The notes under the pieces were generated by a model, which saw only the letters and a list, made by a program, of their open reading frames with translations, searched no databases and was not told the origin of the DNA. The position numbers and the translations under genes are program-made. A stretch of 64,000 nt of DNA from Oceaniglobus trochenteri (GTDB taxonomy: Bacteria; Pseudomonadota; Alphaproteobacteria; Rhodobacterales; Rhodobacteraceae): positions 124,001-188,000 of the forward strand of contig NZ_JACNMM010000008.1 of NCBI RefSeq assembly GCF_020529025.1, read 5' to 3'. Positions 1 to 64,000 of this stretch are shown one piece after another. Within the stretch, counting starts at the first letter, position 1. Every line of letters starts with the position of its first letter.

Positions 1-1127
1 TGCTGGCGGCGGTCGTGCTGATCAAGGTGACCTACCTTGTCGCCCTTACCCCTGCCGTCATCCTGGCGCTGCTGCTGCGCGGTGCGGCGCGCACGCTGGT
101 TGTCGGGCTGCTGGCAGGGGTGGTCAGCCTTGGTATCGTGACGCTGTTCCTGGGCTTTGATTTCTGGGTCGCCTATGCACGGGATCTGCTGGTCACCGCG
201 CAATCCGAGATACGGCCCCACCCCGACATGCCGCTGGGTGAAATGCTGACGGCGCCGCTTTTGCTGGGAGTGCATTTCCTGGCGCTGGCGGCGGTGGTTC
301 TGCTGCGCCAGGGCAAACGGCGGAACGAGGGGCTCTTGCTGCTGGTCCTCCTGCCGGGGCTGATCTATGTCACCTTCCAGAATTTCGGGAACGATCCGCA
401 GTGGGTTCTGTGGCTGGGTCTTGTGCTGCTGATGTGGCGCCCCGACCCCGGCGTTGCGAATGCCTGGGGGTGGGAACTGCGCCCGGCGGTGACGATGACG
501 GCGGCGATGCTTCTGGCGCTGGGGGCGGCGTCATTCTCGAACCTTGCCTACAGCCCGCTGCGCCATGCGGCGGTTGCGACGGCAACCTATGTGCCGTTCT
601 TTCCCCGCTCGCAAACCCACGACGATCTGTTCTACCCGCGCGAAATGGCGCTGGAGGTCCAGTTCGGCTTCAAGGCGGCCGAGCGTTCACCCCGCTTCGC
701 GCTGGATTTCCACGAAGGCGATCCGGCGAAGCTGCCCACTGTTCTGGCGGGTGAGACCCTGGAAACCTGCCAGTTGCAATCGGGCATGCTGACCTGGTTC
801 GATCAGACCGCGCGCGACCTTGAAAAGGCCGGCTTTGCCGATGGCAGCCGGATCATGGTGGCCGACCTTCTGTCGAACATGCCGCTGTTCAGCGACTCCA
901 TCGCGTGGGTCGAAGGCGGTGCGCCCTGGCGCTACGACGGGCTTCCGGGGATCGGGGCGGCGGATTACGTGCTGGTGCCGCTTTGCGCGGTGATCCCGCG
1001 GGTGCGCCAGTTGACGGTGGCGCAGCTGACCGAACGGGAAATTCCCCTGCGCGAGGTGTTCCGCAACGATCTGTTCATCCTGATGGAATCCGGCAACCGG
1101 GATCAGGCAATCGCCAGCAGCAGGTAG
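1..1127 (+). CDS. polytopic membrane protein, C-terminal part (glycosyltransferase-like)
   Basis: The reading frame is open to the left edge, so this is the C-terminal part of a longer protein; an internal GTG lies at 15. The first ~180 visible residues form about five or six hydrophobic segments. They are followed by a soluble ~180-residue tail carrying sequences such as FFPRSQTHDDLFYPREM. Several membrane helices followed by a soluble tail resembles GT-C type lipid-linked-sugar transferases, but no catalytic motif is visible in this fragment, so the function is a guess. Its last 25 bases overlap the 3' end of the convergent prepilin peptidase gene, so the two end tail to tail without a separate terminator. 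Confidence 0.6.
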   Translation, partial: LAAVVLIKVTYLVALTPAVILALLLRGAARTLVVGLLAGVVSLGIVTLFLGFDFWVAYARDLLVTAQSEIRPHPDMPLGEMLTAPLLLGVHFLALAAVVLLRQGKRRNEGLLLLVLLPGLIYVTFQNFGNDPQWVLWLGLVLLMWRPDPGVANAWGWELRPAVTMTAAMLLALGAASFSNLAYSPLRHAAVATATYVPFFPRSQTHDDLFYPREMALEVQFGFKAAERSPRFALDFHEGDPAKLPTVLAGETLETCQLQSGMLTWFDQTARDLEKAGFADGSRIMVADLLSNMPLFSDSIAWVEGGAPWRYDGLPGIGAADYVLVPLCAVIPRVRQLTVAQLTEREIPLREVFRNDLFILMESGNRDQAIASSR

Positions 1128-1594
1128 ATCAGAAGCGTTCCGGCCAGGGGGAAGCCCATGGGAAACTTGCGGTTGGTCCAACTGGCCCAGTCGGGCACAA
1201 GATTGCGCAGCGGCGCAAAATGCTTGGCCCCGCGATGGGTGGCAAAGGCGGCCAAGGTGACGGCGGCGAACAGGAACAGAAGCGACGCCGCATCCTGCAC
1301 CAGCACGAAAGGGGCGGCGGCGGCGGCGAATTTCGCATCCCCCGCGCCCAGGCCCCCGGCCATGTTCATCACGAAACCGACGGCCAGCACCACCACCAGG
1401 TTCAGCCATTGCCACAGCCAGAGTTCAAGCGGAAAGGCGATGGGCCCGATCACCAGGTAGACGGCGAAAAGGGCCATGACGGCCTTGTTGGGGATCTTCA
1501 TGAAGGCCATGTCGTTCCAGGCCACCCAGACGCAAATCGGGGTGACGAAGGGCAGGAACCACCAGGCGGCCTTGGCGGGCAGAAGAAACTCCAC
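1103..1594 (-). CDS. cpaA: prepilin peptidase CpaA/TadV (A24 family)
   Basis: This 163-residue membrane aspartyl protease would cleave the leader of Flp-type prepilins at the inner membrane. It has the A24 signature GLGAGDAKF around residues 84-92, whose Asp is one of the two catalytic aspartates. An upstream Asp lies in WNDMAFMKIPN near residue 27, as in CpaA/TadV. About five hydrophobic segments are visible. It lacks the N-terminal methylase domain of PilD, which fits the short TadV class. It is the last gene of the minus-strand tad cluster, four bases after the TPR lipoprotein gene, and overlaps the gene to its left tail to tail. Confidence 0.88.
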   Translation of the reverse strand: MEFLLPAKAAWWFLPFVTPICVWVAWNDMAFMKIPNKAVMALFAVYLVIGPIAFPLELWLWQWLNLVVVLAVGFVMNMAGGLGAGDAKFAAAAAPFVLVQDAASLLFLFAAVTLAAFATHRGAKHFAPLRNLVPDWASWTNRKFPMGFPLAGTLLIYLLLAIA

Positions 1595-1598
1595 GGGC

Positions 1599-2456
1599 CT
1601 AGTTCACCACGTTGGCGTCAAGCGCCCTGAGCGAGCGCACCGCAGCCTCGAAATGCTGGGGGTGGGTGTCGATCGCCTGTTGCAGCAGGCCCTTGCCGAT
1701 CGCGACATCGCCCTGCTTGATCGCGGTCAGGGCCATGGTGTGCATCAGCTGGGCCTGTTCCACCTGCGTCATGGGAACGACGGGCAGGTCGTACTTGCGC
1801 TGGGCGCCGCGGGCCAGAACCAGGTTGTTCTTGGCGGTGAACAGATCTTCGTCATAGGTGATGGCCTGGGTGAACAGACGCTCGGCCTCGCCGTAATCGC
1901 CGCGGCTCAGCTTGGAATAGCCCCAGTTGTTCATCACGCTTGATGGCGTGGTGGTCAGCCCCACGGCGGTTTCATAGAAACTGTCGGCCTTGCTCCATTC
2001 CTTGTTGGAATCCGCGATCATCGCTTCAAGGCGGTAACGCTTGTAGGATTCATAGGTGGGCGGAACGCGGTCCAGTTCGGCCTCGGCCTTGTTCCAGTCG
2101 CCGTTGCGGATCAGGGCGTCGGCCAGGTTGACGCGGTCATCCTCGGTCGCCTCGGGGTGGGCGACGACGGTGGTCCAGGTGGTGACGGCTTCGGCGTTGC
2201 GCTTGGCGCGGATCAGCGATTGGCCCAGCCCGCGCTGAAGATCGATGCGGTCGGGGTTTTCGCCGCTGGCCCGGCGGAAGTAATTGACCGCCTCGTTCGG
2301 GTCGCCCACGGTCAGCATGATGTCGTTCAGGTTGGTTTCGTCGATCACGTTGACGTTCTTGATCGCGCGGTCGACTTCGGCCTGGTCGGACTTGCCGCAA
2401 GCCGACAGGGCAAGCGCACCGCCAAGGCAGAGCGCGAGAGTTATCGTGTGGCGCAT
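1599..2456 (-). CDS. TPR-repeat lipoprotein of the tad locus (TadD family)
   Basis: The 285-residue product starts at the ATG at 2456, chosen because it gives a lipoprotein signal: MRHTITLALCLGGALALSACG, with the lipobox LSAC near residue 20. An upstream in-frame extension to 2549 would bury this signal and overlap the neighbouring gene. The mature part is made of tetratricopeptide-like helical repeats, for example ENPDRIDLQRGLGQSLIRAK and GDYGEAERLFTQAITYDEDL. TadD-type lipoproteins assist secretin or pilus assembly in the periplasm. It follows a second TPR lipoprotein by 40 bp, so this locus carries two tadD-like genes in tandem, a common arrangement in Rhodobacteraceae. Confidence 0.8.
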   Translation of the reverse strand: MRHTITLALCLGGALALSACGKSDQAEVDRAIKNVNVIDETNLNDIMLTVGDPNEAVNYFRRASGENPDRIDLQRGLGQSLIRAKRNAEAVTTWTTVVAHPEATEDDRVNLADALIRNGDWNKAEAELDRVPPTYESYKRYRLEAMIADSNKEWSKADSFYETAVGLTTTPSSVMNNWGYSKLSRGDYGEAERLFTQAITYDEDLFTAKNNLVLARGAQRKYDLPVVPMTQVEQAQLMHTMALTAIKQGDVAIGKGLLQQAIDTHPQHFEAAVRSLRALDANVVN

Positions 2457-2496
2457 GTGCCTGCGTCCTTTTTCCTGCTCGTCCGTGCCTTTGCTT

Positions 2497-3051
2497 TCAG
2501 ATGCGGGACAGGATCCGGTAGTCGCCCGACCCACGCCGCACCAGCGCAAAGTTGCTTATATCCGGTGAATCATATGCGGGATTCTCGATCTTGGCGAGGG
2601 CCAGCGCGAGATTTGCCTTGATGTCGTCACTTTCGCCACTATCCAGCGCAAAGGCGGTGCGGAAGACGCGCTCGGCCTCGCCGAAATTGCGCCGTTCCAT
2701 CAGCACCACGCCCAGGTTGTTCCAAGCGGGAACGAAGGTTTCATCCTTCTTCACCGCCTGGCGCAAAAGCCGTTCGGCCTGGCCCAGCCGCCCCAGCCTA
2801 AGGTTGGCCGAACCCAGCGCCGACAGGACATCGACGGTCGTGCCCTGGTTGCCCGCCGCGCGGTAATAGGCCTTGAGCGCTAGTTCGTATTCCCCCGCCT
2901 CCATCAGCCGGTGCCCGACAAGCAGGCCATCGACACTGCCATCGGCGCGCGCGACCCGTGGGGCATAGGGGCTGTCCTTGTCACGGGCAAGGCCGCCGGT
3001 GTTTCCACAGGCGGCCAGGGCGAGGATCAACAGGAACGGTATGGCGCGCAT
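2497..3051 (-). CDS. tadD: TadD-like TPR lipoprotein
   Basis: This is a 184-residue lipoprotein. The signal MRAIPFLLILALAACGNTGG has its lipobox Cys at residue 15, and about three TPR units follow (motifs such as YYRAAGNQGTTVDVLSALG and GEAERVFRTAFALD). TadD is thought to act as a periplasmic scaffold for Flp pilus assembly. It starts 5 bp after the tadC stop, consistent with one tadA-tadB-tadC-tadD transcript. The paralogous TPR lipoprotein downstream is longer; which of the two is the functional equivalent of TadD cannot be told from the sequence. Confidence 0.82.
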   Translation of the reverse strand: MRAIPFLLILALAACGNTGGLARDKDSPYAPRVARADGSVDGLLVGHRLMEAGEYELALKAYYRAAGNQGTTVDVLSALGSANLRLGRLGQAERLLRQAVKKDETFVPAWNNLGVVLMERRNFGEAERVFRTAFALDSGESDDIKANLALALAKIENPAYDSPDISNFALVRRGSGDYRILSRI

Positions 3052-3056
3052 GGCCC

Positions 3057-4034
3057 CTACATTTTGAATTTGCCGAGCGTTTCGACGATGTTGTAGATCG
3101 ACGGCCCCAGCAGGATGATCAGAAGCGGCGGCACCGTCAGCATCATTGTGGCAAGGGTCATCTTGGTGGGCAAGGTGTTTGCCTTTTCCTCGGCCCGCAT
3201 CACGCGTTTGTCACGCATTTCGGCGGAAAAGACACGCAGCGCCTCGGCCACGGATGTACCGAAAGTGGCCGATTGGATCAACACCGTCACGAACGAGGCC
3301 ACATCGGTGACGCCCGCCCGTTCCGACATGTCGCGCAGGACGGCCACCTTGTCCTTGCCGGCCTTGATCTCGTGGCTGACGATTTCGAACTCGTCGGCCA
3401 GGGCGGGAAAGCCGGCGCGGATTTCCTTGCTGACCCGCACGATGGACTGGTCCAGCGACTGGCCCGCCTCGACGCAGACCAGCATCATGTCCAGGCTGTC
3501 GGGAAAGCCGTTGGTGATTTCCTCCTGGCGCTGCTGCTGGCGTTTCGTGATCCAGTATTTCGGCGCCATGTATCCGACGGCCCCGGGCAGAAGAACCGAC
3601 AGGATCAGGGCTTGGGTGCTGGGCTGGCCGGTGTTGCTGGTCAGGATCGCATAGAGAACGCCCACCACCAGCAGCCCGATGCCCAGGGCGAACTGCGCGA
3701 AATAGAAGGTGCGCACCGCATCCTTGCTGCGGTATCCGGCCTGCATCAGCTTCAGGCGGATGGCCGAGTATTCCTCTTCGTTCTGCGGTTCGAGGAAGTT
3801 GGAGTATTTTTCAAGCTTGTCGTTCTTGTTGCCCGAGCGCAGGGAAGGCCCCTTGCCGGCGGCCGACATCTTCGCCTCGCGCCGCAGCTTGCCCAGCTTG
3901 TCGAGAGGATCGGCCTTGCGCTTGAACAGGAAGGGCAGGGTCAGCAGCACCATCGCGACACCAAGCCCGCCGACCACGATCAGCGGGCCAAGGGGGCCAA
4001 GGTGACTGACGATCATTTCGTTCAGCATTTCCAT
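3057..4034 (-). CDS. tadC: TadC, Flp pilus inner-membrane platform protein
   Basis: The 325-residue protein belongs to the type II secretion F (GspF/PilC-like) family that forms the inner-membrane platform together with TadB. The central cytoplasmic segment carries the family pattern LDMMLVCVEAGQSLDQSIVRV (about residues 178-198) and the later FGTSVAEALRVFSAEMRDKR. Membrane segments lie near the N-terminus, the middle (FALGIGLLVVGVLYAIL) and the C-terminus (LTVPPLLIILLGPSIY). It lies 12 bp downstream of tadB and 5 bp upstream of tadD. The length and the segment order are normal for TadC. Confidence 0.92.
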   Translation of the reverse strand: MEMLNEMIVSHLGPLGPLIVVGGLGVAMVLLTLPFLFKRKADPLDKLGKLRREAKMSAAGKGPSLRSGNKNDKLEKYSNFLEPQNEEEYSAIRLKLMQAGYRSKDAVRTFYFAQFALGIGLLVVGVLYAILTSNTGQPSTQALILSVLLPGAVGYMAPKYWITKRQQQRQEEITNGFPDSLDMMLVCVEAGQSLDQSIVRVSKEIRAGFPALADEFEIVSHEIKAGKDKVAVLRDMSERAGVTDVASFVTVLIQSATFGTSVAEALRVFSAEMRDKRVMRAEEKANTLPTKMTLATMMLTVPPLLIILLGPSIYNIVETLGKFKM

Positions 4035-4046
4035 GATGTTGGCTCC

Positions 4047-5015
4047 TCAGACCTTGATGTTCACAAGGGCCTTCATCACGAAGATGTTGACCACGAGGAA
4101 CCCGGCGACGACCAGGCAGGCCGGGATGAAATAGGCGGTTTCCTTCACGTCGTCGTAATACTCCGGCGACAAAAGGTTGATCATCACCAGCGCGCCCAAC
4201 GGGAAGACCGACAGGAACATGCCGCTCCACTTGGCCTCGGCGGTGATCGCCTTGACCCGGCGGAACAGCTTGAAGCGTGACCGGATCACGGCGGCAAGGC
4301 CGGCCAGGATTTCGGCCAGGTTGCCGCCAGATTGCTGCTGGATCGTGACCGCCACCGCGAGGAAGCGCAGATCCTGCATGTCCATCCGCTCGGCCATGCC
4401 TTTCAGCGATTCCCCCACGTTGCGCCCATAGGCCGCCTCGTCCGCGATCACGCCCATTTCGGTGCCCAGCGGATCGGGAACCTCTTTCGCCACGATGTTC
4501 AGCGCGGCGGTGAAGGGATGGCCCACACGCAGGCTGCGCACCATGAGTTCGACGGCATCGGGCAGCTGTTCTTCCATCAGGGCCAGCCGCTTTTTCGCCT
4601 TGCCGTTCACCCAGACGTAAACACCACCCACGCCCATGGCCACGGCGACGGCCACGCGGATCGGGGTGCTGGCGCTGGTCTGAAGGGTCAGGCCCACATA
4701 GGCGATCACCCCCAGAAGGCCCATGACCATCATCATCTGCACCGGGGTAAAGGCGATATTGGCCAGCTGAGCCTTCTTGGCCAGCATGGAATACAGCGGG
4801 ATCTTCTGGCTTTTCATGTGCTGGCCCATCTCCTTGCGGAGCTGTTCCAGAACCTGTTCGCGGGCCTTGCCCTTTTCCAGCATGTCCAGCCGGCGGTTGA
4901 CCCGGTTGTTCAGGCTGATCGACTTGCCGAAAACGGTCAGGTAGATGCCTTCGACCAGCACAAGAACGGCGACGAAGATCATCCCGTAGATAAGTGGTTC
5001 TGCGCTGATGACCAT
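4047..5015 (-). CDS. tadB: TadB, Flp pilus inner-membrane platform protein
   Basis: This 322-residue protein is a type II secretion F family paralogue of TadC, the second half of the inner-membrane platform. The family segment LPDAVELMVRSLRVGHPFTA is followed by EMGVIADEAAYGRNVGESLK and DLRFLAVAVTIQQQSGGNLA. Hydrophobic segments are visible near the N-terminus (IYGMIFVAVLVLVEGIYL), the middle and the C-terminus (YFIPACLVVAGFLVVNIFVM). It lies 4 bp after cpaF and 12 bp before tadC, so translation is probably coupled. The pilus ATPase would act on this platform to extrude pilin. Confidence 0.92.
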   Translation of the reverse strand: MVISAEPLIYGMIFVAVLVLVEGIYLTVFGKSISLNNRVNRRLDMLEKGKAREQVLEQLRKEMGQHMKSQKIPLYSMLAKKAQLANIAFTPVQMMMVMGLLGVIAYVGLTLQTSASTPIRVAVAVAMGVGGVYVWVNGKAKKRLALMEEQLPDAVELMVRSLRVGHPFTAALNIVAKEVPDPLGTEMGVIADEAAYGRNVGESLKGMAERMDMQDLRFLAVAVTIQQQSGGNLAEILAGLAAVIRSRFKLFRRVKAITAEAKWSGMFLSVFPLGALVMINLLSPEYYDDVKETAYFIPACLVVAGFLVVNIFVMKALVNIKV

Positions 5016-5019
5016 GGGG

Positions 5020-6480
5020 TTATCCTTTGGTGGGTTCGAAGATTTCGGCAGGCAGGTTCATCCCCCACATGCGGAACCGTTCCGAGAAGTGCGACCGCAC
5101 ACCGGTGGCGGTGAAATGGCCGATGATCTTGTTTTCGGGGGTCAGGCCGACGCGCTGATAGCGGAACACCTCCTGCATCGAGATCACGTCGCCCTCCATC
5201 CCGGTGATTTCGGTGATGGACGTCATGCGGCGCGAACCGTCCTGAAGGCGGGATGCCTGCACGATCAGGTTGACGGCGCTGGCGATCTGGCTGCGCACCG
5301 CCTTGATGGGCATTTCCATGCCCGCCATGGCGATCATGTTTTCCAGGCGCGATACGCCGTCTCGGGCGCTGTTGGCGTGGATCGTCGTCATCGAACCGTC
5401 GTGGCCGGTGTTCATGGCCTGAAGCATGTCGATAACCTCTTCGCCCCGGGTTTCCCCGACGATGATCCGGTCGGGGCGCATCCGCAGGGCGTTCTTGAGG
5501 CAATCGCGCTGGGATACCGCGCCCTTGCCCTCGACGTTGGCGGGGCGGCTTTCCATCCGGCCGACATGGGTTTGCTGCAGTTGAAGTTCGGCGGTGTCCT
5601 CGATGGTGAGGATGCGTTCGTCGTCGTCGATGAAGGACGACAGGGCGTTGAGCGTGGTGGTCTTGCCCGAACCCGTGCCGCCCGACACGATCACGTTCAG
5701 CCGCGTGGAAACCGCCGCTTCGAGATAAAGCGCCATTTCCGGGCTGAAGGCGCCGAAGTTCACCAGGTCCTGAATGCCCAGCTTTTCCTTCTTGAACTTG
5801 CGGATCGACACCAGCGAACCGTCCACCGCAATGGGGGGAACCATGGCGTTGAATCGCGAACCATCGGCAAGGCGGGCGTCGACATAGGGGTTGGATTCAT
5901 CCACCCGCCGCCCGACCGCCGACACGATCTTGTCGATGATGCGCAGCAGGTGGCGTTCGTCCTTGAAGGTGATGTCGGTCAGCGTGAGCTTGCCGTTGCG
6001 CTCGACGAAAATCTGTTGCGGGCCGTTCACCAGGATATCGTTCACGCTGTCGTCTTTTAGCAGCGTTTCCAGCGGGCCAAGGCCCTTCACCTCGTCGTAA
6101 AGTTCCTGGTTCAGGTTCATCCGCTCGTCGCGGTTCAGAACGATGCCGATCTCGTCCAGCGCCTCGCTGGTGATCTGCATGATTTCCGACTTCAGGTCGG
6201 TTTCGCTGGCCTTGTCCAGGGCGGCAAGGTTCAGGTTGTCCAGAAGGCGGCTGTGCAGTTCGACCTTGATTTCGCCCAGGCGTTCGCGGCGCTTCTTTTC
6301 CTTGTTCTCGGGGGCGGCCTTTGCGGGCACGGCCTTGGGGACCGTGCGGGCGATCATCGGCTTGGGCGCGGCGGGGGCAGGGGCCTTGGCGGCGGCCGCG
6401 CGTGCCACTTCGGTCAGCGGCTTGGGGGCGGCGTTGCTGGCGGCCTTGGCCGGGTCCTGCTTCTTGTAGCGTGCAAACAT
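5020..6480 (-). CDS. cpaF: CpaF/TadA, Flp pilus assembly ATPase
   Basis: The 486-residue protein is a secretion ATPase of the VirB11/GspE superfamily (CpaF branch) that powers Flp pilus assembly. The N-terminal ~75 residues are Ala/Lys/Pro-rich and probably disordered. Motifs appear in the expected order: Walker [10 protein letters not shown], Asp box [13 protein letters not shown], Walker B region [14 protein letters not shown], and the His box [10 protein letters not shown]. The C-terminus is intact. It sits between cpaE (10 bp upstream) and tadB (4 bp downstream). In a bifunctional tad motor, the same ATPase is thought to serve extension and retraction. Confidence 0.95.
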
Positions 6481-6490
6481 GGTCTGGCCC

Positions 6491-7735
6491 TTACTTGGCT
6501 GCCGCAGCGGCGGCGCGGTTCAACTCGTGCGCCGAGGTGGCAAGTTTCTGGATTTCGCGGCGCAGGGGGTTCTTCTTGGCCACCTCGACCAGCGGCAGGC
6601 CGTGGTCGCAGGCCTGCACCACCTGGGTGCCGCCATCGGGAAGCTGCACCTCGATGGTGATGTCCAGGTTCTCGGCCAGGCGTTTGACCCGCGACTTGCC
6701 CGCGAGGTCGGTGAACTTGGGGGCGCGGTTCAGGATATAGCGCAGCCGCTCGACAGGCAGATCCTCGGCCTTGAGGGCGCGGATCAGGCGCAGGGCGTTC
6801 TGGGCGCTGCGCATGTCCATTTCCAGCAGCAGGAAATAGACGTGGGCGGCGTTCAGCACCGTTTCGGTCCATTGCACCACGGTCGAGGGCATGTCGATCA
6901 CGACATAATCGAAATTGGCCCGGGCCTGTTCGATGATGCGCGCCACGTCCTCGCCGGTGATCAGGTCAAGCGGCAGCATGTCGACCGGGCTGGTCAAGAC
7001 CTGAAGCTTGTCGTTGAAGGGCAGAAGGGCCTGGAGGAAGCTCTCGTTGTCCATCGTGTCGGTGTTGGTCAGCATCTCGAACACCGCCTCGCGGCGCTGC
7101 AGGTCAAGATAGGTCGACACGGCGCCGAACTGCAGGTCGAGATCGAGAAGGCAGACACGGGGCGCGTCGTCCTTGCTCAGCGTCGCTAACTCCCATGCCA
7201 GGTTCACGGCAAAGGTCGTGGCGCCCACGCCGCCCGAAAGCCCGTGCACGGGCAGGACCACTCCGTCGCGGTCGCCCTTGGGCCGGTTGCGCACCGGGGC
7301 CTCAAGCTCTTGTACCGGTTCGGGTTCGGGCGCGCGGATACGCTCGATCGCCTCGTGCAGGGCGCCTTCGGGCAGGGGGTAGGGAACAAACTCGCGCGCG
7401 CCCAGCTTGAGAAGCTGGTGCAGCACCATCGGGCTGACCTCTTCCGCGATGACGATCACCCGGATGCCACGCTCGACCGCCGTCTTGATCAGATCGGCGA
7501 TGGTGTTGACGTTGGATTCGTCGTCTTCGTCGATGGCGATGGCCACGAACTCCAACGCCTCGGCCTCGGGCTGGCCCAGGAACACCGTCGCATCGGCAAA
7601 GCTGAGATCGCCCCAGCGTTCGCCAAGTGCGGCTTCCATGTCCTCGATCAGAAGGTCGAAGTTCTGCACATCCCGACAGATGGTGCAGGCCAGGATCGGT
7701 TCGGGATCTGCCTGCTGTGCCGCTGAATTCGTCAT
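6491..7735 (-). CDS. cpaE: CpaE/TadZ, pilus localisation ATPase
   Basis: The ATG at 7735 (MTNSAAQQ) is preferred over an upstream ATG at 7777, giving 414 residues. The N-terminal ~130 residues look like an atypical receiver-like domain (FLGQPEAEALEFVAIAIDED). A MinD/ParA-type domain follows with the deviant Walker A GLSGGVGATTFAVNLAWELA and a Walker B-like FDYVVIDMP. CpaE/TadZ proteins position the Tad apparatus, often at a cell pole. It leads a tight run of genes (cpaE-cpaF-tadB-tadC-tadD) and is separated from the upstream lipoprotein gene by about 250 bp carrying a stem-loop and a possible promoter. Confidence 0.88.
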   Translation of the reverse strand: MTNSAAQQADPEPILACTICRDVQNFDLLIEDMEAALGERWGDLSFADATVFLGQPEAEALEFVAIAIDEDDESNVNTIADLIKTAVERGIRVIVIAEEVSPMVLHQLLKLGAREFVPYPLPEGALHEAIERIRAPEPEPVQELEAPVRNRPKGDRDGVVLPVHGLSGGVGATTFAVNLAWELATLSKDDAPRVCLLDLDLQFGAVSTYLDLQRREAVFEMLTNTDTMDNESFLQALLPFNDKLQVLTSPVDMLPLDLITGEDVARIIEQARANFDYVVIDMPSTVVQWTETVLNAAHVYFLLLEMDMRSAQNALRLIRALKAEDLPVERLRYILNRAPKFTDLAGKSRVKRLAENLDITIEVQLPDGGTQVVQACDHGLPLVEVAKKNPLRREIQKLATSAHELNRAAAAAAK

Positions 7736-7887
7736 GCCTCGGTCCTTCCGTTGCCGAACCCGTCGGGGATTGGGCAACCGAAATCGGTCGCCAATACTGC
7801 CTGTCCCGGGGGGTCGTGCGCGTCGATAGAATCGCGCCGGTTCCTTGTGTCTCAGGGGATATTGGCGGGCAATATTGGCGACATTGA

Positions 7888-7914
7888 GGCTAGAAAATCA
7901 TAATTATCCGTCAA
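7888..7914 (-). promoter_or_regulatory. possible promoter for cpaE operon
   Basis: Read on the minus strand, TTGACG (7914-7909) is followed after 16 bp by TAGCCT (7892-7887), in an AT-rich patch unlike its surroundings. It lies ~150 bp upstream of cpaE and just downstream of a stem-loop, a sensible place for an internal tad promoter. The -10 element is weak, so this is a suggestion only. Confidence 0.3.
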
Positions 7915-7927
7915 CCAGAGACATTTT

Positions 7928-7958
7928 CGGGGCGGTGCGCCAATGACGTACCGCCCCG
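7928..7958 (-). terminator. stem-loop after the rcpA-lipoprotein unit
   Basis: CGGGGCGGT (7928-7936) pairs perfectly with ACCGCCCCG (7950-7958) around a 13-nt loop, 25 bp past the stop of the small lipoprotein gene. No U-tract follows on the minus strand, so it may be a weak terminator, an attenuator or an mRNA 3'-stabilising element. Confidence 0.4.
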
Positions 7959-7983
7959 GTTGTCCGGTTCATGAAGGGATCAA

Positions 7984-8391
7984 TCAGCCGCCTGCCGACT
8001 GCGAGATTTCGGCAAGGCCGCCTTCTTCGCTGACCGGCAGTTCCGTGGCGCTTTCGACGTATTCCTCGAAGATCACCTGGGCATACTTGCCGTTCAGATC
8101 GCCCGAACAGCGGACCTGACCGCGCCGCGGCGTGGTGGTTTCCATGGCCGGGCTCTTGGGGTCGGGGTTCAGCACGACGATGTGTTCGGGCACGATGTAC
8201 CCCTTGGGCTTGCCCACGCATTGGGTCATGGCGCGGGTGTTCATCATCGTGGCATTGCCGAAACCGCCTTCGTCGATGAACGATCCGGCGGGGTGGGTCG
8301 CTGCGGTCAGGAAGGTGGAATTCTCGCTGGTGCAGGCGCCCAGACCAAGGGTTATCGCGATGGCGATGAGCGGTTTGTGGGGCATTCTCAT
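7984..8391 (-). CDS. small lipoprotein in the CpaD/RcpB position of the tad locus
   Basis: The start at 8391 (MRMPHKPL) or the ATG two codons later at 8385 gives a lipoprotein of ~135 residues, with the lipobox LGLGAC ending at Cys20. A longer frame reaching 8679 is only antisense-like read-through over rcpA. In tad loci this slot, next to the secretin, usually holds CpaD or RcpB, which help the secretin. The segment GGFGNATMMNTRAMTQC recalls the CpaD pattern of a conserved FGxAT followed by an N-rich stretch, but the protein is much shorter than a typical CpaD. I regard it as a reduced CpaD-like secretin partner. It starts 5 bp after the rcpA stop. Confidence 0.6.
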   Translation of the reverse strand: MRMPHKPLIAIAITLGLGACTSENSTFLTAATHPAGSFIDEGGFGNATMMNTRAMTQCVGKPKGYIVPEHIVVLNPDPKSPAMETTTPRRGQVRCSGDLNGKYAQVIFEEYVESATELPVSEEGGLAEISQSAGG

Positions 8392-8396
8392 TCGTC

Positions 8397-9827
8397 TCAC
8401 TCCATCACATAGCCGTAGGAACCGCCGAAGTCCTGCTTGGCGACTTCGCCAGCAGCGCCACGGGTGGGGCGGCGGCTGTTGGTGGTGCCGGCCGTCTTGC
8501 CGAACAGGAACAGTTCCGATTCGGTGGGCAGGGTCACGCGGTCGGTGGGCAGGGCCAGCGCTTCGCCCCGGGTGGGGGTGACAAGATGGGGGGTGACGAT
8601 GATCACCAGCTCGCTCTGGCGGCGTTCGTATTCGGCGCTGCGGAACAGCGACCCGAGAACCGGGATGTCGCCCAGCCATGGCACCTGGCCCGACAGATCC
8701 TGAAAGTCGTCCTGCAGCAGCCCGGCGATGGCAAAACTCTCGCCGTCGCGCATTTCGACGACGGTGCTGGTTTCACGGCGCTTGAAGGCATTCACCGAAA
8801 ACCCGTTGGCCTGGAAGGTGACGGTGTTGTCCAGCCCCGAAACCGCGGCCTTCAGTTGCAGGTTGATCAGGTCGCGGTCGACAACGCGGGGCGTGAAGGT
8901 CAGTTCGACACCGAAGGGCTTATAGTCGATGGTGACGCCGCCCTCTTGGTCGACCACCGGAACCGGGTATTCCCCACCCGCCAGGAACGACGCTTCCTGA
9001 CCGGAGAGGGCGGTCAGGTTGGGTTCGGCCAGGGTGCGCACGACGCCCTTGCTTTCCAGCGCTTCCAGAAGAACCGCAAACTGCAGGCTTCCGGCGCCAA
9101 AGCCCAGCACAAGCGACCCTTCGCTTTCCTTGCTCGAGGTATAGCCCTGGCCGGTCAGGATGTTGGTGGCGTTGTTGTTCTGGCCGAGGGTGCCGGTGCC
9201 CATGGTCACGCCGGTGCCGCCACCGGTGACACCGCCCGCGGCCAGCGAGGCAGAAAGGCTCTTGCGGACAGAGCGGGCCATTTCGGCAAAGCGCACCTTC
9301 AGCATGACCTGCTGGGTGCCGCCGACGCTCATCAGGTTGCTGACCCGTTCGGGCGCATAGCGTTCGGCCAGGTCCAGCGCCCGGTCAAGCCGCGTAATGG
9401 AACTGACGACGCCCGACAGGACGATTCCGTCATTGGCTGTGCGCACCTCGATGGGTTCGCCGGGCAGGATCTGGCGCAGCCGTTCCTTGAACTCCGCGAT
9501 GTCGGGGGCAACCTGCACCTCGACGTTGGTGATCAGGCGGCCCTCGGCGTTCAGCAGGGTCAGCGTGGTGCGCCCCGGAGCCTTGCCCAGCACATAGATC
9601 GTGCGGTCCGAGAGTGTGGAGATATCGGCGATCGAGGGGTTGGCGATGGAAAGTTCGGCAAAGGGAACATCGGATTCGACCACCACCGCCCGGTTCATCG
9701 GTACGTTCAGCGAACTGGACGCCGAGCCATTCATCACGCGCAACGTTTCGGCGCCTGCCGATGGGACAGTGGCCATGGCCACGGAAAAGCCCAACAGCAC
9801 GGCCTTCAGAAATCTGTCAATTTGCAT
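8397..9827 (-). CDS. rcpA: RcpA/CpaC, Flp pilus outer-membrane secretin
   Basis: The 476-residue protein has a signal peptide (MQIDRFLKAVLLGFSVAMATVPSAGA). An N-terminal pilus-secretin domain follows (VVESDVPFAELSIANPSIAD), then a BON-like segment (GEPIEVRTANDGIVLSGVVS) and the C-terminal secretin channel domain with LAEPNLTALSGQEASFLAGG and VPWLGDIPVLGSLFRSAEYE. The VPWLGDIPVLGSLF motif is diagnostic of secretins. It forms the outer-membrane pore for the Flp pilus. A strong stem-loop separates it from cpaB upstream, so it may be transcribed separately or attenuated. The small lipoprotein gene follows 5 bp downstream. Confidence 0.93.
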   Translation of the reverse strand: MQIDRFLKAVLLGFSVAMATVPSAGAETLRVMNGSASSSLNVPMNRAVVVESDVPFAELSIANPSIADISTLSDRTIYVLGKAPGRTTLTLLNAEGRLITNVEVQVAPDIAEFKERLRQILPGEPIEVRTANDGIVLSGVVSSITRLDRALDLAERYAPERVSNLMSVGGTQQVMLKVRFAEMARSVRKSLSASLAAGGVTGGGTGVTMGTGTLGQNNNATNILTGQGYTSSKESEGSLVLGFGAGSLQFAVLLEALESKGVVRTLAEPNLTALSGQEASFLAGGEYPVPVVDQEGGVTIDYKPFGVELTFTPRVVDRDLINLQLKAAVSGLDNTVTFQANGFSVNAFKRRETSTVVEMRDGESFAIAGLLQDDFQDLSGQVPWLGDIPVLGSLFRSAEYERRQSELVIIVTPHLVTPTRGEALALPTDRVTLPTESELFLFGKTAGTTNSRRPTRGAAGEVAKQDFGGSYGYVME

Positions 9828-9980
9828 GTGATCCTGCCTCTCTGATCACGGATGGGATCGGGTCTTTTGCCCGAATTTCACGTCACCATGGGCGAAAACC
9901 GGTTTTTTTGCAATAATCAAGGAACTGCGGCCCGATTTTGATGTGGATAAGTCGCAACAGGCAATAGGGATAGCGCAGAG

Positions 9981-10020
9981 CGGCCGGCGCGGCCCCCAGA
10001 TCGGGTATCCGCGCCGGCCG
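9981..10020 (-). terminator. 12-bp stem-loop between cpaB and rcpA
   Basis: CGGCCGGCGCGG (9981-9992) is perfectly complementary to CCGCGCCGGCCG (10009-10020) with a 16-nt loop. It starts 13 bp after the cpaB stop codon. The only short T-run is on the plus-strand side. It probably terminates or attenuates the cpaB transcript, partly uncoupling cpaB from rcpA. Confidence 0.5.
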
Positions 10021-10033
10021 TTTCACTTATCGC

Positions 10034-10885
10034 TCAATTCGTGCAGGCGATCGGAATTTCCACCACGTCGCCGCCCTTGCGGGTGCGGATCGTGCAGACC
10101 TTCTCTTCCTCGACCTCGACGATCTTCTCGTCGATCAGGCCCAGCAGCTCGCGCTGGTCGATCTCGACATCCTCCGAGATGATGGTGTCGGCGGTGCCGA
10201 CCAGGGCCAGCGACAGCCGCCCGGTCGATTGTGCCTGCGCCAGGCTTGCCACCTGGCGGCTGGTTGCCTCGACCGTGACGGTGCGCGCCACGGTGGGGCT
10301 GGAGCGGTCCTCGTCGGCCGACTGGTCGATGGCGACAAGGCGCACGCCGGTTTCGATCAGCTTCGTGACTTCCTGGCGTCCGCCGCGCGCGGCGGGCACG
10401 CTGCCGCTCCAGAAGACATCGACCCTGTCACCCGGGCGCAGGAACCCCGAAACGCCCGACGACACGTCGACGCTGATGGCAAAGGCCCGCATGCCGGGAG
10501 AGAGGCGCGACGAAACGCCGGCGTCCTCGCCCGGGTCGGTCACCTTGACGGCCAGCAGCGCCTCGTCCTTCTCCATCGTGCGCAGAATCGAGCGCGGCTT
10601 GGCGTTATCGTCGGGGAAAAGCACCGCAGCGTCGGTAAAGGCGCCCTCGGGGATGGCATCGACCGGCCATTGCACGGCGCGCACATCCTCGGTCGCCAGA
10701 CGTTCGCCATAGCGGGCGGGGCGGTTCATGACGAAAACCTGCTGTGTCGGCACCGCCGTGACGCGGTTCGCGCGCTCAAGCTCGACCGCGGCCTGGTATT
10801 CCGTGATGTACCCGCGGGCCAGATAAACAGCGAAACCGGCCAGCCCAAGACCCAGTATCAGCACCATTCCGAAAACCAGACGCAT
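10034..10885 (-). CDS. cpaB: CpaB/RcpC, Flp pilus assembly periplasmic protein
   Basis: The ATG at 10885 (MRLVFGMVLILGLGLAG) is preceded by the ribosome site AAGGAC, while the longer frame to 11032 lacks a sensible N-terminus, so the product is 283 residues. It has one N-terminal membrane anchor. An SAF/beta-clip-like region follows (FVMNRPARYGERLATEDVRAVQWP) and the conserved CpaB segment RLSPGMRAFAISVDVSSGVSGFLRPGDRVDVFW. CpaB/RcpC is a periplasmic partner of the secretin. It lies between the pilin genes and rcpA, as in typical tad loci. Confidence 0.92.
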   Translation of the reverse strand: MRLVFGMVLILGLGLAGFAVYLARGYITEYQAAVELERANRVTAVPTQQVFVMNRPARYGERLATEDVRAVQWPVDAIPEGAFTDAAVLFPDDNAKPRSILRTMEKDEALLAVKVTDPGEDAGVSSRLSPGMRAFAISVDVSSGVSGFLRPGDRVDVFWSGSVPAARGGRQEVTKLIETGVRLVAIDQSADEDRSSPTVARTVTVEATSRQVASLAQAQSTGRLSLALVGTADTIISEDVEIDQRELLGLIDEKIVEVEEEKVCTIRTRKGGDVVEIPIACTN

Positions 10886-11034
10886 CGTATGTCCTTTCCA
10901 ATGTCGGCACCTGTTCCCGGATCGCGGAACGGTGCGCGGTAACTCGTGACCAGCATTGCGCAGATTTGAGGCAGAATGTTGCCGACAATGCGTAATTGTT
11001 GCGGTTGCGTGCGGAATATGACCCCGACGCACGC

Positions 11035-11056
11035 AAAAAGGGGCGCAGCGCGCCCC
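11035..11056 (-). terminator. intrinsic terminator after the third pilin gene
   Basis: On the minus strand GGGGCGC, loop, GCGCCCC is directly followed by TTTTT (11039-11035). A 7-bp GC stem with a U-tract, 22 bp beyond the stop of the 61-residue pilin gene, is a textbook rho-independent terminator. Confidence 0.85.
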
Positions 11057-11078
11057 GATCGCCCCTGCGATGGCTGAC

Positions 11079-11264
11079 TCAGAAGGTGGTGGTGATCGGC
11101 TTGGCGATGGCGGTGCTGACCGTCGATGAAATCTGCTCGGCCCCGTTGCCGTACATGCCCATGACAGCCAGGGTCAAAGACATGACGCCTGCCGTCAGCA
11201 GCACCCAGTCAACGGTGGTTGCACCGGTTTCATCCCTGAGAAACGTGTCGATGGCCTGCCGCAT
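11079..11264 (-). CDS. Flp-type pilin, divergent third copy
   Basis: The 61-residue product starts at the ATG at 11264 (MRQAIDTFLRDETGATTVDW). It shows the Flp pilin layout: a short charged leader, a Gly-Ala-x-x-Val/Thr-Asp-Trp processing region (DETGATTVDW) and one hydrophobic helix (VLLTAGVMSLTLAVMGMYG). The G/A junction with an acidic residue two to three positions later fits A24 prepilin processing. The C-terminus ends in TTTF as in the two neighbouring pilins, but most of the chain differs from them. It has its own terminator downstream. It could be a minor pilin or a second major pilin. Confidence 0.8.
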   Translation of the reverse strand: MRQAIDTFLRDETGATTVDWVLLTAGVMSLTLAVMGMYGNGAEQISSTVSTAIAKPITTTF

Positions 11265-11316
11265 GCTTTCACCTGTGTTTCTTATCCGCAAGACAATGCC
11301 AATGCGGCGATCGTCG

Positions 11317-11344
11317 GAAAACCGGGGGGGCCGATGCCCCCCCT
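11317..11344 (-). terminator. intrinsic terminator after pilin copy 1
   Basis: On the minus strand GGGGGGGC pairs with GCCCCCCC around a 4-nt loop, followed by CCGGTTTTCC. The stem begins 9 bp after the pilin stop. The T-run is short and set back by four bases, so it may be less efficient than its neighbours. Confidence 0.65.
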
Positions 11345-11352
11345 GATCCATC

Positions 11353-11547
11353 TTAGAACGTGGTGGTCACGGTGGTGCCGTTCAGGTGGGTCGAGATGTT
11401 CTCGGTCACGGTCTGGGTGCCACCGCGCACCGAGGCCAGAACGGCGACAGCCAGGCCGACGATGGCAGCGGTCAGCACGACCCAGTCAACGGTCACGGCG
11501 CCGTCTTCGTCGTTGCGGAATTTCTTGGCGATTTTGAACAGTTTCAT
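11353..11547 (-). CDS. Flp-type pilin, copy 1 of an identical pair
   Basis: This 64-residue prepilin begins MKLFKIAKKFRNDEDGAVTV. A basic leader is followed by the processing region DEDGAVTVDW, a hydrophobic helix (VVLTAAIVGLAVAVLASV) and a short hydrophilic tail ending TVTTTF. This matches Flp major pilins, substrates of the CpaA peptidase. The protein is identical in sequence to the copy at 11803-11997; the genes differ by a few silent bases and by their stop codons (TAA here, TGA there). The ribosome site AAGGGACAACCAA lies upstream. It has its own terminator, so dosage is set gene by gene. Confidence 0.88.
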   Translation of the reverse strand: MKLFKIAKKFRNDEDGAVTVDWVVLTAAIVGLAVAVLASVRGGTQTVTENISTHLNGTTVTTTF

Positions 11548-11752
11548 TTGGTTGTCCCTTCAGGTTTCACTTTTTACAAACGCTCCGGGTGTCCATGCAG
11601 CGCTGCCTTGTGGCCGCCTCTGCTCCGTTGCGATGAACCAGTTCTGCCTGCCAATTCCGGCGGGAATGCGACGATTCTGGTCGAATTTGAAGGTGCTTTC
11701 ATGGTGGATCGGGGCAATTCGGGTTGATCCCTGCCCAAAGGGGGCCAGAACG

Positions 11753-11782
11753 AAAAAGGCCGCACCCGGGGGCGCGGCCTTT
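11753..11782 (-). terminator. intrinsic terminator after pilin copy 2
   Basis: On the minus strand AAAGGCCGC (11782-11774) pairs with GCGGCCTTT (11763-11755) and runs into a TTTTT tract followed by CGTT. It lies 21 bp after the stop of the second pilin gene. Confidence 0.85.
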
Positions 11783-11802
11783 CGACAGTTCCGTGGGACG
11801 GA

Positions 11803-11997
11803 TCAGAACGTGGTGGTCACGGTGGTGCCGTTCAGGTGGGTCGAGATGTTCTCGGTCACGGTCTGGGTGCCACCGCGCACCGAGGCCAGAACGGCGACAG
11901 CGAGGCCGACGATGGCAGCGGTCAGCACGACCCAGTCAACGGTCACGGCACCGTCTTCGTCGTTGCGGAATTTCTTGGCGATCTTGAACAGTTTCAT
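11803..11997 (-). CDS. Flp-type pilin, copy 2 of an identical pair
   Basis: This gene encodes the same 64-residue prepilin as 11353-11547: processing region DEDGAVTVDW, hydrophobic helix and TVTTTF tail. It is the first tad gene on this strand and so is nearest to the shared upstream region. It ends in TGA and is followed by the strongest of the three pilin terminators. A 250-bp spacer separates it from copy 1, whose upstream region does not resemble its own beyond the ribosome site, so the two may be regulated differently. Confidence 0.88.
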   Translation of the reverse strand: MKLFKIAKKFRNDEDGAVTVDWVVLTAAIVGLAVAVLASVRGGTQTVTENISTHLNGTTVTTTF

Positions 11998-12355
11998 TTG
12001 GTTGTCCCTTCGGGTTGTGTGTTCAGTTCAGTGTCCGATCCGATCTGCAACGCGGATCGGTCTGATCTGTGACCGGCGCTTCGTTCGGAATGACCCTATA
12101 AAGCCGTTCAATCTGGGCATGATTTGGGCAGGGACGCGGCATTGTTGTATCGATATGAATTTTCCAAAGATTTGAGATTTAACCCGTTGATAACGCTTGT
12201 TTCGTAGCAGGCGAAAAACCTGTGTCGACGGGTCGAACGTTCCTGAAAGGCGACACCTGGTCACGATTCCGCAGGGCGCGGGCGCATAAAACTGGCGATT
12301 TCGTCGTTTCCTTGCAACAACAGGAAAAACACGAACGGGGCGGAGCAGTCACCGT
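11998..12355. other. intergenic region between divergent flp and slt genes
   Basis: This 358-bp gap separates the minus-strand pilin gene from the plus-strand lytic transglycosylase gene. It is more AT-rich between about 12,060 and 12,200 (for example GTATCGATATGAATTTTCC), as expected for divergent promoters. I could not assign convincing -35/-10 pairs. The ribosome site for the plus-strand gene is CGGAG at about 12,340. I see no coding signal, tRNA or repeat in it. Confidence 0.5.
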
Positions 12356-13174
12356 ATGAGGCAGAAATTTCTGACGTCGATCACGATCGCGGCCCTTCTG
12401 GTTGCGGCGCCGGCCCTGGCCGAGGGGCCAAAGCCGTTCCCCGAGTTCACCTTCAAGCGCATCAAGCCCCCCAAGGCGGGCGTCAAGAAACGCATCACGG
12501 TTCAGGTGGAACCCCAGGTCGCCCGCATCACTGCCCGTCCGGCCGATGACATTCCCGCCCCCGCGACGGACCTTGATGCCGGTGGGTTCGATTGGTTCTG
12601 GGGGCAGGTGAAAGGCGATTCTCCGGCCCTGCGCGTCTCCAGTGGCCTTCTTGCGTTGCAGAATGCCACGTCCAACGGTGTGGCAAGCCCGCGGTTGCAG
12701 AACCTGCGCGACATCGCCGATCGCCACGGCCCCGAGATATTGAAGGCCACCATCGGCACACGCATTTCCCCGGCCTTTGCCCTGGCTGTCATCGCCGTGG
12801 AATCGGGCGGGCGCAGCGATGCGCTCTCGCGTGCCGGGGCGCAGGGGTTGATGCAGCTCATGCCGGCCACCGCCGAACGCTTCGGTGTACTGGATCGCAC
12901 CATCGCGTCCGACAACATCCGCGGCGGCGTCACCTACCTCGACTGGCTGATGGGGCAGTTCGGCGGCGATCCCATCCTGGCGCTGGCGGGCTACAACGCG
13001 GGCGAAGGCGCGGTGCAAAAGCACGGCGGCGTGCCGCCCTATGCCGAAACCCGCGGCTATGTGCCAAAGGTGCTGGCTGCCTGGTCAGTGGCCAAGGGGC
13101 TGTGCCTCACGCCGCCACAGCTGATTTCCGATGGCTGCGTCTTCGTGGGCAACCGAGCGGCCACCAATGGCTGA
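12356..13174 (+). CDS. lytic transglycosylase (SLT domain), periplasmic
   Basis: The 272-residue protein has a signal peptide (MRQKFLTSITIAALLVAAPALA). A ~110-residue linker leads to a C-terminal transglycosylase SLT domain from about residue 120. Key features are the catalytic Glu in ALAVIAVESGGRSDA, the AQGLMQLMPATAERFGV motif and the later ALAGYNAGEGAV with PYAETRGYV. Such enzymes cut peptidoglycan to 1,6-anhydroMurNAc products. The gene overlaps the next one by 8 bp (ATGGCTGA), so the two are translationally coupled. It may open the wall for the neighbouring pilus or serve envelope biogenesis with the coupled UbiA protein. Confidence 0.88.
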   Translation: MRQKFLTSITIAALLVAAPALAEGPKPFPEFTFKRIKPPKAGVKKRITVQVEPQVARITARPADDIPAPATDLDAGGFDWFWGQVKGDSPALRVSSGLLALQNATSNGVASPRLQNLRDIADRHGPEILKATIGTRISPAFALAVIAVESGGRSDALSRAGAQGLMQLMPATAERFGVLDRTIASDNIRGGVTYLDWLMGQFGGDPILALAGYNAGEGAVQKHGGVPPYAETRGYVPKVLAAWSVAKGLCLTPPQLISDGCVFVGNRAATNG

Positions 13175-14600
13175 GTCCAAGCCGCTGGTCCTGGATGTCG
13201 ACGGCACCTTCCTGCGCACCGACATGCTGTACGAAACCTTCTGGGCAGGGCTTGGGCGCGACCCCTGGGCGGTGCTGCGCCTCACGGTGCGCCACCTGCG
13301 CCAACCCGCGATCCTGAAAGAGAAGCTGGCCCAGAAGGTCGACCTGCGCATGGATCTGCTGCCGCTCAATGCCGAAGTGGCCGAAATGGCCGGCCGCGCC
13401 CGTGCCGAGGGGCGCGAAGTGATCCTCGCCTCGGCCTCGCCGCGCCGCCAGGTTCAGGATCTGGCACGCCAGCACGATCTTTCGGCCCGCGTCTTTGCCA
13501 CGGCCCATGGCCACAACCTCAAGGGCGCCGCCAAGGCCGAGGCGCTGGTCGAAACCTTCGGAGAGCGCGGCTTTCATTACGCCGGCAACGAAGCAGTGGA
13601 TCGCGCCGTCTGGGACAGGGCCGATGGCGCGGTGCTGGTCGGGCGCCACGATGCCACCGCAGCGGCGCTGCAAGGCGCCGGACATCCCGTGACAACCCTC
13701 GCGGGGGGCTGGCGCTGGCGCGATCTCAGGCGCGCGCTACGGCCGCATCAATGGGTCAAAAACACGCTGCTGTTGCTACCGATGATTGCAGCCCATGATT
13801 TCACGCTAACAACTCTTTTCCTGGTGCTGGCCGGGATGGTGGCCTTCTCGGCTGCGGCCTCCTCCATCTATATCGTCAACGACCTGCTCGATCTCGAGGC
13901 TGACCGCCTGCATTCCACCAAGTGCCGCCGCCCCTTTGCCACGGGCCGGGTTCCGATCCGCATCGGCATGGCAACCTGCGCCGGTCTTGCCACCGTCGCG
14001 CTGGGGATCGGGGCGGCGCTGGGCGGCGCCTTTCTTGCGGTGGTCGTGGCCTACATGGCGATCTCGCTGGCCTATTCGCTGAAACTCAAGCGCATGCGCT
14101 GGGTCGATATCTTCACCCTGGCGGCGCTTTACACGATCCGCGTGGTTGCGGGCGCGGCGGCCTCGCGGGTCGATGTCTCGATCTACATGCTGATCTTCAT
14201 CTTCCCGGTGTTCATCTCGCTGGGCTGTGTCAAACGGATGACCGAACTTGCCCTGGCCAGTGACGATGCGCCGCTGCCGGGGCGCGGCTATGGTCGCCGC
14301 GACAGGGGCGATCTGCTGAACATGTCGGGGCTGGGCATCGTCGGGGCGCTGGTGATCTTCGCGCTCTACGCGGTCAGCGACCAGGGCCATGCCCTTTATC
14401 CCACGACCTGGATCCTCTGGCTGGCGCTGGTTCCCATCGCGATCTGGCTGATCCGCATGGTGGCGCTGGGGTTCTACGGCAAGCAGGATTACGACCCGAT
14501 CGTCTTTGCCCTGCGCGACCGGATCGGCATCGGCATCCTGCTGATCATCCTGTCGCTGATGTTCTGGGCGGCCGGGCTCTGGGCCCAGTGGTTCGGCTGA
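13167..14600 (+). CDS. HAD hydrolase-UbiA prenyltransferase fusion (DPPR synthase-like)
   Basis: The 477-residue product starts at the ATG at 13167, inside the stop of the preceding gene. Residues ~5-190 form a HAD phosphatase-like domain (VLDVDGTFLRTDML, LASASPRRQ). Residues ~195-477 form a UbiA membrane domain with the magnesium-binding motif NDLLDLEADRLHS and about eight hydrophobic segments. UbiA relatives include the mycobacterial enzyme that puts phosphoribose on decaprenyl phosphate. Beside DprE1- and DprE2-like genes this role is attractive, with the HAD half removing the 5-phosphate. That pairing is inference; other UbiA substrates (quinone or haem precursors) are less likely in this context. 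Confidence 0.8.
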   Translation: MAESKPLVLDVDGTFLRTDMLYETFWAGLGRDPWAVLRLTVRHLRQPAILKEKLAQKVDLRMDLLPLNAEVAEMAGRARAEGREVILASASPRRQVQDLARQHDLSARVFATAHGHNLKGAAKAEALVETFGERGFHYAGNEAVDRAVWDRADGAVLVGRHDATAAALQGAGHPVTTLAGGWRWRDLRRALRPHQWVKNTLLLLPMIAAHDFTLTTLFLVLAGMVAFSAAASSIYIVNDLLDLEADRLHSTKCRRPFATGRVPIRIGMATCAGLATVALGIGAALGGAFLAVVVAYMAISLAYSLKLKRMRWVDIFTLAALYTIRVVAGAAASRVDVSIYMLIFIFPVFISLGCVKRMTELALASDDAPLPGRGYGRRDRGDLLNMSGLGIVGALVIFALYAVSDQGHALYPTTWILWLALVPIAIWLIRMVALGFYGKQDYDPIVFALRDRIGIGILLIILSLMFWAAGLWAQWFG

Positions 14601-14605
14601 CCCGC

Positions 14606-14656
14606 CCCCTCTTTCTTGCTTGAAATACTCTGGGGGTCCGGGGGTGAAACCCCCGG
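14606..14656. terminator. stem-loop in the convergent gap, Rhodobacterales-type repeat
   Basis: CCGGGGG (14638-14644) pairs with CCCCCGG (14650-14656) across a 5-nt loop, between convergent genes. The preceding TTTCTTGCTTGAAATACTC followed by a G-rich stretch resembles an intergenic repeat that I recall seeing often in Rhodobacter relatives. It probably serves as a bidirectional terminator. Confidence 0.5.
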
Positions 14657-14673
14657 CGGCCGCCACCTGGCGG

Positions 14674-15420
14674 TCAGATCGACATCTTCTTGAACACCCG
14701 TTCGGGGATCGCGCGAATGATCGCCATGATATAGCGCCAGAAGAAGGGGGTGTAGATCACGTCGCGCCGCCGGTCGGCGGCCTTCAGGATGTCGGCGGCC
14801 ACCTTCTCGGGTGGGGCGACAAGGAACATGCCTTCGATGCCCCATGTCATGGCGGTGTCAATGAAGCCGGGCTTCACGGTCACCACATGCCCGCCCGCGC
14901 GCGTCAGCCGGTTGCGCAGGCCCGACAGGTAGGTATGAAAACCGGCCTTCGCGGCGCCATAGACATAGTTGCCAAGGCGCCCCCTGTCCCCCGCGACCGA
15001 CCCGACGCCGACAACCACACCCGCGCCGCGCGCCTCGATCTCGGGGGCCAACTGTTGCAGGAACCGGGCCGGGCCGGTGAAACTGTCCATGACGGTGCCA
15101 TCCACAAGCGACGGGTCGCTGTCGATATCACCCTGGTCGGGCATCGAGCCGACGAAGACGGCGGCATTGACGATCCGCTCGTCCAGGAGGTCGATGATGG
15201 GTTGGAACGTCTCGGGGTCGCGGGCATCGAAGGCCACCACCCTGGCATCGTGCGCACCGCGAATTTCGCAATCGGCGGCGGTGGCGGCCATGTCGTCCAT
15301 GTCGCGGCCGGTCAGGATCAGGGCATCGCCCCGTTCAGCCAGCTGGCGGGCCATGGCGCGGGCCATGGCCGATGTCGCCCCCAGCAGAATCCAGACTTCG
15401 CCCTTTTTCACGGCCATCAC
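14674..15420 (-). CDS. DprE2-like short-chain dehydrogenase
   Basis: The 248-residue protein is a short-chain dehydrogenase/reductase. The N-terminal nucleotide-binding motif is LLGATSAMARAMAR (about residues 12-25), the catalytic YGAAK lies near residue 158, and the upstream Ser is in VGVGSVAGDRG. DprE2 reduces the 2-keto intermediate made by DprE1 to complete the ribose-to-arabinose epimerisation on a polyprenyl phosphate. The assignment rests on its ATGA overlap with the DprE1-like gene. The C-terminal part contains hydrophobic, basic segments (FFWRYIMAIIRAIP) that fit membrane association. A generic SDR role cannot be excluded from this gene alone. Confidence 0.82.
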   Translation of the reverse strand: MMAVKKGEVWILLGATSAMARAMARQLAERGDALILTGRDMDDMAATAADCEIRGAHDARVVAFDARDPETFQPIIDLLDERIVNAAVFVGSMPDQGDIDSDPSLVDGTVMDSFTGPARFLQQLAPEIEARGAGVVVGVGSVAGDRGRLGNYVYGAAKAGFHTYLSGLRNRLTRAGGHVVTVKPGFIDTAMTWGIEGMFLVAPPEKVAADILKAADRRRDVIYTPFFWRYIMAIIRAIPERVFKKMSI

Positions 15421-16724
15421 ACTGTCCTCAGGTCAAGTCGGCGGATCATGTCGGTGGCCAGCGCGCCGTCCGGGTCGGTCGCGTTCACCAGTTCGGCCCA
15501 GTCGCGTTGTTCGGGGTACATCGCCCGCAGCGATGCACCTTTGGCCAGCGAATCCTTGGCAAGATAGATACGCCCGCCCGCGGCCAGCGTATCGCTTTCA
15601 AGGTCGGCGATCATGCGCACGGCCCGCGCCCGGTTGGGGAAATCGACGGCCAGGGTATAGCCCTCCATGGGAAATGACATCATGCCAGCCCGGCCCGGCC
15701 CCATGCGTTTCAGCACGGCAAGCGGCGAGGCAAGGCCCGATCCCGCGATCCTTTCCAGCATGGCGCGCAGGGCAGGGGCCTGATCGACCGGCACGACGCA
15801 TTGGAACTGGTGAAACCCTTCGCGACCGTAGAGCCGGTTCCAGTTACGGATGCGATCCAGCGGAAAGAAGAACTCCTGGATCGGTTTCACCACGGTACGG
15901 CCCTTTTGTGGCACCCGGCGGAAGTAGGCGGCGTTGAAGGCGCGCACCACGGCGGGGGCCAGCGCAAAGCCGGGGGCGTCGAAAGGCACCGATTTCGCCC
16001 GGCCCGGCGCGGTGACAAGGCCCGATCCGGTTTCGGCCTCTTCCAGGATGCCGCGCCCCAGGGCATCGCCCTGTGCGGTCGCGTCGATCCACCCCACGGT
16101 ATAGCTGGCATCCGAGGCATCCAGATGCCCGAGGAATTCGTCCCAGCCCTCGATCCGCCGTTCGGTCACGACGATCACGTCGCCCTTGCACTTCAGCATC
16201 TGCAACTCGGCGCTGACGATCACACCCGTCTGCCCCAGACCGCCCACCGTGGCGCGGAACAGCGGGTGGTCCGGGGTGATGCGGGTGGTTTGCCCGTCGG
16301 GGCCGATCAGGGTCAGCGCCCGAACGTGCTGCCCGAACGAGCCGACGCCATGGTGGTTCTTGCCGTGAACGTCATGGGCGATCGCGCCTCCCACCGTCGC
16401 AAAGCCGGTGCCGGGCATGACGGCGGGCAACCAGCCTTGCGGCGCGAAGATGCGGGCCAGTTCGCCCAGTTGCATGCCTGCTTCGACGGTCACGATGCCG
16501 CTGGTGGGATCGAACCCCTTGATCCGGTCCAGCCGCAGCATCTGCACGGCCTTGCCGCCGGAATTCAGGCAGGCATCGCCGTAAGACCGGCAGTTGCCGA
16601 TGGCCGGTGCCGGGCTTTCGCCCATCAGCGCGGCAAGGGCCGTCACACGCTCGGGGCGGGCCAGGTCGCCTGTCGCCCGCAGGGCGCGGCCCCATCCGGC
16701 ATATTCAGTGGTCTTCCAGCGCAT
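15417..16724 (-). CDS. DprE1-like FAD-dependent oxidase
   Basis: The start at 16724 gives 435 residues that align by eye with mycobacterial DprE1. The matches are NCRSYGDACLN (46-55), the FAD-binding HDVHGKNHHGVGSFGQHV (117-134), ATVGGLGQTG, and the catalytic-Lys motif YLAKDS with Lys390 (Lys418 in M. tuberculosis). DprE1 oxidises the 2'-OH of decaprenylphosphoryl ribose. The position of the benzothiazinone-reactive Cys387 falls on Ala359 (context YTLAVDFP), so a covalent Cys-directed inhibitor would have no target. It overlaps the flippase gene upstream by 20 bp and the SDR gene downstream by 4 bp. Confidence 0.88.
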   Translation of the reverse strand: MRWKTTEYAGWGRALRATGDLARPERVTALAALMGESPAPAIGNCRSYGDACLNSGGKAVQMLRLDRIKGFDPTSGIVTVEAGMQLGELARIFAPQGWLPAVMPGTGFATVGGAIAHDVHGKNHHGVGSFGQHVRALTLIGPDGQTTRITPDHPLFRATVGGLGQTGVIVSAELQMLKCKGDVIVVTERRIEGWDEFLGHLDASDASYTVGWIDATAQGDALGRGILEEAETGSGLVTAPGRAKSVPFDAPGFALAPAVVRAFNAAYFRRVPQKGRTVVKPIQEFFFPLDRIRNWNRLYGREGFHQFQCVVPVDQAPALRAMLERIAGSGLASPLAVLKRMGPGRAGMMSFPMEGYTLAVDFPNRARAVRMIADLESDTLAAGGRIYLAKDSLAKGASLRAMYPEQRDWAELVNATDPDGALATDMIRRLDLRTV

Positions 16725-17703
16725 GTGCCGCCTTTCTTGAAATACGTTCCGCCACAGGGAAGGCGACAAGCCCCAGCGCGATGGCGAACCACAGGGTCGT
16801 CAGCCGGATGATTGCCGTTGCAGGCACCGAAACGGCCAGCGGCACGCCTTCAAGGCTGAGCAGGGCGATCATCGCCGCTTCGGCCCCGCCCAATCCGCCG
16901 GGCGCCCCGGTCAGCCCGCCGGCCAGCGTGGCGAAGATGAATATGGCGATGGCTTTGGCCAGGCCGATGTCATGGCCCAGCCAGACCAGCAGCAGGTGAA
17001 ACGACAGCCCCTCGGCCAGCCAACCGACAAGGCCCAGCATCGTGGCTGCGCCGATGATTGTCGGGTTCGAGAACCGCGCCAGCGCCCGCGCGGCCCGGCG
17101 CAGCCGCACCATCAACCGCGCGAAACGCCCGGTCAGCCGATGAAGCCCCGTTGCGATACCCGACAGTAGCGCGGGCCGCGTCGCCACGAAAGCGCCGGTC
17201 AGCGCCAGAAGCGTCACCGGAAGCCCGCCCGCGATTCCGGTCGCCGAAAGCGACAGGGCAATGGCCAACAGAATGCCCATCGCCGCCAGGTCCGACGCCC
17301 GGTCGATCAGGGCAAGGGGGGCGGTGCGTTCAAAGCTCCAGCCGGTTTCGCGGTAAAGCCAGCGCATCCGCACCAGCTCCCCCACCCGGCCGGGGGTAAC
17401 CGACATGGCAAAGCCGCCGATGAAATGCAGGATGTTGCGGTGAATGCTGGTGCGCAGCCCCAGGCGGCGGGCGAAGACATGCCAGCGCAGGGCACGGAAC
17501 AGGTAATTCAGCAGGCTCAGCCCCAGAAGCGCGCCGATCTGCCAGGCTTCGATGCGCGCAATCTGGGCCGAAATCTCGCTCCAGCCGGTGCCGCCGGCCA
17601 ATCCGGCCAGCCCGACCAGCAGCAAGACCACCAGCGCCGCCAGGATCAGGCGGTCGCGTGTGGGGCGGGCGCGGGGCGCGGGACTTGTGCTGCTCATGGT
17701 CAT
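16705..17703 (-). CDS. polytopic membrane protein, AglD/MprF-type flippase domain
   Basis: This ~332-residue integral membrane protein has about eight hydrophobic segments and belongs to the lysylphosphatidylglycerol-synthase transmembrane (UPF0104/AglD/YbhN) family. Family-type motifs are NYLFRALRWHVFARR, FIGGFAMSVTPGRVGELVR and TGAPGGLGGAEAAMIALLSL. ATG starts at 17703 and 17697 are both possible, and a TTG at 17721 is less likely. Members flip or transfer lipids. In an operon with DprE1/DprE2-like genes it is a candidate for moving the lipid-linked pentose across the membrane, which is inference. Its 3' end overlaps the oxidase start by 20 bp. Confidence 0.78.
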   Translation of the reverse strand: MTMSSTSPAPRARPTRDRLILAALVVLLLVGLAGLAGGTGWSEISAQIARIEAWQIGALLGLSLLNYLFRALRWHVFARRLGLRTSIHRNILHFIGGFAMSVTPGRVGELVRMRWLYRETGWSFERTAPLALIDRASDLAAMGILLAIALSLSATGIAGGLPVTLLALTGAFVATRPALLSGIATGLHRLTGRFARLMVRLRRAARALARFSNPTIIGAATMLGLVGWLAEGLSFHLLLVWLGHDIGLAKAIAIFIFATLAGGLTGAPGGLGGAEAAMIALLSLEGVPLAVSVPATAIIRLTTLWFAIALGLVAFPVAERISRKAAHALEDH

Positions 17704-17785
17704 TGCCCGCCCGATTAGCAACGGAATGGGGCAATTCTATGGTTTTGTTTCCGAAACGCGAGGCAATCTTTGGCCGATCCCGGGG

Positions 17786-18076
17786 TCAGCCGGTGAAAAC
17801 ATCGGCCCATTCGGGATGCCGCCGGGCCTGGGCCGTGACGTACGAGCAGCGCGAGGTGATCTTCACGCCCTCGGCCTGGGCATCGCTGACCAGGCGGGCC
17901 ACCAGTTTCGCGGCAATCCCCTGACCGCGAAAGGCATGGGGAACGCCGGTGTGGTCGGCGATGATGTGGTCAGGCGCCACGATGGAATAGGTCAGCTCGG
18001 CCTCGGCGCCGTCCTGTTCCAGAACATAGCGCCCGCGCGTCGTGCCCGTTTCGCGGCGGATCTCGGGGTCAGACAA
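17786..18076 (-). CDS. small GNAT-family N-acetyltransferase
   Basis: I take the TTG at 18076 (product beginning [10 protein letters not shown] after the initiator), which overlaps the scoB stop by 8 bp; an ATG at 18106 would add ten residues. The ~96-residue protein matches the short single-domain GNAT type (YidJ/NATD1-like). The acetyl-CoA loop is [13 protein letters not shown], and the C-terminal motif is [18 protein letters not shown]. Substrates of this family are mostly unknown. The overlap suggests co-translation with the CoA-transferase genes. Confidence 0.75.
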
Positions 18077-18692
18077 TGGTGGCCTCCGTCGCGGCGCGCA
18101 GTTCATCCTCGCTCACCCCTTCGGCGCATTCGACGATCTTCAGGCCGCCTTCGACCACGTCCAGCACGCCCAGGTTGGTGATGATCCGGTCAACGACGCC
18201 GGTGCCCGTCAGCGGCAGGGTGCATTCCTTCAGCAGCTTTGAATCGCCATGCTTGTTGGTGTGGTCCATCACCACGATGACGCGGCCGACACCGGCCACA
18301 AGATCCATCGCGCCGCCCATCCCCTTGACCAGCTTGCCGGGAATCATCCAGTTGGCCAGATCGCCGTTTTCGGCCACTTCCATCGCACCCAGGATCGCCG
18401 CCGCGATCTTGCCGCCGCGGATCATGCCGAAGCTGGTGGCGCTGTCGAAATAGGCGGTGCGGTCAAGTTCGGTGATCGTCTGCTTGCCGGCGTTGATCAG
18501 GTCGGGGTCTTCCTCGCCCTCATAGGGGAAGGGGCCCATGCCCAGCATGCCGTTTTCCGATTGCAGGGTGATGTCCTTGTCGCCGACATAGTTGGCCACC
18601 AGGGTCGGGATGCCGATGCCCAGGTTGACATACCAGCCGTCTTCAAGCTCTTGCGCGGCCCGTGCCGCCATCTGATCGCGATCCCAGGGCAT
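18069..18692 (-). CDS. scoB: 3-oxoacid CoA-transferase subunit B
   Basis: The protein has about 207 residues. ATGs at 18695 and 18692 are adjacent; the second has better spacing to the GGAGGA ribosome site and overlaps the scoA stop by one base. It is the catalytic beta subunit of a succinyl-CoA:acetoacetate-type CoA-transferase. The active-site Glu lies in [11 protein letters not shown], and [10 protein letters not shown] and GGAMDLVAG are family segments. With subunit A it would activate acetoacetate or another 3-oxoacid using a CoA donor, in ketone-body or PHB use. The length is normal. Confidence 0.9.
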
Positions 18693-19396
18693 CATGCGTC
18701 CTCCCGCTTGCGTGTCGTTACCTTTTCGATCCGCTTCTCGTGCTGCCCTTGAATGATCCGGTGCACGTAGATGCCGGGCAGGTGGATGTGATCGGGGTCG
18801 AGGCTTCCGCGCGGTACGATCTCTTCGACCTCGACGATGCAGACCTTGCCGCACATGGCGGCCGGCGGGTTGAAATTGCGGGCCGTCTTGCGGAACACCA
18901 GGTTGCCGGTGTCGTCGGCCTTCCAGGCCTTGACGATGCTGATGTCGGCGACGATTCCGCGTTCCATGATATAGGTCTCGCCGTCGAAATCCTTGTGTTC
19001 CTTGCCCTCGGCGATCACAGTGCCAACCCCGGTCTTGGTGTAGAAGCCCGGAATGCCACAGCCCCCGGCGCGCATCCGTTCGGCCAGGGTGCCCTGCGGG
19101 TTGAACTCCAGCTCAAGCTCGCCGCTCAGGTACTGGCGCATGAATTCGGCGTTTTCACCGACGTAAGAGCTGATCATCTTCTTGACCTGCCGGGTCTGCA
19201 ACAGGATGCCGATGCCGAACTCATCGACCCCGGCATTGTTCGAGGCAAAGGTAAGATCCTTCGTGCCGGCCTTCCTGATCGCCTCAAGCAGAAGTTCGGG
19301 GATGCCGCAGAGGCCGAAACCACCCGCCGCGATGAACATTCCGTCGAAGAGAAGGCCATCCAGGGCCTCCTGCGCCGAGCCGTAAACCTTTTTCAT
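18692..19396 (-). CDS. scoA: 3-oxoacid CoA-transferase subunit A
   Basis: The ATG at 19396 ([19 protein letters not shown]) follows the ribosome site AAGGAGCG and gives 234 residues. It is the alpha subunit of the CoA-transferase, with the glycine-rich [18 protein letters not shown] near residues 23-40 and the typical [15 protein letters not shown]. Read-through upstream into 19633 is low-complexity antisense of the topA tail and is not coding. scoA-scoB-GNAT form one unit downstream of topA; a 70-bp gap separates it from topA. Confidence 0.92.
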
Positions 19397-19466
19397 CCCA
19401 CGCTCCTTGCCGGTGTCACTGCCCTTGTTCTGGGCCGCGACACCGGTGAAGTCAATCAAGCTGGGC

Positions 19467-22247
19467 CTAGCCCTCAGACTTGGGGGCGGCCTTTTTCGCG
19501 GCCGGCTTTTTTGCCGCGGTCTTCTTCGCGGGCGCCTTCTTGGCGGCGGGTTTCTTGGCCGCGGTGGTCTTCGCGGCGGCCTTTTTCGGCGCGGCCTTGC
19601 GGCGCGTGCCCTTCTTGGCGGCTTTTTCGGCAATCAGTTCAAGCGCCTGTTCCACCGTGACCTTTTCGACATCGCTGTCCTTGGGCAGGGTCGCGTTCAC
19701 CTTGTCCCACTTCACGTAGGGGCCATACTTGCCCTCCATGATGTCGATGGCGCCGCCCTCTTCGGGGTGTTCGCCCAGGCTGCGCAGGGTCTTGGCCGCA
19801 CCCCGGGGCGCCCCGCGTGATGCCACCTTCTCGGCCAGCAATTGCACCGCGCGGTTCATGCCCACGGTGAACACCTCGTCGATGCTTTCGAGGTTGGCAT
19901 TGGTGCCGCCCCGCTCGCTCGTGCTGGCGGCGTGTTTCAGGTAGGGGCCATAGCGCCCGATATTGGCCCAGACCATGACGCCGTCCTCGGGGTGTTCACC
20001 GATGGGGCGGGGCAGGGACAAGAGCTTCAGCGCCTGGGGCAGGTCCACCTCTTCGGGCGGCCATTCCTTGGGCACCGACTGACGCGGCGGCTTCTTGTTG
20101 TCCTCGGTCACCTCGCCGCGCTGGACATAGGGGCCGAAACGGCCCTTGAAGACATAGATCTTGTCGCCTGCGTCCTCGCCCAGAAGCTTGCCCTCGGGGG
20201 GGATGCCGCCCAGATCGTCGCCGTCTTCGCTGGGGGGGCCGAAGGGCCGGGTAAAGCGGCATTCGGGGTAGTTGGAACAGCCGATGAAGGCACCGCCCGA
20301 CCGTGCGGTGCGCATGGAAAGCCGCCCGGCGCCGCAATGCGGGCACAGGCGCGGATCGCTGCCGTCTTCCTTGGGCGGGAAAAGATGCGGCTCCAGCACC
20401 TCGTTGATCTTGTCCAGAACCTCGCCGATGCGCAGATCGGCGGTTTCGGCGATGGCGGCGGAAAAATCGCGCCAGAAGCGGCCCAGCACTTCCTTGTAGT
20501 CACGTTCGCCCGCCGACACGTCGTCAAGCTGCGCTTCCAGGTCGGCGGTGAAATCGTATTCGACGTAGCGGTGGAAATAGTTCGACAGGAAGGCCGTGAC
20601 CAGGCGCCCCTTGTCCTCGGGGAACAGGCGGTTGCCGTCCTTGCGCACATATTCGCGATCCTGGATCGTGGTGACGATGCTGGCATAGGTCGAGGGGCGC
20701 CCGATGCCCAGTTCCTCCATCCGCTTCACCAGCGTCGCCTCGGTATAGCGGGGGGGCGGTTGGGTGTGGTGTTGCAGGGCAAGGGCGGCCTGGTTGGCCG
20801 AGAGGATGGCATGGCCGTTCGACTGCGCCTTGCCGCTGTCCTTGCTGTCGTCGATCACGTCATCATCCTTGCCCGAAGCCTTCTGGAATTCAGGCAGGAA
20901 GGAGGTTTTGGCAAAGGCGGCCGGTTCGCCCTGCATGATCTGGGGCAGGATGCGGTCGTCGTCACCCTCGGCGATGTCGTCGCGCCCTTCGACATAGACC
21001 TTGAGGAAGCCTTCGAAGGCGATCCGCTGACCGGTGGCGCGGAAGCCGACCTGCTTGTCCTCGCTGAGGATTTCCACTGTCGTGCGTTCCAGGCGTGCCG
21101 CCGACATCTGGCTGGCCAGGGTGCGTTTCCAGATCAGATCGTACAGCTTGCGCTGGTCGTTGTCGGTGATCTTCAGCGCGGCGGCATCCATGGCCATGTC
21201 GGTGGGGCGGATGCATTCGTGCGCTTCCTGGGCGTTCTTCGCCTTGTTCTTGTAGATGCGCGGGCTGTCGGGAACATAGGCCTTGCCATAGCGATCGGTG
21301 ATCGCGGCGCGCGCGGCGCTGACCGCTTCGGGCGCCATGTCGATGCCGTCGGTCCGCATGTAGGTGATGTGCCCGGCCTCGTAGAGGCGCTGTGCGGTGC
21401 TCATCGTGGCGCGGGCGCCCATGCCGAACTTGCGGCTGGCTTCCTGTTGCAGGGTCGATGTCATGAAGGGCGGGGCGGGGTTGCGGGTGCCTGGCTTGGC
21501 CTCGACCGAATCGATGGTGAACTTGCGCGAACTGACGGCCTGCACCGCCATTTCGGCGGCGGTTTCGGTCTCAAGCGAAAAGCGTTCGACCTTGTTGCCG
21601 CCCAGAAGCGTCAGCCGGGCTTCGAAATCCTGGCCGCGGGGCGTGGTGAAGGCGGCCTTCACGCTCCAGTATTCGCGGGGGCGGAATGCCTCGATCTCCA
21701 TTTCCCGCTCGACGATCAGGCGCAGGCAGACCGATTGCACCCGCCCGGCCGATTTCGCACCGGGCAGCTTGCGCCAGAGCACCGGCGAAAGGTTGAACCC
21801 GACGAGGTAATCCAGCGCGCGCCGGGCAAGGTAGGCCTCGACCAGGGGGCCGTCGACCTGTCGGGGGTTCTTCATCGCCTCGGTGACGGCGGCCTTGGTG
21901 ATGGCGTTGAACACCACGCGGCTGACCGGCGTGTCCTTCTTGATCGACTTGCGCTTGCGCAGCGTCTCTTCAAGGTGCCAGCTGATCGCCTCACCCTCGC
22001 GGTCGGGGTCGGTGGCCAGGATCAGGACATTGTCCTGGGCCAGGGCATCGGCGATGGCCTTGACGTGCTTGCGACTGTCGCTTGCCACCTCCCAGGACAT
22101 TTCGAAATCGTTGTCGGTATCGACCGAACCGTCCTTGGGCGGCAGGTCGCGGACATGACCGTATGAGGCCAGAACCGTGAAATCGGGGCCGAGATACTTG
22201 TTGATTGTCTTGGCCTTGGCTGGCGATTCGACGACGACGACTGGCAT
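19467..22247 (-). CDS. topA: DNA topoisomerase I
   Basis: This 926-residue type IA topoisomerase relaxes negative supercoils. The Toprim domain begins with VVVESPAKAKTINKYLG (Glu7) and has ATDPDREGE (Asp80, Asp82). The active-site Tyr296 is in ITYMRTDGID. A C4 zinc ribbon (CPHCG...CSNYPEC) lies near residue 640, and additional topoisomerase C-terminal repeats follow (GRFGPYVQRG, GRYGPYLKHA, GKYGPYVKWD). The tail from about 870 is an Ala/Lys-rich basic region, typical of alphaproteobacterial and actinobacterial TopA and thought to aid DNA binding. It is downstream of dprA, a common pairing. Confidence 0.97.
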   Translation of the reverse strand: MPVVVVESPAKAKTINKYLGPDFTVLASYGHVRDLPPKDGSVDTDNDFEMSWEVASDSRKHVKAIADALAQDNVLILATDPDREGEAISWHLEETLRKRKSIKKDTPVSRVVFNAITKAAVTEAMKNPRQVDGPLVEAYLARRALDYLVGFNLSPVLWRKLPGAKSAGRVQSVCLRLIVEREMEIEAFRPREYWSVKAAFTTPRGQDFEARLTLLGGNKVERFSLETETAAEMAVQAVSSRKFTIDSVEAKPGTRNPAPPFMTSTLQQEASRKFGMGARATMSTAQRLYEAGHITYMRTDGIDMAPEAVSAARAAITDRYGKAYVPDSPRIYKNKAKNAQEAHECIRPTDMAMDAAALKITDNDQRKLYDLIWKRTLASQMSAARLERTTVEILSEDKQVGFRATGQRIAFEGFLKVYVEGRDDIAEGDDDRILPQIMQGEPAAFAKTSFLPEFQKASGKDDDVIDDSKDSGKAQSNGHAILSANQAALALQHHTQPPPRYTEATLVKRMEELGIGRPSTYASIVTTIQDREYVRKDGNRLFPEDKGRLVTAFLSNYFHRYVEYDFTADLEAQLDDVSAGERDYKEVLGRFWRDFSAAIAETADLRIGEVLDKINEVLEPHLFPPKEDGSDPRLCPHCGAGRLSMRTARSGGAFIGCSNYPECRFTRPFGPPSEDGDDLGGIPPEGKLLGEDAGDKIYVFKGRFGPYVQRGEVTEDNKKPPRQSVPKEWPPEEVDLPQALKLLSLPRPIGEHPEDGVMVWANIGRYGPYLKHAASTSERGGTNANLESIDEVFTVGMNRAVQLLAEKVASRGAPRGAAKTLRSLGEHPEEGGAIDIMEGKYGPYVKWDKVNATLPKDSDVEKVTVEQALELIAEKAAKKGTRRKAAPKKAAAKTTAAKKPAAKKAPAKKTAAKKPAAKKAAPKSEG

Positions 22248-22369
22248 GAATTTCCTTCCGACTCGGGGCTTTCCCGCACCGCCGCTAGATGTGGGGTTGA
22301 AGCCCGGGTTGTCAATCGGGCCTGTCGGAAGGCTGGATCGGGCCGGAAATCGCCGTGCCCTGACGTCAG

Positions 22370-23527
22370 CTATAGCTTGGTGAGAAGGCCGCCGGGCTGC
22401 CGGGCGATGCGCCCGTCCAGTTCCAGGCTCACCAGTTGCGGGGCCACTTCGCCGGGCGAAAGTGCCAGATCGCGGATCAGCTGATCCTCTGCAAGGGGGC
22501 TTGGCCCCAGCCGATCGAGGATCAACTGGTGCAGCGCGTTGGCCTCGCGCAGGGTGCTGGCCGGCTTTTTCGGCTTGGGCGTGGTGGTGGCAAGGCGGGG
22601 CTTGGCGGGCGTGGCATCGCGCACGTCGGGCGGCACAGGTTCGCTGCCCAGGGCCGCCAGCACGTCGTCGGCACCGCGCACCAGGGTGGCACCGTCGCGG
22701 ATCAGCATGTTGCAGCCCGAGGCCCGCGCATCGAAGGGATGCCCCGGAACGGCCATCACCTCGCGCCCCTGGTCAAGGGCATCGCGTGCGGTGATCAGGC
22801 TGCCCGACCGCGCCGCCGCCTCGACCACGACAACGCCGCGCACGGTGCCCGAGACGATGCGGTTGCGCCTCGGGAAGTGGCGGGCCTGGGGTTGCAGGCC
22901 CATGGGTTGTTCCGAAAGGCGCAAGCCGCGCTCGCCGATCTCTTGCGCGAGAACGGCATTTTCGGCCGGGTAGATCACATCGACCCCGCCCGCCATCACG
23001 GCGACGGTGCCATGGGGCAGGGCGGCCAGATGGGCCGCGGTGTCGATCCCGCGGGCCAGGCCCGAGACGATGACATTGCCCGCCTGGCCCAGTTCGTCGG
23101 CCATGCGCCGCGCCATGCGGGTGCCAAGAGACGAGGCATTGCGCGCGCCCACCATCGCGATGCCCGGCCGTTCCAGCAGCGAAAGATCGCCAATGGCCCA
23201 GAGCAGCGGCGGCGGATCGGTCAGATCATAGAGAGCCTTGGGGTATTCGGGGCTGCCGAATGCGATCAGGCTGGCCCCGGCAAGGCGACCGGCCTTCAGT
23301 TCGGCCTGTACAACGCCCATCGGGCAGACCTTGTAATCGGAAACGCCTGCGGCGGCGGCGACGCCCGGCAGCGCGTCAAGCGCGGCCTCGGCCGAGCCAT
23401 GTTCGTGCATCATGCGGAAGAATGTCGCCACGCCAACCCGGCGTGAGCGCAAGAGACGAAGCCAACCTGACCGAGCTTCCTCGGAGTGGGGTGGGGTGAG
23501 GGGGGTGAGGGAAGGGAATAAATCCAA
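22370..23527 (-). CDS. dprA: DprA/Smf DNA-processing protein
   Basis: The 385-residue product reads from a TTG start at 23527. An N-terminal helical SAM-like region precedes the Rossmann-like DprA core with YPKALYDLTDPPPLLWAIGD, AMVGARNASSLGTRMAR, VSGLARGIDTAAHLAAL, and the late motif SGTVRGVVVVEAAARSGSLITARDALDQGREV. A C-terminal winged-helix domain follows. DprA protects incoming single-stranded DNA and loads RecA during transformation. It is the last recognisable host gene before the prophage region, and its 5' end lies ~210 bp from the candidate prophage terminus. Confidence 0.93.
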   Translation of the reverse strand: MDLFPSLTPLTPPHSEEARSGWLRLLRSRRVGVATFFRMMHEHGSAEAALDALPGVAAAAGVSDYKVCPMGVVQAELKAGRLAGASLIAFGSPEYPKALYDLTDPPPLLWAIGDLSLLERPGIAMVGARNASSLGTRMARRMADELGQAGNVIVSGLARGIDTAAHLAALPHGTVAVMAGGVDVIYPAENAVLAQEIGERGLRLSEQPMGLQPQARHFPRRNRIVSGTVRGVVVVEAAARSGSLITARDALDQGREVMAVPGHPFDARASGCNMLIRDGATLVRGADDVLAALGSEPVPPDVRDATPAKPRLATTTPKPKKPASTLREANALHQLILDRLGPSPLAEDQLIRDLALSPGEVAPQLVSLELDGRIARQPGGLLTKL

Positions 23528-23923
23528 CGGTCAACCTGCCTTCGTCTACTTGCCCGACAACCATGCGGCGGGATTGGTTAAGAGATGGTGAAGGATTTAT
23601 CGAAGCGGCTGCCCTTCGTTCAAGCCTTTGAAATTGCCCGGCAAGATTTCGGGCCGCCTTACCTCGCGACGCGAATCGCCGGCCCTTTCCAGGGGCCGTG
23701 CGGCGCAGGTACCACTGTTTTCACCACAAGCGATTCTCCTTGTGTAGCGCGACATCAGCTTCTGGACGGAATGACATCACCTTCTGGACGAATATCCTGA
23801 ACTGGAGCGTCAGGAATTGGGTGGCGGGCGTGGTTCCTGACGATCAGCCGACGGCGCGGCCAACCGCCCATTTCATTGCTCGATGGCGCTGCTTGTGTCA
23901 GGATTCTTTAAAGGAGTACGCAC
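23528..23923. other. gene-free junction between dprA and the DUF5131 gene
   Basis: This 396-bp gap probably contains the chromosome-prophage junction. Positions 23528-23740 look like the dprA upstream region, with no convincing gene or tRNA. From 23741 a repeat pair that may be the phage end begins. The last ~20 bp hold a strong ribosome site (AAAGGAG) for the DUF5131 gene. Short open frames here have no recognisable product. Confidence 0.5.
23741..23790. repeat. candidate Mu-type prophage right end with two 18-bp sites
   Basis: TGTGTAGCGC is followed by GACATCAGCTTCTGGACG (23751-23768) and GACATCACCTTCTGGACG (23773-23790), identical except for one base and spaced exactly 22 bp. In phage Mu the right end also starts with TG, about 10 bp precede the first transposase site, and R1 and R2 lie 22 bp apart (recalled from memory). 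The position just beyond dprA fits the outer end of this prophage. An IS21-family terminus has a similar layout and is the main alternative. Confidence 0.5.
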
Positions 23924-24766
23924 ATGGGCCAGAATTCAAAGATCGAATGGACAACTCACACGTTCAATCCCTGGTGGGGCTGCACCAAGGTTTCCGAAGC
24001 TTGCAAGCATTGCTACGCCGAAGCTTGGGCAAAAAGGGTTGGGCAAAATGTCTGGGGTCCGAAGCCTGAAAGACGGTTGCTTAGCGACAACCACTGGCGC
24101 CAGCCGTTCAAATGGAACCGCGATGCACAAGGTGCAGCGGAACGGCCAAGGGTCTTTTGTGCCTCGATGGCTGACGTGTTCGAGGACCGCGACGAACTCA
24201 TCCCACACCGCGAGCGGCTGTTCAGGTTGATAGAGGAGACGGCCAATCTGGACTGGCTGCTTCTGACGAAACGCCCGCAGAATGTCCTGCGGCTGTCGCG
24301 CTGGGGGGACGAATGGCCGGACAACGTCTGGCTTGGGACGACCGTCGAGTTGCAATCCAGAGCGGACGAACTACTGCCGTTTCTGGCAGAAACACCCGCG
24401 AAGGTTCGCTTTATATCGGCAGAGCCGCTTCTCGGAGCACTGCAGATCGACCGATGGCTCGATTCGACAATTGATTGGGTCATTACAGGCGGCGAAAGTG
24501 GCCCACATGCGCGGCCTGCTTCACCGCTCTGGTTCCATGGTTTGCTTGCGCAGTGTATGCGAAACGAAGTCGCGTTCCATTTCAAGCAGTGGGGTGACTG
24601 GGCGCCAGGCGATGGGATCAACCTGCCAGCTGCACAGAAGGTGTCTCGTAGGACCGCCGACGATGGTACCGAAATGGTAAGGGTCGGTAAGAAAATTGCC
24701 GGGCGAACGCTTGGCGGCCAAGAATGGGATCAGCTCCCGGCTGCACGGCTTGTCTGCCAAGGATGA
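23924..24766 (+). CDS. DUF5131 (phage Gp37/Gp68) family three-Cys-motif protein
   Basis: The 280-residue protein begins MGQNSKIEWTTHTFNPWWGC. It carries Cys20, Cys27 and Cys30 (CX6CX2C), followed by YAEAWAKR, in the family pattern seen in Gp37/Gp68 proteins. Later conserved-looking stretches are CASMADVFEDRDELIPHRERL, LLTKRPQN, WLGTTVE, RFISAEPLLG and WVITGGESGPHARP. The Cys cluster plus a barrel-like series of beta strands suggests a radical-SAM-like iron-sulfur enzyme, but no reaction is established to my knowledge. It has a strong ribosome site. Lower GC than both neighbours suggests transfer. The partner gene tcmP follows after 40 bp on the same strand. Confidence 0.85.
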   Translation: MGQNSKIEWTTHTFNPWWGCTKVSEACKHCYAEAWAKRVGQNVWGPKPERRLLSDNHWRQPFKWNRDAQGAAERPRVFCASMADVFEDRDELIPHRERLFRLIEETANLDWLLLTKRPQNVLRLSRWGDEWPDNVWLGTTVELQSRADELLPFLAETPAKVRFISAEPLLGALQIDRWLDSTIDWVITGGESGPHARPASPLWFHGLLAQCMRNEVAFHFKQWGDWAPGDGINLPAAQKVSRRTADDGTEMVRVGKKIAGRTLGGQEWDQLPAARLVCQG

Positions 24767-24806
24767 AACTGCCCTACTGGGTCTGATCTTTGGATAGGAT
24801 GCGGGT

Positions 24807-25943
24807 TTGAAAAATCACTATTTCAATCGAGAACAGAGCGAAGCCAAGCACGATATTTTACGCCGATATCTCGTTCCGTTTGCAAACAAGATACTAAGCA
24901 AATGGCATAGCATCGACTACATCGATGGCTTTTCCGGGCCATGGAGGAATGTCGACACGGAGCGGCTCAGCGATACTTCGATCGGAGTGTCGTTGCAAAC
25001 CTTGCACGAGGTCGCCGAAAAACGCGGACACACGAGACAAGATCGCCGCATCCGCTGCATTTTCAACGAAGCTGATCCGGCTTCATACGGCTTGCTCCAA
25101 TCGTTTGTAAAAAGTGCTGATGTAGATTTTCCCCTTATCAAGGTGGTCACCTTCAACGGCAGATTTGCTGAAAACGCCAAGAGCATCCGCTCTGCTGCTG
25201 ATCATACATTTCAACTGCTTTTCGTTGACCCGACAGGCTATTCGGGGTTCCCACCATCGTCGCTTGAGCATTTCAAGGGTCGCTCGAGCGAGGTGATCGT
25301 GAACTTCATGAGGTCGTTTATTGAGCGCTTCGTCGCTAGTGGGCACCGGGATCGAGATCAAAAACTGATCGAACTGCTGGGTCAAAAGCGAGCGCAATAC
25401 CTTTTGGACACCGGCTTGTCGATCGAGACTGTCGAGGGCGAGTACCTACGGATGCTGCGTGGCGATCTCGGTTACAAGTTCTCTGGATACTCGCCGATCC
25501 ACAACCCGGATCGCAACGAAATCCACTTCAATCTTGCCTATGCCACCAACCATTTCGAGGGAATGGAGGTTATGAGAGGAGCGGAGTTCGGGGCGTTGTC
25601 GTCGCATGACCGAAAACGGTTTGAAAAATCCGTCCGAAATGACGGGCCATCGCTGTTTGACGCGTTCAACGACGAAATGGAGATCCGTGGCCCCTATCTA
25701 ACCGCGCGTCAAAATCACCGCGAACAGGCTTCGAAGATACTGCGCGATCTGGTGATCCAGCACCCGAGAGGCATCGCATTCGGTGAGTTCGCTGCGACCG
25801 CTCAGCAATCGCTCTTTCTAAAGCGCGCGGAGCTAGGCGACGTCATTGTGGAACTTGCAAAGCAGCGGGTGATTCAGGCGACTTGGCAGGAGCGTGGCGG
25901 TCAAAAGCCGGTGACTAACGATTTGATCCTTCCTTACGGATAA
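24807..25943 (+). CDS. tcmP: three-Cys-motif partner protein TcmP
   Basis: The 378-residue product reads from a TTG at 24807; no in-frame ATG lies nearby upstream. The N-terminus HYFNREQSEAKHDILRRYL followed by YIDGFSGPW (38-46) matches the TcmP family, named for co-occurrence with the three-Cys protein encoded just upstream. The order YIDGFSGPW, CIFNEADP and LLFVDPTGYSG resembles motif I, the acidic end of strand 2 and motif IV of Rossmann methyltransferases, so a methyltransferase-like fold is possible. The C-terminal ~90 residues look like a winged helix (HPRGIAFGEFAATAQQ). Low GC and rare codons mark it as acquired. Its stop lies 40 bp from the end of the convergent last phage gene. Confidence 0.82.
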   Translation: MKNHYFNREQSEAKHDILRRYLVPFANKILSKWHSIDYIDGFSGPWRNVDTERLSDTSIGVSLQTLHEVAEKRGHTRQDRRIRCIFNEADPASYGLLQSFVKSADVDFPLIKVVTFNGRFAENAKSIRSAADHTFQLLFVDPTGYSGFPPSSLEHFKGRSSEVIVNFMRSFIERFVASGHRDRDQKLIELLGQKRAQYLLDTGLSIETVEGEYLRMLRGDLGYKFSGYSPIHNPDRNEIHFNLAYATNHFEGMEVMRGAEFGALSSHDRKRFEKSVRNDGPSLFDAFNDEMEIRGPYLTARQNHREQASKILRDLVIQHPRGIAFGEFAATAQQSLFLKRAELGDVIVELAKQRVIQATWQERGGQKPVTNDLILPYG

Positions 25944-25983
25944 CTTGAAAATTGGACGAGTGACGAACGTCGCCTTAAGCCGT

Positions 25984-26262
25984 TCACTTCCCCCGTGTCC
26001 TTTCCACCAAAAGCACCGAGTTCCGTTCGATCCGGTCCATGCGGTCGGCGACCTGTTCGACGGAGGCGGCGATGCGTTCCAGGGCGTCGGAGGAGCGGCG
26101 CTCGGCGTCGGTTTCCGGGCGGATCGCCTGTTGGACGATGGTGCTGGCCGAGGCTCTGCTGGCCTTGCCCCTCATGAGGAACGCGGCGACGATGGCGGCG
26201 ACGGACGCCCCCAGAGCCGTGATCTGTTCGGGAGTGATGATCGTCCAGTCAGGCATGGGCAC
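25984..26262 (-). CDS. small membrane-anchored coiled-coil phage protein (holin/spanin-like)
   Basis: The 92-residue protein has one hydrophobic segment (ITALGASVAAIVAAFLM, about residues 14-30) and then a basic, coiled-coil-like tail (SSDALERIAASVEQVADRMDRIERNSVLL). A single N-terminal anchor with a long helix fits several small lysis or virion-tail proteins. Its place as the last late gene suggests a lysis accessory role, but no family is recognised. It overlaps the upstream membrane protein gene by 14 bp. It is convergent with tcmP, 40 bp away. Confidence 0.6.
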   Translation of the reverse strand: MPMPDWTIITPEQITALGASVAAIVAAFLMRGKASRASASTIVQQAIRPETDAERRSSDALERIAASVEQVADRMDRIERNSVLLVERTRGK

Positions 26263-26653
26263 TTTTGCTTGAGATGTTGATAAGGCAATAGGCCGACCAG
26301 AAGGTCAGTACACCGTAGAGACCGGAGGCAAGGCTGAGCCCACTACTGGCGAAGAAGCCGGCCGCCAGGGCCGCAAAGGACCAGACCCCGAACACCGCAC
26401 CCATGGAGCGGATCATCGGCGAGCGCTTCCAGCGGCCGTTGATCACCACGGCCGATAGCTGGCCCAGACCGAACATCGCGAAAACGACTGTCCAGACCGC
26501 TTCCGGGAGGAATGTGAAGCTGTTGTAACTCTCGCCGGTCATCATGAGGCCGGGGAGCGCAAGGGTGACGCCCCTTGCCAGCGTGACGCTTCCCAGAACA
26601 ATTTCCAGAAGCCGTGTGTCCAGTGCCCAAATCCAGCGCAGCAGCGATTTCAT
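26249..26653 (-). CDS. phage membrane protein with about four TM segments
   Basis: This 134-residue hydrophobic protein has segments at about 13-35, 50-70, 83-105 and 108-128 (for example AVWTVVFAMFGLGQLSAVVI and FGVWSFAALAAGFFA). Several short helices in a late phage gene next to a single-TM protein suggest a holin-type role, though the endolysin lies ~26 kb away. No family is recognised. It begins two bases before the stop of the tail protein gene region and overlaps the next small gene. Confidence 0.6.
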   Translation of the reverse strand: MKSLLRWIWALDTRLLEIVLGSVTLARGVTLALPGLMMTGESYNSFTFLPEAVWTVVFAMFGLGQLSAVVINGRWKRSPMIRSMGAVFGVWSFAALAAGFFASSGLSLASGLYGVLTFWSAYCLINISSKSAHA

Positions 26654-26655
26654 GG

Positions 26656-27417
26656 CTAGGTCAGCCCGTATTTGCCGATCAGCCAGTCCTCGATCACCAG
26701 CAGGTCGGTTTCATTGCCTGCCGCGGCGAGATCTTTTGACAGGATACCCATATGGCCGATGTACCCCGCGAAGGTGCCGAACAAACCGATGGTGACCTGA
26801 TCCATCGCACCCGTGGCGGCGGCGTTGGCGACCTGCACGCCGTTGCGGCGCAACGAATAACCCTGCCCGGTCGAGAAGGTTGCCATGATCAGCACCGCTT
26901 CGTCCTGATATTGCCCGGAGGTGTCCTCGCAGATCGTCGATGAATTCACGCCCTCGAACAGCTTCAGGTGACCGGACGTATTAAACCCGACGCGTGGTGC
27001 CAGCTGACCTGACGACGGGTTTGGGCGCGGTACCAGAATTTCGCGCACCGCGGCGGCGGTGGGCATGTGAATCACTGCAAGGAAAGTCCAGGCGTCGGGA
27101 TTCATTGTGAAAGGCACAGTGTGGTCGGAGATCGAACCGTCGAGTGGACAGAAGATCGACGGATGGTTCGTTGTCGGGATGCTGCGCGTGGCAGGAAAGA
27201 CGCTGGCGCCCGGGACCGGCATCGTGTCCTTCTCGGTCATTCCCGGCGCACGGTTCTTCAAGCCGTGATCCGACTTGAGATAGGCGTCTCCGCCCGAAAG
27301 CAGCATCTGCCATCCGGTCACTGCAGCCGCCGCCAGACCGGGCCGGTCGGTGTCGATCTTCCGCAGGCCGGTGGCGTGGGTCAGCGTAACGCCAACGTTG
27401 ATTTTCGCGTGGGTCAT
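26656..27417 (-). CDS. phage tail-associated protein, lectin/LamG-like
   Basis: The 253-residue protein, MTHAKINVGVTLTHATGLRK onward, is rich in beta-strand patterns. A segment GYSLRRNGVQVANAAATGAMDQVTIGLF ending IEDWLIGKYGLT matches the layout of concanavalin/LamG-type domains in phage tail fibres, where a final W-(L/I)-x-x-KYG is frequent. It follows the tail fibre with an ATGA overlap and probably forms a receptor-binding or capping part of the tail tip. The assignment rests on pattern only. Confidence 0.6.
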   Translation of the reverse strand: MTHAKINVGVTLTHATGLRKIDTDRPGLAAAAVTGWQMLLSGGDAYLKSDHGLKNRAPGMTEKDTMPVPGASVFPATRSIPTTNHPSIFCPLDGSISDHTVPFTMNPDAWTFLAVIHMPTAAAVREILVPRPNPSSGQLAPRVGFNTSGHLKLFEGVNSSTICEDTSGQYQDEAVLIMATFSTGQGYSLRRNGVQVANAAATGAMDQVTIGLFGTFAGYIGHMGILSKDLAAAGNETDLLVIEDWLIGKYGLT

Positions 27418-30400
27418 ACAGTCACCTCGATGCTTTGATGGACCGCCCAGTTGTGCAGCGGTCGATTGTCGTAACGTGATTTTCGAGTGTTGCCCGCACT
27501 GTCGCGGATGTTGCCGCGCGGGATGTTGGCGGCAGTGCGGGTGCCGGTTTGGCCAGCCAGCGCGTATTCCAGATATTCTCCGGTGCCGGAGGGGATGGTC
27601 CCGAGCGTCAGCTCGACGGTGCCGGTGCCTGACATGCCGGTGTCGGTAACGGTCACCGCGCTAATCGCGATCTCGCCCGCACCGTCCCAGTAGCGAAAAC
27701 CCCTGACGTTGCGTTCGGCAACCAACGCGGTGTCGATGACCAAGGGGCCGACCGGGACGTGATAGGTCAGCGTCACCGTCGTGCCCGTCCGCGCGGCAGC
27801 GGTGATCATCACTGGCGACCAATCACGGGCACCCCAAAGGATGTTTTCCACCGCCGGGGCGATGAGTTCGCCGAGGATGAAATACCCCGGACCGGTCAAG
27901 TGAAGGTAGTCGCCGTCGAACGGAACTGTATAGTTCGGAGCCAGGACGAAGTGCTTGTCGCTGGCCTCATGCGCCGCCAGCATTGCTCGGATGCTTCGGG
28001 TGTGGGTCGTTCCGCCAATATGGCTGGAAGGCATGGACAGGAGGAAGGGCACGTCGGCGACTTGACCGGTAATCGCCCGGATATCCGTTTCAACATCGCC
28101 CTGCCACTCAATCAAGTCGGATTGATAGTCGGCATTGTCGCTGTCGGCTTCGCCATGGGCGATGATCATGGCGTCGACAACAACGGACCATCCGTTCGCC
28201 TCGGCCAGCGCCTTGGCCTTCGTCACCGCGATCAGCGTGTTTTCGTAATCGACAGTTCCCTGCTTCAGTCCGTCGTAATCGGTGGCACCGACACCTGTGA
28301 CCATCCAAAGTGTGCGGTGCTGAGCGCCGATGTCGCGGGCGCGCTTCGTCATGCGGGGGGCCAAACCGCCTGCAATCGTCTGGCCTGCCACCCCCGCACC
28401 CTGGCCGGTCCTCGCCAGCAGCGCCTGAAACCCGGTGAAGTCGTCGGGGTCCAGCGCGACCACCTCGGCAAGCGTCGTCGGCAGGCCCAGCCGGATGTCC
28501 ATCGTGCCATCACCGGCGGGCATCAGCATATCGTCCGGCCAGTCCGACCAGGTGGAGACAAGATCCTCGCCTTCGCGGCCCACACTCAAAGACTGGCCGT
28601 CAATGAGAATGATGTGCAGCACCCGGGTGTCGTCGGGGATCAACACTCCGCCTCCCGGCGCGCCGCTGGTCTGGGTTTGCGCGTACAGCCCCGGTCGCGT
28701 CACAAGAGCCCGGACCGATCGGCGCGAAAACGGGGCCATGGACAGAACCGTTTCGCCCGCACGGAGCGGCGCCACCACTTCGCCCGCCGCGCCTGCACAG
28801 AGGTTCGTGCCTGATACGAAAGGCATTGGGAACAGCCGCGTGGCAGGCGAAGTCTGAGCGCCATAGGTATCAACTTCGGTAATGACATTGCCCCCGGCAT
28901 CCGTCTCGCAATGGATAGGATCGTCACCGCTCGCCAGGAACGTGGCCACACCCATGGCCTGAGAGCGAATCGTGACATTGCCAAAAGCGTCGGCGGACCA
29001 AAGAACCTGCCCTGCCGCGTCGGTTTCGACATGGGCCATGCCGTCCTCGCCAAGGAAACCGGTCAGCCCGGTCTGACGTGACAGGAAGTCGAGATACCCG
29101 TTCCGATCGGCCGACCACAAGATGCTGCCTACCGAATCCGTCTCGGCGTGTGTTACGTCACCTTCAGTCAGGAACGACGTCACGCCCATCGCGCGCGAGC
29201 GGATCGTCACATTTCCATAGGCGTCGGTGGACCATAGCGCATGGCCTGCGGCATCGGTTTCCACATGGATCAGATCTGCGGTTTCGGCGCCCTCATCGAA
29301 AATCGTTCCGGTCGGGATTCTGTCCGCCATGTCGGCGGCGGTCTGGAGTTCTGTTGCGACCAATTGGCCTGCCAGCAGGCCGAGCGGCCGGCCATTGTCG
29401 TTGGCCAAAAGGAGAACCTTGGTTCCCGTAACCACGCCCTCTCCGACACTCAGGAGATCGGCTTCGGTGATCGCCCAGCCGCCGGAATAGGTCTGCGTCG
29501 TGTCGATCAGGAATGCCCTGCCGCTGGCAAGAGGAGTGACCGGCAGGTCGGCGATGGGCTGGACGGTGCCAGTGCCGGAGAGGAGCGAGATATTGGCCCA
29601 GGTGACATGCATGACGGCTGCCGCGCCGACACCCCTTTGACGATAATCGAGACGCATCGCCGCGCCATCCGCGCTGTTTTGGCGGGTCCGTGACGCGACA
29701 GCCCATCTTGATAGACGGGTCTGGGTTTCGGCGTCATCGACACGCCCTCCAAGCAGCCCGAGACTGTCCGCAAGGTTGGTATCTGCGGAGATGCGGTCAG
29801 AGACTTCCGACAACAGGTTGTCGCGCAACCCAGCTACATCTGCCCCGCCCAGAAGCAGGTCGCTAACGTCCAGCCATTCGACAGACTGGACGCCCGTGAT
29901 CGCGGTGTTGCCGTTGGTCACAAGGGCAGGGACACCGTAGCGGGCGGTCGCCGGGGTGGCGTAATCGATGCCCCCGCCATCCTCATTCCGACTGATCAGG
30001 GCCGTGAGGGTCAGGAGGCCATCGACGACCTTCGGGTTGTCCCAGGTCTTCAGAACTGCCTGGGAGATCGCGACCTTGTTCTTGTTCAGGTTCTGCCAAA
30101 CCACCTGCACCGCATCGCCTGTGGGATCAGTGCTGTCGGCAATCATTCTGATCTTCACCCGCAGCCGATAGACGGCGTCGGCCGTCATCGCATACGCACG
30201 ACGCGGGGCGATGACAGAGGATCCGGGCAGCGCCCAGACCTTGCCCGCGATGTCATCTACCGCCAGGGCGCCGGCGACGATGGCGGGACGGTCTTCGGGT
30301 TCGCCCGTCAGGGAAGATGAATATTGATCGGGCGCCTCGCCAGGACGGGTCACATCGGAGATGGCGATATGATCTATGCGTGCATCCAACGCTGACTCGC

Positions 30401-31211
30401 TGCCGGTTGCGCGGTTGATCTCCTCGGCGATGTCCTGTGTCAGGTCCGAAACGGCAGCGGCGCGGGTCGTCGCTTCGGCGGCGTCGGCGGCCGTCAGCGC
30501 GGCCTCGGAGGTCTGGGCGCGATTGATCTCTTCGGCGATATCCTGCGTCAGGTCCGAAACGGCAGCGGCGCGGGTCGTCGCTTCGGCGGCGTCGGCGGCC
30601 GTCAGCGCGGCCTCGGAGGTCTGGGCGCGATTGATCTCTTCGGCGATGTCCTGCGTAAGGTTCGCGACGGCAGCGGCGCGGGTCGTCGCTTCGGCGGCGT
30701 CGGCGGCCGTCAGCGCGGCCTCGGAGGTCTGGGCGCGATTGATCTCTTCGGCGATATCCTGCGTCAAGTCCGCGACGGCAGCGGCGCGGGCAACGCCCTC
30801 ATCCGCGATGTCTTGTGCCAGCCCCGATGTTCCGGTATCGCCGATCCGCATCCAGCGCGACCAGCTTTCGTTCCAGGAATATCGCCCGGCGTTCGCCACG
30901 CTAGAGCCGTCATAGCCGGTTCCGGTCGCCGCGAAGTGAGAGCCGGTGTCGCTGTCGGGAACTTCGCCGCCCGCTCCGTCTGCCGCTCCGTCGAGCGCTG
31001 AAAATTCGGCCCAAGTGGCGCGGGTCAGCACCCCTGATGTGATCTGGCTGCGCAGTTCGCCAAATGCATCGGAAACCGGCCCGGCTGCCACCATCTGCAT
31101 CCCCAAGCTGTCGAGGGCAACCCGCACCGTGCCTCCATCGCGATTACCGATGATTTCGTCGACCAGGGCCGATGTGTTCAGGAAGGTGCTTTTTACGCCT
31201 GCATTGGACAC
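27414..31211 (-). CDS. tail fibre with coiled-coil repeats and SGNH esterase-like domain
   Basis: This long fibre has 1265 residues. Residues ~135-275 hold three full and one partial 36-residue repeats (DIAEEINRAQTSEAALTAAD core), probably a trimeric coiled coil. Residues ~690-830 hold three or four repeats of the type HVETDAAGxxLWSxDAxGN, likely beta-helical. From ~867 an SGNH/sialate-O-acetylesterase-like domain follows: IILIDGQSLS (Ser874), IIAHGEADSDN, and DGDYLHLTGPG with Asp1101 and His1104. It may deacetylate surface polysaccharide at the receptor. A 17-bp dyad lies 88 bp upstream of the start, so it may head its own late transcript. Confidence 0.82.
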   Translation of the reverse strand: MSNAGVKSTFLNTSALVDEIIGNRDGGTVRVALDSLGMQMVAAGPVSDAFGELRSQITSGVLTRATWAEFSALDGAADGAGGEVPDSDTGSHFAATGTGYDGSSVANAGRYSWNESWSRWMRIGDTGTSGLAQDIADEGVARAAAVADLTQDIAEEINRAQTSEAALTAADAAEATTRAAAVANLTQDIAEEINRAQTSEAALTAADAAEATTRAAAVSDLTQDIAEEINRAQTSEAALTAADAAEATTRAAAVSDLTQDIAEEINRATGSESALDARIDHIAISDVTRPGEAPDQYSSSLTGEPEDRPAIVAGALAVDDIAGKVWALPGSSVIAPRRAYAMTADAVYRLRVKIRMIADSTDPTGDAVQVVWQNLNKNKVAISQAVLKTWDNPKVVDGLLTLTALISRNEDGGGIDYATPATARYGVPALVTNGNTAITGVQSVEWLDVSDLLLGGADVAGLRDNLLSEVSDRISADTNLADSLGLLGGRVDDAETQTRLSRWAVASRTRQNSADGAAMRLDYRQRGVGAAAVMHVTWANISLLSGTGTVQPIADLPVTPLASGRAFLIDTTQTYSGGWAITEADLLSVGEGVVTGTKVLLLANDNGRPLGLLAGQLVATELQTAADMADRIPTGTIFDEGAETADLIHVETDAAGHALWSTDAYGNVTIRSRAMGVTSFLTEGDVTHAETDSVGSILWSADRNGYLDFLSRQTGLTGFLGEDGMAHVETDAAGQVLWSADAFGNVTIRSQAMGVATFLASGDDPIHCETDAGGNVITEVDTYGAQTSPATRLFPMPFVSGTNLCAGAAGEVVAPLRAGETVLSMAPFSRRSVRALVTRPGLYAQTQTSGAPGGGVLIPDDTRVLHIILIDGQSLSVGREGEDLVSTWSDWPDDMLMPAGDGTMDIRLGLPTTLAEVVALDPDDFTGFQALLARTGQGAGVAGQTIAGGLAPRMTKRARDIGAQHRTLWMVTGVGATDYDGLKQGTVDYENTLIAVTKAKALAEANGWSVVVDAMIIAHGEADSDNADYQSDLIEWQGDVETDIRAITGQVADVPFLLSMPSSHIGGTTHTRSIRAMLAAHEASDKHFVLAPNYTVPFDGDYLHLTGPGYFILGELIAPAVENILWGARDWSPVMITAAARTGTTVTLTYHVPVGPLVIDTALVAERNVRGFRYWDGAGEIAISAVTVTDTGMSGTGTVELTLGTIPSGTGEYLEYALAGQTGTRTAANIPRGNIRDSAGNTRKSRYDNRPLHNWAVHQSIEVTV
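30409..30800. repeat. 108-bp tandem repeat in the tail fibre gene
   Basis: Units begin at 30409, 30517, 30625 and 30733, exactly 108 bp (36 codons) apart, and are nearly identical in DNA; the outer ones diverge. They keep frame and encode the coiled-coil repeats of the fibre. Near-identity at DNA level makes fibre length prone to change by recombination. The unit carries no spacer structure, so it is not CRISPR. Confidence 0.9.
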
Positions 31212-31266
31212 AATGCGATCTCCGTTGACTTCTGACTGAAACGCAGACGGCGTTCCTGCCCGAGGC

Positions 31267-34200
31267 TTACAGGATCAGGGTAGTGAACGGCCCGGACATT
31301 GGTCCGGTCGCCCCCACGTCGTTGGCAGGTCGGATATAGTAGTCATAGGTGCCCTGTGGCACCGAGGCGGCCGAGGGTTCGAAAATGACGATGCCACCGA
31401 TCGTGCCGTCGAAATCCACATCGGCGAGCAACTCGAACGTGGCATTGCCTGTCTGTGCTGACAGGGTGTCGTGATGCCGGGCGATGTCATTCACAGCTTC
31501 GCCATTCACGGTCGTGCCGCCGGTAAGACGGGGGCGTACGGTTCCCGCGGTCCGCGAGATCACCTCGAATGAGACACGGAATGTTTGACCGGGCGTCGCC
31601 TCAAACGGCTGATGTATCGACCCTGCCGCGCCGGGCGAGTGTTGGTAAGCCTGTCCCGAAAGCGTCCAGTTCGTACCGGTCGTCCAGCTGCCGGCGAGGT
31701 TGGGACGGGTCGAGTCGCCGTCGATGTAAATGGCGGTCTGAACGGTGGAAACCAGCAACGGCGTGCCGACCCGGTGCAGGTCCTCGTCCAGATCCACTCC
31801 TGTCGGTACTCGAAAGATATCGACCTGCGTGGCGACCGATGTTGGCGAGGTGGCAATGCTGATCGTCGCGTTGCCGCGCCCCCCTGTGACAGATACAGCG
31901 GCAAGGTCGCCTGCCCCGGGAGCCTGCCCGTCAAGATACCCGATTTCAAACGTGACGACATCCGACCAGGCACTGTAGACGCCCCCGACCGAGCGGGCAC
32001 GCAGCCGCAGATCGACAGTCTTCCCGTAGGAATAGCTTTCGATGCTTCCGCCCGCGGCTGCCAGAGGAACCACTGCCGTCGTCCATGGAGTGGTGCCGGT
32101 TTCCCGGTGCTCCAGCTCGAATTCGATGATTGGAACAGTTCCGTGTCCGGGAACGACCGCGAAGATGATCCGGCCCGGAACCTTGGTGCTTTCGGCGAAT
32201 CCGCCCTGAACCGATGCAAATCGTGGCGTCGCCGGGGTGGTCAAGTCTGGGTCAAGGATCGTGCCATGGCGGCCGGTCCAATCTGGAATAACTGCCACGT
32301 CTGTAAGTGCGTCAATTTGCGGGGCGGCATCGACGAGGCGTAGGATGCAGCTCATGTTGTCGCCGTTTTCGACACTCAGAACCCGCATCTCGGCGCTTTC
32401 TTCATTGATCGGTCCGAACAGCACCATATCGCGAAGCAGTGGCGTCGGCCCCTCGCCGGTGAGCTGCAGGAGCGTCTGCGCACCGGCATTCGTTTTGATC
32501 GTCCGCAGGACAGAGTTGCCGATGGTATCAGGAACGCCGCCCGGAGCGGTGTCAGAAAATACCCGGAACCTGACGCCATAGTTCTGGCCTTCGACCATCT
32601 CGACTTCAGTGTCGATCGCGATCAGTGAGCCCTCGATCGCTGTCACCCGGCCTGCCTGCTGAACTCTGCTCAGCACATCGTGGGAGACGCGTACCAGATC
32701 GCCACGCGTGGCGACACGCACGGGGCCATCCTGGTTGACCCGATATGTATCAGGGCGGTGGATCGCCTCATAGGCGCGGCGCAGGGCTTCGCGATAGATT
32801 TCGTCAGGGTCGGTTTTACCGGGCAGCTCAAGTTGTTCGGTCAGCAGAATATCACCGGTGTGACCGGGCCAGGGCACAATGCGCTCGTCTTCCTCATAGT
32901 CCAGTTCGCCATTGCGGAACTTGATCCGAAACCCATCCGGCGCACGGAAATAGTTGCGTTCAACTTGAAATCCCCACGAGTTGCGTGGCGAGATGTGATC
33001 AACGACCAGATCCTGTGGCCGGTCGATGGTCACACCCCAGCGGATTCCGTCATGGCGTGGAGTGGCCCGCCCAGCCGCCGCGACCTGCGCCAGAGCCTCG
33101 CGCAGAGTGGTGTCCTGCTCACCAAGAACACCGTCAAACTTGAGATCCTTGGTCCGACAGAATTCATGCCAGTCGGCCAGCAGTTCGAGATCGATCTGCG
33201 CATCGGCGACGGCGAGCGGATTGCCAGGACTTTGCAGGATATAGCGAAAAAGCGAAGCAGGATTGCGCGTGGCCCGCTTGATCCAAGTCCCGGATACGTG
33301 ATCCCAGTCAGGACAGATCCGAGTGACGAGGGCGTTCAGATCGTCAAGTTGCCCGTTCAGCTGATAGGTCGCCTGCATCCGCACCCCAAGCAGTGCCAGC
33401 GGCAGATCGGTGTTCAGGGGATACTCCGGTCGCAGTGTCTGAAGGGCCGCAAACATTATGCGGTCCTGTACCTGGGTGTTGGTGTTTTCGTCAGTCAGCC
33501 GTGTCAGGCGCACCTGCCAGCGGGCGCGGTACGGAAATTCGAACCGTTCGCGCCGATAGAAAGTTTCAAGCTTTGCCGCCAGGATGTCGAGCGTGCGCAC
33601 CTCGGTCCAGACGTCGGTGCCGATCAGGGCGTATTCGATCTTCAGTTGAACGCGCTGATTTTTGGTCTTCCCTTTCTTGTCAATATAGAACAGCCCGGCA
33701 GGCCAGGCGAGGATCACAGCCGCACCGTCGGCATCGCGCCCAGTGGTGCGGATCACCGGCTTTTCAACGGCTGGATCGCCTTCAATGATCTCGCCGAAAT
33801 CGTCGCGCGGCAGGGGGCGGGTCAATTCAGTGTTCACACCCTCCTCGACGATCTGGCTGGGATAGAGGCCGATGTGGGCATCGCTTTCCAGCCCCGCGCG
33901 CAACTCCAGTGTCACTTCGTCATATTCGTCGATAGGCGTGTCACCGATGCGGATATCGGTTATCTCGACTTCACCGATGCCGAAATTGAACAGGCTGACG
34001 ACATACTGAAGATCGCCGACAATGTCTGTGTGGCTCGTCGCAGCGAAGGGGGGGGCAAACCGGGTGCGCCCCAGAACCACCGGCACGGCCCCATCCGGGT
34101 TCAGCCGGTTGCGCCAGCCGGAAATCGCATATCGGTTCTCGGGCTCCTCCGGCTCGGTTGGCGGGACCAGTGCGTTGATGAGCAGCGAACCGACGACGTT

Positions 34201-34611
34201 GACGCCGAGTGTGATAAGTGCACCAGCGAATTTGGCGCTTGTTCCGATGGCAGCGCCGAGAGTTCCGGCCAACGGTCCTGCGCCCAAAGCAATCGCGGCC
34301 ACTGACACCAGAATGCTGAGAACAGAGCGAAGACCGTCTTCCCCAGGGACCAGTCGGATGACGACATGTACCCCCGGGTTTGGTCGCACCAGGTGCCAGT
34401 GATCCTGACGGATCGTGATCATATCGGTGGGGGTGACAAGCGCGATGCGCAATAGGCCCCGGTCGGTGATCTGCAGATCCGGCAAGGCCCGATGCACGAT
34501 CTGCGCAATCGTCATGCCGTGCGGCACGTCCAGCGCCACCCGACCCATTTCCGGTTCAAACAACGCCGACACCAGAACCGGGACCGTTGGAGGGATCAAC
34601 CGGCCCGTCAC
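31267..34611 (-). CDS. tail hub / host-specificity protein (gpJ-like)
   Basis: I choose the GTG at 34611, which overlaps the stop of the NlpC gene as GTGA; the frame is open much further upstream but only as antisense of other genes. The ~1114-residue protein has an N-terminal ubiquitin-like region (PVLVSALFEPEMGRVALDVP) and hydrophobic segments near 100-145. The family-typical gpJ stretch LNPDGAVPVVLGRTRFAPPF then leads to fibronectin-like domains towards the C-terminus. It follows the TMP, distal tail, DUF1833 and NlpC genes in the standard order of siphoviral tail tips. It forms the central hub that the fibre attaches to. Confidence 0.85.
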   Translation of the reverse strand: MTGRLIPPTVPVLVSALFEPEMGRVALDVPHGMTIAQIVHRALPDLQITDRGLLRIALVTPTDMITIRQDHWHLVRPNPGVHVVIRLVPGEDGLRSVLSILVSVAAIALGAGPLAGTLGAAIGTSAKFAGALITLGVNVVGSLLINALVPPTEPEEPENRYAISGWRNRLNPDGAVPVVLGRTRFAPPFAATSHTDIVGDLQYVVSLFNFGIGEVEITDIRIGDTPIDEYDEVTLELRAGLESDAHIGLYPSQIVEEGVNTELTRPLPRDDFGEIIEGDPAVEKPVIRTTGRDADGAAVILAWPAGLFYIDKKGKTKNQRVQLKIEYALIGTDVWTEVRTLDILAAKLETFYRRERFEFPYRARWQVRLTRLTDENTNTQVQDRIMFAALQTLRPEYPLNTDLPLALLGVRMQATYQLNGQLDDLNALVTRICPDWDHVSGTWIKRATRNPASLFRYILQSPGNPLAVADAQIDLELLADWHEFCRTKDLKFDGVLGEQDTTLREALAQVAAAGRATPRHDGIRWGVTIDRPQDLVVDHISPRNSWGFQVERNYFRAPDGFRIKFRNGELDYEEDERIVPWPGHTGDILLTEQLELPGKTDPDEIYREALRRAYEAIHRPDTYRVNQDGPVRVATRGDLVRVSHDVLSRVQQAGRVTAIEGSLIAIDTEVEMVEGQNYGVRFRVFSDTAPGGVPDTIGNSVLRTIKTNAGAQTLLQLTGEGPTPLLRDMVLFGPINEESAEMRVLSVENGDNMSCILRLVDAAPQIDALTDVAVIPDWTGRHGTILDPDLTTPATPRFASVQGGFAESTKVPGRIIFAVVPGHGTVPIIEFELEHRETGTTPWTTAVVPLAAAGGSIESYSYGKTVDLRLRARSVGGVYSAWSDVVTFEIGYLDGQAPGAGDLAAVSVTGGRGNATISIATSPTSVATQVDIFRVPTGVDLDEDLHRVGTPLLVSTVQTAIYIDGDSTRPNLAGSWTTGTNWTLSGQAYQHSPGAAGSIHQPFEATPGQTFRVSFEVISRTAGTVRPRLTGGTTVNGEAVNDIARHHDTLSAQTGNATFELLADVDFDGTIGGIVIFEPSAASVPQGTYDYYIRPANDVGATGPMSGPFTTLIL
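31292..31307 (-). promoter_or_regulatory. late dyad 3, upstream of tail fibre gene
   Basis: CCGGAC ATTG GTCCGG (minus strand CCGGACCAATGTCCGGG) lies within the last codons of the tail hub gene, 88 bp before the tail fibre start. It matches the dyads at 46033-46050 and 53115-53130 in both arms and in the central TG. It is proposed as a binding site for the phage Mor-type activator, serving a promoter for the fibre gene. Confidence 0.55.
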
Positions 34612-35036
34612 CCGCGCGCCCCGGCCGAAATCAGGTCTACGTGTCGCCAATAGCCGCTGAACCGGTTGCCCCATGCCCCGCCGGTGTGATCGGCCAGTTT
34701 GGCACAATCGCCCGCCGCCATGTGGATCATCAGACCGCGCCGGATCACGACGCCCAGATGGGTGGGCAGCCGCCCGCGTCGGAACACTGCAAGATCGAAG
34801 GCGACTGCCGTACCGGTGACCGGCACCCAGAGCGCATTGGTTTTCGCCCCTTCGATCAGCGCTGCGATTTCGCCATGATCCCCGACCGAACCATAGCCGA
34901 GATAATCTGGCAGCGTGATGTTCAGTTCCTCGCGGTAAATGACGCTGACCAATCCCCAGCAGTCGGCCCCTTCGCGGCTGCGACCGAACTCGGCGAAAGG
35001 CAGGCCGACAAAGCGGTTTGACCAGTGCCGGGTCAT
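34608..35036 (-). CDS. NlpC/P60-family tail peptidase
   Basis: The 142-residue protein has the NlpC/P60 Cys motif GADCWGLVSVIYREE (Cys26) and the His motif PTHLGVVIRRG (His about 92). These are Cys/His peptidases that cut peptide stems of peptidoglycan. In siphoviral tails they help the tail tip cross the wall during injection. It overlaps DUF1833 upstream and the hub gene downstream by four bases each, the usual order (DUF1833, NlpC, gpJ). Confidence 0.88.
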   Translation of the reverse strand: MTRHWSNRFVGLPFAEFGRSREGADCWGLVSVIYREELNITLPDYLGYGSVGDHGEIAALIEGAKTNALWVPVTGTAVAFDLAVFRRGRLPTHLGVVIRRGLMIHMAAGDCAKLADHTGGAWGNRFSGYWRHVDLISAGARG

Positions 35037-35557
35037 CGGTGAAGTCCCGGAAAGCGGCTGCGAGACATGCGAGGAGAGGGGAACCTCTCCATCTCAATCT
35101 CTTCGCGCGACAGGGACAGGGTGATTGCTCCCGCGTCGGCGGAAATGGACTGAACAACCAGATCATGCCACTCGGCCTCGATGTCGTTCGGAGAACTGGC
35201 AAGAACATCGGCCATCTGCACATGGGCAAGGTCGGTGAAAGAACGCAAGAGTATCAGGATATCTGTGTCGAGGTTCTCCAGAACGATGGATGCAGTGGTC
35301 GGGGCGTCTTCCAGATCGGAGGGCAGAAGGGCCGAGGCGACGACCCACTGGTAAGGTTCGCTCACCGGGTTGGCCCCCCGCCAGGTGGAGCGGGTGCCAT
35401 AGATCAGAGGATCTGAGGACAACCTTTCGGTGTTGTCCGTGGAAAGGCGGATCGGGCTTTCCAGCGCAGCATGGGTGATCTCGAACAGGGCGACATGGAT
35501 CTCGCCGGTCCCTTCGGCATCCTGCATGAGACGGGCATTCAGGCTCAGACGTTTCAT
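35033..35557 (-). CDS. DUF1833-type tail protein
   Basis: The ATG at 35557 (MKRLSLNARLMQDAEGTGE) gives 174 residues. The pattern VALFEITHAALESPIRLSTD followed by ASIVLENLDTDILILLRSF matches DUF1833 proteins found between the distal tail protein and NlpC in Mu-like siphophages. It is probably part of the baseplate/tail-tip ring (gpL-like). It overlaps both neighbours by 4 bp (ATGA). Confidence 0.8.
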   Translation of the reverse strand: MKRLSLNARLMQDAEGTGEIHVALFEITHAALESPIRLSTDNTERLSSDPLIYGTRSTWRGANPVSEPYQWVVASALLPSDLEDAPTTASIVLENLDTDILILLRSFTDLAHVQMADVLASSPNDIEAEWHDLVVQSISADAGAITLSLSREEIEMERFPSPRMSRSRFPGLHR

Positions 35558-35973
35558 GGCATCACCACCACGGAAAAGGTTTTGCGGAACTCGGTTGCCT
35601 GAATGGTCTCCGTGGGCAGCATATCGCCGAACAGGCACAGCCACGACGCGGCCAGCAGGATCGGCGAACCGCTGGCCGTCAGCAATGTTCCCCCATCGTC
35701 CGTCTGCGCTGCCCAGCCATCGGTGGTCGGGTCAGGCATCCGAAACAACAGACTTCCGTAGGCGGTTTCCGTGTCAAAGAAGTGATCGAAAACTGCTTTT
35801 TGCTGACGTGTCAGAACCAGCGAAAGGTTGACGGTGGTTGCTGCGCTGGAAAACCGTCGGCGAAACCCCGGCGGTCCCGTCTCGCTCTGCCGTTTGAGAC
35901 GGGCTTCCTGGGGGGCCGACTGCCAGGAATTGCGCTCCGGGCGGGGCAGGCTGGTGGGCCATATGGCAATCAT
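35554..35973 (-). CDS. distal tail-type phage protein
   Basis: The 139-residue protein, MIAIWPTSLPRPERNSWQSA onward, resembles the gpM/distal tail (Dit)-like proteins that start with a Trp-Pro segment and contain RRFSSAATTVNLSLVLTRQQ followed by FDHFFDTE. It sits between the tape measure and DUF1833, where the distal tail protein belongs. It probably caps the tail tube. No catalytic motif was seen. Confidence 0.72.
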   Translation of the reverse strand: MIAIWPTSLPRPERNSWQSAPQEARLKRQSETGPPGFRRRFSSAATTVNLSLVLTRQQKAVFDHFFDTETAYGSLLFRMPDPTTDGWAAQTDDGGTLLTASGSPILLAASWLCLFGDMLPTETIQATEFRKTFSVVVMP

Positions 35974-38900
35974 CGTGCGATCCCCGGGCGACGCAGGCGG
36001 TACTGTTTTTCCATCTGGCGCGGCATCGGATTGCCGGGTTGCGCGATGGCTGCCGCACCCTGCGCACCAATGGTCATGGTCACCTGCCGCCCGCCTTGGG
36101 TATCAGTGGTTTCTTCCTGCTCTACCGGCTGGCCAGTGAAATTGTTGACGTTGACAACTGTCGGTGCCGCCTGGCCCATGACCTGATTGCCCGGTCCCGT
36201 CGGAAAGGGCATGACGTTGGCGACATATCCGCCCGCGCGATAGCCCTTCAGTGCGCCGCGCCGCATGGCATCAAGATTGGCCACGCCGATCCGGGCAGTG
36301 GCTTTGGCGTCAAAGACGTATTCCTGCTCATGCACCACGCCCGCGACGCGGCTGGGATCGCTGCCGCCGGTCGGCCCGCCGGATGCGAAGCCAGCAGCCG
36401 GTGCCGCCGGGGCATTGGCGGCGGGCGCGTTGAAGCCTGGCAGGCCGATTCCGGTCGCCCAGCTGCTGACCAACCCGCCAAACAGATTGCTGGCGAAACC
36501 GCCGATGCCGCCGCCGCTCTGGATACTTGACAACGCGCTGCCAAACACATCGAACCCGTTGCCCAAGGTGCCGAGGTTCTGGGTCGCGGCCGAGGTGGTG
36601 GTGCCGAATTTCTGGAGCGATTGTTGCGCCGCCTCCAGACGCCTGTCGAAGTGCATGGCGCCCGACGGGTTCTGCCAGCTGAAGCCGCTGGGCCGTTCGA
36701 ACCCTGCGAAGGCTTCGGTCGCGCCCCGCACATCGGTGGATTTCAGCAGGTTCTGCAAGGCCCGGTTTTCGCTGGTCTGCAGTTCCTTCCAGGCGAATTC
36801 CAACTGGGCGTTAACATCGCCCAAGTTTCCCTTGCCGCCAATGTGGTCGAACAGCTTGTGGCGCCGGTCGTTCCACTGAAACAGGCCGAAGGCATTGCCG
36901 CCGTCTCCAACAGCAGTGGGGTCGAACGCACTTTCCGCGCTGGCATTTCCCATGATCCCGGCGATCTGGTGTGGCTTCAGGCCTTTTGCGGCAAAGAACT
37001 CCCAGACCTGGCTCTGGACGGCGGGGCTGCCTTTCAGGTTGCCGCTGATCGGTGTGGTGGTGATCTTGTCATATCCCAACGCCGCGCCATTGACATTGGC
37101 CGCCGCGCTGGCGGGCAGGCCTGCCGTTCCGTTGACGATGACTGTCCCGGCCGAAACGGTCATTGCCGCGACATCCATGGATTTCGTGGACAATATGGAT
37201 GCATCGGCTTTTGCCTGACCGGTCAGTCGGTCCCAGATGCCCTTCAAGCCACCGACATCATCAAGGGTTGCGTGATCGGTGCCGAGGATCGCATTCTTGA
37301 GCGGATTGCTGATCGCCAATTCCGCGAACATGCCTGTGATCTCATCCGCGATGGCATCGAGTGCGCCGGTGAAATCGCCTTTGCGCAGGCTCTCGACGAT
37401 TCCGTCTATCGCGCTTTCCCCAGCGTTCTGCACCTTCTCCCAAGCTGAAATCTGGCGTTCCAGTTCGCGGGTCAGCTTGCTGCCTTCGACGGCCTGTGCG
37501 CGGATCGCATCGGCGGTTTGACCAGTAAGGCCGTTTTCTTCGATCGTTTGCTGTGCCTCATGAAGCGCCAAGATGCGGGCGCGTTGCTCGGCCGTCGCGC
37601 CAAGGAGCGATGCCTCAAGGCGCAGGCGGTCAAGTTTACGCTCCTGGTCACGCAGGATGTCGCGACCGACTCCTTCCCGCTCGATCTCGTTCAGGGCTGC
37701 ATAGCCGTCGCGCAGATCCTTGATGATCCGGTTGAGACGTTGCTTTTCGTCGCCTTCGGCCAACGCCGCTGCCAAGACCAGGGGGCGCAGGGTGAGTTCC
37801 TCCTGCAGCACCTGGTTGGCCTCGTCACGGGTGATCGTCCCAGCGGCCACCTGCCCCGCAAGACGCTTGCGCACCTCGGCTTCGTCGCGCAGGCCCCGTG
37901 CCTGGGCGGCCGCACTGGCCAATGACCCTTCCAGCGAGCGCTGCCTTGCCCGTTCGGCCTCTGTGGCGATCTTCTCCTGCGAGATCTCTTCGCCGGCCAG
38001 TTGCAACCGGGCGCGGCGCGCCTCGAGTTCCGCGCGCAGCAGCGGGTTGCGCTCGTTCTGGATCTGGATGTCCAGCCGGTCCAGCCGCTGTTGGATTTCC
38101 TGACGCTGGATGAGACCCTGAAGGGCGTTGCTCTTGGCCTCGATCGCGGTGTCGATCCGGCTGCGCTGTTCTTCGTCCAGCCCCGGCGCGCCCCGTCCGG
38201 CCTCAAGGGCCTTGATCTCGTTGCGCAGCTTTTCCTCGCGCAGCGCGTTTTCATTGGCGCCGGACTTGTCGGCCAGGCCGATGGCCACCACGCCTTGCCG
38301 CTCAGCGCGCTTTCGCAGCGCCTGATCAAATTCGATTTGCTCCTGGCGCCGTGCGAAGCGTTCGAGTTCAGCGATCTCCGCTTCACGCTCGGCCAGATAT
38401 TCCGGGCTGAGGCCGAGAACCCTCTGACCGTTGCGCTTGGCTTGCAACTCGGCTTTCTTCCGTTCGATCTGCTCTTCGAGCGACGCGCCATCAATGATCC
38501 GGTCGACGATCCGCCCCGTATTGTCGAGAACGTTCGATGTAGCGGTCGCCACGCCTTGCCAGACGCGGGCAAGGCCGGTCACCCCTTCGCTGGCATCGGC
38601 AAGTCGGCTGGGCAGGGCCTCCAGCAGGACCTTTTGCGCCTCGCTTTCACGGTTCTGGGCGGCGAGGTTGCGGGCCTGGCGGGCTGTGGCACCATCAATC
38701 AGCCCGTACTTCTGATACAGGACATCTGCCGCCTTGGCCGGATCGGCGAACATCTCGGCCAGGGCGCCACCGGCTTCGGCAGCATCGATTCCCATCGTGA
38801 CCGCAAAATCCTTCGACAGGCCGATCAGTTCGTCGAAATGCTCCGATCCAATCCGCCCGGTGCGCAGGAAGCCGGCCTGCATTTCGCGCGCGGACCTGAT

Positions 38901-39536
38901 CGAAATCCCGGCGGCCGCCGCTCCGGCCCGGGCGGCGGCTTCCATGTCGGCCGCACTGCCTGCCGTTGCCCGGCCGAGGCCCTTGGCAGCCGTTTCGACG
39001 GCCTTGGTGGACTGAAGATAACCATTGTAGGCGCTTGCGCCGAGCACGGCCGCACTGGCGACGAGGCCGATCCCGACGCGCACCGGCGTCAGGACGGATT
39101 TCAGGGCACGGAAGGTGTTGCCGAGGCCACCGTAAATCTGGGTGATCTGGGGGCCTTGCTGCAGCAATACCTGACTGGCCGGCATGCCAAGTGCGAAAGA
39201 CTGAAACACATCGTTCAGCTGATAGGTCAGATTTTGCGCCTGGTGGGCGTTCAACTTCATTGCACGGCCGGTCCGGCCCAACTGTGCTTCGGACGCGGCG
39301 GCAGTCTTGGCGGCAGCGGCTTCTGCGGCTGCGCGCTGGCGGGCGGCTATGGCGGCCTCACGGGATGCGACTGCGTCCTTCTTGACGCTGGCGGTATGGG
39401 ATTCGGTCGCACCGGTGGACGCCATCGTCGTGCCGGTGACGTTCTCGATTTCACGCTTGGCTTCGTTCGCCGCCGCCCTGACCTGTGCGGCATTGGCGCG
39501 AAACACCATGTCGATGTTGAAGGTCTTGTCCGACAT
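35970..39536 (-). CDS. tail tape measure protein with tail-lysozyme domain
   Basis: The start is the ATG at 39536, one base into the stop of the chaperone frame (TGATG), giving 1188 residues; the open frame upstream is antisense noise. Long Ala/Glu/Arg-rich helices and coiled coils fill residues ~20-800, with hydrophobic stretches. Near 940-1040 a phage tail-lysozyme-like domain appears: SQVWEFFAAKGLKPHQIAGI, ESAFDPTAVGDGGNAFGLFQ, WNDRRHKLFDHIGG. The protein sets tail length (roughly 0.15 nm per residue, about 180 nm) and helps DNA enter through peptidoglycan. It is large relative to Mu and fits a flexible siphoviral tail. Confidence 0.88.
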   Translation of the reverse strand: MSDKTFNIDMVFRANAAQVRAAANEAKREIENVTGTTMASTGATESHTASVKKDAVASREAAIAARQRAAAEAAAAKTAAASEAQLGRTGRAMKLNAHQAQNLTYQLNDVFQSFALGMPASQVLLQQGPQITQIYGGLGNTFRALKSVLTPVRVGIGLVASAAVLGASAYNGYLQSTKAVETAAKGLGRATAGSAADMEAAARAGAAAAGISIRSAREMQAGFLRTGRIGSEHFDELIGLSKDFAVTMGIDAAEAGGALAEMFADPAKAADVLYQKYGLIDGATARQARNLAAQNRESEAQKVLLEALPSRLADASEGVTGLARVWQGVATATSNVLDNTGRIVDRIIDGASLEEQIERKKAELQAKRNGQRVLGLSPEYLAEREAEIAELERFARRQEQIEFDQALRKRAERQGVVAIGLADKSGANENALREEKLRNEIKALEAGRGAPGLDEEQRSRIDTAIEAKSNALQGLIQRQEIQQRLDRLDIQIQNERNPLLRAELEARRARLQLAGEEISQEKIATEAERARQRSLEGSLASAAAQARGLRDEAEVRKRLAGQVAAGTITRDEANQVLQEELTLRPLVLAAALAEGDEKQRLNRIIKDLRDGYAALNEIEREGVGRDILRDQERKLDRLRLEASLLGATAEQRARILALHEAQQTIEENGLTGQTADAIRAQAVEGSKLTRELERQISAWEKVQNAGESAIDGIVESLRKGDFTGALDAIADEITGMFAELAISNPLKNAILGTDHATLDDVGGLKGIWDRLTGQAKADASILSTKSMDVAAMTVSAGTVIVNGTAGLPASAAANVNGAALGYDKITTTPISGNLKGSPAVQSQVWEFFAAKGLKPHQIAGIMGNASAESAFDPTAVGDGGNAFGLFQWNDRRHKLFDHIGGKGNLGDVNAQLEFAWKELQTSENRALQNLLKSTDVRGATEAFAGFERPSGFSWQNPSGAMHFDRRLEAAQQSLQKFGTTTSAATQNLGTLGNGFDVFGSALSSIQSGGGIGGFASNLFGGLVSSWATGIGLPGFNAPAANAPAAPAAGFASGGPTGGSDPSRVAGVVHEQEYVFDAKATARIGVANLDAMRRGALKGYRAGGYVANVMPFPTGPGNQVMGQAAPTVVNVNNFTGQPVEQEETTDTQGGRQVTMTIGAQGAAAIAQPGNPMPRQMEKQYRLRRPGIAR

Positions 39537-39907
39537 CAGTTCTGCTCCCTGAACGCGTCCAGCGCCGCGTATTCCATTTCCTGAATCTCGCCGAAGACCT
39601 CCGGCGGCAGGTCCAGCCGGCGGATCACGACATCCACCGCCGGGTAGTCGAGGCCCAGCCATTGACCGCCGCCCATTCCGACCGAGACGCGCCACTGTGT
39701 CTGACAGGCAAGGAATGCGCCGACGGCGTTCCAGTTCTCCGGCCAGACATCGAATACGGCTTGGGGGGGCGGGCAAGTTTCGGAGGGATCGAAGCTCACC
39801 CCCATCTGGGCGAACTGGGACGTGAGGGCCTCGTCCAGGGCGGCGGGCTGGCGGGTGTCGGCCTTGCCCATCCGGGCCATGGCCCAGGCCCGCGCCGCCC
39901 CGGTCAG
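39536..39907 (-). CDS. tail assembly chaperone T part (DUF1799-like), made by -1 frameshift
   Basis: This frame has no good start of its own except ATGs at 39880 and 39871. It is joined to the upstream chaperone gene by the heptamer GGGAAAC (39913-39907): after a -1 slip, translation continues at 39907 as LTGAARAWAMARMGK for 123 residues. The product FDPSETCPPPQAVFDVWPEN and the IRRLDLPPEVFGEIQEMEYA segment resemble DUF1799. The gpG-gpGT logic of lambda (GGGAAAG site) applies: the fusion would hold the tape measure protein during tail assembly. The frame ends one base into the tape measure start codon. Confidence 0.78.
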   Translation of the reverse strand: MTGAARAWAMARMGKADTRQPAALDEALTSQFAQMGVSFDPSETCPPPQAVFDVWPENWNAVGAFLACQTQWRVSVGMGGGQWLGLDYPAVDVVIRRLDLPPEVFGEIQEMEYAALDAFREQN

Positions 39908-40281
39908 TTTCCCCGGGCGGCTTCCTGGCCGTTCTGGCTTTCCCCGAAAGCGGCATAGACGCCCTTGCGGAACCACTCCTGCTGAAGCGCTGCATCCAAC
40001 CTGTCACGGGTGAACGGAACCGGTTTCTTGTCGTCGTCGATCACGTCGGCCCAGTCGCTGCAGATCCGCCGCAACTGTGCCTTCTCGTGATCATTGCGTT
40101 CGCTTTCGGACTTCAGACTGGCATAGACCTCCTGGGCCTCGACCACCTCGTCGTGCGGCATTGGTGTGAACAGGATCTTCAACTTCTGCACTTCGAAGGT
40201 GCCAGGCATGGTTTCGCTGGGGACGCGGGCGGTGACCGGCCACCAGTATTTCGGGTTTTCGACGAGCTGGAATTTCATCAT
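39904..40281 (-). CDS. tail assembly chaperone G part
   Basis: The 125-residue acidic/polar protein MMKFQLVENPKYWWPVTARV ends EAARGN at a TGA immediately after the slippery sequence GGGAAAC. It sits between the tail tube and tape measure genes, the invariant place of siphoviral tail chaperones, and overlaps the next frame. The segment FEVQKLKILFTPMPHDEVVE recalls phage tail assembly chaperones. Most ribosomes would terminate here; a minority would shift into the DUF1799-like frame. The start could be the second ATG. Confidence 0.8.
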   Translation of the reverse strand: MMKFQLVENPKYWWPVTARVPSETMPGTFEVQKLKILFTPMPHDEVVEAQEVYASLKSESERNDHEKAQLRRICSDWADVIDDDKKPVPFTRDRLDAALQQEWFRKGVYAAFGESQNGQEAARGN

Positions 40282-40321
40282 CAGGCTCCTGAAGTGGATT
40301 GAGAGGGTTAGGGCACGGCGC

Positions 40322-41248
40322 TCAGCGAACGATGATCTCCAGTTCGTCCAGAGCGGTGTCGGGGCAAAGCATCAGCGGCAGCGAATAGTTGACGATGCCG
40401 TCGCTGGCGCCTTGGGTGGGCCTGCCGATCTCGACTTTGGGAGCAGCCAGTTCCACGATGTTGCCCGCCGTCGTGCCATGGATCAGTGACATGGCCGCAC
40501 GAGAGCGACTGGTGGCAATGTCGAACCAGTTGATGGTGGCCAGGCTGCGGGCGACGACTACGGCGGTTCCGGTCGCCTGGCGGTTGGTGATGCGCACCGA
40601 ATCCTCGCCGATCAGGGCGCGCCGGGTGACGGTGTTGCCCATGTCGATCGACAGGCTTTCGGCAACTGCCGACCAGCCATGCAGGGTCAGCTCGGTATTC
40701 GTGTCCGACACATGAAGCGGTGTGATCAGCGCTGCGGCGCTGACGGCGGGGTTGGTCACGTCGCTGATCGTTCCGAGAAGGCCAGTCATCGTGAAGCGGA
40801 ACTGGGGATTGCCCTTGGCGTTCAGCGTCATCGTGACATTGCCCCGGCTGCCGAGCATGACATGCCGCACGCCGTCCATAACGAAATAGATCGATCCCGA
40901 CTCCACGCCGTTCTCGATGATCGTATAGGTCACATCGGTGCTGGCAGTGACGGTCTCTGACCACCCGCAGATCCGCAGCGCGCCACCATATCGCGGAACG
41001 TCGCCAGCCCCGCCTGCGCCGGCCATTTCGATGTCAAATTCCAACCGGGCATAGGTTCCGGCCAGAGTGATCCCCTGCGAGCCGAAATGCGGCAGGATCA
41101 GATCGCGCGGGACGTCATCGCCTTCCATTGGTGAGAACGTGACATTCTGGGCAATCAGCGCATCGCCGACACCCGGTGTTGAATCGGTGGCATAGGTGCT
41201 TTCAACCTTGAGAAGGATCGCCAGCTTTCGTTCGAAACGGTCGGCCAT
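40322..41248 (-). CDS. tail tube (major tail) protein
   Basis: The 308-residue protein, MADRFERKLAILLKVESTYA onward, is rich in beta-strand patterns and carries a duplicated layout typical of phage tail tube proteins (for example ARLEFDIEMAGAGGAGDVPR and PQFRFTMTGLLGTISD). It is encoded directly before the tail chaperone genes. There is no sheath gene nearby, so this is the only tube component and implies a non-contractile tail, unlike Mu itself. It follows a 47-residue gene with TAA-ATG spacing. Confidence 0.8.
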   Translation of the reverse strand: MADRFERKLAILLKVESTYATDSTPGVGDALIAQNVTFSPMEGDDVPRDLILPHFGSQGITLAGTYARLEFDIEMAGAGGAGDVPRYGGALRICGWSETVTASTDVTYTIIENGVESGSIYFVMDGVRHVMLGSRGNVTMTLNAKGNPQFRFTMTGLLGTISDVTNPAVSAAALITPLHVSDTNTELTLHGWSAVAESLSIDMGNTVTRRALIGEDSVRITNRQATGTAVVVARSLATINWFDIATSRSRAAMSLIHGTTAGNIVELAAPKVEIGRPTQGASDGIVNYSLPLMLCPDTALDELEIIVR

Positions 41249-41392
41249 TTATTTGCCCTCTTCGACGGTGTCGGGTTTGGAAACTGTCGCGGCGGTGGGC
41301 TTGGGCGCCTCTGTGGTCGGCTTTTCCACCTGCGACAGCTTCTTGGTTTTGGGATCACGGGCGAAACGCCCGCCAGTTTCGGGTTTCTTCAT
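41249..41392 (-). CDS. 47-residue basic phage protein
   Basis: This short gene starts MKKPETGGRFARDPKTKKLS and ends DTVEEGK, rich in Lys, Pro and Thr. It is preceded by the ribosome site CAGGAGCC, and its TAA is followed at once by the ATG of the tail tube gene, so it is translated in series. Its place matches the small gp38/DUF2635 slot of Mu-like phages, but the sequence is not clearly similar. A role in head-tail joining or as a small assembly factor is possible but unknown. Confidence 0.65.
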   Translation of the reverse strand: MKKPETGGRFARDPKTKKLSQVEKPTTEAPKPTAATVSKPDTVEEGK

Positions 41393-41394
41393 TG

Positions 41395-41817
41395 TCAGGC
41401 TCCTGTCAGGTAGCGGCTGGTTTCCCATGTCTGGGCGTAGATGCTGGTTCCATCGCCAAGGGCCGTTGCTTCGCCCCCGACCAGGGCGCAGCCCTTGCTT
41501 TCATCGCGCGGCGACCATCCGGCGAGTGCCGCTTCGATTGAGCTTTTGAAGGTATCGAATGCGGCGGCACGTTCGGCTCCTTTGGCGTCGTTGTAATGAC
41601 GCACGACGAAGGCCACGACGATCTGCACCGTGACCAGCTGCAGGTGACCGCCGGAAGCGCGGACATTGGACATGGCCCTTTCCCGCCAGGGCACGACGAA
41701 TGCGGTGCCGTGGGCGGCCTTGGTGCTGTTTGCCAGGGCGTCCAGATCTTCGGCCACCGCGACGGTGGTAAGGGCGGTGGCGTTGGCGGTCAGACGGGCG
41801 ACGAACAGTTCGATCAT
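41395..41817 (-). CDS. Mu gp37-like tail terminator (DUF1834-type)
   Basis: The 140-residue protein, MIELFVARLTANATALTTVA onward, has the alternating helices and strands of tail completion/terminator proteins (VTVQIVVAFVVRHYNDAKGA, FKSSIEAALAGWSP). It follows the DUF1320 gene with an ATGA overlap, as gp36 and gp37 do in Mu-like phages. It would cap the tail tube at the head-proximal end. Confidence 0.75.
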   Translation of the reverse strand: MIELFVARLTANATALTTVAVAEDLDALANSTKAAHGTAFVVPWRERAMSNVRASGGHLQLVTVQIVVAFVVRHYNDAKGAERAAAFDTFKSSIEAALAGWSPRDESKGCALVGGEATALGDGTSIYAQTWETSRYLTGA

Positions 41818-42233
41818 TTCCAGCCCCGCAATGCCTGGTCGGTGAACACCTGGGCGGGCGAGGACGAGAAATGTTCGCCTGTCGTGGCCGGTTCGGCGCC
41901 GCTGGCGTCAGGAATGGCGATCAAACCGCGTGCCACGTCCTTCAGGGCGGCGATGGCGAACTTGTAATCGGCCTCGACATGTTCGGGAGCGCCGTCGCTG
42001 TGCAGCCGGTAGCGGGCGATCGATACCGCCCAGGTCACCAGCAGCTTGGGGGTGCTGGCCAGCGGCAGGGTGTATTTCGCGCCGATATAGCCGTCGATCT
42101 CGTGGTCGGCATCTTCCAACGCCGCGGCGATGACATCCGCGTCAGCCACGTCGTCGCCGTCGCGATCCGCGATCTGCAGGATCTCGCGTTCTCCGGCGCG
42201 TTCGGTCAGGTCGGTGAGCGTGGCATAGGGCAT
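41814..42233 (-). CDS. DUF1320 family protein (Mu gp36-like head-tail connector)
   Basis: The 139-residue protein begins MPYATLTDLTERAGEREILQ and contains ADADVIAAALEDADHEIDGYIGAKYTLP and TWAVSIARYRLH, the hallmarks of DUF1320. These proteins form a head-tail connector ring in Mu-like phages. It is followed by the gp37-like gene and preceded by the Acb2-like gene at 3-bp spacing, which shows that the accessory block is inserted immediately before the connector genes. Confidence 0.87.
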   Translation of the reverse strand: MPYATLTDLTERAGEREILQIADRDGDDVADADVIAAALEDADHEIDGYIGAKYTLPLASTPKLLVTWAVSIARYRLHSDGAPEHVEADYKFAIAALKDVARGLIAIPDASGAEPATTGEHFSSSPAQVFTDQALRGWK

Positions 42234-42236
42234 GGA

Positions 42237-42497
42237 TCAGCTGTCCCGATTGTCGCCGGGCAGCTCGATGCGGCCGGGCTGAAAGATGGACCGGTTGAGG
42301 GCCATGAACCCCTGTTCGATCTGGGTCCGCCCGATGGCGAGCCAGCGCTTGTCGGTTTCGGAACGTGCCCCCAGCTGATCGATGACGCGCAACAGATGTT
42401 CTTCGATCTGCTTGTTGCATTCGACCAGTGCGATATTTTCGCCGCTTTGCGGACGATAGCCCGAGACAGGCAAGCCGGGATTGCGGGTGTCTGACAT
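42237..42497 (-). CDS. Acb2/Tad1-like cyclic-nucleotide sponge (anti-CBASS/anti-Thoeris)
   Basis: This 86-residue all-helical protein has Tyr14 in SGYRPQSGENIALVE, Lys29 in ECNKQIEEH and the C-terminal hairpin block DKRWLAIGRTQIEQGFMALN followed by RSIFQP. Acb2/Tad1 hairpin proteins of phages share the R-W-x-A-I-x-x-T-x-x-Q-x-G-F-M-A-L pattern. From memory, the nucleotide-binding Tyr11 and Lys26 of the PaMx33 protein have the same 15-residue spacing. Such proteins bind cyclic di- or trinucleotides and gcADPR, blocking CBASS or Thoeris signalling. Carriage among head genes is typical of an accessory gene. No activity can be shown from sequence. Confidence 0.78.
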   Translation of the reverse strand: MSDTRNPGLPVSGYRPQSGENIALVECNKQIEEHLLRVIDQLGARSETDKRWLAIGRTQIEQGFMALNRSIFQPGRIELPGDNRDS

Positions 42498-42580
42498 GTG
42501 ATTGCCTTCCTGGATGATGAAACCGGAGCGGACGATGCCGCCCCGGCTCCTGAATCTGCCGCTCTTGCGGCGCGCCTACA

Positions 42581-42916
42581 TCAGAACTGCGCGGCCTTGT
42601 CGGGGGCGCGGGGCTCGGCTGCCAGGAAAGTCAGATCGGCGATCCGTTGCATTGCCTGCCATTCGCCCGGATCGGCGCGCGGCGCGGCCAGCCTGGCCGT
42701 CAGGGTTTGCCGGAATTTGACGGCGGGATCGGAGAGTTGATCGGACAGAACGAAGATCGGGATGGTTTCGATGAGGCCGATGGCGAGCGCAAATTCGCTC
42801 TGGCCGTGAAGGCAGGTCGGATCGTGGGTGTGGGCGATCTCACGAGCCATGGCAGGTGCACAAAGTCCCAGTGCCAGGGTCGCGAGCGCGGCCAGTGTGG
42901 TGAAGAAAGAACGCAT
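42581..42916 (-). CDS. exported small phage protein with signal peptide
   Basis: This 111-residue protein has a clear Sec signal, MRSFFTTLAALATLALGLCA with probable cleavage after PAMA. A mature domain of ~88 residues follows (HTHDPTCLHGQSEFALAIGL, QMQRIADLTFLAAEPRAP-like helices). A Cys near the signal end (LGLCAPAMA) could alternatively be a lipobox, though the spacing favours plain cleavage. A secreted protein amid head genes is unusual and suggests a lysogenic-conversion or superinfection-exclusion gene. It is flanked by a 12-bp stem-loop upstream and the Acb2-like gene downstream. No family is recognised. Confidence 0.65.
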   Translation of the reverse strand: MRSFFTTLAALATLALGLCAPAMAREIAHTHDPTCLHGQSEFALAIGLIETIPIFVLSDQLSDPAVKFRQTLTARLAAPRADPGEWQAMQRIADLTFLAAEPRAPDKAAQF

Positions 42917-42944
42917 CTACGTTTCCATCTGTTGGGGGTTCCGG

Positions 42945-42974
42945 GTGCGGGGCGGCTTCATTGCCGCCCCGCAC
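42945..42974 (-). terminator. strong stem-loop between head genes
   Basis: GTGCGGGGCGGC (42945-42956) is a perfect 12-bp complement of GCCGCCCCGCAC (42963-42974) with loop TTCATT. It lies 32 bp after the coiled-coil gene on the minus strand and 28 bp before the exported-protein gene. No U-tract follows, so it may attenuate transcription or protect mRNA ends, setting the accessory genes apart from the capsid genes. Confidence 0.5.
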
Positions 42975-43006
42975 GAGGGCCACGCGGGCCTTGGGCTGGC
43001 GAAGTG

Positions 43007-43543
43007 TCAGCTCTTGGTCTTGGGCGCTGCACCCTTTTTCGGGGTGGTCTTTGCGGCTTCGCTCTCTGGGGGGGTATTCTTGGAATCGGCGTCGACCTCT
43101 TTGGCCTTGGTCAACTCGGTGTTCAGGCGTGCGACCTCGGCTTCCGCTTTCTCGGCACGCTCGAACCAGTCTTCGGCAAGGCGCTGCTGGTCCTTCAGTT
43201 CCTCGGTCAGCTTGTCGGCGCGGTCGTTGGCGGATTTTGCCTGCGCTTCGGCCTTGTCGGCCGTTGCGGTGATCTCGGCCAGCGCGGTGTCAAGCGCGTC
43301 GGGCAACATGGCCTTTGCGATCTCTTCGGCGCGGGCTGCGACGGCAGCATGGAACGCGTCATCGCCCTCGTGGATGACCGGAGCGCCGTCGATCATCGAA
43401 ACGGCGTCAGCGGCGCCCAGTTCCAGCGCCTGGTCATAGCTGACGGTGACAATCGCGCCGACGCTCTCGCGCCGCCCTGCGATCTTGGCAGGGCCGGTGA
43501 GGATTACCTGGACCGGACCGTTCATTTCGGGACGCTCCATCAC
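43007..43543 (-). CDS. coiled-coil phage protein next to capsid gene
   Basis: The 178-residue protein has an N-terminal beta-rich part (PVQVILTGPAKIAGRRESVG) and a long coiled coil (residues ~75-145, ATADKAEAQAKSANDRADKL and DQQRLAEDWFERAEKAEAEV). It ends in a basic tail of Lys/Thr/Pro. It overlaps the capsid gene stop by 4 bp (ATGA). It may be a head-completion or decoration protein; the family is not recognised. The high Ala/Glu/Lys content gives it low sequence complexity. Confidence 0.68.
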   Translation of the reverse strand: MMERPEMNGPVQVILTGPAKIAGRRESVGAIVTVSYDQALELGAADAVSMIDGAPVIHEGDDAFHAAVAARAEEIAKAMLPDALDTALAEITATADKAEAQAKSANDRADKLTEELKDQQRLAEDWFERAEKAEAEVARLNTELTKAKEVDADSKNTPPESEAAKTTPKKGAAPKTKS

Positions 43544-44490
43544 GCTGCCCCCGCGTTCTGAAAGAGGAAACCGCCCACGATTCCGGTGATGTAGGGGCGG
43601 CGCTCCACCGTCATCGGATGCACCCAGGAGCGGCGCAGGGTCTGGTATTCGCCCTTCTCGACCTGGGGATAGCCCATGAGCTCATAGGTATAGCCATAGG
43701 CCGGTCGCATGTAGTTTTCGCCCGCCGTCGGCACATAGGCCAGGATCGCGTCGTTGCCCCAGACATCGGTTGCGGCATCATCGTCGCCAGCGGTATCGGG
43801 CAGATAGACGGCCTTGCCGACAACGACCTTGTCGACCTTGAAATACCGCGCGAGCATCGCCTCGGTGATCGAGTCGGACGAGGTATACTTGAACTGCTCG
43901 CGGATCTTGGGATGCCGGCACAGCGCGTTGAATGCCGTTGCACCCAATTCCAGCGTGTTGGGATATCGCCCGATATAGCTGCGGATCGCTTCGCGGGCGG
44001 CGTCCATGTCGGACTGCGGATCGCTGGTGTCGTCAGTCCAGCGATCCGTGCCAGTCAGCACCAGCTTGTGGTTGCTGTCATAGCTTGCGGCGTTGCGTGC
44101 CAGATTGGCACATTCGACCTCGAGGCCAAGATCGATCACGTCCATCACCATGTTGATGGCATTCGAACTGAGATCGATGCCCGGGATCGACGCTGCCTCT
44201 TCTTGGTGCTCGACGGGAACAAGCGCCGCCAAGGCCTCCTGGTTGAGCGACACCGGATCCGAGGCATAGCCGTATTGCAGCACGGCCATGTCGGCGCCCG
44301 GGGCGCGACGGGTATTCACCAGCCGGAACGATTCCTTGCCGAAGGCAATGACCCGCATAGAGCGGTTGGGGATTGGCACCCGGGGGAACAGGGCGTCGGA
44401 GATCAGTTCGCCGTTGCGATAGCCGCGCGCGTGGGTCGACAGGATCGGGTCGATCACCCCGGCCGTGCGGTTGTTGAGAGGTTGGTTCAT
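43540..44490 (-). CDS. major capsid protein
   Basis: The 316-residue protein, MNQPLNNRTAGVIDPILSTH onward, resembles HK97-fold capsid proteins of Mu-like siphophages. Segments include NGELISDALFPRVPIPNRSM, YIGRYPNTLELGATAFNALC and the late EKGEYQTLRRSWVHPMTVER. It follows the protease and the DUF2190 decoration protein, the standard order. It has no long N-terminal scaffold domain, in keeping with a separate scaffold from the protease gene. It would assemble into the icosahedral head. Confidence 0.85.
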   Translation of the reverse strand: MNQPLNNRTAGVIDPILSTHARGYRNGELISDALFPRVPIPNRSMRVIAFGKESFRLVNTRRAPGADMAVLQYGYASDPVSLNQEALAALVPVEHQEEAASIPGIDLSSNAINMVMDVIDLGLEVECANLARNAASYDSNHKLVLTGTDRWTDDTSDPQSDMDAAREAIRSYIGRYPNTLELGATAFNALCRHPKIREQFKYTSSDSITEAMLARYFKVDKVVVGKAVYLPDTAGDDDAATDVWGNDAILAYVPTAGENYMRPAYGYTYELMGYPQVEKGEYQTLRRSWVHPMTVERRPYITGIVGGFLFQNAGAA

Positions 44491-44502
44491 CGGGCGGTTT
44501 CC

Positions 44503-44844
44503 TTAACGGATGAGGATTTCGGTGAAGCCGCCGTCGGCAGCGGCGGTCAGGGCGGTGGCGAAGACATTCGAAGGTGTGCCACCGGCCACCTCGACACCGC
44601 CGCCGGAGGACGAAACCAGCTTGGCGCCAACGGTCACAGCGCCGGTTGCCTTCAGGCGGACCGTGCCGATCAGCATGATGGCGATATCCTGGCCGACTTC
44701 GGTCGCCGGGTTCATGGCGACACCAAGGACGGGCTGATCGTCGGCGGTGATCTTGCCGCCGGCGGGGCTGATCAGGTCGCCAGCGGCGAACACGCTGGCG
44801 GCCTTGATGGTGTAGGTGAGTACGGGCCGGAGGGTCATGAGCAT
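44503..44844 (-). CDS. DUF2190 capsid decoration-like protein
   Basis: The 113-residue protein starts MLMTLRPVLTYTIKAASVFA, and the pattern AGDLISPAGGKITADDQPVL followed by GVAMNPATEVGQDIAIMLIG is typical of DUF2190 beta-barrel proteins. These decorate or stabilise phage heads. It lies 14 bp after the protease gene and 12 bp before the capsid gene. An internal ATG three codons in is an alternative start. Confidence 0.83.
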   Translation of the reverse strand: MLMTLRPVLTYTIKAASVFAAGDLISPAGGKITADDQPVLGVAMNPATEVGQDIAIMLIGTVRLKATGAVTVGAKLVSSSGGGVEVAGGTPSNVFATALTAAADGGFTEILIR

Positions 44845-44858
44845 GAGATGCTGTCCTT

Positions 44859-45974
44859 TCAGGAAACGGCGCGAACGGCGGCGAGATACTCGGTGCCAGG
44901 ATGTTGGGCTTGGTAGGCCACCGCTTTGGAGTGGATTTCGAGCTGCTCGGCATCGACCTGCTTGCCGTCGGCAGCGAACTGGACCTGCGCGCCTTGGCCC
45001 GGTAGATCGCCAAGGTCCTGGCGTCCGAAGGCGACCGATTTGGGTTGTTCGGAGAGCACCTTGCGCAAGGCGGCCGCCGGCGTCAGCTTTTCGGCATTCT
45101 CGGCAAAGGAAACGCTGGCCTCACTGGGCAACGCGTCGAGGATCGACACGATCTGGTCGCGCGAGACGGCCAGGAGACGGCCATCCTCGACCAGCTGGTC
45201 TGCAAACGAGAGGTTGTCGGCATGGCGCTGCCGCTGGTCGCGGGCGTCCAGTTCGGCGGCGCGCGCATTGAGATCGGCTTCGCGGGCAGCGAAGTCGGAA
45301 TTGGGCGTGTTGGTCACGACAGGGTCCTTTTTCGGTTCGGGTTCGGGTGCTGTGAAGCGGGGGCGATCGGCGTCGATGTCCATGTCGTCGAGCCATTCGA
45401 TCGCATAGGTCGGCAGGGCTCTGTCTGCGTCTTCGATGCCGAATTTTTCGATGATGAAGTCGCGCAGGCCGCGCAGCAGGGTCGCCGTTTCACGAAAGCC
45501 GGTCTCGCCGAAGTTGGCCGTGAAAGTGACGGCTTCGGCGTTCGGGATCGAGAACTTGACGTTTTTCAGGCCCGCCACCGCCGGGGCGGCCCCGCCGAGA
45601 AAGCCGACGTGCTTCGGATACCAGGTGCCGGGCACCGGGTTGGCCGGCTGATCCGGGCCAAAGAACGACATGCTGACCTTCTTGTATCGCCCGGCCTTCA
45701 CCGCCTGCGAGAATGCCGCATCGAGTTCGCCCAACGTTGCGTAGAGCCGACCGGCCGAAGCGTCGTAGTCGAAACCAGTGATCCAGCCGTAAGCCGGCGC
45801 GTCCGTGGTCGGGTGACCGACCACCACAGGGGCGGGCGCGGTTTCAAAGTCGTAGGCGTCGGCCACTGCGGCCAGGTCGGCCGCCGAATATGTCAGATTG
45901 CCGCCGCCCATGGGTGTAAAGGTGCCGGGGCGAAATACTTCGATGCGGGCAGTGGCGGCGATCTGGTCGGGCAT
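44859..45974 (-). CDS. head maturation protease / scaffold (Mu gpI-like)
   Basis: The ATG at 45974 (MPDQIAATARIEVFRPGTFT) gives 371 residues. The first ~170 residues look like the gpI-type protease (FFGPDQPANPVPGTWYPKHV, GFLGGAAPAVAGLKNVKFS). The remainder, with a helical segment around FAAREADLNARAAELDARDQ, is scaffold-like; in Mu an internal start yields gpZ. Here an internal start near the Met of DDMDIDADRPRF is conceivable. A 17-bp dyad at 46033-46050 sits 67 bp upstream, so this gene probably heads a late transcript. Confidence 0.82.
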   Translation of the reverse strand: MPDQIAATARIEVFRPGTFTPMGGGNLTYSAADLAAVADAYDFETAPAPVVVGHPTTDAPAYGWITGFDYDASAGRLYATLGELDAAFSQAVKAGRYKKVSMSFFGPDQPANPVPGTWYPKHVGFLGGAAPAVAGLKNVKFSIPNAEAVTFTANFGETGFRETATLLRGLRDFIIEKFGIEDADRALPTYAIEWLDDMDIDADRPRFTAPEPEPKKDPVVTNTPNSDFAAREADLNARAAELDARDQRQRHADNLSFADQLVEDGRLLAVSRDQIVSILDALPSEASVSFAENAEKLTPAAALRKVLSEQPKSVAFGRQDLGDLPGQGAQVQFAADGKQVDAEQLEIHSKAVAYQAQHPGTEYLAAVRAVS

Positions 45975-46232
45975 TGAGTCATCCAGGCTGGTGCGTTGGA
46001 TGGACCTTGCCGGACAAGGAACGGGCACTTGCCCCGGACACAGGTCCGGGTCGCGATCAGGCTGATCCCCACGTTAGGGTGGCCGGTTTGGGGTCAGCGC
46101 CACCACCCTGGGCGCGAGGTTGGGCCTGAGAGCATTCCTAACGGTGGTTTAACGGGGCTCTGGCGGTTTTCAGGGGGCGATGTGCCCGGCGGCGCTTCAG
46201 AGGCGCTCACAGGGCAAAAACGGGCCGCCCGA
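45975..46232. other. 258-bp gap upstream of the protease gene
   Basis: No gene is visible in this gap. It holds the dyad at 46033-46050 near the protease start. Several short GC-rich repeats follow towards gpG. The stretch is unusually G-rich on the plus strand (for example GGGGCTCTGGCGG). Confidence 0.45.
46033..46050 (-). promoter_or_regulatory. late dyad 2, upstream of protease gene
   Basis: CCCGGAC ACAG GTCCGGG (minus strand CCCGGACCTGTGTCCGGG) is a 7-bp inverted repeat whose centre lies 67.5 bp before the protease start codon. The equivalent dyad before the endolysin gene is centred 69.5 bp from its start. The shared arms and near-equal distance argue for a common activator site. In Mu the C protein activates the lys and I promoters at matching positions. 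Confidence 0.65.
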
Positions 46233-46754
46233 CTATTCTTCGTTCAGCCACTCATCGGCGATCTCGATAATGATCCTTTCGTCCTCCTCCGAGACACCCA
46301 GATAGGGACGTGCGGGGATCGTGATCTGATGCGCCGGGATCGAGACGTTCTTCTCACCGCCCTTGATCCAGCTGTGCTTGCGCGCGGCTTTCTGGATGGT
46401 GCCCCCGAGCTGGTGGATCGCTGCGTATTCCTTCGGCGAACCAATCCGAACTTCAGTATCGGTGGGGCGCACATTGATCGACGCCATCAACCCTGTGTTC
46501 TTCGTCACCTGCAACTTCCTGATCGGCGTCTGCCGCTTCTTCTCGCGTGCCCGGATGGTCGAAGGTTTCAATTGTGCCCAGGGCACGTCTTGGGGCGAGG
46601 ATTCCGCCGAAAAATTGTCGCGTGTGGAGTTCAGCATGTGCTCGCCGACTTGACGATAGAAGCCGATGGGGCGGTCCATCTGCTCGACCATCCTTTTCAG
46701 CCGCGCGCTGACCTCTTCGGTGCTGACCTGGATCTCGACGCTGATTCCGCTCAT
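46233..46754 (-). CDS. phage virion morphogenesis protein (Mu gpG-like)
   Basis: The 173-residue protein, MSGISVEIQVSTEEVSARLK onward, contains the family segments VGEHMLNSTRDNFSAESSPQ, DVPWAQLKPSTIRAREKK and IHQLGGTIQKAARKHSWI, and ends ITIPARPYLGVSEEDERIII. These mark the gpG/virion morphogenesis family, involved in head-tail assembly. It lies between gpF and the protease gene, as in Mu. A stem-loop precedes it, after the gpF stop. Confidence 0.88.
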   Translation of the reverse strand: MSGISVEIQVSTEEVSARLKRMVEQMDRPIGFYRQVGEHMLNSTRDNFSAESSPQDVPWAQLKPSTIRAREKKRQTPIRKLQVTKNTGLMASINVRPTDTEVRIGSPKEYAAIHQLGGTIQKAARKHSWIKGGEKNVSIPAHQITIPARPYLGVSEEDERIIIEIADEWLNEE

Positions 46755-46837
46755 CTTGCATTTCCTTCGTCACAATAGCATATTGTCAGTGTCAGGCACG
46801 CGAAGACCGGTGATGGTCCTGGTAGCTCCCTGGCACG

Positions 46838-46861
46838 AAGGCCGGATCACCCCGGCCTTTT
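46838..46861. terminator. stem-loop at the end of the gpF gene
   Basis: AAGGCCGG (46838-46845) pairs with CCGGCCTT (46852-46859). The T-run TTTT lies on the plus-strand side, overlapping the gpF stop codon. On the minus strand, where the genes lie, the stem directly follows the stop but lacks a U-tract, so it may only partly terminate. Confidence 0.4.
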
Positions 46862-48410
46862 ACGTTTTCGGCCTTTTCCATCGCAGCTTTCCGCCACGCC
46901 TCCGGTCGAGCAAGCGCAAGTCAGGTTCACCCTTCTTCGTGGTGGGCTGATAGGCAGTGATTGCCTCCCACCATCTGCGACCGATCTGGAAAACCACGAC
47001 GATTCCAGACACCGGATCGACCCGGATATACCTTCGGTCGATGACCTGGTCTTCGCTGACGCCGTCCACCGGATCAATAGCGCGTGAAACGCCAACCCAG
47101 ATTTCATCCGGATCCATGAGTGTTTCGGCCATCAGCGGCGTCAGGGTGGCCCGGTTGCGCTTGCCGATTTTCCAGTTGCCAGCGCGATCCCGGAACAGAT
47201 CCGCCGAGATCGGGATCCGGTCTCCTGCGATGTCTTCATAGAGAACGGCCCCTTCCAAACTTGCCCCGAATGGGTCGAGGAACGCGCGCACGTAATCCTC
47301 GTCGCTCAATCCCACTTCAAGGGGAGCTGCCTTGTACGGCCGCGCGGCAGAAACGAGATCGGCCAAGGGCTCGGGGGTGTCGATTTCCACGACATGGCGG
47401 GGGTTGGTCAGGCTTTCCCCACCCGCCTCATCAATCAGCCGCGACGGCACCAGGCCACGCTCCCACTGGTTGCCGACCTGATAGTCCCAGCCATAACCGA
47501 TGCCCTTCGGCTTATCCCCCGGCTTCCCGGTGGCCTTGTCGAAGATCGGCTCCATGACAATGTCGGGCGCCCGGTCGGGGCCGTCCTTGCCAAGGCGCCG
47601 AAGATCGCCGCGCGAAAGCGTTCTGACACCACAGCTGCACAACCAGTCGTTCGGGGGGAAATGTGTATCCCACCACGGATCGTCGTGCATCAGGATCAAC
47701 TTGTCCCAGGCTAGATGGTGTGGGCGGGGATTGCGCGGCGTACCGGCGTCTCCATGGCGGTACTGCCAATACGGGCGTCCCTTTACCACATCCGGATCGC
47801 GCATTTGATGAAGGCGCCCGGCCATGAAGCTGGTGCGGATGTTGGTTGCGAAGATCGTCCTTATCCGCCATTCGCGCCCGCCGTTGTAAGACCAGCCGTG
47901 CCTCTCGACGATGGCGTCGAAATCTCTTGCAAACTGCTTTTCGTCCCAAGTGTCGACGGCTCGGGCGACGGCGTTCTGGAAGTCCTCGACCAGAGCAATG
48001 TCGGTTGCGCCGGCAACGACAAACTTTCGGTCATGGTCGCCTTTCAGCGTGTCGGTCCAGCTCTTGCTGGGCGCAGTGCGCTTCTGACGCATGAAATCGA
48101 TCTGTTCCAGAAATGGTTGGCTGGAGACCTCGCTTGCAAACGCCGGCCCGTCGATGTCCAGAAACACGGCCTCGCGCCCGTGCCATGCCGCAAGCTCCAG
48201 GGCTTGGCCGATCACTCGGGCCTGGGCGTCCGGCGCCCATCGCGCCGCCAATTCCACGAGGTTGCGCATGGCCTGCATCGGATCGCTTTCGGCGACAGCC
48301 AGTCGAACGGCCCTTAGCCGCCGTTCGAAAAGCGGGCGGCTCTCGGCCAGCAGCTGCTCGGTGATCCTTGCAACCGGCCCGTTCTCATCGGCGAAACAGA
48401 CGTGATTCAA
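46860..48410 (-). CDS. Mu gpF-like head morphogenesis protein with C-terminal PBECR2-type nuclease-like domain
   Basis: The 516-residue protein has an N-terminal minor-head part. Family signatures appear in the middle: RIRTIFATNIRTSFMAGRLH, RPYWQYRHGDAGTPRNPRPH, and the Cys-containing FPPNDWLCSCGVRTLSRGDL. The C-terminal ~150 residues (GNWKIGKRNRATLTPLMAET, LMDPDEIWVGVSRAID, YIRVDPVSGIVVVFQIG) look like PBECR2 domains, a barnase/EndoU/colicin-type RNase-like fold attached to phage head proteins. It may be injected with the DNA. It follows the portal gene with an ATGA overlap. Confidence 0.84.
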   Translation of the reverse strand: MNHVCFADENGPVARITEQLLAESRPLFERRLRAVRLAVAESDPMQAMRNLVELAARWAPDAQARVIGQALELAAWHGREAVFLDIDGPAFASEVSSQPFLEQIDFMRQKRTAPSKSWTDTLKGDHDRKFVVAGATDIALVEDFQNAVARAVDTWDEKQFARDFDAIVERHGWSYNGGREWRIRTIFATNIRTSFMAGRLHQMRDPDVVKGRPYWQYRHGDAGTPRNPRPHHLAWDKLILMHDDPWWDTHFPPNDWLCSCGVRTLSRGDLRRLGKDGPDRAPDIVMEPIFDKATGKPGDKPKGIGYGWDYQVGNQWERGLVPSRLIDEAGGESLTNPRHVVEIDTPEPLADLVSAARPYKAAPLEVGLSDEDYVRAFLDPFGASLEGAVLYEDIAGDRIPISADLFRDRAGNWKIGKRNRATLTPLMAETLMDPDEIWVGVSRAIDPVDGVSEDQVIDRRYIRVDPVSGIVVVFQIGRRWWEAITAYQPTTKKGEPDLRLLDRRRGGKLRWKRPKT

Positions 48411-49765
48411 GACTTTTTTTTGAGCGGGTCTTGGTCCAATGCGAACCTCGTGGTTTGCTCTGGCGCCTGGTCCGGCTGCCGGGCCGCGCCGATGAGGGCG
48501 CGGTTCGTCACCAGTCGATCGATGGCCTCGTCGGAAAGCCCGTCGGTCAGGTCGAAACTTGTGATGTATTCACGGGCATCGTCGTCGGCTTCAATCCGGG
48601 CGGCGGTCGCAACGATCTGCATCAGAGCCCTGTCGGAGGCGATGGCAGCATTGGCTTTGGCCTCGCGGCTCTTGGCGTTCTCGGTCTCATTTTGGGCGCG
48701 GGTGCGCCAGACCTTAGGGATTCCGGCACCAGGGACATTGTATTCGACGATCCAGGTCAGCAGCTGTTCACGCAGGCTGTCCGACAACAGATCGCCGTCG
48801 CTGTCCACAAGGTTGGCCAGCATGTCGGCATGTGTTTCCGAGGCCGCCCGGGAACCGTTGCTGCCGATATCCGTGGTCAGGGTCTCACCGTTCACGCAGA
48901 TCGAGATCTGTTTGTCCCAGTAAGCGAGGAAATCCTGGTATGTCACGCTGCCCGATCGCGCCGCTTCCAGAAAATCCAGATCAGTGCCGATCGGTACGAC
49001 GATCGACGATGATGTTCGGATCTGATCGAGCGTGTTGAGCATCCGGCGTTGTTCGTCCGTGCCCTGACCGTAGGGTGTTTTTGCGACAGCGGTTGGTCCG
49101 GCGTATTTCTCTAGGAAGTGCAGCCAGAAGGCGACCCCTTCGCGCTTGAAGAAGACGGGCCAGAACAGCCGTGTGCCCAATCCCAGGCCAAAAGGGTTGT
49201 TGCCCTTCACACCGTAGCGATGAACGATGAACTTGCGGTCCGGAAGTTCCTCGCCAGCCAACAGGTTGTTAAGCGTCAGAAGACGCGGTCGCCAGTCCAA
49301 CCCAAAGGTGAAACGGCGCTGATCGTGGGACACGACATCTACTGGCCTGATCCGCCCGCCATCGCGACCCCAAATGATCTCGCTGATTGCATAGCCCTTC
49401 AACGTCGCGTCCAGAAGATCTTCGCAGATGCGATCGAAGGGAAGTGCTTCCAAGCACTCGCGAACGATCTCGGCGGCCTCGGCATCGATATCGGCGTCCG
49501 ATGCCGGAACGACTTCCCACTCCCGCGCGACCAGCGTCTTCTTGCGCTTCTGCAGCATGGCGAAGGCGTGGGTGTCGCGCTCGATTTCGTCGTAGAGCTT
49601 CAGCCCTTTGCCGCCGCCCCGCTGGATCAGCGTATCGTCCTGATGCTGCAGCACCGTGCCGAAGAAGGGGATCGTGATATCGTTGCGTGCGTGCGCGATC
49701 AGCACGTCGGATCCCTTCGGCAGGTTCTTGCGGCCTTTCTTCACCTTTTCGGCCTTGATCTTCAT
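48407..49765 (-). CDS. portal protein (DUF935, Mu gp29-like)
   Basis: The 452-residue protein matches DUF935 portal proteins of Mu-like phages: IERDTHAFAMLQKRKKTLVA, EWEVVPAS, GYAISEIIWGRDGGRIRPVD, RKFIVHRYG, LGLGTRLFWPVFFKREGVAF. It forms the dodecameric portal ring through which DNA is packaged. It overlaps the terminase large subunit upstream and gpF downstream by 4 bp each. Length and order are normal. Confidence 0.92.
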   Translation of the reverse strand: MKIKAEKVKKGRKNLPKGSDVLIAHARNDITIPFFGTVLQHQDDTLIQRGGGKGLKLYDEIERDTHAFAMLQKRKKTLVAREWEVVPASDADIDAEAAEIVRECLEALPFDRICEDLLDATLKGYAISEIIWGRDGGRIRPVDVVSHDQRRFTFGLDWRPRLLTLNNLLAGEELPDRKFIVHRYGVKGNNPFGLGLGTRLFWPVFFKREGVAFWLHFLEKYAGPTAVAKTPYGQGTDEQRRMLNTLDQIRTSSSIVVPIGTDLDFLEAARSGSVTYQDFLAYWDKQISICVNGETLTTDIGSNGSRAASETHADMLANLVDSDGDLLSDSLREQLLTWIVEYNVPGAGIPKVWRTRAQNETENAKSREAKANAAIASDRALMQIVATAARIEADDDAREYITSFDLTDGLSDEAIDRLVTNRALIGAARQPDQAPEQTTRFALDQDPLKKKS

Positions 49766-51414
49766 AGCCTGTAGTCTCCCAGTCGTTCGGTTCCGCCGGA
49801 ACGGCCGGCCTGAATTCCCCCGCTCTGGCCCGCCAGGCCGCCTGAATAGTGCAGGGCGTTCTGCCAGAGCATGTCGAGACAGTCCGGTCCGTCATCATGC
49901 GCGGCATTCGGCCATTGCTGCAGTTGATCGATCAGCGTCTGGTGTGCAGCGTTGAAGCGGATTAGTCCGGCGGCAACCGGCGGCTGCAGCCGTTCGATGC
50001 GCAGATGCTTGTCCGCATGGGGAACGATAGGCACAGCCGATATCCCGATACCCTGCTTCGCCGCCTCGCTCATCAGTGTTGTGCGCAGGAATTCCTGAAA
50101 CTGCACCGACTCCACGAACCACAGCAACGCGCGGTACTCCCTCTGCAATGCAATGGTGTCCGAGACAATGATGTCAGGAAGCCGGCGCCGGATCGAGGCC
50201 TCGATGATGTCCATCTTGCCCGTCATCCGATCGAACCCGCCAATCAGAATTGCCGAAGGGTCTCGCCCCTTGCTCGCCTTGCCAAGCGACGGATCGATCG
50301 CGCCGAACATGATCAGCTCCGGTATCCGCAGGTTCCAGTAGATCAGTTTGGAAAACGGGTTCCCGTCGGAGATCGGCTTGTTCTGGTACTCGCTGGCGAA
50401 GGCGTCATGGGATGCCGCCCGCTCGAACATCAGGAAGATCAAGGGCTGCACCGAGGGCCAGTTGACCACGGCGCCAGCGTTCATTTCGGCCAAGTTGTCG
50501 ACATAGAAGGTGCGTGCGGCTTCTTCGCCATCGTTCTGATAGATTTCCTCGAAGCGGTCCCAGAGATCCATTCGATCGGGCCATTTCACGATGGCCTGAA
50601 ACTCGGTCACAGCCCAGACAGGAGATTTTGCCGCGCGCACCAGGACAGCATCGTAGTGCAGCACGGTGCCTACCCAGATCACGTCCATCGATCCATCGGG
50701 CGGCCCCACCTTCAGTGCGGCACGGGCAATCCATTTCTCCAGCTTTGCGCGTTGTTCGGGTGATACGACGGCCTCGTCGTTCTCCAGATCGTCGAAAAAC
50801 ATCAGATCTGGGCGATAGGGGCCATGGCGGCGGCCCCGGATTTTCTGCCCGGCGCCAAGACCTTCGATACGGATGTTGTTGCGGGTCACGATCTCGCCTT
50901 CACGCCAGATCCGGCCTTCACCGCAGACCTGGTCAAAATCGAAACGCAGGCGCACGTTCGAGGTCAGCTCGGCCTTGATCGCCTCGATCAGAAGCGCGGC
51001 TTGGGAATAGACGTCACAGACTTCGAGAATATAGCGCTTCTTGCCCAGCACGATGCAATAGAGCGCGAAGCCCAGCGAGAGATGCGTCGATTTTGACGAT
51101 CCGCGCGGCGCGATGAAGAGATCGCGGACACCTTTTTCAGAGCCGAGGATGTTGGGGACACGTGAGAAAATGTGCTGGTGGAACAGGCTGTGTTCGCCCT
51201 TCACATAATGCGGCAGGTAGGTCTCCATGAAGTACCGGAACCCTGCTTCCGGATCGCGGACCCGGGCAAGTCGCTCGCGCCTGGCATTGGGGTCAGCGGG
51301 AAATGCTGAAACCGACAGGTCAATCCACTGCGCGAAACTGTCAGCGAGCGCCGTGAGCTTCTCACGGAACTCCTTTGGCGACAGGCTCGCCTTGAGCTTG
51401 GGCTTGCGGCTCAT
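49762..51414 (-). CDS. terminase large subunit (Mu gp28-like)
   Basis: The 550-residue packaging motor has an ATPase domain with Walker A APRGSSKST (102-110) and Walker B LMFFDDLEND (Asp208, Asp209). A nuclease domain follows with the first acidic residue in FGAIDPSLGKASKGRDPSAI (about 375). It cuts and pumps host-linked phage DNA into the head; in Mu-like phages packaging starts from integrated copies and takes flanking host DNA. It overlaps the small subunit gene by 4 bp. Confidence 0.92.
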   Translation of the reverse strand: MSRKPKLKASLSPKEFREKLTALADSFAQWIDLSVSAFPADPNARRERLARVRDPEAGFRYFMETYLPHYVKGEHSLFHQHIFSRVPNILGSEKGVRDLFIAPRGSSKSTHLSLGFALYCIVLGKKRYILEVCDVYSQAALLIEAIKAELTSNVRLRFDFDQVCGEGRIWREGEIVTRNNIRIEGLGAGQKIRGRRHGPYRPDLMFFDDLENDEAVVSPEQRAKLEKWIARAALKVGPPDGSMDVIWVGTVLHYDAVLVRAAKSPVWAVTEFQAIVKWPDRMDLWDRFEEIYQNDGEEAARTFYVDNLAEMNAGAVVNWPSVQPLIFLMFERAASHDAFASEYQNKPISDGNPFSKLIYWNLRIPELIMFGAIDPSLGKASKGRDPSAILIGGFDRMTGKMDIIEASIRRRLPDIIVSDTIALQREYRALLWFVESVQFQEFLRTTLMSEAAKQGIGISAVPIVPHADKHLRIERLQPPVAAGLIRFNAAHQTLIDQLQQWPNAAHDDGPDCLDMLWQNALHYSGGLAGQSGGIQAGRSGGTERLGDYRL

Positions 51415-51908
51415 GAAGCGTAGATTTTCGTAAGACGCTCGGCGAATGGTTCGATCATCTCCGAAATCGCCGGGGCGTGCTGGGGGAAATTCTCCTGCAC
51501 AAAAGACAGCAGTTCGTGCATCACGTCCTGGGCCACGCCCAACTCGGAGATTTTCGGAGCCAACTTTCCGGCTGCAGAGGTCATCTTCGTCATGGCATCG
51601 GCCAGCGACACGAGGTGTTTGACCTTCAGTTCGACCTCGATCTCACCATTCTTGATGTCTTCCAGCAGATTCTGGGCCATCATCATGAAGTCTTCGACGA
51701 CGGAAGAAACGACGGTTTCGATGCCCTGGCCGGCAATTATCGATGCCGACCGCGCGGTATCCCAATTGTCGCCATCGGCCAGGGCGGCCTTTTTCCAACG
51801 CGCAAAGGTTGATGGATGAATGCCGTAAGCCATCGCGATGGTCGCGCCGTTCATGCGTCGATAGACATAGTCCGCTCGGGCCTTGCGGCGCTTTTCGTCA
51901 GAGGTCAT
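51411..51908 (-). CDS. DUF1804 protein, terminase small subunit (Mu gp27-like)
   Basis: The ATG at 51908 (MTSDEKRRKARADYVYRRMN) follows the ribosome site AGAGGAT and gives 165 residues. The N-terminal helix-turn-helix reads GATIAMAYGIHPSTFARWKK, and a long helical part follows. DUF1804 is the usual partner of Mu-like TerL and would recognise the phage end for packaging. About 110 bp upstream, between it and the endolysin stop, show no gene. Confidence 0.87.
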   Translation of the reverse strand: MTSDEKRRKARADYVYRRMNGATIAMAYGIHPSTFARWKKAALADGDNWDTARSASIIAGQGIETVVSSVVEDFMMMAQNLLEDIKNGEIEVELKVKHLVSLADAMTKMTSAAGKLAPKISELGVAQDVMHELLSFVQENFPQHAPAISEMIEPFAERLTKIYAS

Positions 51909-52018
51909 CGTGCCATCCTCTTGCGACGGGAAACGCAGGCGGCCACCGCCCGGTATGGGCGATGGCGATCGGGCCAATGGTGATTGAACTGGAACATGCC
52001 TGGCTCGTGCCCATCCGA

Positions 52019-53053
52019 TCAAAGCGTCTTTGCGTTGCGGTGATCTTCAAGACGGGCCTTGCCGGTGCGTGCCGATTGCCAGGCGATGAACAGTCCGATT
52101 GCGATAACAGCGCCCCCGACAACTGGGCCGTGCTCACTCAGCACACCCTGCAATGGGCCGACGATACCGTTGACGTCATCAACGGCGCCGGTCAATTCCT
52201 GCACCAGGGCGATCACGCCACCCCCGCTCAGCGCCAGCCCCGCAATTCCGTTCGCCAGGGAGCCGCGGGCAATCCGGCTTCCGCTGGTGGCCAGCGTAAG
52301 CAGAGAGGCCTTGGCCCGCTCCGGGGCTACCTGGCGTTTTGAGGCAAAATCGAATGCCTCAAGCGTGACCGGACCAACGATACCATCTGTCGCGAGGTCA
52401 TTGTCTGCCTGAAATGCCAGGACGGCCGCGCGTGTTAGAGAGCCGAAAATTCCGTCAAGCTTTCCGGGCCGATATCCCAGGCTCATCAACTCGCGCTGGA
52501 GCATTTCGACGTCCGCCCCCCGGTCACCCGCACGCAGCCGCATGTTGGTCAGTGAACCCGGCGCCACAGGCGTCTTGTCAGGGGCGGCATAGCGATCCTG
52601 CAGTGCACCTTCCGCGACGGTGATTGCCATCCGCCCGTCGATCAGGCCGAGAACCCCGACATAGTCGAAGACCGGACAGGTCTTGTTCGACACCTCGCAG
52701 TGTCCGTGAAAGGTCACCTGAGCGCGGTAGGCGCGGTTGATCTGATCGCAGAGGCTGCTCAGGGCATCGAACTGTTCCTGGGAGAATTTTTCAGCGTCCA
52801 GACCGTGAAGACAGATCGCAATGCTGCCGACGTTGTTGCCGCGCTGTGCGGCGGGAACTTTCTCGATATCCCGGCCCGCCTCGATCGTCCCGTCCTTGCG
52901 GATGAAGTAGTGGTAGCCGATGCCGGACCAGCCGCGTTCACGGTGCCAGCGATCCATGGTTGCGGCGCTGTCGTGCTCGGGATTGTCGGAGGCCGAACAG
53001 TGGATGAAAACGCAATTGACGCGTCGCTTCGGTTTCTGAAAAGTCGGGGGCAT
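52019..53053 (-). CDS. endolysin: zinc amidase + peptidoglycan-binding domain + C-terminal TM
   Basis: The 344-residue protein starts with a T7-lysozyme-type N-acetylmuramoyl-L-alanine amidase (residues ~11-140). The zinc ligands are His18, His118 and Cys126 (FIHCSAS, FHGHCE, KTCPVFD), and GYHYFIRKDG is also present. A peptidoglycan-binding domain follows at ~173-235 (DVEMLQRELMSLGYRPGKLD). The C-terminus has glycine/alanine-rich hydrophobic stretches, including a probable TM at ~308-325 (VVGGAVIAIGLFIAW). There is no N-terminal signal. The terminal membrane segment may let it act without, or alongside, a holin. It is the first late gene downstream of the mor-like gene and has a dyad ~70 bp upstream. 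Confidence 0.85.
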   Translation of the reverse strand: MPPTFQKPKRRVNCVFIHCSASDNPEHDSAATMDRWHRERGWSGIGYHYFIRKDGTIEAGRDIEKVPAAQRGNNVGSIAICLHGLDAEKFSQEQFDALSSLCDQINRAYRAQVTFHGHCEVSNKTCPVFDYVGVLGLIDGRMAITVAEGALQDRYAAPDKTPVAPGSLTNMRLRAGDRGADVEMLQRELMSLGYRPGKLDGIFGSLTRAAVLAFQADNDLATDGIVGPVTLEAFDFASKRQVAPERAKASLLTLATSGSRIARGSLANGIAGLALSGGGVIALVQELTGAVDDVNGIVGPLQGVLSEHGPVVGGAVIAIGLFIAWQSARTGKARLEDHRNAKTL

Positions 53054-53114
53054 GGGAACCTCGGGTCAGGGTGTGGTCCCGACCACTCTTGCCCCGTCTA
53101 CCAACCGAACCGAC

Positions 53115-53130
53115 CCGGACATAGGTCCGG
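53115..53130 (-). promoter_or_regulatory. late dyad 1, upstream of endolysin gene
   Basis: CCGGAC ATAG GTCCGG (minus strand CCGGACCTATGTCCGGG) lies directly beyond the stop of the mor-like gene, with its centre 69.5 bp upstream of the endolysin ATG. It matches the dyads before the protease and tail fibre genes. It is a candidate binding site for the activator encoded just upstream, equivalent to the Mu lys promoter. Confidence 0.65.
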
Positions 53131-53553
53131 TCAATCCCGCGGTGGCTCATCCTCGAACAACCTGAGCTGACGGCGGTCATCGACGCCACCGCGTCGGGCG
53201 AGACGGCGAACATGGCGTTCGGAGATGCCCAGCCGCCGCGCGATTTCAGTTCTCGTCAAGCCGCGCCGCGCCAAAGCGTCGACCTCGGGCTTGGCGTTGG
53301 TCGTTCTGCCGTGGGGAATGTAGATATCCTGTTTTGAAAGGAAGAAGCACAACTCCCGTCCGATCTTGTCCCCAAGAACAGACAGGATTGGGTGATCGTC
53401 ATTCGGCTCAAGTGGAAACCGCATGTCGCGGCCCCCGAAATGCGCCATCAGTTTCAGCGCCACGGGAACGCCGAACACCTCGGCAACATCGATCATCGAG
53501 GCTGGCAGATCGTCAACGCGGACGGGCAGATTGCGGGGCGGTTGGTCACCCAT
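53131..53553 (-). CDS. Mor/C-type transcriptional activator
   Basis: The ATG at 53553 follows GAGGAG and overlaps the MT-A70 gene by 8 bp, giving 140 residues. The N-terminal half resembles the Mor dimerisation domain (DLPASMIDVAEVFGVPVALK, MAHFGGRDMRFPL), and the segment DIYIPHGR leads to a C-terminal helix-turn-helix LTRTEIARRLGISERHVRRL. In Mu, Mor and C activate middle and late genes by binding a dyad just upstream of the promoter. The dyad found beyond its stop codon and before two other late genes fits its target. It lies at the early-late boundary. Confidence 0.82.
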   Translation of the reverse strand: MGDQPPRNLPVRVDDLPASMIDVAEVFGVPVALKLMAHFGGRDMRFPLEPNDDHPILSVLGDKIGRELCFFLSKQDIYIPHGRTTNAKPEVDALARRGLTRTEIARRLGISERHVRRLARRGGVDDRRQLRLFEDEPPRD

Positions 53554-54157
53554 GACGCTCCTCCTCTGAAACGAACCGATTGGTTTCGTTGCCCCAGACG
53601 TCGTTGCCGCTCCAGGCTTCCCGCGCGAAGAGTTCGCAGCAGAACTGACGCGGCAGAAGGCGTTCAATCATCCGGCGCATCTCTTCGGGTTTCCGGGAGT
53701 GTTCCCGGCGCTGGCTTTCGATACTGTCAGCGACCTGCTCTGGCGCGAGGATGATGTTGCGTTCACTGCGCGATGATATCTGGGGGGTGCCGATCTTTCC
53801 GACGAGGAATGGTTCGGTGGCAGACCGAAGGACATATCCTGTCCCCATGTTGATCTTCCATGTTTTTGTCCGCTTCAGCCAGCTCCCGCCGGTCACATAA
53901 GCGAACCCCCAAGCGCTCATGACCTCGAACGCCTGGGGCAGGTGTGGCCAGGTAGACCAAAGGAACAGATAGCAACTCGGCCCTGCCAGTTGCGCAACCG
54001 GCAGGGACTTGATCGCTTCGATGTCCATAGTGCTGTATTGGGCTTCGGGGCTTTTGGCATGGCCCTTCTCCGACCGCATGACATAGGCCCAGGGCGGGTC
54101 GGCCAGGATGGCGCCGTATTTGAACGGCGTCAGGGGAGCGAAGGGCCAGCCGGTCAT
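53546..54157 (-). CDS. MT-A70 family adenine methyltransferase
   Basis: The 203-residue protein has motif IV DPPW (residues 20-23, GAILADPPWAYVMRS). The pattern STMDIEAIKSLPVAQLAGPSC and the late SGNDVWGNE are typical of MT-A70 enzymes. It transfers a methyl group from S-adenosylmethionine to the N6 of adenine. Phage copies likely modify DNA, which could hide it from restriction or alter gene timing. Coupled by overlap to gemA upstream and the mor-like gene downstream. Confidence 0.88.
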   Translation of the reverse strand: MTGWPFAPLTPFKYGAILADPPWAYVMRSEKGHAKSPEAQYSTMDIEAIKSLPVAQLAGPSCYLFLWSTWPHLPQAFEVMSAWGFAYVTGGSWLKRTKTWKINMGTGYVLRSATEPFLVGKIGTPQISSRSERNIILAPEQVADSIESQRREHSRKPEEMRRMIERLLPRQFCCELFAREAWSGNDVWGNETNRFVSEEERHG

Positions 54158-54603
54158 CGCTTTCCAGCCAGCTTTTGCGGATCAAGCGCGATACCCTCAC
54201 GCTTGCACCACTGCTTCAGTGCCTGGATCACAGCATCGATCTGGTCGGGATCGCGCATGCTGTCGATATCCATGGGGACGCTTTGCCAATGATCCGCGAA
54301 CCGTACCCGAAGGAAAGCGTTCAGCCCTGCTCGGCCGGGCTTCGTCAGAACTCCGGCTTCGCCAAGCAGTCGCCAGAGGACATGGACGAGACGCAGATCG
54401 CTGCGGGGCGCGACTGGATGGGCCTTGCTCTTGCCGCTCTTGAACCCGAGACGCTTCAGCTCGTCGATGACGGCACCCTTGTCGCGGCTGCTCATCAGCT
54501 TCAAGGATGCCTTGCCGGTCACCCGCGTCAGCACTGCGCGATAGTCGTCCTCTTCAAGGCCCAACTGGGCCTTGGCGATATTGATGATGGCATTGTGGTT
54601 CAT
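54154..54603 (-). CDS. gemA: GemA-like regulatory protein (DUF1018)
   Basis: The ATG at 54603 overlaps the upstream stop as ATGA and gives 149 residues. The N-terminus INIAKAQLGLEEDDYRAVLT and the later SSRDKGAVIDELKRLGFK match DUF1018/GemA of Mu. There it modulates host gene expression and DNA topology and helps decatenation. The C-terminal WCKREGIALDPQKL is also typical. It is followed by the methyltransferase gene with a 4-bp overlap. Confidence 0.87.
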   Translation of the reverse strand: MNHNAIINIAKAQLGLEEDDYRAVLTRVTGKASLKLMSSRDKGAVIDELKRLGFKSGKSKAHPVAPRSDLRLVHVLWRLLGEAGVLTKPGRAGLNAFLRVRFADHWQSVPMDIDSMRDPDQIDAVIQALKQWCKREGIALDPQKLAGKR

Positions 54604-54782
54604 TGCAACTCGCGCTCCAGCGCACAGGCAATCTGGTAGAGGGGATGCAAATCCCAGGTTTGCGGATGGGTGCCGCAGGGGATCGACAGGCACCGGTCTT
54701 TTTCGTCGTTGTGCTCGATGTCGCCAACGCATTTCAGCGCATCTGCGAGAGCATCTTCAAGGATCGCCCGGCGTTCCATCAT
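54600..54782 (-). CDS. 60-residue early phage protein
   Basis: The small product starts MMERRAILEDALADALKCVG (ATG at 54782 or 54779, ribosome site GGAGG) and has two Cys residues (CVGD, CLSIPCG). The C-terminal DLHPLYQIACALEREL is helical. It overlaps gemA by 4 bp. No family is recognised; Cys/His residues could bind a metal. A longer frame to 55058 is only antisense of the neighbouring gene. Confidence 0.6.
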   Translation of the reverse strand: MMERRAILEDALADALKCVGDIEHNDEKDRCLSIPCGTHPQTWDLHPLYQIACALERELQ

Positions 54783-54798
54783 GTTGGCCTCCGCGAAC

Positions 54799-55353
54799 CT
54801 AGCCACGGGCGCACCTTGCGCATTTGTCGGGGCTGGAATCCGACGGTGTGAACGGCTTGGCGCAGATGACGCATTCATCCTGCGCGCCGCCCGCATCGGC
54901 CTGAACGGTTCTGCAGTGATGCGCCCATTTTCCCCGAAGCACGCCCATGGAAAATCCCAGGTCATCAGCGACAACGCCGATTTTCTCACCGTTTCCAATG
55001 CGGCGGAATGCCTCCTGAATGGGTGTGCATCGCGAGGTTGACGCGCCCTCGGCACCAACCGGCTCCGCGCTTGCCTCCTCCAGTATCGGTTCAGGTTCGG
55101 TCGTTTCGGGTGCGGGCTGCCGGGGTTTCGGGGCCGCCGGTTGGGGCTTGGGATCGCTTGGCTTTTGCGCGGCTTTTTCCAGGGCGGCGGCTTGCACGGT
55201 CAGTTCACCGGCTTGATCGGCCTGGCTTGTCTTGAGCGCATCCGCAAACAGTTCCGCGTGGGCACGATCGCGAAACGACCCCAGCCGATTGCGGACAATT
55301 CGGTCAACGAATACATCACCGTCGCCGCTTTCTGAAATCAGGATATCGTTCAT
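54799..55353 (-). CDS. phage protein with HTH-like core and C-terminal zinc ribbon
   Basis: The 184-residue protein has a charged N-terminal part (FVDRIVRNRLGSFRDRAHAE) and a Pro/Glu-rich linker (~65-105). A helix-turn-helix-like segment follows (IGNGEKIGVVADDLGFSMGV). The C-terminal four-Cys cluster CVICAKPFTPSDSSPDKCARC is likely to bind zinc. It looks like a small DNA-binding early regulator. It overlaps the 98-residue gene upstream by 4 bp. Confidence 0.62.
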   Translation of the reverse strand: MNDILISESGDGDVFVDRIVRNRLGSFRDRAHAELFADALKTSQADQAGELTVQAAALEKAAQKPSDPKPQPAAPKPRQPAPETTEPEPILEEASAEPVGAEGASTSRCTPIQEAFRRIGNGEKIGVVADDLGFSMGVLRGKWAHHCRTVQADAGGAQDECVICAKPFTPSDSSPDKCARCARG

Positions 55354-55646
55354 TTCGCCTTCTCCTTAGTTGGGGTGGATCGCAGGAATTTGACGTTGTG
55401 GCGGGCCGTCGCCATCGCAATGGCGACACGGGCACCGGCTGCACGGTTTTGGTCCATGACCTCGTTGATCTGGTCGGATGAACATCCCTGGTGCTGCGCC
55501 TTGACGGTCAGCCGTCCGGCAACCTTCGAAAGAACGGCCAGAAGAGTGAGCGCGGAAACGTCACGCATGGCGATTGAGACGTGGGCACTCAGATCGGCTT
55601 CGAGCTGAAGCATGGTGTCGTCCATATCTTTCCGAAACAGGGTCAT
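55350..55646 (-). CDS. 98-residue helical early phage protein
   Basis: The product, MTLFRKDMDDTMLQLEADLS onward, is mostly helical (VSALTLLAVLSKVAGRLTVK) with a basic C-terminus and a single Cys. It overlaps both neighbours by 4 bp (ATGA style), so it belongs to the same early operon. No family was recognised and no catalytic motif was seen. Confidence 0.6.
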   Translation of the reverse strand: MTLFRKDMDDTMLQLEADLSAHVSIAMRDVSALTLLAVLSKVAGRLTVKAQHQGCSSDQINEVMDQNRAAGARVAIAMATARHNVKFLRSTPTKEKAK

Positions 55647-55843
55647 GTGGCTGCCGCTTCGATCATCGAAATCTGCTCGATCGACAGGGGGCGGGTCTTG
55701 AACGGAAACATGCCCTGAAAACTGACGGTCAGTTCTCCATCCGCGGCGCGGTGGATGACACGGGCGCTGACAATGGCGCCGTTCGGCGTCATGACCGTCG
55801 CGAATTCATCGCGGCGCTGGCGTTGATCGAAGCCTTCGTTCAT
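55643..55843 (-). CDS. 66-residue early phage protein
   Basis: The ATG at 55843 (MNEGFDQRQRRDEFATVMTP) follows GAGGAG; an in-frame ATG at 55885 lacks a ribosome site. The beta-rich core SARVIHRAADGELTVSFQGM recalls small OB- or barrel-like proteins. Function is unknown. It is the first gene after the stem-loop that follows the HU gene, so it may begin a sub-operon. Confidence 0.6.
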   Translation of the reverse strand: MNEGFDQRQRRDEFATVMTPNGAIVSARVIHRAADGELTVSFQGMFPFKTRPLSIEQISMIEAAAT

Positions 55844-55892
55844 CGCACTCTCCTCATGCTGCTCATCAGGACCGGACCACAACACCCGGTCG

Positions 55893-55912
55893 ACCGCCCC
55901 GGAAGGGGCGGT
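55893..55912 (-). terminator. stem-loop after the phage HU gene
   Basis: ACCGCCCC pairs with GGGGCGGT around GGAA, 14 bp beyond the HU stop on the minus strand. The T-run is on the plus-strand side only. A second stem-loop (GCCGGGC/GCCCGGC, 56224-56242) sits just upstream of the HU gene, so HU expression may be insulated from its neighbours. Confidence 0.4.
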
Positions 55913-55925
55913 TTCGCGTCAAGGA

Positions 55926-56201
55926 TCAGGGTTTCTTGACGGGCTTGCTCGCCTTGAAGACCAGGGCGCGGCTTTCGGCGATCTGGATCGATTCACCGGT
56001 CGCGGGGTTGCGACCGGTCCGGGCGGCCCGGGTGCGCATCTCGAAGCGCCCGAAGCCTGCCAGCGTGACGCGATTGCCCGCGTCGGCGGACGAAAGGATG
56101 TGGTCGATGAAGCTGTCGATCACGGCACCGATCTTGACCTTCGGAATGCCGTGTTCTTCTGCAATGGCTGCGATGATCTCGGTTTTCGTCGTGTTGCTCA
56201 T
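55926..56201 (-). CDS. phage HU/IHF-family DNA-bending protein
   Basis: The 91-residue protein starts MSNTTKTEIIAAIAEEHGIP at the ATG at 56201. The signature DNA-arm region is FGRFEMRTRAARTGRNPATG, with the Pro that inserts into DNA in the RNP motif. Mu transposition needs host HU and IHF to fold the ends; a phage-borne copy would make this element less dependent on the host. It lies between an HD-domain gene and a group of small genes, bounded by stem-loops. Confidence 0.92.
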   Translation of the reverse strand: MSNTTKTEIIAAIAEEHGIPKVKIGAVIDSFIDHILSSADAGNRVTLAGFGRFEMRTRAARTGRNPATGESIQIAESRALVFKASKPVKKP

Positions 56202-56254
56202 TGGATCCTCCAGAGCGATTGGCGCCGGGCGGTATGCCCGGCTGCGGGGTGGTT

Positions 56255-56869
56255 TCAGGTGGGAAGGCGGAACTGGCCCCGGGCGGCGAGCGCCTCGGCT
56301 TGCGCCAGCCATGCGTCACGGGCTGACCACCAGGCTGGCTGAGCTTCGGTTTCACGCATCATTGCAATGGCGCGGTCACAGAGTTCCGCACTCTCGGCAT
56401 CGATGCACTCGGGCTTTTCCCCAAAGTGAAAGAACATCTCGGCTTGAAGGGCGGCCTGGTCGGCTTTCCTGACCTCGGGCGTCATGAACGGCCCATCGAC
56501 GCCCCAGGCTTCGCCGATCAGAACGTCGAGACGACCTTTTGCCTGGCTGATGGCATAGTCTACGGCCAGGGAGTCCAAAGGGGTCAGATCTCTGCGCAGA
56601 AACGCTACGGCGGGTGATGTGAGATCGCCGATGATGAACTCATGCGCGTCATGCAAAAGCCCATTGGCCTTCTGCGCAGGCGGGCAAAGCTGCGAAACCA
56701 GCACGGAATGGGATGCCACCGACCAGGGGCCACAGGTCCTTCCGTTGAACCGGTTGATCTTGGCCAGGGTGTCGGCAATTGCGAAGGGGCGGAAATCGCG
56801 TGGCTCCAACTCGGAGAGGTCAATCGTGCCAGTCTGGGTGTGAAACGGGATGCCCATGACAGCCATCAC
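56255..56869 (-). CDS. HD-domain nucleotidase-like phosphohydrolase
   Basis: The 204-residue protein has the metal-binding residues of the HD family: His54 in VASHSVLVSQ, His73-Asp74 in LLHDAHEFIIGDLTSP, with the late acidic residue probably in DAESAELCDR. The layout matches YfbR-like 5'-deoxynucleotidases and phage relatives, which dephosphorylate dNMPs. The phage might use it to adjust nucleotide pools. It overlaps the DUF3164 gene by 4 bp. Confidence 0.8.
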   Translation of the reverse strand: MMAVMGIPFHTQTGTIDLSELEPRDFRPFAIADTLAKINRFNGRTCGPWSVASHSVLVSQLCPPAQKANGLLHDAHEFIIGDLTSPAVAFLRRDLTPLDSLAVDYAISQAKGRLDVLIGEAWGVDGPFMTPEVRKADQAALQAEMFFHFGEKPECIDAESAELCDRAIAMMRETEAQPAWWSARDAWLAQAEALAARGQFRLPT

Positions 56870-57501
56870 AGCTTGGCGATGTCGAGAGACACCGCCTTCA
56901 TGTCACCGGTGCGTTCATCCTTCCGGTAGAACCGCACATAGGTGGCGCTGCCGTTGATCCTGACGGCGTCGTGGATCGCTTCCATTGCCCTGGCCCACTT
57001 CGGATCGGGCTTGCCCTCGTCGTCTTTCATGTCGAGCTTCTGAAGGCCGAGGATACGTCCGGTATCGAGCGCGCCCTTCTTGTCCACCTGGAAGGCGTGG
57101 TTGATCAGGGCCCGGGTGTTGTCGTTGCTGCCCCTTGTCCAGCTGGCGATGCATTCGTCGATCAGCCGCTTGGCTGCATCGATCTCCGGCCCGAAATCCA
57201 TCGTCTTGTTGACGGCGATCCGGACCTCAAGCTTTCCGTCATAGCTCTTGAGGCTCATGTTGCCGCCGGAGCCGCCCAGGTTGACGCCATATTTCTCGAG
57301 GATGAGCTGCTTGGTGGCCAACGTCTCTTCAAATACCGTGGTCTTGAAGGCAGCCATGGCGCCCTGCAGTGCTTCGGCACCAGAAACGAGACGGCGCACA
57401 ACGTCGTCTTTCAGTTTGTCCTCCGGCTTGACCCGGTCGATGGGGACCAGGTGGCCCTGGCTGTTTTCCCACAGTTCCGCGGTTTGGGGCGTATCGGTCA
57501 T
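56866..57501 (-). CDS. DUF3164 family protein
   Basis: The 211-residue protein carries the DUF3164 pattern: N-terminal ENSQGHLVPIDRVKPEDKLK, central GGSGGNMSLKSYDGKLEVRI, and C-terminal YVRFYRKDERTGDMKAVSLD. These proteins occur in the early operon of Mu-like phages between the B gene and gemA; their role is unknown. It overlaps its neighbours on both sides by 4 bp. Confidence 0.87.
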   Translation of the reverse strand: MTDTPQTAELWENSQGHLVPIDRVKPEDKLKDDVVRRLVSGAEALQGAMAAFKTTVFEETLATKQLILEKYGVNLGGSGGNMSLKSYDGKLEVRIAVNKTMDFGPEIDAAKRLIDECIASWTRGSNDNTRALINHAFQVDKKGALDTGRILGLQKLDMKDDEGKPDPKWARAMEAIHDAVRINGSATYVRFYRKDERTGDMKAVSLDIAKL

Positions 57502-57884
57502 TTGGGTCTCCTGTTCGTGTTTTCAGTGTCGATGTTGGGGTTTTGCGGGCAGTCGCGGCAGGCCAGCCATTGGCGCAGCTTTTCGGGCCGACTGGTGGTC
57601 ATCGGGGTGTTGGCGTGGGTGCGGCACAATTCGCCGGGAATGCCGGCCTGAACGTGCGGGCAGAATACCTGGGCCTTGTACTTGGCCAGGATGATCGCCG
57701 CGAATTTGCGCTCGATTTTGTCCAGACGCGCTGGATACTTGCCCGATACGAGTGTCGAAAGCGCGGGCCTCGACAGGCCGACCTCGGCGGCAACCTCGGT
57801 AATGGTCCGTCCCGATGCCACTTCGGTCTTCAGCAGGGTGAGCCACTCCGGATCCTGCAACTCCAGTGAGGTCAGGCTTTGCAT
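57498..57884 (-). CDS. phage helix-turn-helix protein with Cys-rich tail
   Basis: The 128-residue protein has an HTH around residues 26-48 (TITEVAAEVGLSRPALSTLV) and a Cys-containing C-terminus (FCPHVQAGIPGELCRTH, LACRDCPQNPN). The four or more Cys/His suggest a metal site. It may regulate early genes. It overlaps the winged-helix gene upstream by 13 bp and DUF3164 downstream by 4 bp. Confidence 0.68.
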   Translation of the reverse strand: MQSLTSLELQDPEWLTLLKTEVASGRTITEVAAEVGLSRPALSTLVSGKYPARLDKIERKFAAIILAKYKAQVFCPHVQAGIPGELCRTHANTPMTTSRPEKLRQWLACRDCPQNPNIDTENTNRRPK

Positions 57885-58462
57885 GGCACGGCCTTTCCCA
57901 CGTTGGGGTCCTGAAGCTGGCTGTGTTCCTCGCTGAAGACCGGCGCGATCGGGCCGGTGCGCTTGAGGAGGCGATACCGTTTGAACCCATTCGATCCGTT
58001 CTTCGTGCCTGGCTGCCGTTCCGCCATCTCGGCCACATATTCTGCTGCGATCAGCGCGCGCATGTATTTGGCCAGGTTGGACCGGCTTGCGCTTGCCCCC
58101 CGATCCGCATCAGCCATGAGGTCGCCAAGTGTGAAAATCTGACGGACGTGCATCGCAGCCCAGCACCGCTGGCGGAACGTGTCGCGGGGAGCCTTGCGTG
58201 GGCCAGCCAGAACGTCAGGGCCGGATGTGATTGTCACGCCCGACGCCAGCGCATCGAAACCTGCCTCGGTCAGTTGGTAGGCACCACGTCTGGGGATCTC
58301 GACGAGGCCCCTGGCCACCAGCTTGCCCACCGCGTCAGAGATGTTGCCGTGAGAACGGCCGCTCGTGGCCGCGACATCCGAAAGTGTGTGCAGGTCCCCA
58401 TCCGACAGGATTTCGAGGATTGCATTGGCCACCTCGCCTGGCTTGCTAAGCTCGGGCATCAC
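57872..58462 (-). CDS. phage winged-helix protein
   Basis: The 196-residue protein has an N-terminal MarR/winged-helix-like domain (LEILSDGDLHTLSDVAATSG, NISDAVGKLVARGLVEIPRR). A second one lies around 98-170 (FTLGDLMADADRGASASRSN, NLAKYMRALIAAEYVAEMAE). Tandem winged helices suggest DNA binding. It follows the B gene with an ATGA overlap, in a slot that varies among Mu-like phages. Function is otherwise unknown. Confidence 0.68.
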   Translation of the reverse strand: MMPELSKPGEVANAILEILSDGDLHTLSDVAATSGRSHGNISDAVGKLVARGLVEIPRRGAYQLTEAGFDALASGVTITSGPDVLAGPRKAPRDTFRQRCWAAMHVRQIFTLGDLMADADRGASASRSNLAKYMRALIAAEYVAEMAERQPGTKNGSNGFKRYRLLKRTGPIAPVFSEEHSQLQDPNVGKAVPCKA

Positions 58463-59226
58463 GCGCCCTCCGGCATCATGATCGGGCTTCCGGTATTGCG
58501 GTCGTTCATCAGAACCTGACCGGCCATGTCATACATCGTGATCCCGCCGTCCCCCGGATCGACGCGCCGCCCGAACCGCTCGATCCGTCCGATGGCTTCA
58601 AGGATTTCCCGATTGTAGCCGCGTGACATGCGCCAGACATATTCGGTCAGGTCAGGGGCCACCGGCACCTCGCTCAACCCGTTGATCAGTGCAGCGGTGT
58701 CTTCCCTCGTTGCCGGGGTGAACTGAATTTTTGACGACACCCGGCTTTCAACCTGCGGGAACCGGCGCAGGTTGTCGCGCAGGTTGCCCATGCCAACCAG
58801 GATGATCGGCACCTCGAGGCTGTCGGATATGCCGCGCAGGGTTTCGATCACCTCGCGGCGGCCGGAAATCAGGTCGCATTCGTCGACCACGATGCCAAAG
58901 CTGCGCCCCGACACCTGGTTCTGCATCTGACGCTCGCCGAAGGCGGCCACCAGCTTCTGATAGCGCTCGCGTTTGAGGCGTGGCGCTCGGATCGACATCT
59001 CGGCCAGAAGATCGGTGATCATCCACTGGTCATCCCAACCTTGAAGGGCACGGATATAGACGCTGCCTGTCTGGGCCACCCAGCGCGACAGGGTGGTGGT
59101 CTTGCCCAGGCCCGGAGCGCCGTCCAGCACCATCAGGCAGGCCTCACCAGCGCCGCGGCCCTTGATCGTTTCCAGACCGGCCAGAAACCGGCGGTAGTTG
59201 CTTGTCTCGACAAATGCATTTCGCAT
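58459..59226 (-). CDS. MuB-like transposition ATPase
   Basis: The ATG at 59226 (MRNAFVETSNYRRFLAGLET) gives 255 residues. This AAA+ ATPase has Walker A GAPGLGKTT (36-44), Walker B in GIVVDECDLI and a sensor-like segment IPIILVGMGNLRDN (PIILVGMG). MuB binds target DNA, activates the transposase and gives target immunity. It lies 29 bp after the transposase gene. A longer frame upstream is antisense. Confidence 0.9.
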   Translation of the reverse strand: MRNAFVETSNYRRFLAGLETIKGRGAGEACLMVLDGAPGLGKTTTLSRWVAQTGSVYIRALQGWDDQWMITDLLAEMSIRAPRLKRERYQKLVAAFGERQMQNQVSGRSFGIVVDECDLISGRREVIETLRGISDSLEVPIILVGMGNLRDNLRRFPQVESRVSSKIQFTPATREDTAALINGLSEVPVAPDLTEYVWRMSRGYNREILEAIGRIERFGRRVDPGDGGITMYDMAGQVLMNDRNTGSPIMMPEGA

Positions 59227-59255
59227 GTTATGCTCTCCTCTCGTTTCGTTCGATG

Positions 59256-61520
59256 TCAGGCGGCGATGGTTCTCAGAAGCGCTCGCAACGCTTCCACATC
59301 GATGCCTGACATTCGGAACACCGTTCTTGCGCTGTCGCTGCGCAAACATTCTCTCAACAGCTCCGCCTGCCGCGGCTTGACCTCGTCGGGATGGGCAAGC
59401 GCCCATTCTGCAAGGTCCTCGTCCGTGGCAAAGGTCTGACGCCGCGAACGGCGGGGTGCCGTCGGACCGGCGCGGTCGTTGACCACGTGAAGATCGACAA
59501 CCTCTGGCGCGTGACCCGGCCCAACCGGATCCAGCGGGACAGTTGGTGAATGGTTGATCTGATGGGCGGTTGACTGTTCGGCCTCGACATCGCGTGCCTT
59601 CTTGCCCAGCCGCGCCAGCCGGCCCTTCATGCGCCGATCCTCGGCGGCCTTCTGGGCCGACACGGCCACATAGGCCCGGCGGTTTCCGCCAAAGGTCGCG
59701 ACACAGATCAGGGGGCCGGGCTGGCCGCGCTTCATGTCAACTTCGCGCACCCAGACCCGATCGGCATCTGCGTGATCGTAGCCAACCATGACCCGCTCGC
59801 CGTGATAGGCCTCAAGGGCGGGGTGGAAATAGGTGTTGTTGTTCCACTGGACCTCGGCGCGCTTCGCGACTCGGAATTCATAAGGCCGGAACAGATCGTC
59901 ACCGGTGCCCTCATCAACCCCGACGGGCTCAAAACCGTCAGCGACATGCTGCGCCCAGGCCTCATCGGGCGACAGATGGCGCATCCGACCGGTCTCGGGG
60001 TCCTGAAACCGGGGTAAGCCCCGATGGGGCGCGGCGTTGTACGCGGTAACGGCTTGGGCGCAGAGGTCGTAAAACTCCTCCCAGGACATTAGCCGGTGGC
60101 TGGCGCCGAATTCCTTGATGTCGGCCCTGGTGCTCTTGTGAAATGCCTGCTTGGCCTCCTTGTCCATCCCCTCGCCGAGGTAGGACGGAAGGCTGCGGGC
60201 CAGCTTGTTCCAGACCGTCTTGTTGAACCGTTCTACGATGCCCTTGGCCTGCGAATTGTAGGGCAGGGCATGCATCTTGGTGATCGACAGGCGGCCCATC
60301 AGGCCGTTCACATCGGCATCGAAGGTCTTGTTCTTATAGCCGGCGCCCCGGTCGGTATAAAAGATCGCCGGAATTCCAAAGTCGGTGGAAGCCTTGCGCA
60401 ACGCCTCTGTCACCGCGACGGTGTTTTCCTTGCGGGACAAGGCAAAACCGACGCATTTTCGGGTCGCCACGTCGATGATCGACGTGATCTCGGGCTTGAC
60501 CGGCAACAGCGTTTTCCAGTCGGCGACCTCCGCGTCAAACGTCTTGCCGTCGGCGGTGTAAATCGTGGTCGGCAACAGGTTGTCCGTGTCGCGGCGAATG
60601 AACGCCATGCGCGACCGCAGGGTCAGCAGCCCCTCGCGCCCGACATTCCGCTCGATATCGTTCAGCTTGACGCGCAGGGTATGACGGACCTGGCGCAGCG
60701 TCAGCCGGTGCGCCGGCTCTGCCGCTTGGTTGTAGTCCTCAAGCGCTTCGGTCACGCAGGGCTTCGTCGGGCGAGCGTAATACGCCAGGAACTCTCTGAA
60801 GCCGTCCGGAAGCGGGTCTTCCTGCTTGGTTTTGGACGGTGCCAGATGCACCACGCCGCCGGTCTTCTCGGCCTTGATCCAGCCGTAAAGGGTACTGCGC
60901 CCGATCTTGTGGCCGCCGTTGGGTCGATTGTTCGCTTGTGACATGATCCCGAGGGACAGGCCAAACCCGGCAGGCGGTGGAGCAAGCAAACGTGTTTCGC
61001 GGGTCAGCAGGATCGCTTCCTGCGCTGTCAGTGGTTCGCCTTGGTCTCGTTTCTCGACCGCCGCTTCGAAGGCACCATGCTCCTTCTGTGCCTGGACAAA
61101 CGCACGCACCGCACCGGCCATGGTTTCGCCATGGACCACCTGATAGCCACGCAGGGCCAGCAGAATGGACGAGCGCGCCTCCATCGTCACCCTTTGGCGT
61201 GCGTCCAATGACATGACCGATGGCTTCTTGACGACACCGCGCCCTGTTTCTTCGGCCGTGGCAAGATCGGTTGCGGCGCTCGCGCGGATCGCGACATCGC
61301 CAAGGGCATCGCGAAGACCTTCGGGAAAGAGATCGCGGTGAAACTTATATCCGCCTCCGCGACCGCTTCTTTTCCGGCATTGGCTGGAGGGTAGGTCACG
61401 CCAACCTTCGCGCTTGATCCAACGGATCGCGGCGCTTTCGGTTTGCGGGAAACAATCAAGCCTCTGGCTTTTTGCCAGATCGGCCAACTCACGCGCGGTG
61501 AAGTATACCTGCCCCTTCAT
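59256..61520 (-). CDS. MuA-like DDE transposase
   Basis: The 754-residue protein has an N-terminal winged-helix (YFTARELADLAKSQRL, AIRWIKREGW) that in Mu binds the enhancer, then end-binding helical domains. The catalytic core has Asp324 (YTADGKTFDAEV), Asp390 (FYTDRGAGYKNK) and Glu430 (KGIVERFNK), and a C-terminal part interacts with the B protein. It cuts and joins the phage ends for integration and replicative transposition. All three acidic residues are present, so it should be active. It overlaps the upstream gene by 4 bp. Confidence 0.95.
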   Translation of the reverse strand: MKGQVYFTARELADLAKSQRLDCFPQTESAAIRWIKREGWRDLPSSQCRKRSGRGGGYKFHRDLFPEGLRDALGDVAIRASAATDLATAEETGRGVVKKPSVMSLDARQRVTMEARSSILLALRGYQVVHGETMAGAVRAFVQAQKEHGAFEAAVEKRDQGEPLTAQEAILLTRETRLLAPPPAGFGLSLGIMSQANNRPNGGHKIGRSTLYGWIKAEKTGGVVHLAPSKTKQEDPLPDGFREFLAYYARPTKPCVTEALEDYNQAAEPAHRLTLRQVRHTLRVKLNDIERNVGREGLLTLRSRMAFIRRDTDNLLPTTIYTADGKTFDAEVADWKTLLPVKPEITSIIDVATRKCVGFALSRKENTVAVTEALRKASTDFGIPAIFYTDRGAGYKNKTFDADVNGLMGRLSITKMHALPYNSQAKGIVERFNKTVWNKLARSLPSYLGEGMDKEAKQAFHKSTRADIKEFGASHRLMSWEEFYDLCAQAVTAYNAAPHRGLPRFQDPETGRMRHLSPDEAWAQHVADGFEPVGVDEGTGDDLFRPYEFRVAKRAEVQWNNNTYFHPALEAYHGERVMVGYDHADADRVWVREVDMKRGQPGPLICVATFGGNRRAYVAVSAQKAAEDRRMKGRLARLGKKARDVEAEQSTAHQINHSPTVPLDPVGPGHAPEVVDLHVVNDRAGPTAPRRSRRQTFATDEDLAEWALAHPDEVKPRQAELLRECLRSDSARTVFRMSGIDVEALRALLRTIAA

Positions 61521-61984
61521 CGACGGGCCTTCCTGCGCTTGGCCAGCAGCTTCTGGCGCGCCTTCATCTCGGCGATCTGATCTTCCAGCAGCTGCTCCTC
61601 GATCAGGTCGGCATGTTCCGGCTGCACCACGGCGAAACCGAATTCGCCCGGCATGAACCCCAGAAGGTCGACAGCACGACTGGCCCGGACCAAGGCGATG
61701 AAGGCATCCATCGGGATCCGGTGATCGACCGAGCTTTCCGATGCGAACTTGTCCAACATGGCCGGTGAAACCGTCCGTCCGAGGTCCGCGCTCATGGCAC
61801 GCGCCACGTCGGCCCGGCTCAGCCCGTGCCCGTCCTTCGCATCCCGCAGCGCTCGGGCGATCAACCGCGAGATGCGGATATCCAAGTGCCCGCGCCCGGC
61901 AACATCGGCGCCATAGCCAAGCGCCACCGAGGGTGGCTCCCAGCCAGCGTCGGCGGAAAGGGGAAGAGGCCGGGCACGGGCCAT
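61517..61984 (-). CDS. early phage protein upstream of the transposase
   Basis: The 155-residue protein contains an HTH-like segment (SRADVARAMSADLGRTVSPA followed by MLDKFASESS) and a basic, helical C-terminus (AEMKARQKLLAKRRKARR). It might bind DNA. It sits 2 bp after the ParB-domain gene and overlaps the transposase gene by 4 bp, so the three are co-translated. The family was not recognised, although similar genes precede A in other Rhodobacter Mu-like phages as far as I recall. Confidence 0.66.
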   Translation of the reverse strand: MARARPLPLSADAGWEPPSVALGYGADVAGRGHLDIRISRLIARALRDAKDGHGLSRADVARAMSADLGRTVSPAMLDKFASESSVDHRIPMDAFIALVRASRAVDLLGFMPGEFGFAVVQPEHADLIEEQLLEDQIAEMKARQKLLAKRRKARR

Positions 61985-61986
61985 GC

Positions 61987-62814
61987 TCAGAGTGCCCCGA
62001 CGCGTTTCAGCGCGGTGATCAGAAGGTCGGCATTGGCATAGGCCACCTTGTCCAGAACCATCTGATCCAGTCTCGTGAGCGATTTCGTGAAGGAATCGGC
62101 CTTCTGTTGGACCGAATTGGTCGGGCGACCGTTCTCGATGGTGTCGAGCGCCCCTTGCACGTTCTCAACACCGCTTTCGGGCGCAAGGATCAGATCCAGA
62201 ACCTTGGCTTGTGTCGTGCGGGTCTGTTCGGACAGAAGCTTAAGTTCGGTCTGTTTGCTCGCCAGGGCCTTGCCCACAAGGCGGCTGCGGCTGTCGGGCG
62301 TCAGGTCTTTCCAGATCTTGACGGCAAGCTGAATGGTGCGGGTGTTCAGGCCGATCGCTTTGGCGGTGTCTTCTGCAAACGAAAAGATTTCGTTTGCAGC
62401 ACCATTCTTGGCATTTGCACCGGCGACGCCCGCTTTCGTCTCCGGATGCAGCTTCTCATATACCCGTTTCAGCTCGAACAGGTGGCGGCAGCGGTCCAGC
62501 GCCTTCAGCTCGTGCCGTCCGAGGTTCTCCATCACCTCTTCCAGACGCGCCTCGTCGTCGCTCCGGGCGGTGGACAGGCGGGCCGCGATATGGGTTGCGC
62601 CGTTGCGCTGAACGGCGGCGATGCGGTGAAGCCCGGTGACCAGGCAATAGCCGGCCTCGCCGTCGCGCTGACGTACGGTGATCGGGTTGGTCAGCCCCTG
62701 TTCGGCGATGATCGCGGCCAATCCATCGGCCCAGGCCGGATCAAGTACGCGCGCCCGATCATCGGGGATGGTGATGTCGGCAAGCGGTATCGTGACCATC
62801 GTGTCCTCGCCCAT
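61987..62814 (-). CDS. ParB-domain protein in the early operon
   Basis: The start is the ATG at 62814, sharing one base with the upstream stop (TGATG), giving 275 residues (another ATG at 62799). The N-terminal ParB/Srx-like domain has ITIPDDRARVLDPAWADGLA, GLTNPITVR and the signature LVTGLHRIAAVQRNG (G-x-H-R). An HTH/linker follows (AKAIGLNTRTIQLAVKIWKD), then a helical C-terminus. ParB domains bind CTP and DNA; in phages they may aid regulation, partition or anti-restriction. Its place between Ner and MuA suggests a regulatory role in transposition. Confidence 0.8.
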   Translation of the reverse strand: MGEDTMVTIPLADITIPDDRARVLDPAWADGLAAIIAEQGLTNPITVRQRDGEAGYCLVTGLHRIAAVQRNGATHIAARLSTARSDDEARLEEVMENLGRHELKALDRCRHLFELKRVYEKLHPETKAGVAGANAKNGAANEIFSFAEDTAKAIGLNTRTIQLAVKIWKDLTPDSRSRLVGKALASKQTELKLLSEQTRTTQAKVLDLILAPESGVENVQGALDTIENGRPTNSVQQKADSFTKSLTRLDQMVLDKVAYANADLLITALKRVGAL

Positions 62815-63218
62815 CAAAGCACCCACCATGTGGCCAGCCACAGACAGATCAACGGCCAGATCGCCACCACAAAGACCACACCGGCAAGCCAGCCGAGGCC
62901 ACGGCGCATCGGCACATCCGGCCCACAGTTGGGCCAGTCCATCAGGGTTTCGGTTTCGATCGAAGCCTCCTCCGCCTTGCGCTCCAGCGTCTCGAGAACG
63001 CGGGTGGCGGTATCGCGGTCCATCCAGTTTCCGCGAAGGATAAGGAATCGGGCGGCTGATCTGACCTGTGCGTCACTTGCTTCAGCGCTGCGCAGCGTCA
63101 GCTGCGCCTTGCAGATCATGGCGCAGGCCTCAGTCGTCGGCAGGATCGGGGCCTCGGAAGGACCGCTGACCGCAGGCATGTCCGAAGGGCGCGGCGGGGC
63201 TGACAGAATACCGGTCAT
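62814..63218 (-). CDS. small early membrane protein
   Basis: The 134-residue protein ends in one or two hydrophobic helices (GLGWLAGVVFVVAIWPLICLW, then LATWWVL). The soluble N-terminal ~105 residues contain helices such as MICKAQLTLRSAEASDAQVR. It overlaps the Ner-like gene by 4 bp and the ParB gene by one base. An early membrane protein of a temperate phage may act in superinfection exclusion, but that is a guess. Confidence 0.66.
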   Translation of the reverse strand: MTGILSAPPRPSDMPAVSGPSEAPILPTTEACAMICKAQLTLRSAEASDAQVRSAARFLILRGNWMDRDTATRVLETLERKAEEASIETETLMDWPNCGPDVPMRRGLGWLAGVVFVVAIWPLICLWLATWWVL

Positions 63219-63529
63219 TGCGCGGCGATCCTGTCAGATCCGCCGACAGACTTTTTCCTGTCCACCGGGGGATATTTCTTGGTATCCAGAATCCGGGGAC
63301 CACCCTTGGGATACCGACTCGGCCAAAGGCTCTCGGGCTTGTAGCCCAGAAAGTCGGCAATCGCCTTCTGGGCCGCATAGTTGGTGGCGTTCTTGACCTT
63401 ACCGCAGGCGGTGCGGGTCAGACCGGAACGAACGGACAGCTCGCCAAAGGTCATACCTTTGCGATGCAGGGCGGCTTTGATGCCTTCCCAGTCCAGGGCG
63501 GGGGTTTTGTCGCGGTCGTGCGATGACAT
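63215..63529 (-). CDS. ner: Ner-like DNA-binding regulator
   Basis: The 104-residue protein has a helix-turn-helix of the Ner/Nlp type: DWEGIKAALHRKGMTFGELS, RSGLTRTACGKV, and the hallmark AIADFLGYKPESLWPSRYPK. In Mu, Ner represses both the repressor and early promoters during lytic growth. It is the first gene of the leftward early operon, ~84 bp downstream of the predicted promoter. The C-terminus (DTKKYPPVDRKKSV) is longer than that of Mu Ner. Confidence 0.9.
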   Translation of the reverse strand: MSSHDRDKTPALDWEGIKAALHRKGMTFGELSVRSGLTRTACGKVKNATNYAAQKAIADFLGYKPESLWPSRYPKGGPRILDTKKYPPVDRKKSVGGSDRIAAQ

Positions 63530-63619
63530 GGGGGGTCTCTCCGATTGGGAGCGGGTGGTTGGACACCCGCTTCTTTTTGGCTCGATTGGCTAAACAGCGC
63601 CGCTCTTGAACGGCGCGCA

Positions 63620-63649
63620 ACTATAGGGATAGCGGTTTTCTGCCACCAA
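63620..63649 (-). promoter_or_regulatory. predicted early promoter
   Basis: On the minus strand TTGGTG (63649-63644) and TATAGT (63625-63620) are 18 bp apart, ~90 bp before the ner start. Two operator-like half-sites overlap or abut the -35 element. This is a convincing early promoter by position and sequence. Confidence 0.6.
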
Positions 63650-63684
63650 TCAAGCAGAAAAGCGTTAAAATGGTGATTTTCTGC
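63636..63684. promoter_or_regulatory. repressor/Ner operator array
   Basis: TTTTCTGC occurs at 63636-63643 and 63677-63684, and its complement GCAGAAAA at 63654-63661. The first and second form an inverted pair with a 10-bp spacer around the -35 of the early promoter; the third lies near the start of the repressor frame. Three 8-bp half-sites in 50 bp suggest operators. Confidence 0.6.
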
Positions 63685-64000
63685 CTATTGTTTCGAAAAC
63701 TCTCGGCGATAGAATACGGGAATCTGCCGATAGATTGGGCGGTCTTGATGCGTTGGCCGACGCGATGGCCGCCACCAAGCGGCGGACCCTGACCGACTAT
63801 GTTTCCAATAAGACCGAGCCTCGCGCTTCTGTGATTGCAGAAATCTGTGATCTAACAGGCGTCGATATCGACTGGTTGATCAGGGGCGGCTCTCACATAT
63901 CTCCGCTTGCCGGGGCGCAGAAATCTGCCAGCGGCCTCATCGCCTCGGAGGCTCTAAAGCAACCTTCTCGCTTGCCGAAACTTGAAATTGAGAGATCGGA
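63681..64000 (+). CDS. phage repressor, N-terminal part (cut by window edge)
   Basis: The frame encodes a helix-turn-helix: KTLGDRIRESADRLGGLDAL, ADAMAATKRRTLTDYVSNKT, EPRASVIAEICDLTGVDIDW, LIRGG, then a linker. This is typical of Mu-like and S24-type repressors of Rhodobacteraceae phages. It is divergent from ner, as c is in Mu. The protein continues past the edge. No ATG, GTG or TTG precedes the first helix in frame: only CTG (63681) and ATT (63687) are available, while an ATG at 63670 lies in another frame. I list CTG as the leftmost plausible start; later TTG (63735) or ATG (63765) would remove helix 1. Confidence 0.7.
   Translation, partial: MPIVSKTLGDRIRESADRLGGLDALADAMAATKRRTLTDYVSNKTEPRASVIAEICDLTGVDIDWLIRGGSHISPLAGAQKSASGLIASEALKQPSRLPKLEIERS

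What the first reader, a model, noticed from the sequence alone, without database searches (positions are those of the whole stretch)
23924..25943. DUF5131-TcmP pair as cargo at the prophage end
A three-Cys-motif protein (CX6CX2C) and its partner TcmP form a plus-strand pair with lower GC than the host genes and the phage, placed between dprA and the last late gene. Mu-like phages often carry non-essential genes at this right end. The first protein looks like a radical-SAM-type enzyme; the second shows Rossmann methyltransferase-like motifs (YIDGFSGPW, NEADP, VDPTGYSG) and a winged-helix-like end. A two-protein modification or defence system is possible. The function is, to my knowledge, not established.
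Basis: partly seen in the sequence, partly recalled or inferred. Interest (0 to 1): 0.75.

Follow-up and report, generated by a model that had tools for sequence, protein, structure and literature searches.

The report
Two-enzyme defence-candidate cassette in Mu-like prophage
A small two-gene cassette sits just inside the end of a transposing virus embedded in this bacterium's chromosome; its proteins look like two cooperating SAM-using enzymes that probably modify DNA or RNA in the contest between phages and bacteria, and the same kind of pair is already on a public list of phage-defence candidates.

Summary
DUF5131 (23924-24766) and TcmP (24807-25943) are intact plus-strand genes with lower GC than the host and phage genes measured. 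They lie inside a Mu-like prophage, between its right end (23743) and its last late gene. A sister phage (MuA 61% identical) has no DUF5131 in its record, and its right-end sequence starts about 30 bp after the last late gene, so the pair is inserted cargo. PADLOC-DB already lists this pair type (PDC-M30, phage-defence candidate).

New here: (1) the TcmP model matches the rRNA adenine-N6 methyltransferase RlmJ best (Z 14.8, tied with others), and RlmJ's essential Lys and Asp are invariant in TcmP; (2) the DUF5131 model is a radical-SAM-type barrel, nearest spore photoproduct lyase (Z 13.4); (3) TcmP sits beside DUF5131 in 24 of 24 genomes that have it, and once is fused to it; (4) DUF5131s up to 81% identical carry TcmPs under 25% identical, so partners are swapped; (5) 4 of 12 close relatives checked adjoin Gabija or restriction-modification-type genes.

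Best reading: a nucleic-acid-modifying pair with an exchangeable target subunit, used in phage-host conflict. Chemistry, target and protection are not shown.

The parts
23924..24766 (+). DUF5131 protein, 280 aa: radical-SAM-type barrel with CX6CX2C (C20, C27, C30)
   Evidence: PF07505 268.6 bits; phrog_2045 316 bits; PDC-M41B 7.2e-56 and PDC-M30B 7.3e-55; AF2 pLDDT 93.3; nearest solved fold spore photoproduct lyase, Z 13.4, 3.4 A over 204 residues
24807..25943 (+). TcmP, 378 aa (TTG start): RlmJ-like methyltransferase domain with K14 and D141, plus a winged-helix-like C-terminus
   Evidence: TIGR04474 113.9 bits; PDC-M30A 3.1e-12; AF2 pLDDT 90.5; RlmJ Z 14.8; profile-profile match to RlmJ E 5.8e-8
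23743..23816 (.). right end of the Mu-like prophage with two CATCA(G/C)CTTCTGGAC repeats at 23753-23767 and 23775-23789 (transposase-site-like, inferred)
   Evidence: 80.5% match over 77 columns to L261 6721-6795, right end of a sister phage; terminal pattern once in the window, 0 in 100 shuffles; inverted match to the left end; positions
23808..23842 (.). CGTCAGGAA...TTCCTGACG hairpin, terminator-like by eye; in the sister phage a like hairpin lies directly after the last late gene
   Evidence: sequences side by side; positions
23843..25983 (.). cargo segment of about 2.1 kb absent from the sister phage; both pair genes run against the late operon
   Evidence: no DUF5131 in the sister phage record
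25984..26262 (-). last late gene of the phage (92 aa, function unknown)
   Evidence: homologue L261 6407-6691, 56% over 81 residues; the gene before it, 26249-26653, is 80% identical in L261
59256..61520 (-). Mu-type transposase A (prophage context)
   Evidence: PF09299 and rve; 61% and 63% identical in two sister phages
48407..49765 (-). Mu-type portal protein (prophage context)
   Evidence: PF06074 330.9 bits

Best explanation
The pair is a mobile two-gene cassette of the PADLOC candidate type PDC-M30, carried as cargo between the last late gene and the right end of a Mu-like prophage. SHOWN BY COMPUTATION: cargo position; close pairing of TcmP with DUF5131; one natural fusion; RlmJ homology of TcmP with the essential Lys and Asp kept; radical-SAM-type fold of DUF5131; exchange of TcmP partners around a conserved DUF5131. 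INFERRED: the two proteins form one complex on a nucleic acid. TcmP binds SAM, chooses the target and, with its Lys-Asp pair, probably methylates an exocyclic amine such as adenine N6. DUF5131 uses an iron-sulphur cluster and SAM to do radical chemistry at the same site. Because the genes run against the late operon, they are probably expressed from the prophage, so the lysogen would gain, most likely against other phages. TcmP would be the part that diversifies in the arms race.
For: Cargo: sister phage empty at the site; each phage end matched by another phage. Pairing: all 28 TcmP genes over the cut-off, in 24 of 398 genomes, have a DUF5131 24-1463 bp away; order varies (66 DUF-TcmP, 18 TcmP-DUF, 18 convergent, 1 divergent of 103 pairs, duplicates included); fusion in L165. 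TcmP: K14 in 75 of 75, D141 in 76 of 76 and E/D88 in 77 of 77 readable rows of 77; K18A and D164A abolish RlmJ activity (PMC3814359, passages). DUF5131; CX6CX2C in 153 of 160. Partner swapping. Defence context: complete Gabija next to L101; a ThsA-like gene and a type I specificity gene before L104; type I methyltransferase and specificity genes before L106; a type II/III-like methyltransferase after L102.
Against: No complex was predicted. TcmP lacks the PPY of RlmJ's DPPY (DPTGY here; the second position is Q in 39 of 76), and this subclass has lost the second Gly of motif I (GPW), so methyl transfer is not assured. A TcmP profile found no RlmJ chain in the PDB sequences at E 0.1 or better, and a DUF5131 profile found no chain at all, so the RlmJ link rests on profile-profile and fold comparison and the radical-SAM link on fold and one sub-cut-off family match. 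Eight of 12 loci showed no defence match among the proteins scanned. Many DUF5131 genes have no TcmP in view (16 of 40 genomes; 75 of 80 viral loci). The empty-site comparison rests on one sister phage.
Confidence: 0.5

Rival explanations
1. Defence system in which TcmP is a sensor or adaptor, not a methylase: it binds a phage molecule and switches on DUF5131, which damages a cell or phage component by radical chemistry (abortive infection).
For: TcmP classes diverge strongly while DUF5131 is conserved, as a sensor would; motif IV is altered to DP or DQ without PPY; defence neighbours.
Against: K14 and D141 invariant in all readable rows argues for kept catalysis or SAM binding; no toxicity data.
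Confidence: 0.2
2. Phage-serving DNA modification (anti-restriction), like Mu's mom gene, which I recall lies at the same end of Mu.
For: Right-end position inside the phage; another Mu-like phage (L260) carries a related pair (DUF5131 75%, TcmP 57%); RlmJ's active site resembles DNA m6A enzymes (PMC3814359, abstract).
Against: Pair runs against the late operon, so it would not be made together with the virion (inference); in L260 it lies elsewhere; of the DUF5131 loci fetched, 5 of 80 viral against 41 of 80 genome loci are paired; some pairs sit beside Gabija and type I RM genes.
Confidence: 0.12
3. DNA-repair pair: DUF5131 reverses or processes base lesions, as spore photoproduct lyase does, with TcmP as DNA-binding helper.
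For: Closest fold is spore photoproduct lyase; a Gp37Gp68 gene (labelled ssDNA-annealing protein) of Erythrobacter phage R6L sits by exonuclease, ERF and SSB genes (PMC5463345, passage); Rv2735c is co-transcribed with recA and recX (PMC3062782, passages) and clusters with Rv2734, recX and recA under mitomycin C (PMC5057432, passage). BCG_2748c has a TcmP domain (PMC7387457, passage); that it is Rv2735c is recalled from gene numbering, not tested.
Against: Prophage cargo and some defence-gene neighbourhoods; partner exchange is not expected of a repair enzyme; no recA-like neighbour here.
Confidence: 0.13
4. Passenger genes with no selected role in the phage, recently picked up and on the way to loss.
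For: Low GC; absent from the sister phage.
Against: Both ORFs intact with conserved active-site residues; a related pair is held by a second Mu-like phage.
Confidence: 0.05

Closest known systems
PDC-M30 and PDC-M41 (PADLOC-DB phage-defence candidates)
   Same: Both proteins match A and B models of PDC-M30; two adjacent genes.
   Different: The TcmP match is modest (3e-12), and to PDC-M41A only 0.05. Candidate status only; I saw no experimental test in the searches run (listings and some passages).
RlmJ, 23S rRNA adenine-N6 methyltransferase
   Same: Best structural rows for TcmP (Z 14.8, 3.3-3.6 A, 213-217 residues); essential Lys and Asp kept.
   Different: DPPY replaced; no second motif-I Gly in this subclass; extra C-terminal winged-helix-like part; found with DUF5131. 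RlmJ rows tie in Z with another methyltransferase (1im8, 14.4); no PDB match by ordinary profile search.
Spore photoproduct lyase (radical SAM)
   Same: Best structural rows for DUF5131 (Z 13.2-13.4) stand above the next (SuiB 10.9, viperin-like 10.8).
   Different: CX6CX2C instead of the CX3CX2C of the lyase (recalled); 10-11% sequence identity; no sequence match to the PDB by profile.
Radical SAM mobile pair proteins A and B (TIGR04471, TIGR04470)
   Same: DUF5131 matches TIGR04471 at 2e-9; a mobile two-gene set by its name.
   Different: Far below the family cut-off (37 against 355 bits); by name the partner there is a second radical SAM protein, here it is TcmP.
Mom of phage Mu (recalled)
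   Same: Modification gene near the right end of a Mu-type phage.
   Different: Unrelated proteins; here the genes run against the late operon.

Membership tests
PDC-M30 (PADLOC candidate) | A-type (TcmP) and B-type (DUF5131) proteins as neighbours | tested here: met
   PDC-M30A 3.1e-12, PDC-M30B 7.3e-55, 40 bp apart; PADLOC's own thresholds and system rules were not run
PDC-M30 (PADLOC candidate) | protects against phage | not testable with these tools
   Only a correlation seen in print: 32 of 100 P. aeruginosa strains, 68.8% resistant (PMC10855318, section 6)
TcmP subfamily TIGR04474 | score over curated cut-off | tested here: met
   113.9 against 53 bits
DUF5131 PF07505 | score over curated cut-off | tested here: met
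   268.6 against 28.9 bits
Radical SAM superfamily | radical-SAM-type barrel fold | tested here: met
   the 33 best rows (Z 8.8-13.4) are enzymes that I know as radical SAM (by name, recalled); Foldseek alone gave no E of 0.001 or less
Radical SAM superfamily | three Cys binding a 4Fe-4S cluster with SAM cleavage | not testable with these tools
   CX6CX2C in 153 of 160; spacing is not the common CX3CX2C; no cluster data
Spore photoproduct lyase | specific thymine-dimer repair and lyase sequence signature | tested here: inconclusive
   fold resemblance only, 10-11% identity; activity not testable
RlmJ family | catalytic Lys and Asp | tested here: met
   K14 and D141 aligned to RlmJ Lys and Asp, invariant in readable rows; the three RlmJ proteins used match solved RlmJ at 6e-57 or better in two and 2e-52 in the third
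RlmJ family | DPPY-type motif IV | tested here: not met
   DPTGY in the window; P in 37 and Q in 39 of 76 at the second position. Filed as a distant homologue, not a member
Mu-like prophage | Mu A/B-type transposition proteins, Mu portal, matching inverted ends | tested here: met
Mu-like prophage | 5-bp target duplication (as recalled for Mu) | tested here: not met
   flanks CCTTG and CGATT differ; CGATT recurs 7 bp from the right end. Each end is otherwise fixed by another phage, so the element is still called Mu-like on its proteins and ends

The most novel reading that the evidence does not exclude
A two-step adenine hypermodification machine with interchangeable specificity: TcmP puts a methyl group on adenine N6 (RlmJ-type Lys-Asp chemistry), and DUF5131 abstracts hydrogen from that methyl or a neighbouring carbon by radical SAM chemistry to build a larger group. 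This would be a chemically new route to a Mom-like base, used to mark or disable phage nucleic acid, with TcmP swapped between systems to change the target.
Probability: 0.15. Interest if true: 0.88.

Novelty: new member of a known kind. Interest (0 to 1): 0.55.

Why it matters
The pair is widespread (TcmP over cut-off in 24 of 398 genomes sampled from the phylum) and listed as a defence candidate, yet I saw no mechanism for it in the papers searched. Naming RlmJ-type catalytic residues and a spore-photoproduct-lyase-like radical fold gives point mutants to test, and the shuffled partners suggest that TcmP sets the target. If a radical SAM enzyme and a methyltransferase jointly modify nucleic acid in phage defence, that would be an unfamiliar chemistry for immunity.

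Tried and rejected
Host core genes at dprA: rejected. DNA similarity to 4 same-genus genomes stops between 23553 and 23598, and their dprA regions hold neither gene. Pair outside the prophage: rejected by the right-end match. The left end first looked weak (21 of 30 inverted matches against 20 for the next candidate); it was then confirmed by a 26 of 26 identical terminus in another phage.

RNA element in the region: no Rfam match at gathering scores. Promoter and terminator scans were at chance level. No convincing PDB relative of either protein by single sequence (best E 0.94 and 0.45); a DUF5131 profile found none at E 0.1; a TcmP profile found only the C-terminus of MCM4 (E 0.003), not RlmJ. 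PHROG scan of 149 neighbours of lone viral DUF5131 genes: among the 25 families listed of 110, none in more than 3 members; DNA primase, helicase, DNA methyltransferase, integrase and HNH are among those seen.

Defence enrichment of neighbours, paired against lone DUF5131: 277 against 93 PADLOC models hit, among 132 and 136 proteins. The tool does not tell how many proteins had a hit and one protein can hit dozens of models, so I claim no enrichment. Rows dropped there: proteins under 100 aa, over 1300 aa or cut by a locus end; from the lone set also the three rows of L174 (it proved paired) and one of L178. In the 25 Pfam families listed (of 121) for the 132 paired neighbours, none had more than 2 members and several were housekeeping: against a pure defence-island reading. 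Loci L100-L259 are the best 80 of each list by likeness to this DUF5131, so 41 of 80 and 5 of 80 are not population frequencies. Neighbour genes were called by a simple script, so some may be wrong-frame ORFs.

Defence neighbours one by one: 20 proteins of 12 of the 16 best genome loci (L100-L115; not L100, L105, L111, L113) were scanned. Ten of the 12 fall in the window's 28-row branch of the tree (L104 there as its duplicate L012); L107 and L115 are not in the tree.

Limits: no complex was predicted (single proteins only were folded); the winged helix was not folded or searched alone; Rv2734 as DUF5131 was not tested; no empty host site could be shown because gene order beside dprA differs between this genome and the one relative read there. 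In the family sample two TcmP pieces at contig starts (L015, L023) and one sub-cut-off piece (L017) have no DUF5131 in view. The 103 pairs include duplicates (the same pair fetched through both families); the 77 are de-duplicated on DUF5131.

Full report
WHAT IS THERE. Family scores are far over cut-off (PF07505 268.6 against 28.9 bits; TIGR04474 113.9 against 53 bits). GC3 is 0.63 and 0.61, against 0.73-0.85 in seven phage genes and 0.80-0.84 in dprA and topA.

WHERE IT SITS. The neighbouring element is a Mu-like prophage: MuA, a MuB-like ATPase and a Mu portal, all on the minus strand. DNA similarity to four same-genus genomes runs through dprA and stops between 23553 and 23598. The right end of the phage is at 23743. 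This rests on an inverted match to the left end and on a sister phage in viral contigs (L261), whose next-to-last late gene is 80% and last late gene 56% identical in protein and whose following right-end sequence matches window 23742-23816 at 80.5%. The left end is at L033:4456 (66455 on the window scale, beyond the window). There a second sister phage (L275, same record as L262) has a 26 of 26 identical terminus. The prophage is thus about 42.7 kb. No 5-bp target duplication adjoins the ends.

THE PAIR IS INSERTED CARGO. In the sister phage L261 a hairpin like CGTCAGGAA...TTCCTGACG and then the right end follow the last late gene at once; in the window about 2.1 kb with the pair stands between gene and hairpin. 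The sister phage record (45 kb, MuA 61% identical) has no DUF5131 match. The second sister record (44 kb, MuA 63%) has none either, but it is cut near its right end, so it is no second proof. Another Mu-like phage (L260; GemA, Mu portal) carries a related pair (DUF5131 75%, TcmP 57%) between the GemA gene and a lysis-type gene, so the place is not fixed. The pair runs against the late operon; I infer expression from the prophage rather than with virion production.

THE TWO GO TOGETHER. In 398 genomes drawn from the phylum, 24 have TcmP over the cut-off, and all 28 such TcmP genes lie 24-1463 bp from a DUF5131. DUF5131 occurs in 40 of the 398, so 16 lack a TcmP over the cut-off. Among 103 pairs (duplicates included) the order varies: 66 DUF-TcmP, 18 TcmP-DUF, 18 convergent, 1 divergent. 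In a Caldilineales record (L165) one 535-residue ORF holds DUF5131 (9-251, 336 bits) and TcmP (260-516, 129 bits). Among the DUF5131 loci fetched from viral contigs 5 of 80 have a TcmP within 2.5 kb, against 41 of 80 from genomes (both lists are the best 80 by likeness to the window's DUF5131).

STRUCTURE AND ACTIVE SITES. The DUF5131 model (pLDDT 93.3) matches spore photoproduct lyase best (Z 13.2-13.4, 3.4-3.5 A, 204-206 residues), above SuiB (10.9) and viperin-like enzymes (10.8); plain Foldseek gave no match at E 0.001 and a sequence profile found no PDB chain. CX6CX2C is present in 153 of 160 relatives; of the seven exceptions, four ORFs seem to lack or misread the start of the protein (L114, L115, L130, L234), one has one residue more (L232) and two lack a Cys (L162, L169). 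The TcmP model (pLDDT 90.5) matches RlmJ best (Z 14.8, 3.3-3.6 A, 213-217 residues; other methyltransferases follow at 14.4 and lower, so the rows tie). By profile-profile comparison TcmP matches RlmJ at E 5.8e-8 over 107 columns; the three RlmJ proteins used are RlmJ by their match to solved chains. An ordinary profile search of the PDB with TcmP did not find RlmJ. Over 77 non-redundant TcmPs, K14 is kept in 75 of 75, D141 in 76 of 76, E or D at 88 in 77 of 77, D40 in 74 of 75 and S58 in 64 of 76 readable rows. By alignment the RlmJ counterparts are the essential K18 and D164, the ribose-binding E118 and the cofactor-binding S100 (PMC3814359, abstract and passages). Against simple methylase function: DPPY is replaced (DPTGY here; Q instead of P in 39 of 76), and this subclass reads GPW where RlmJ has GxG.

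PARTNER SWAPPING. The same genome has a second pair (C13) whose DUF5131 is 81% identical but whose TcmP is 22%. Over 24 chosen pairs (276 comparisons) the identities of the two proteins are uncorrelated (Spearman 0.05, p 0.41); of 53 comparisons with DUF5131 at 60% or more, 35 have TcmP under 30% and 9 at 40% or more. On a DUF5131 tree of 77 pairs the TcmP class changes 33 times (least possible 9; shuffled mean 43.2, none of 200 shuffles as low, so the classes are partly inherited with DUF5131), and the smallest well-supported branch with the window (7 rows) holds three TcmP classes. So TcmP is repeatedly exchanged around a conserved DUF5131. I read TcmP as the target-setting subunit.

CONFLICT CONTEXT. 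PADLOC-DB holds both proteins as PDC-M30/M41 candidates. For 12 of the 16 best-matching genome loci I scanned 20 neighbours. Four loci have defence-type genes by the pair: complete Gabija (L101, GajA 7.5e-210, GajB 1.3e-177), a ThsA-like gene and a type I specificity gene (L104), type I methyltransferase and specificity genes (L106), a type II/III-like methyltransferase (L102); eight had none among the proteins given. Pooled over 40 paired loci, several neighbours are housekeeping genes. In print: a TcmP gene is listed beside hna in a table of NolR-affected genes of Sinorhizobium meliloti (PMC12445080, passage); PDC-M30 is in 32 of 100 P. aeruginosa strains, 68.8% of them phage-resistant, where resistance also tracks the total number of systems (PMC10855318, section 6); PA14 has two copies (PMC11878078, passage). 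I saw no functional test (searches; listings and the passages cited; open-access library, no preprints).

VERDICT. The most likely function is a SAM-dependent nucleic-acid-modifying pair used in phage-host conflict, with TcmP as exchangeable target subunit and DUF5131 as radical enzyme. Components and association are well supported; chemistry, target and protection are inference. It is a member of an already listed candidate type, not a new kind.

Noticed in passing
G000:C13:648300-649951 (L039): Second DUF5131-TcmP pair in the same genome: DUF5131 81% identical, TcmP of another class (22%).
   Followed up: yes
G000:C3:77091-78140 and G000:C27:253131-253721 (L040, L041): Two further DUF5131 genes, one near an integrase-like ORF (by eye), one short (218-residue open frame).
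   Followed up: partly
L165 9977-11581: Natural DUF5131-TcmP fusion in a Caldilineales record.
   Followed up: yes
L101 9935-15313: Pair with a 76-77% identical DUF5131 stands about 86 bp before a complete Gabija system on the same strand (Salipiger).
   Followed up: partly
L109, L113; G432, G460, G516: Some loci have one DUF5131 and two different TcmP genes.
   Followed up: partly
L033 3141-3866 (beyond the window's right edge): Adenine-methylase-like gene (by eye) near the left end of the prophage; 77% and 75% DNA identity in the two sister phages.
   Followed up: no
window 23731-23742 and L033 4457-4461: No 5-bp target duplication next to the prophage ends; CGATT occurs at the left end and 7 bp away from the right end.
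   Followed up: partly
window 46860-48410 (-): Mu F-like head protein carries a C-terminal PBECR2 nuclease-like domain.
   Followed up: no
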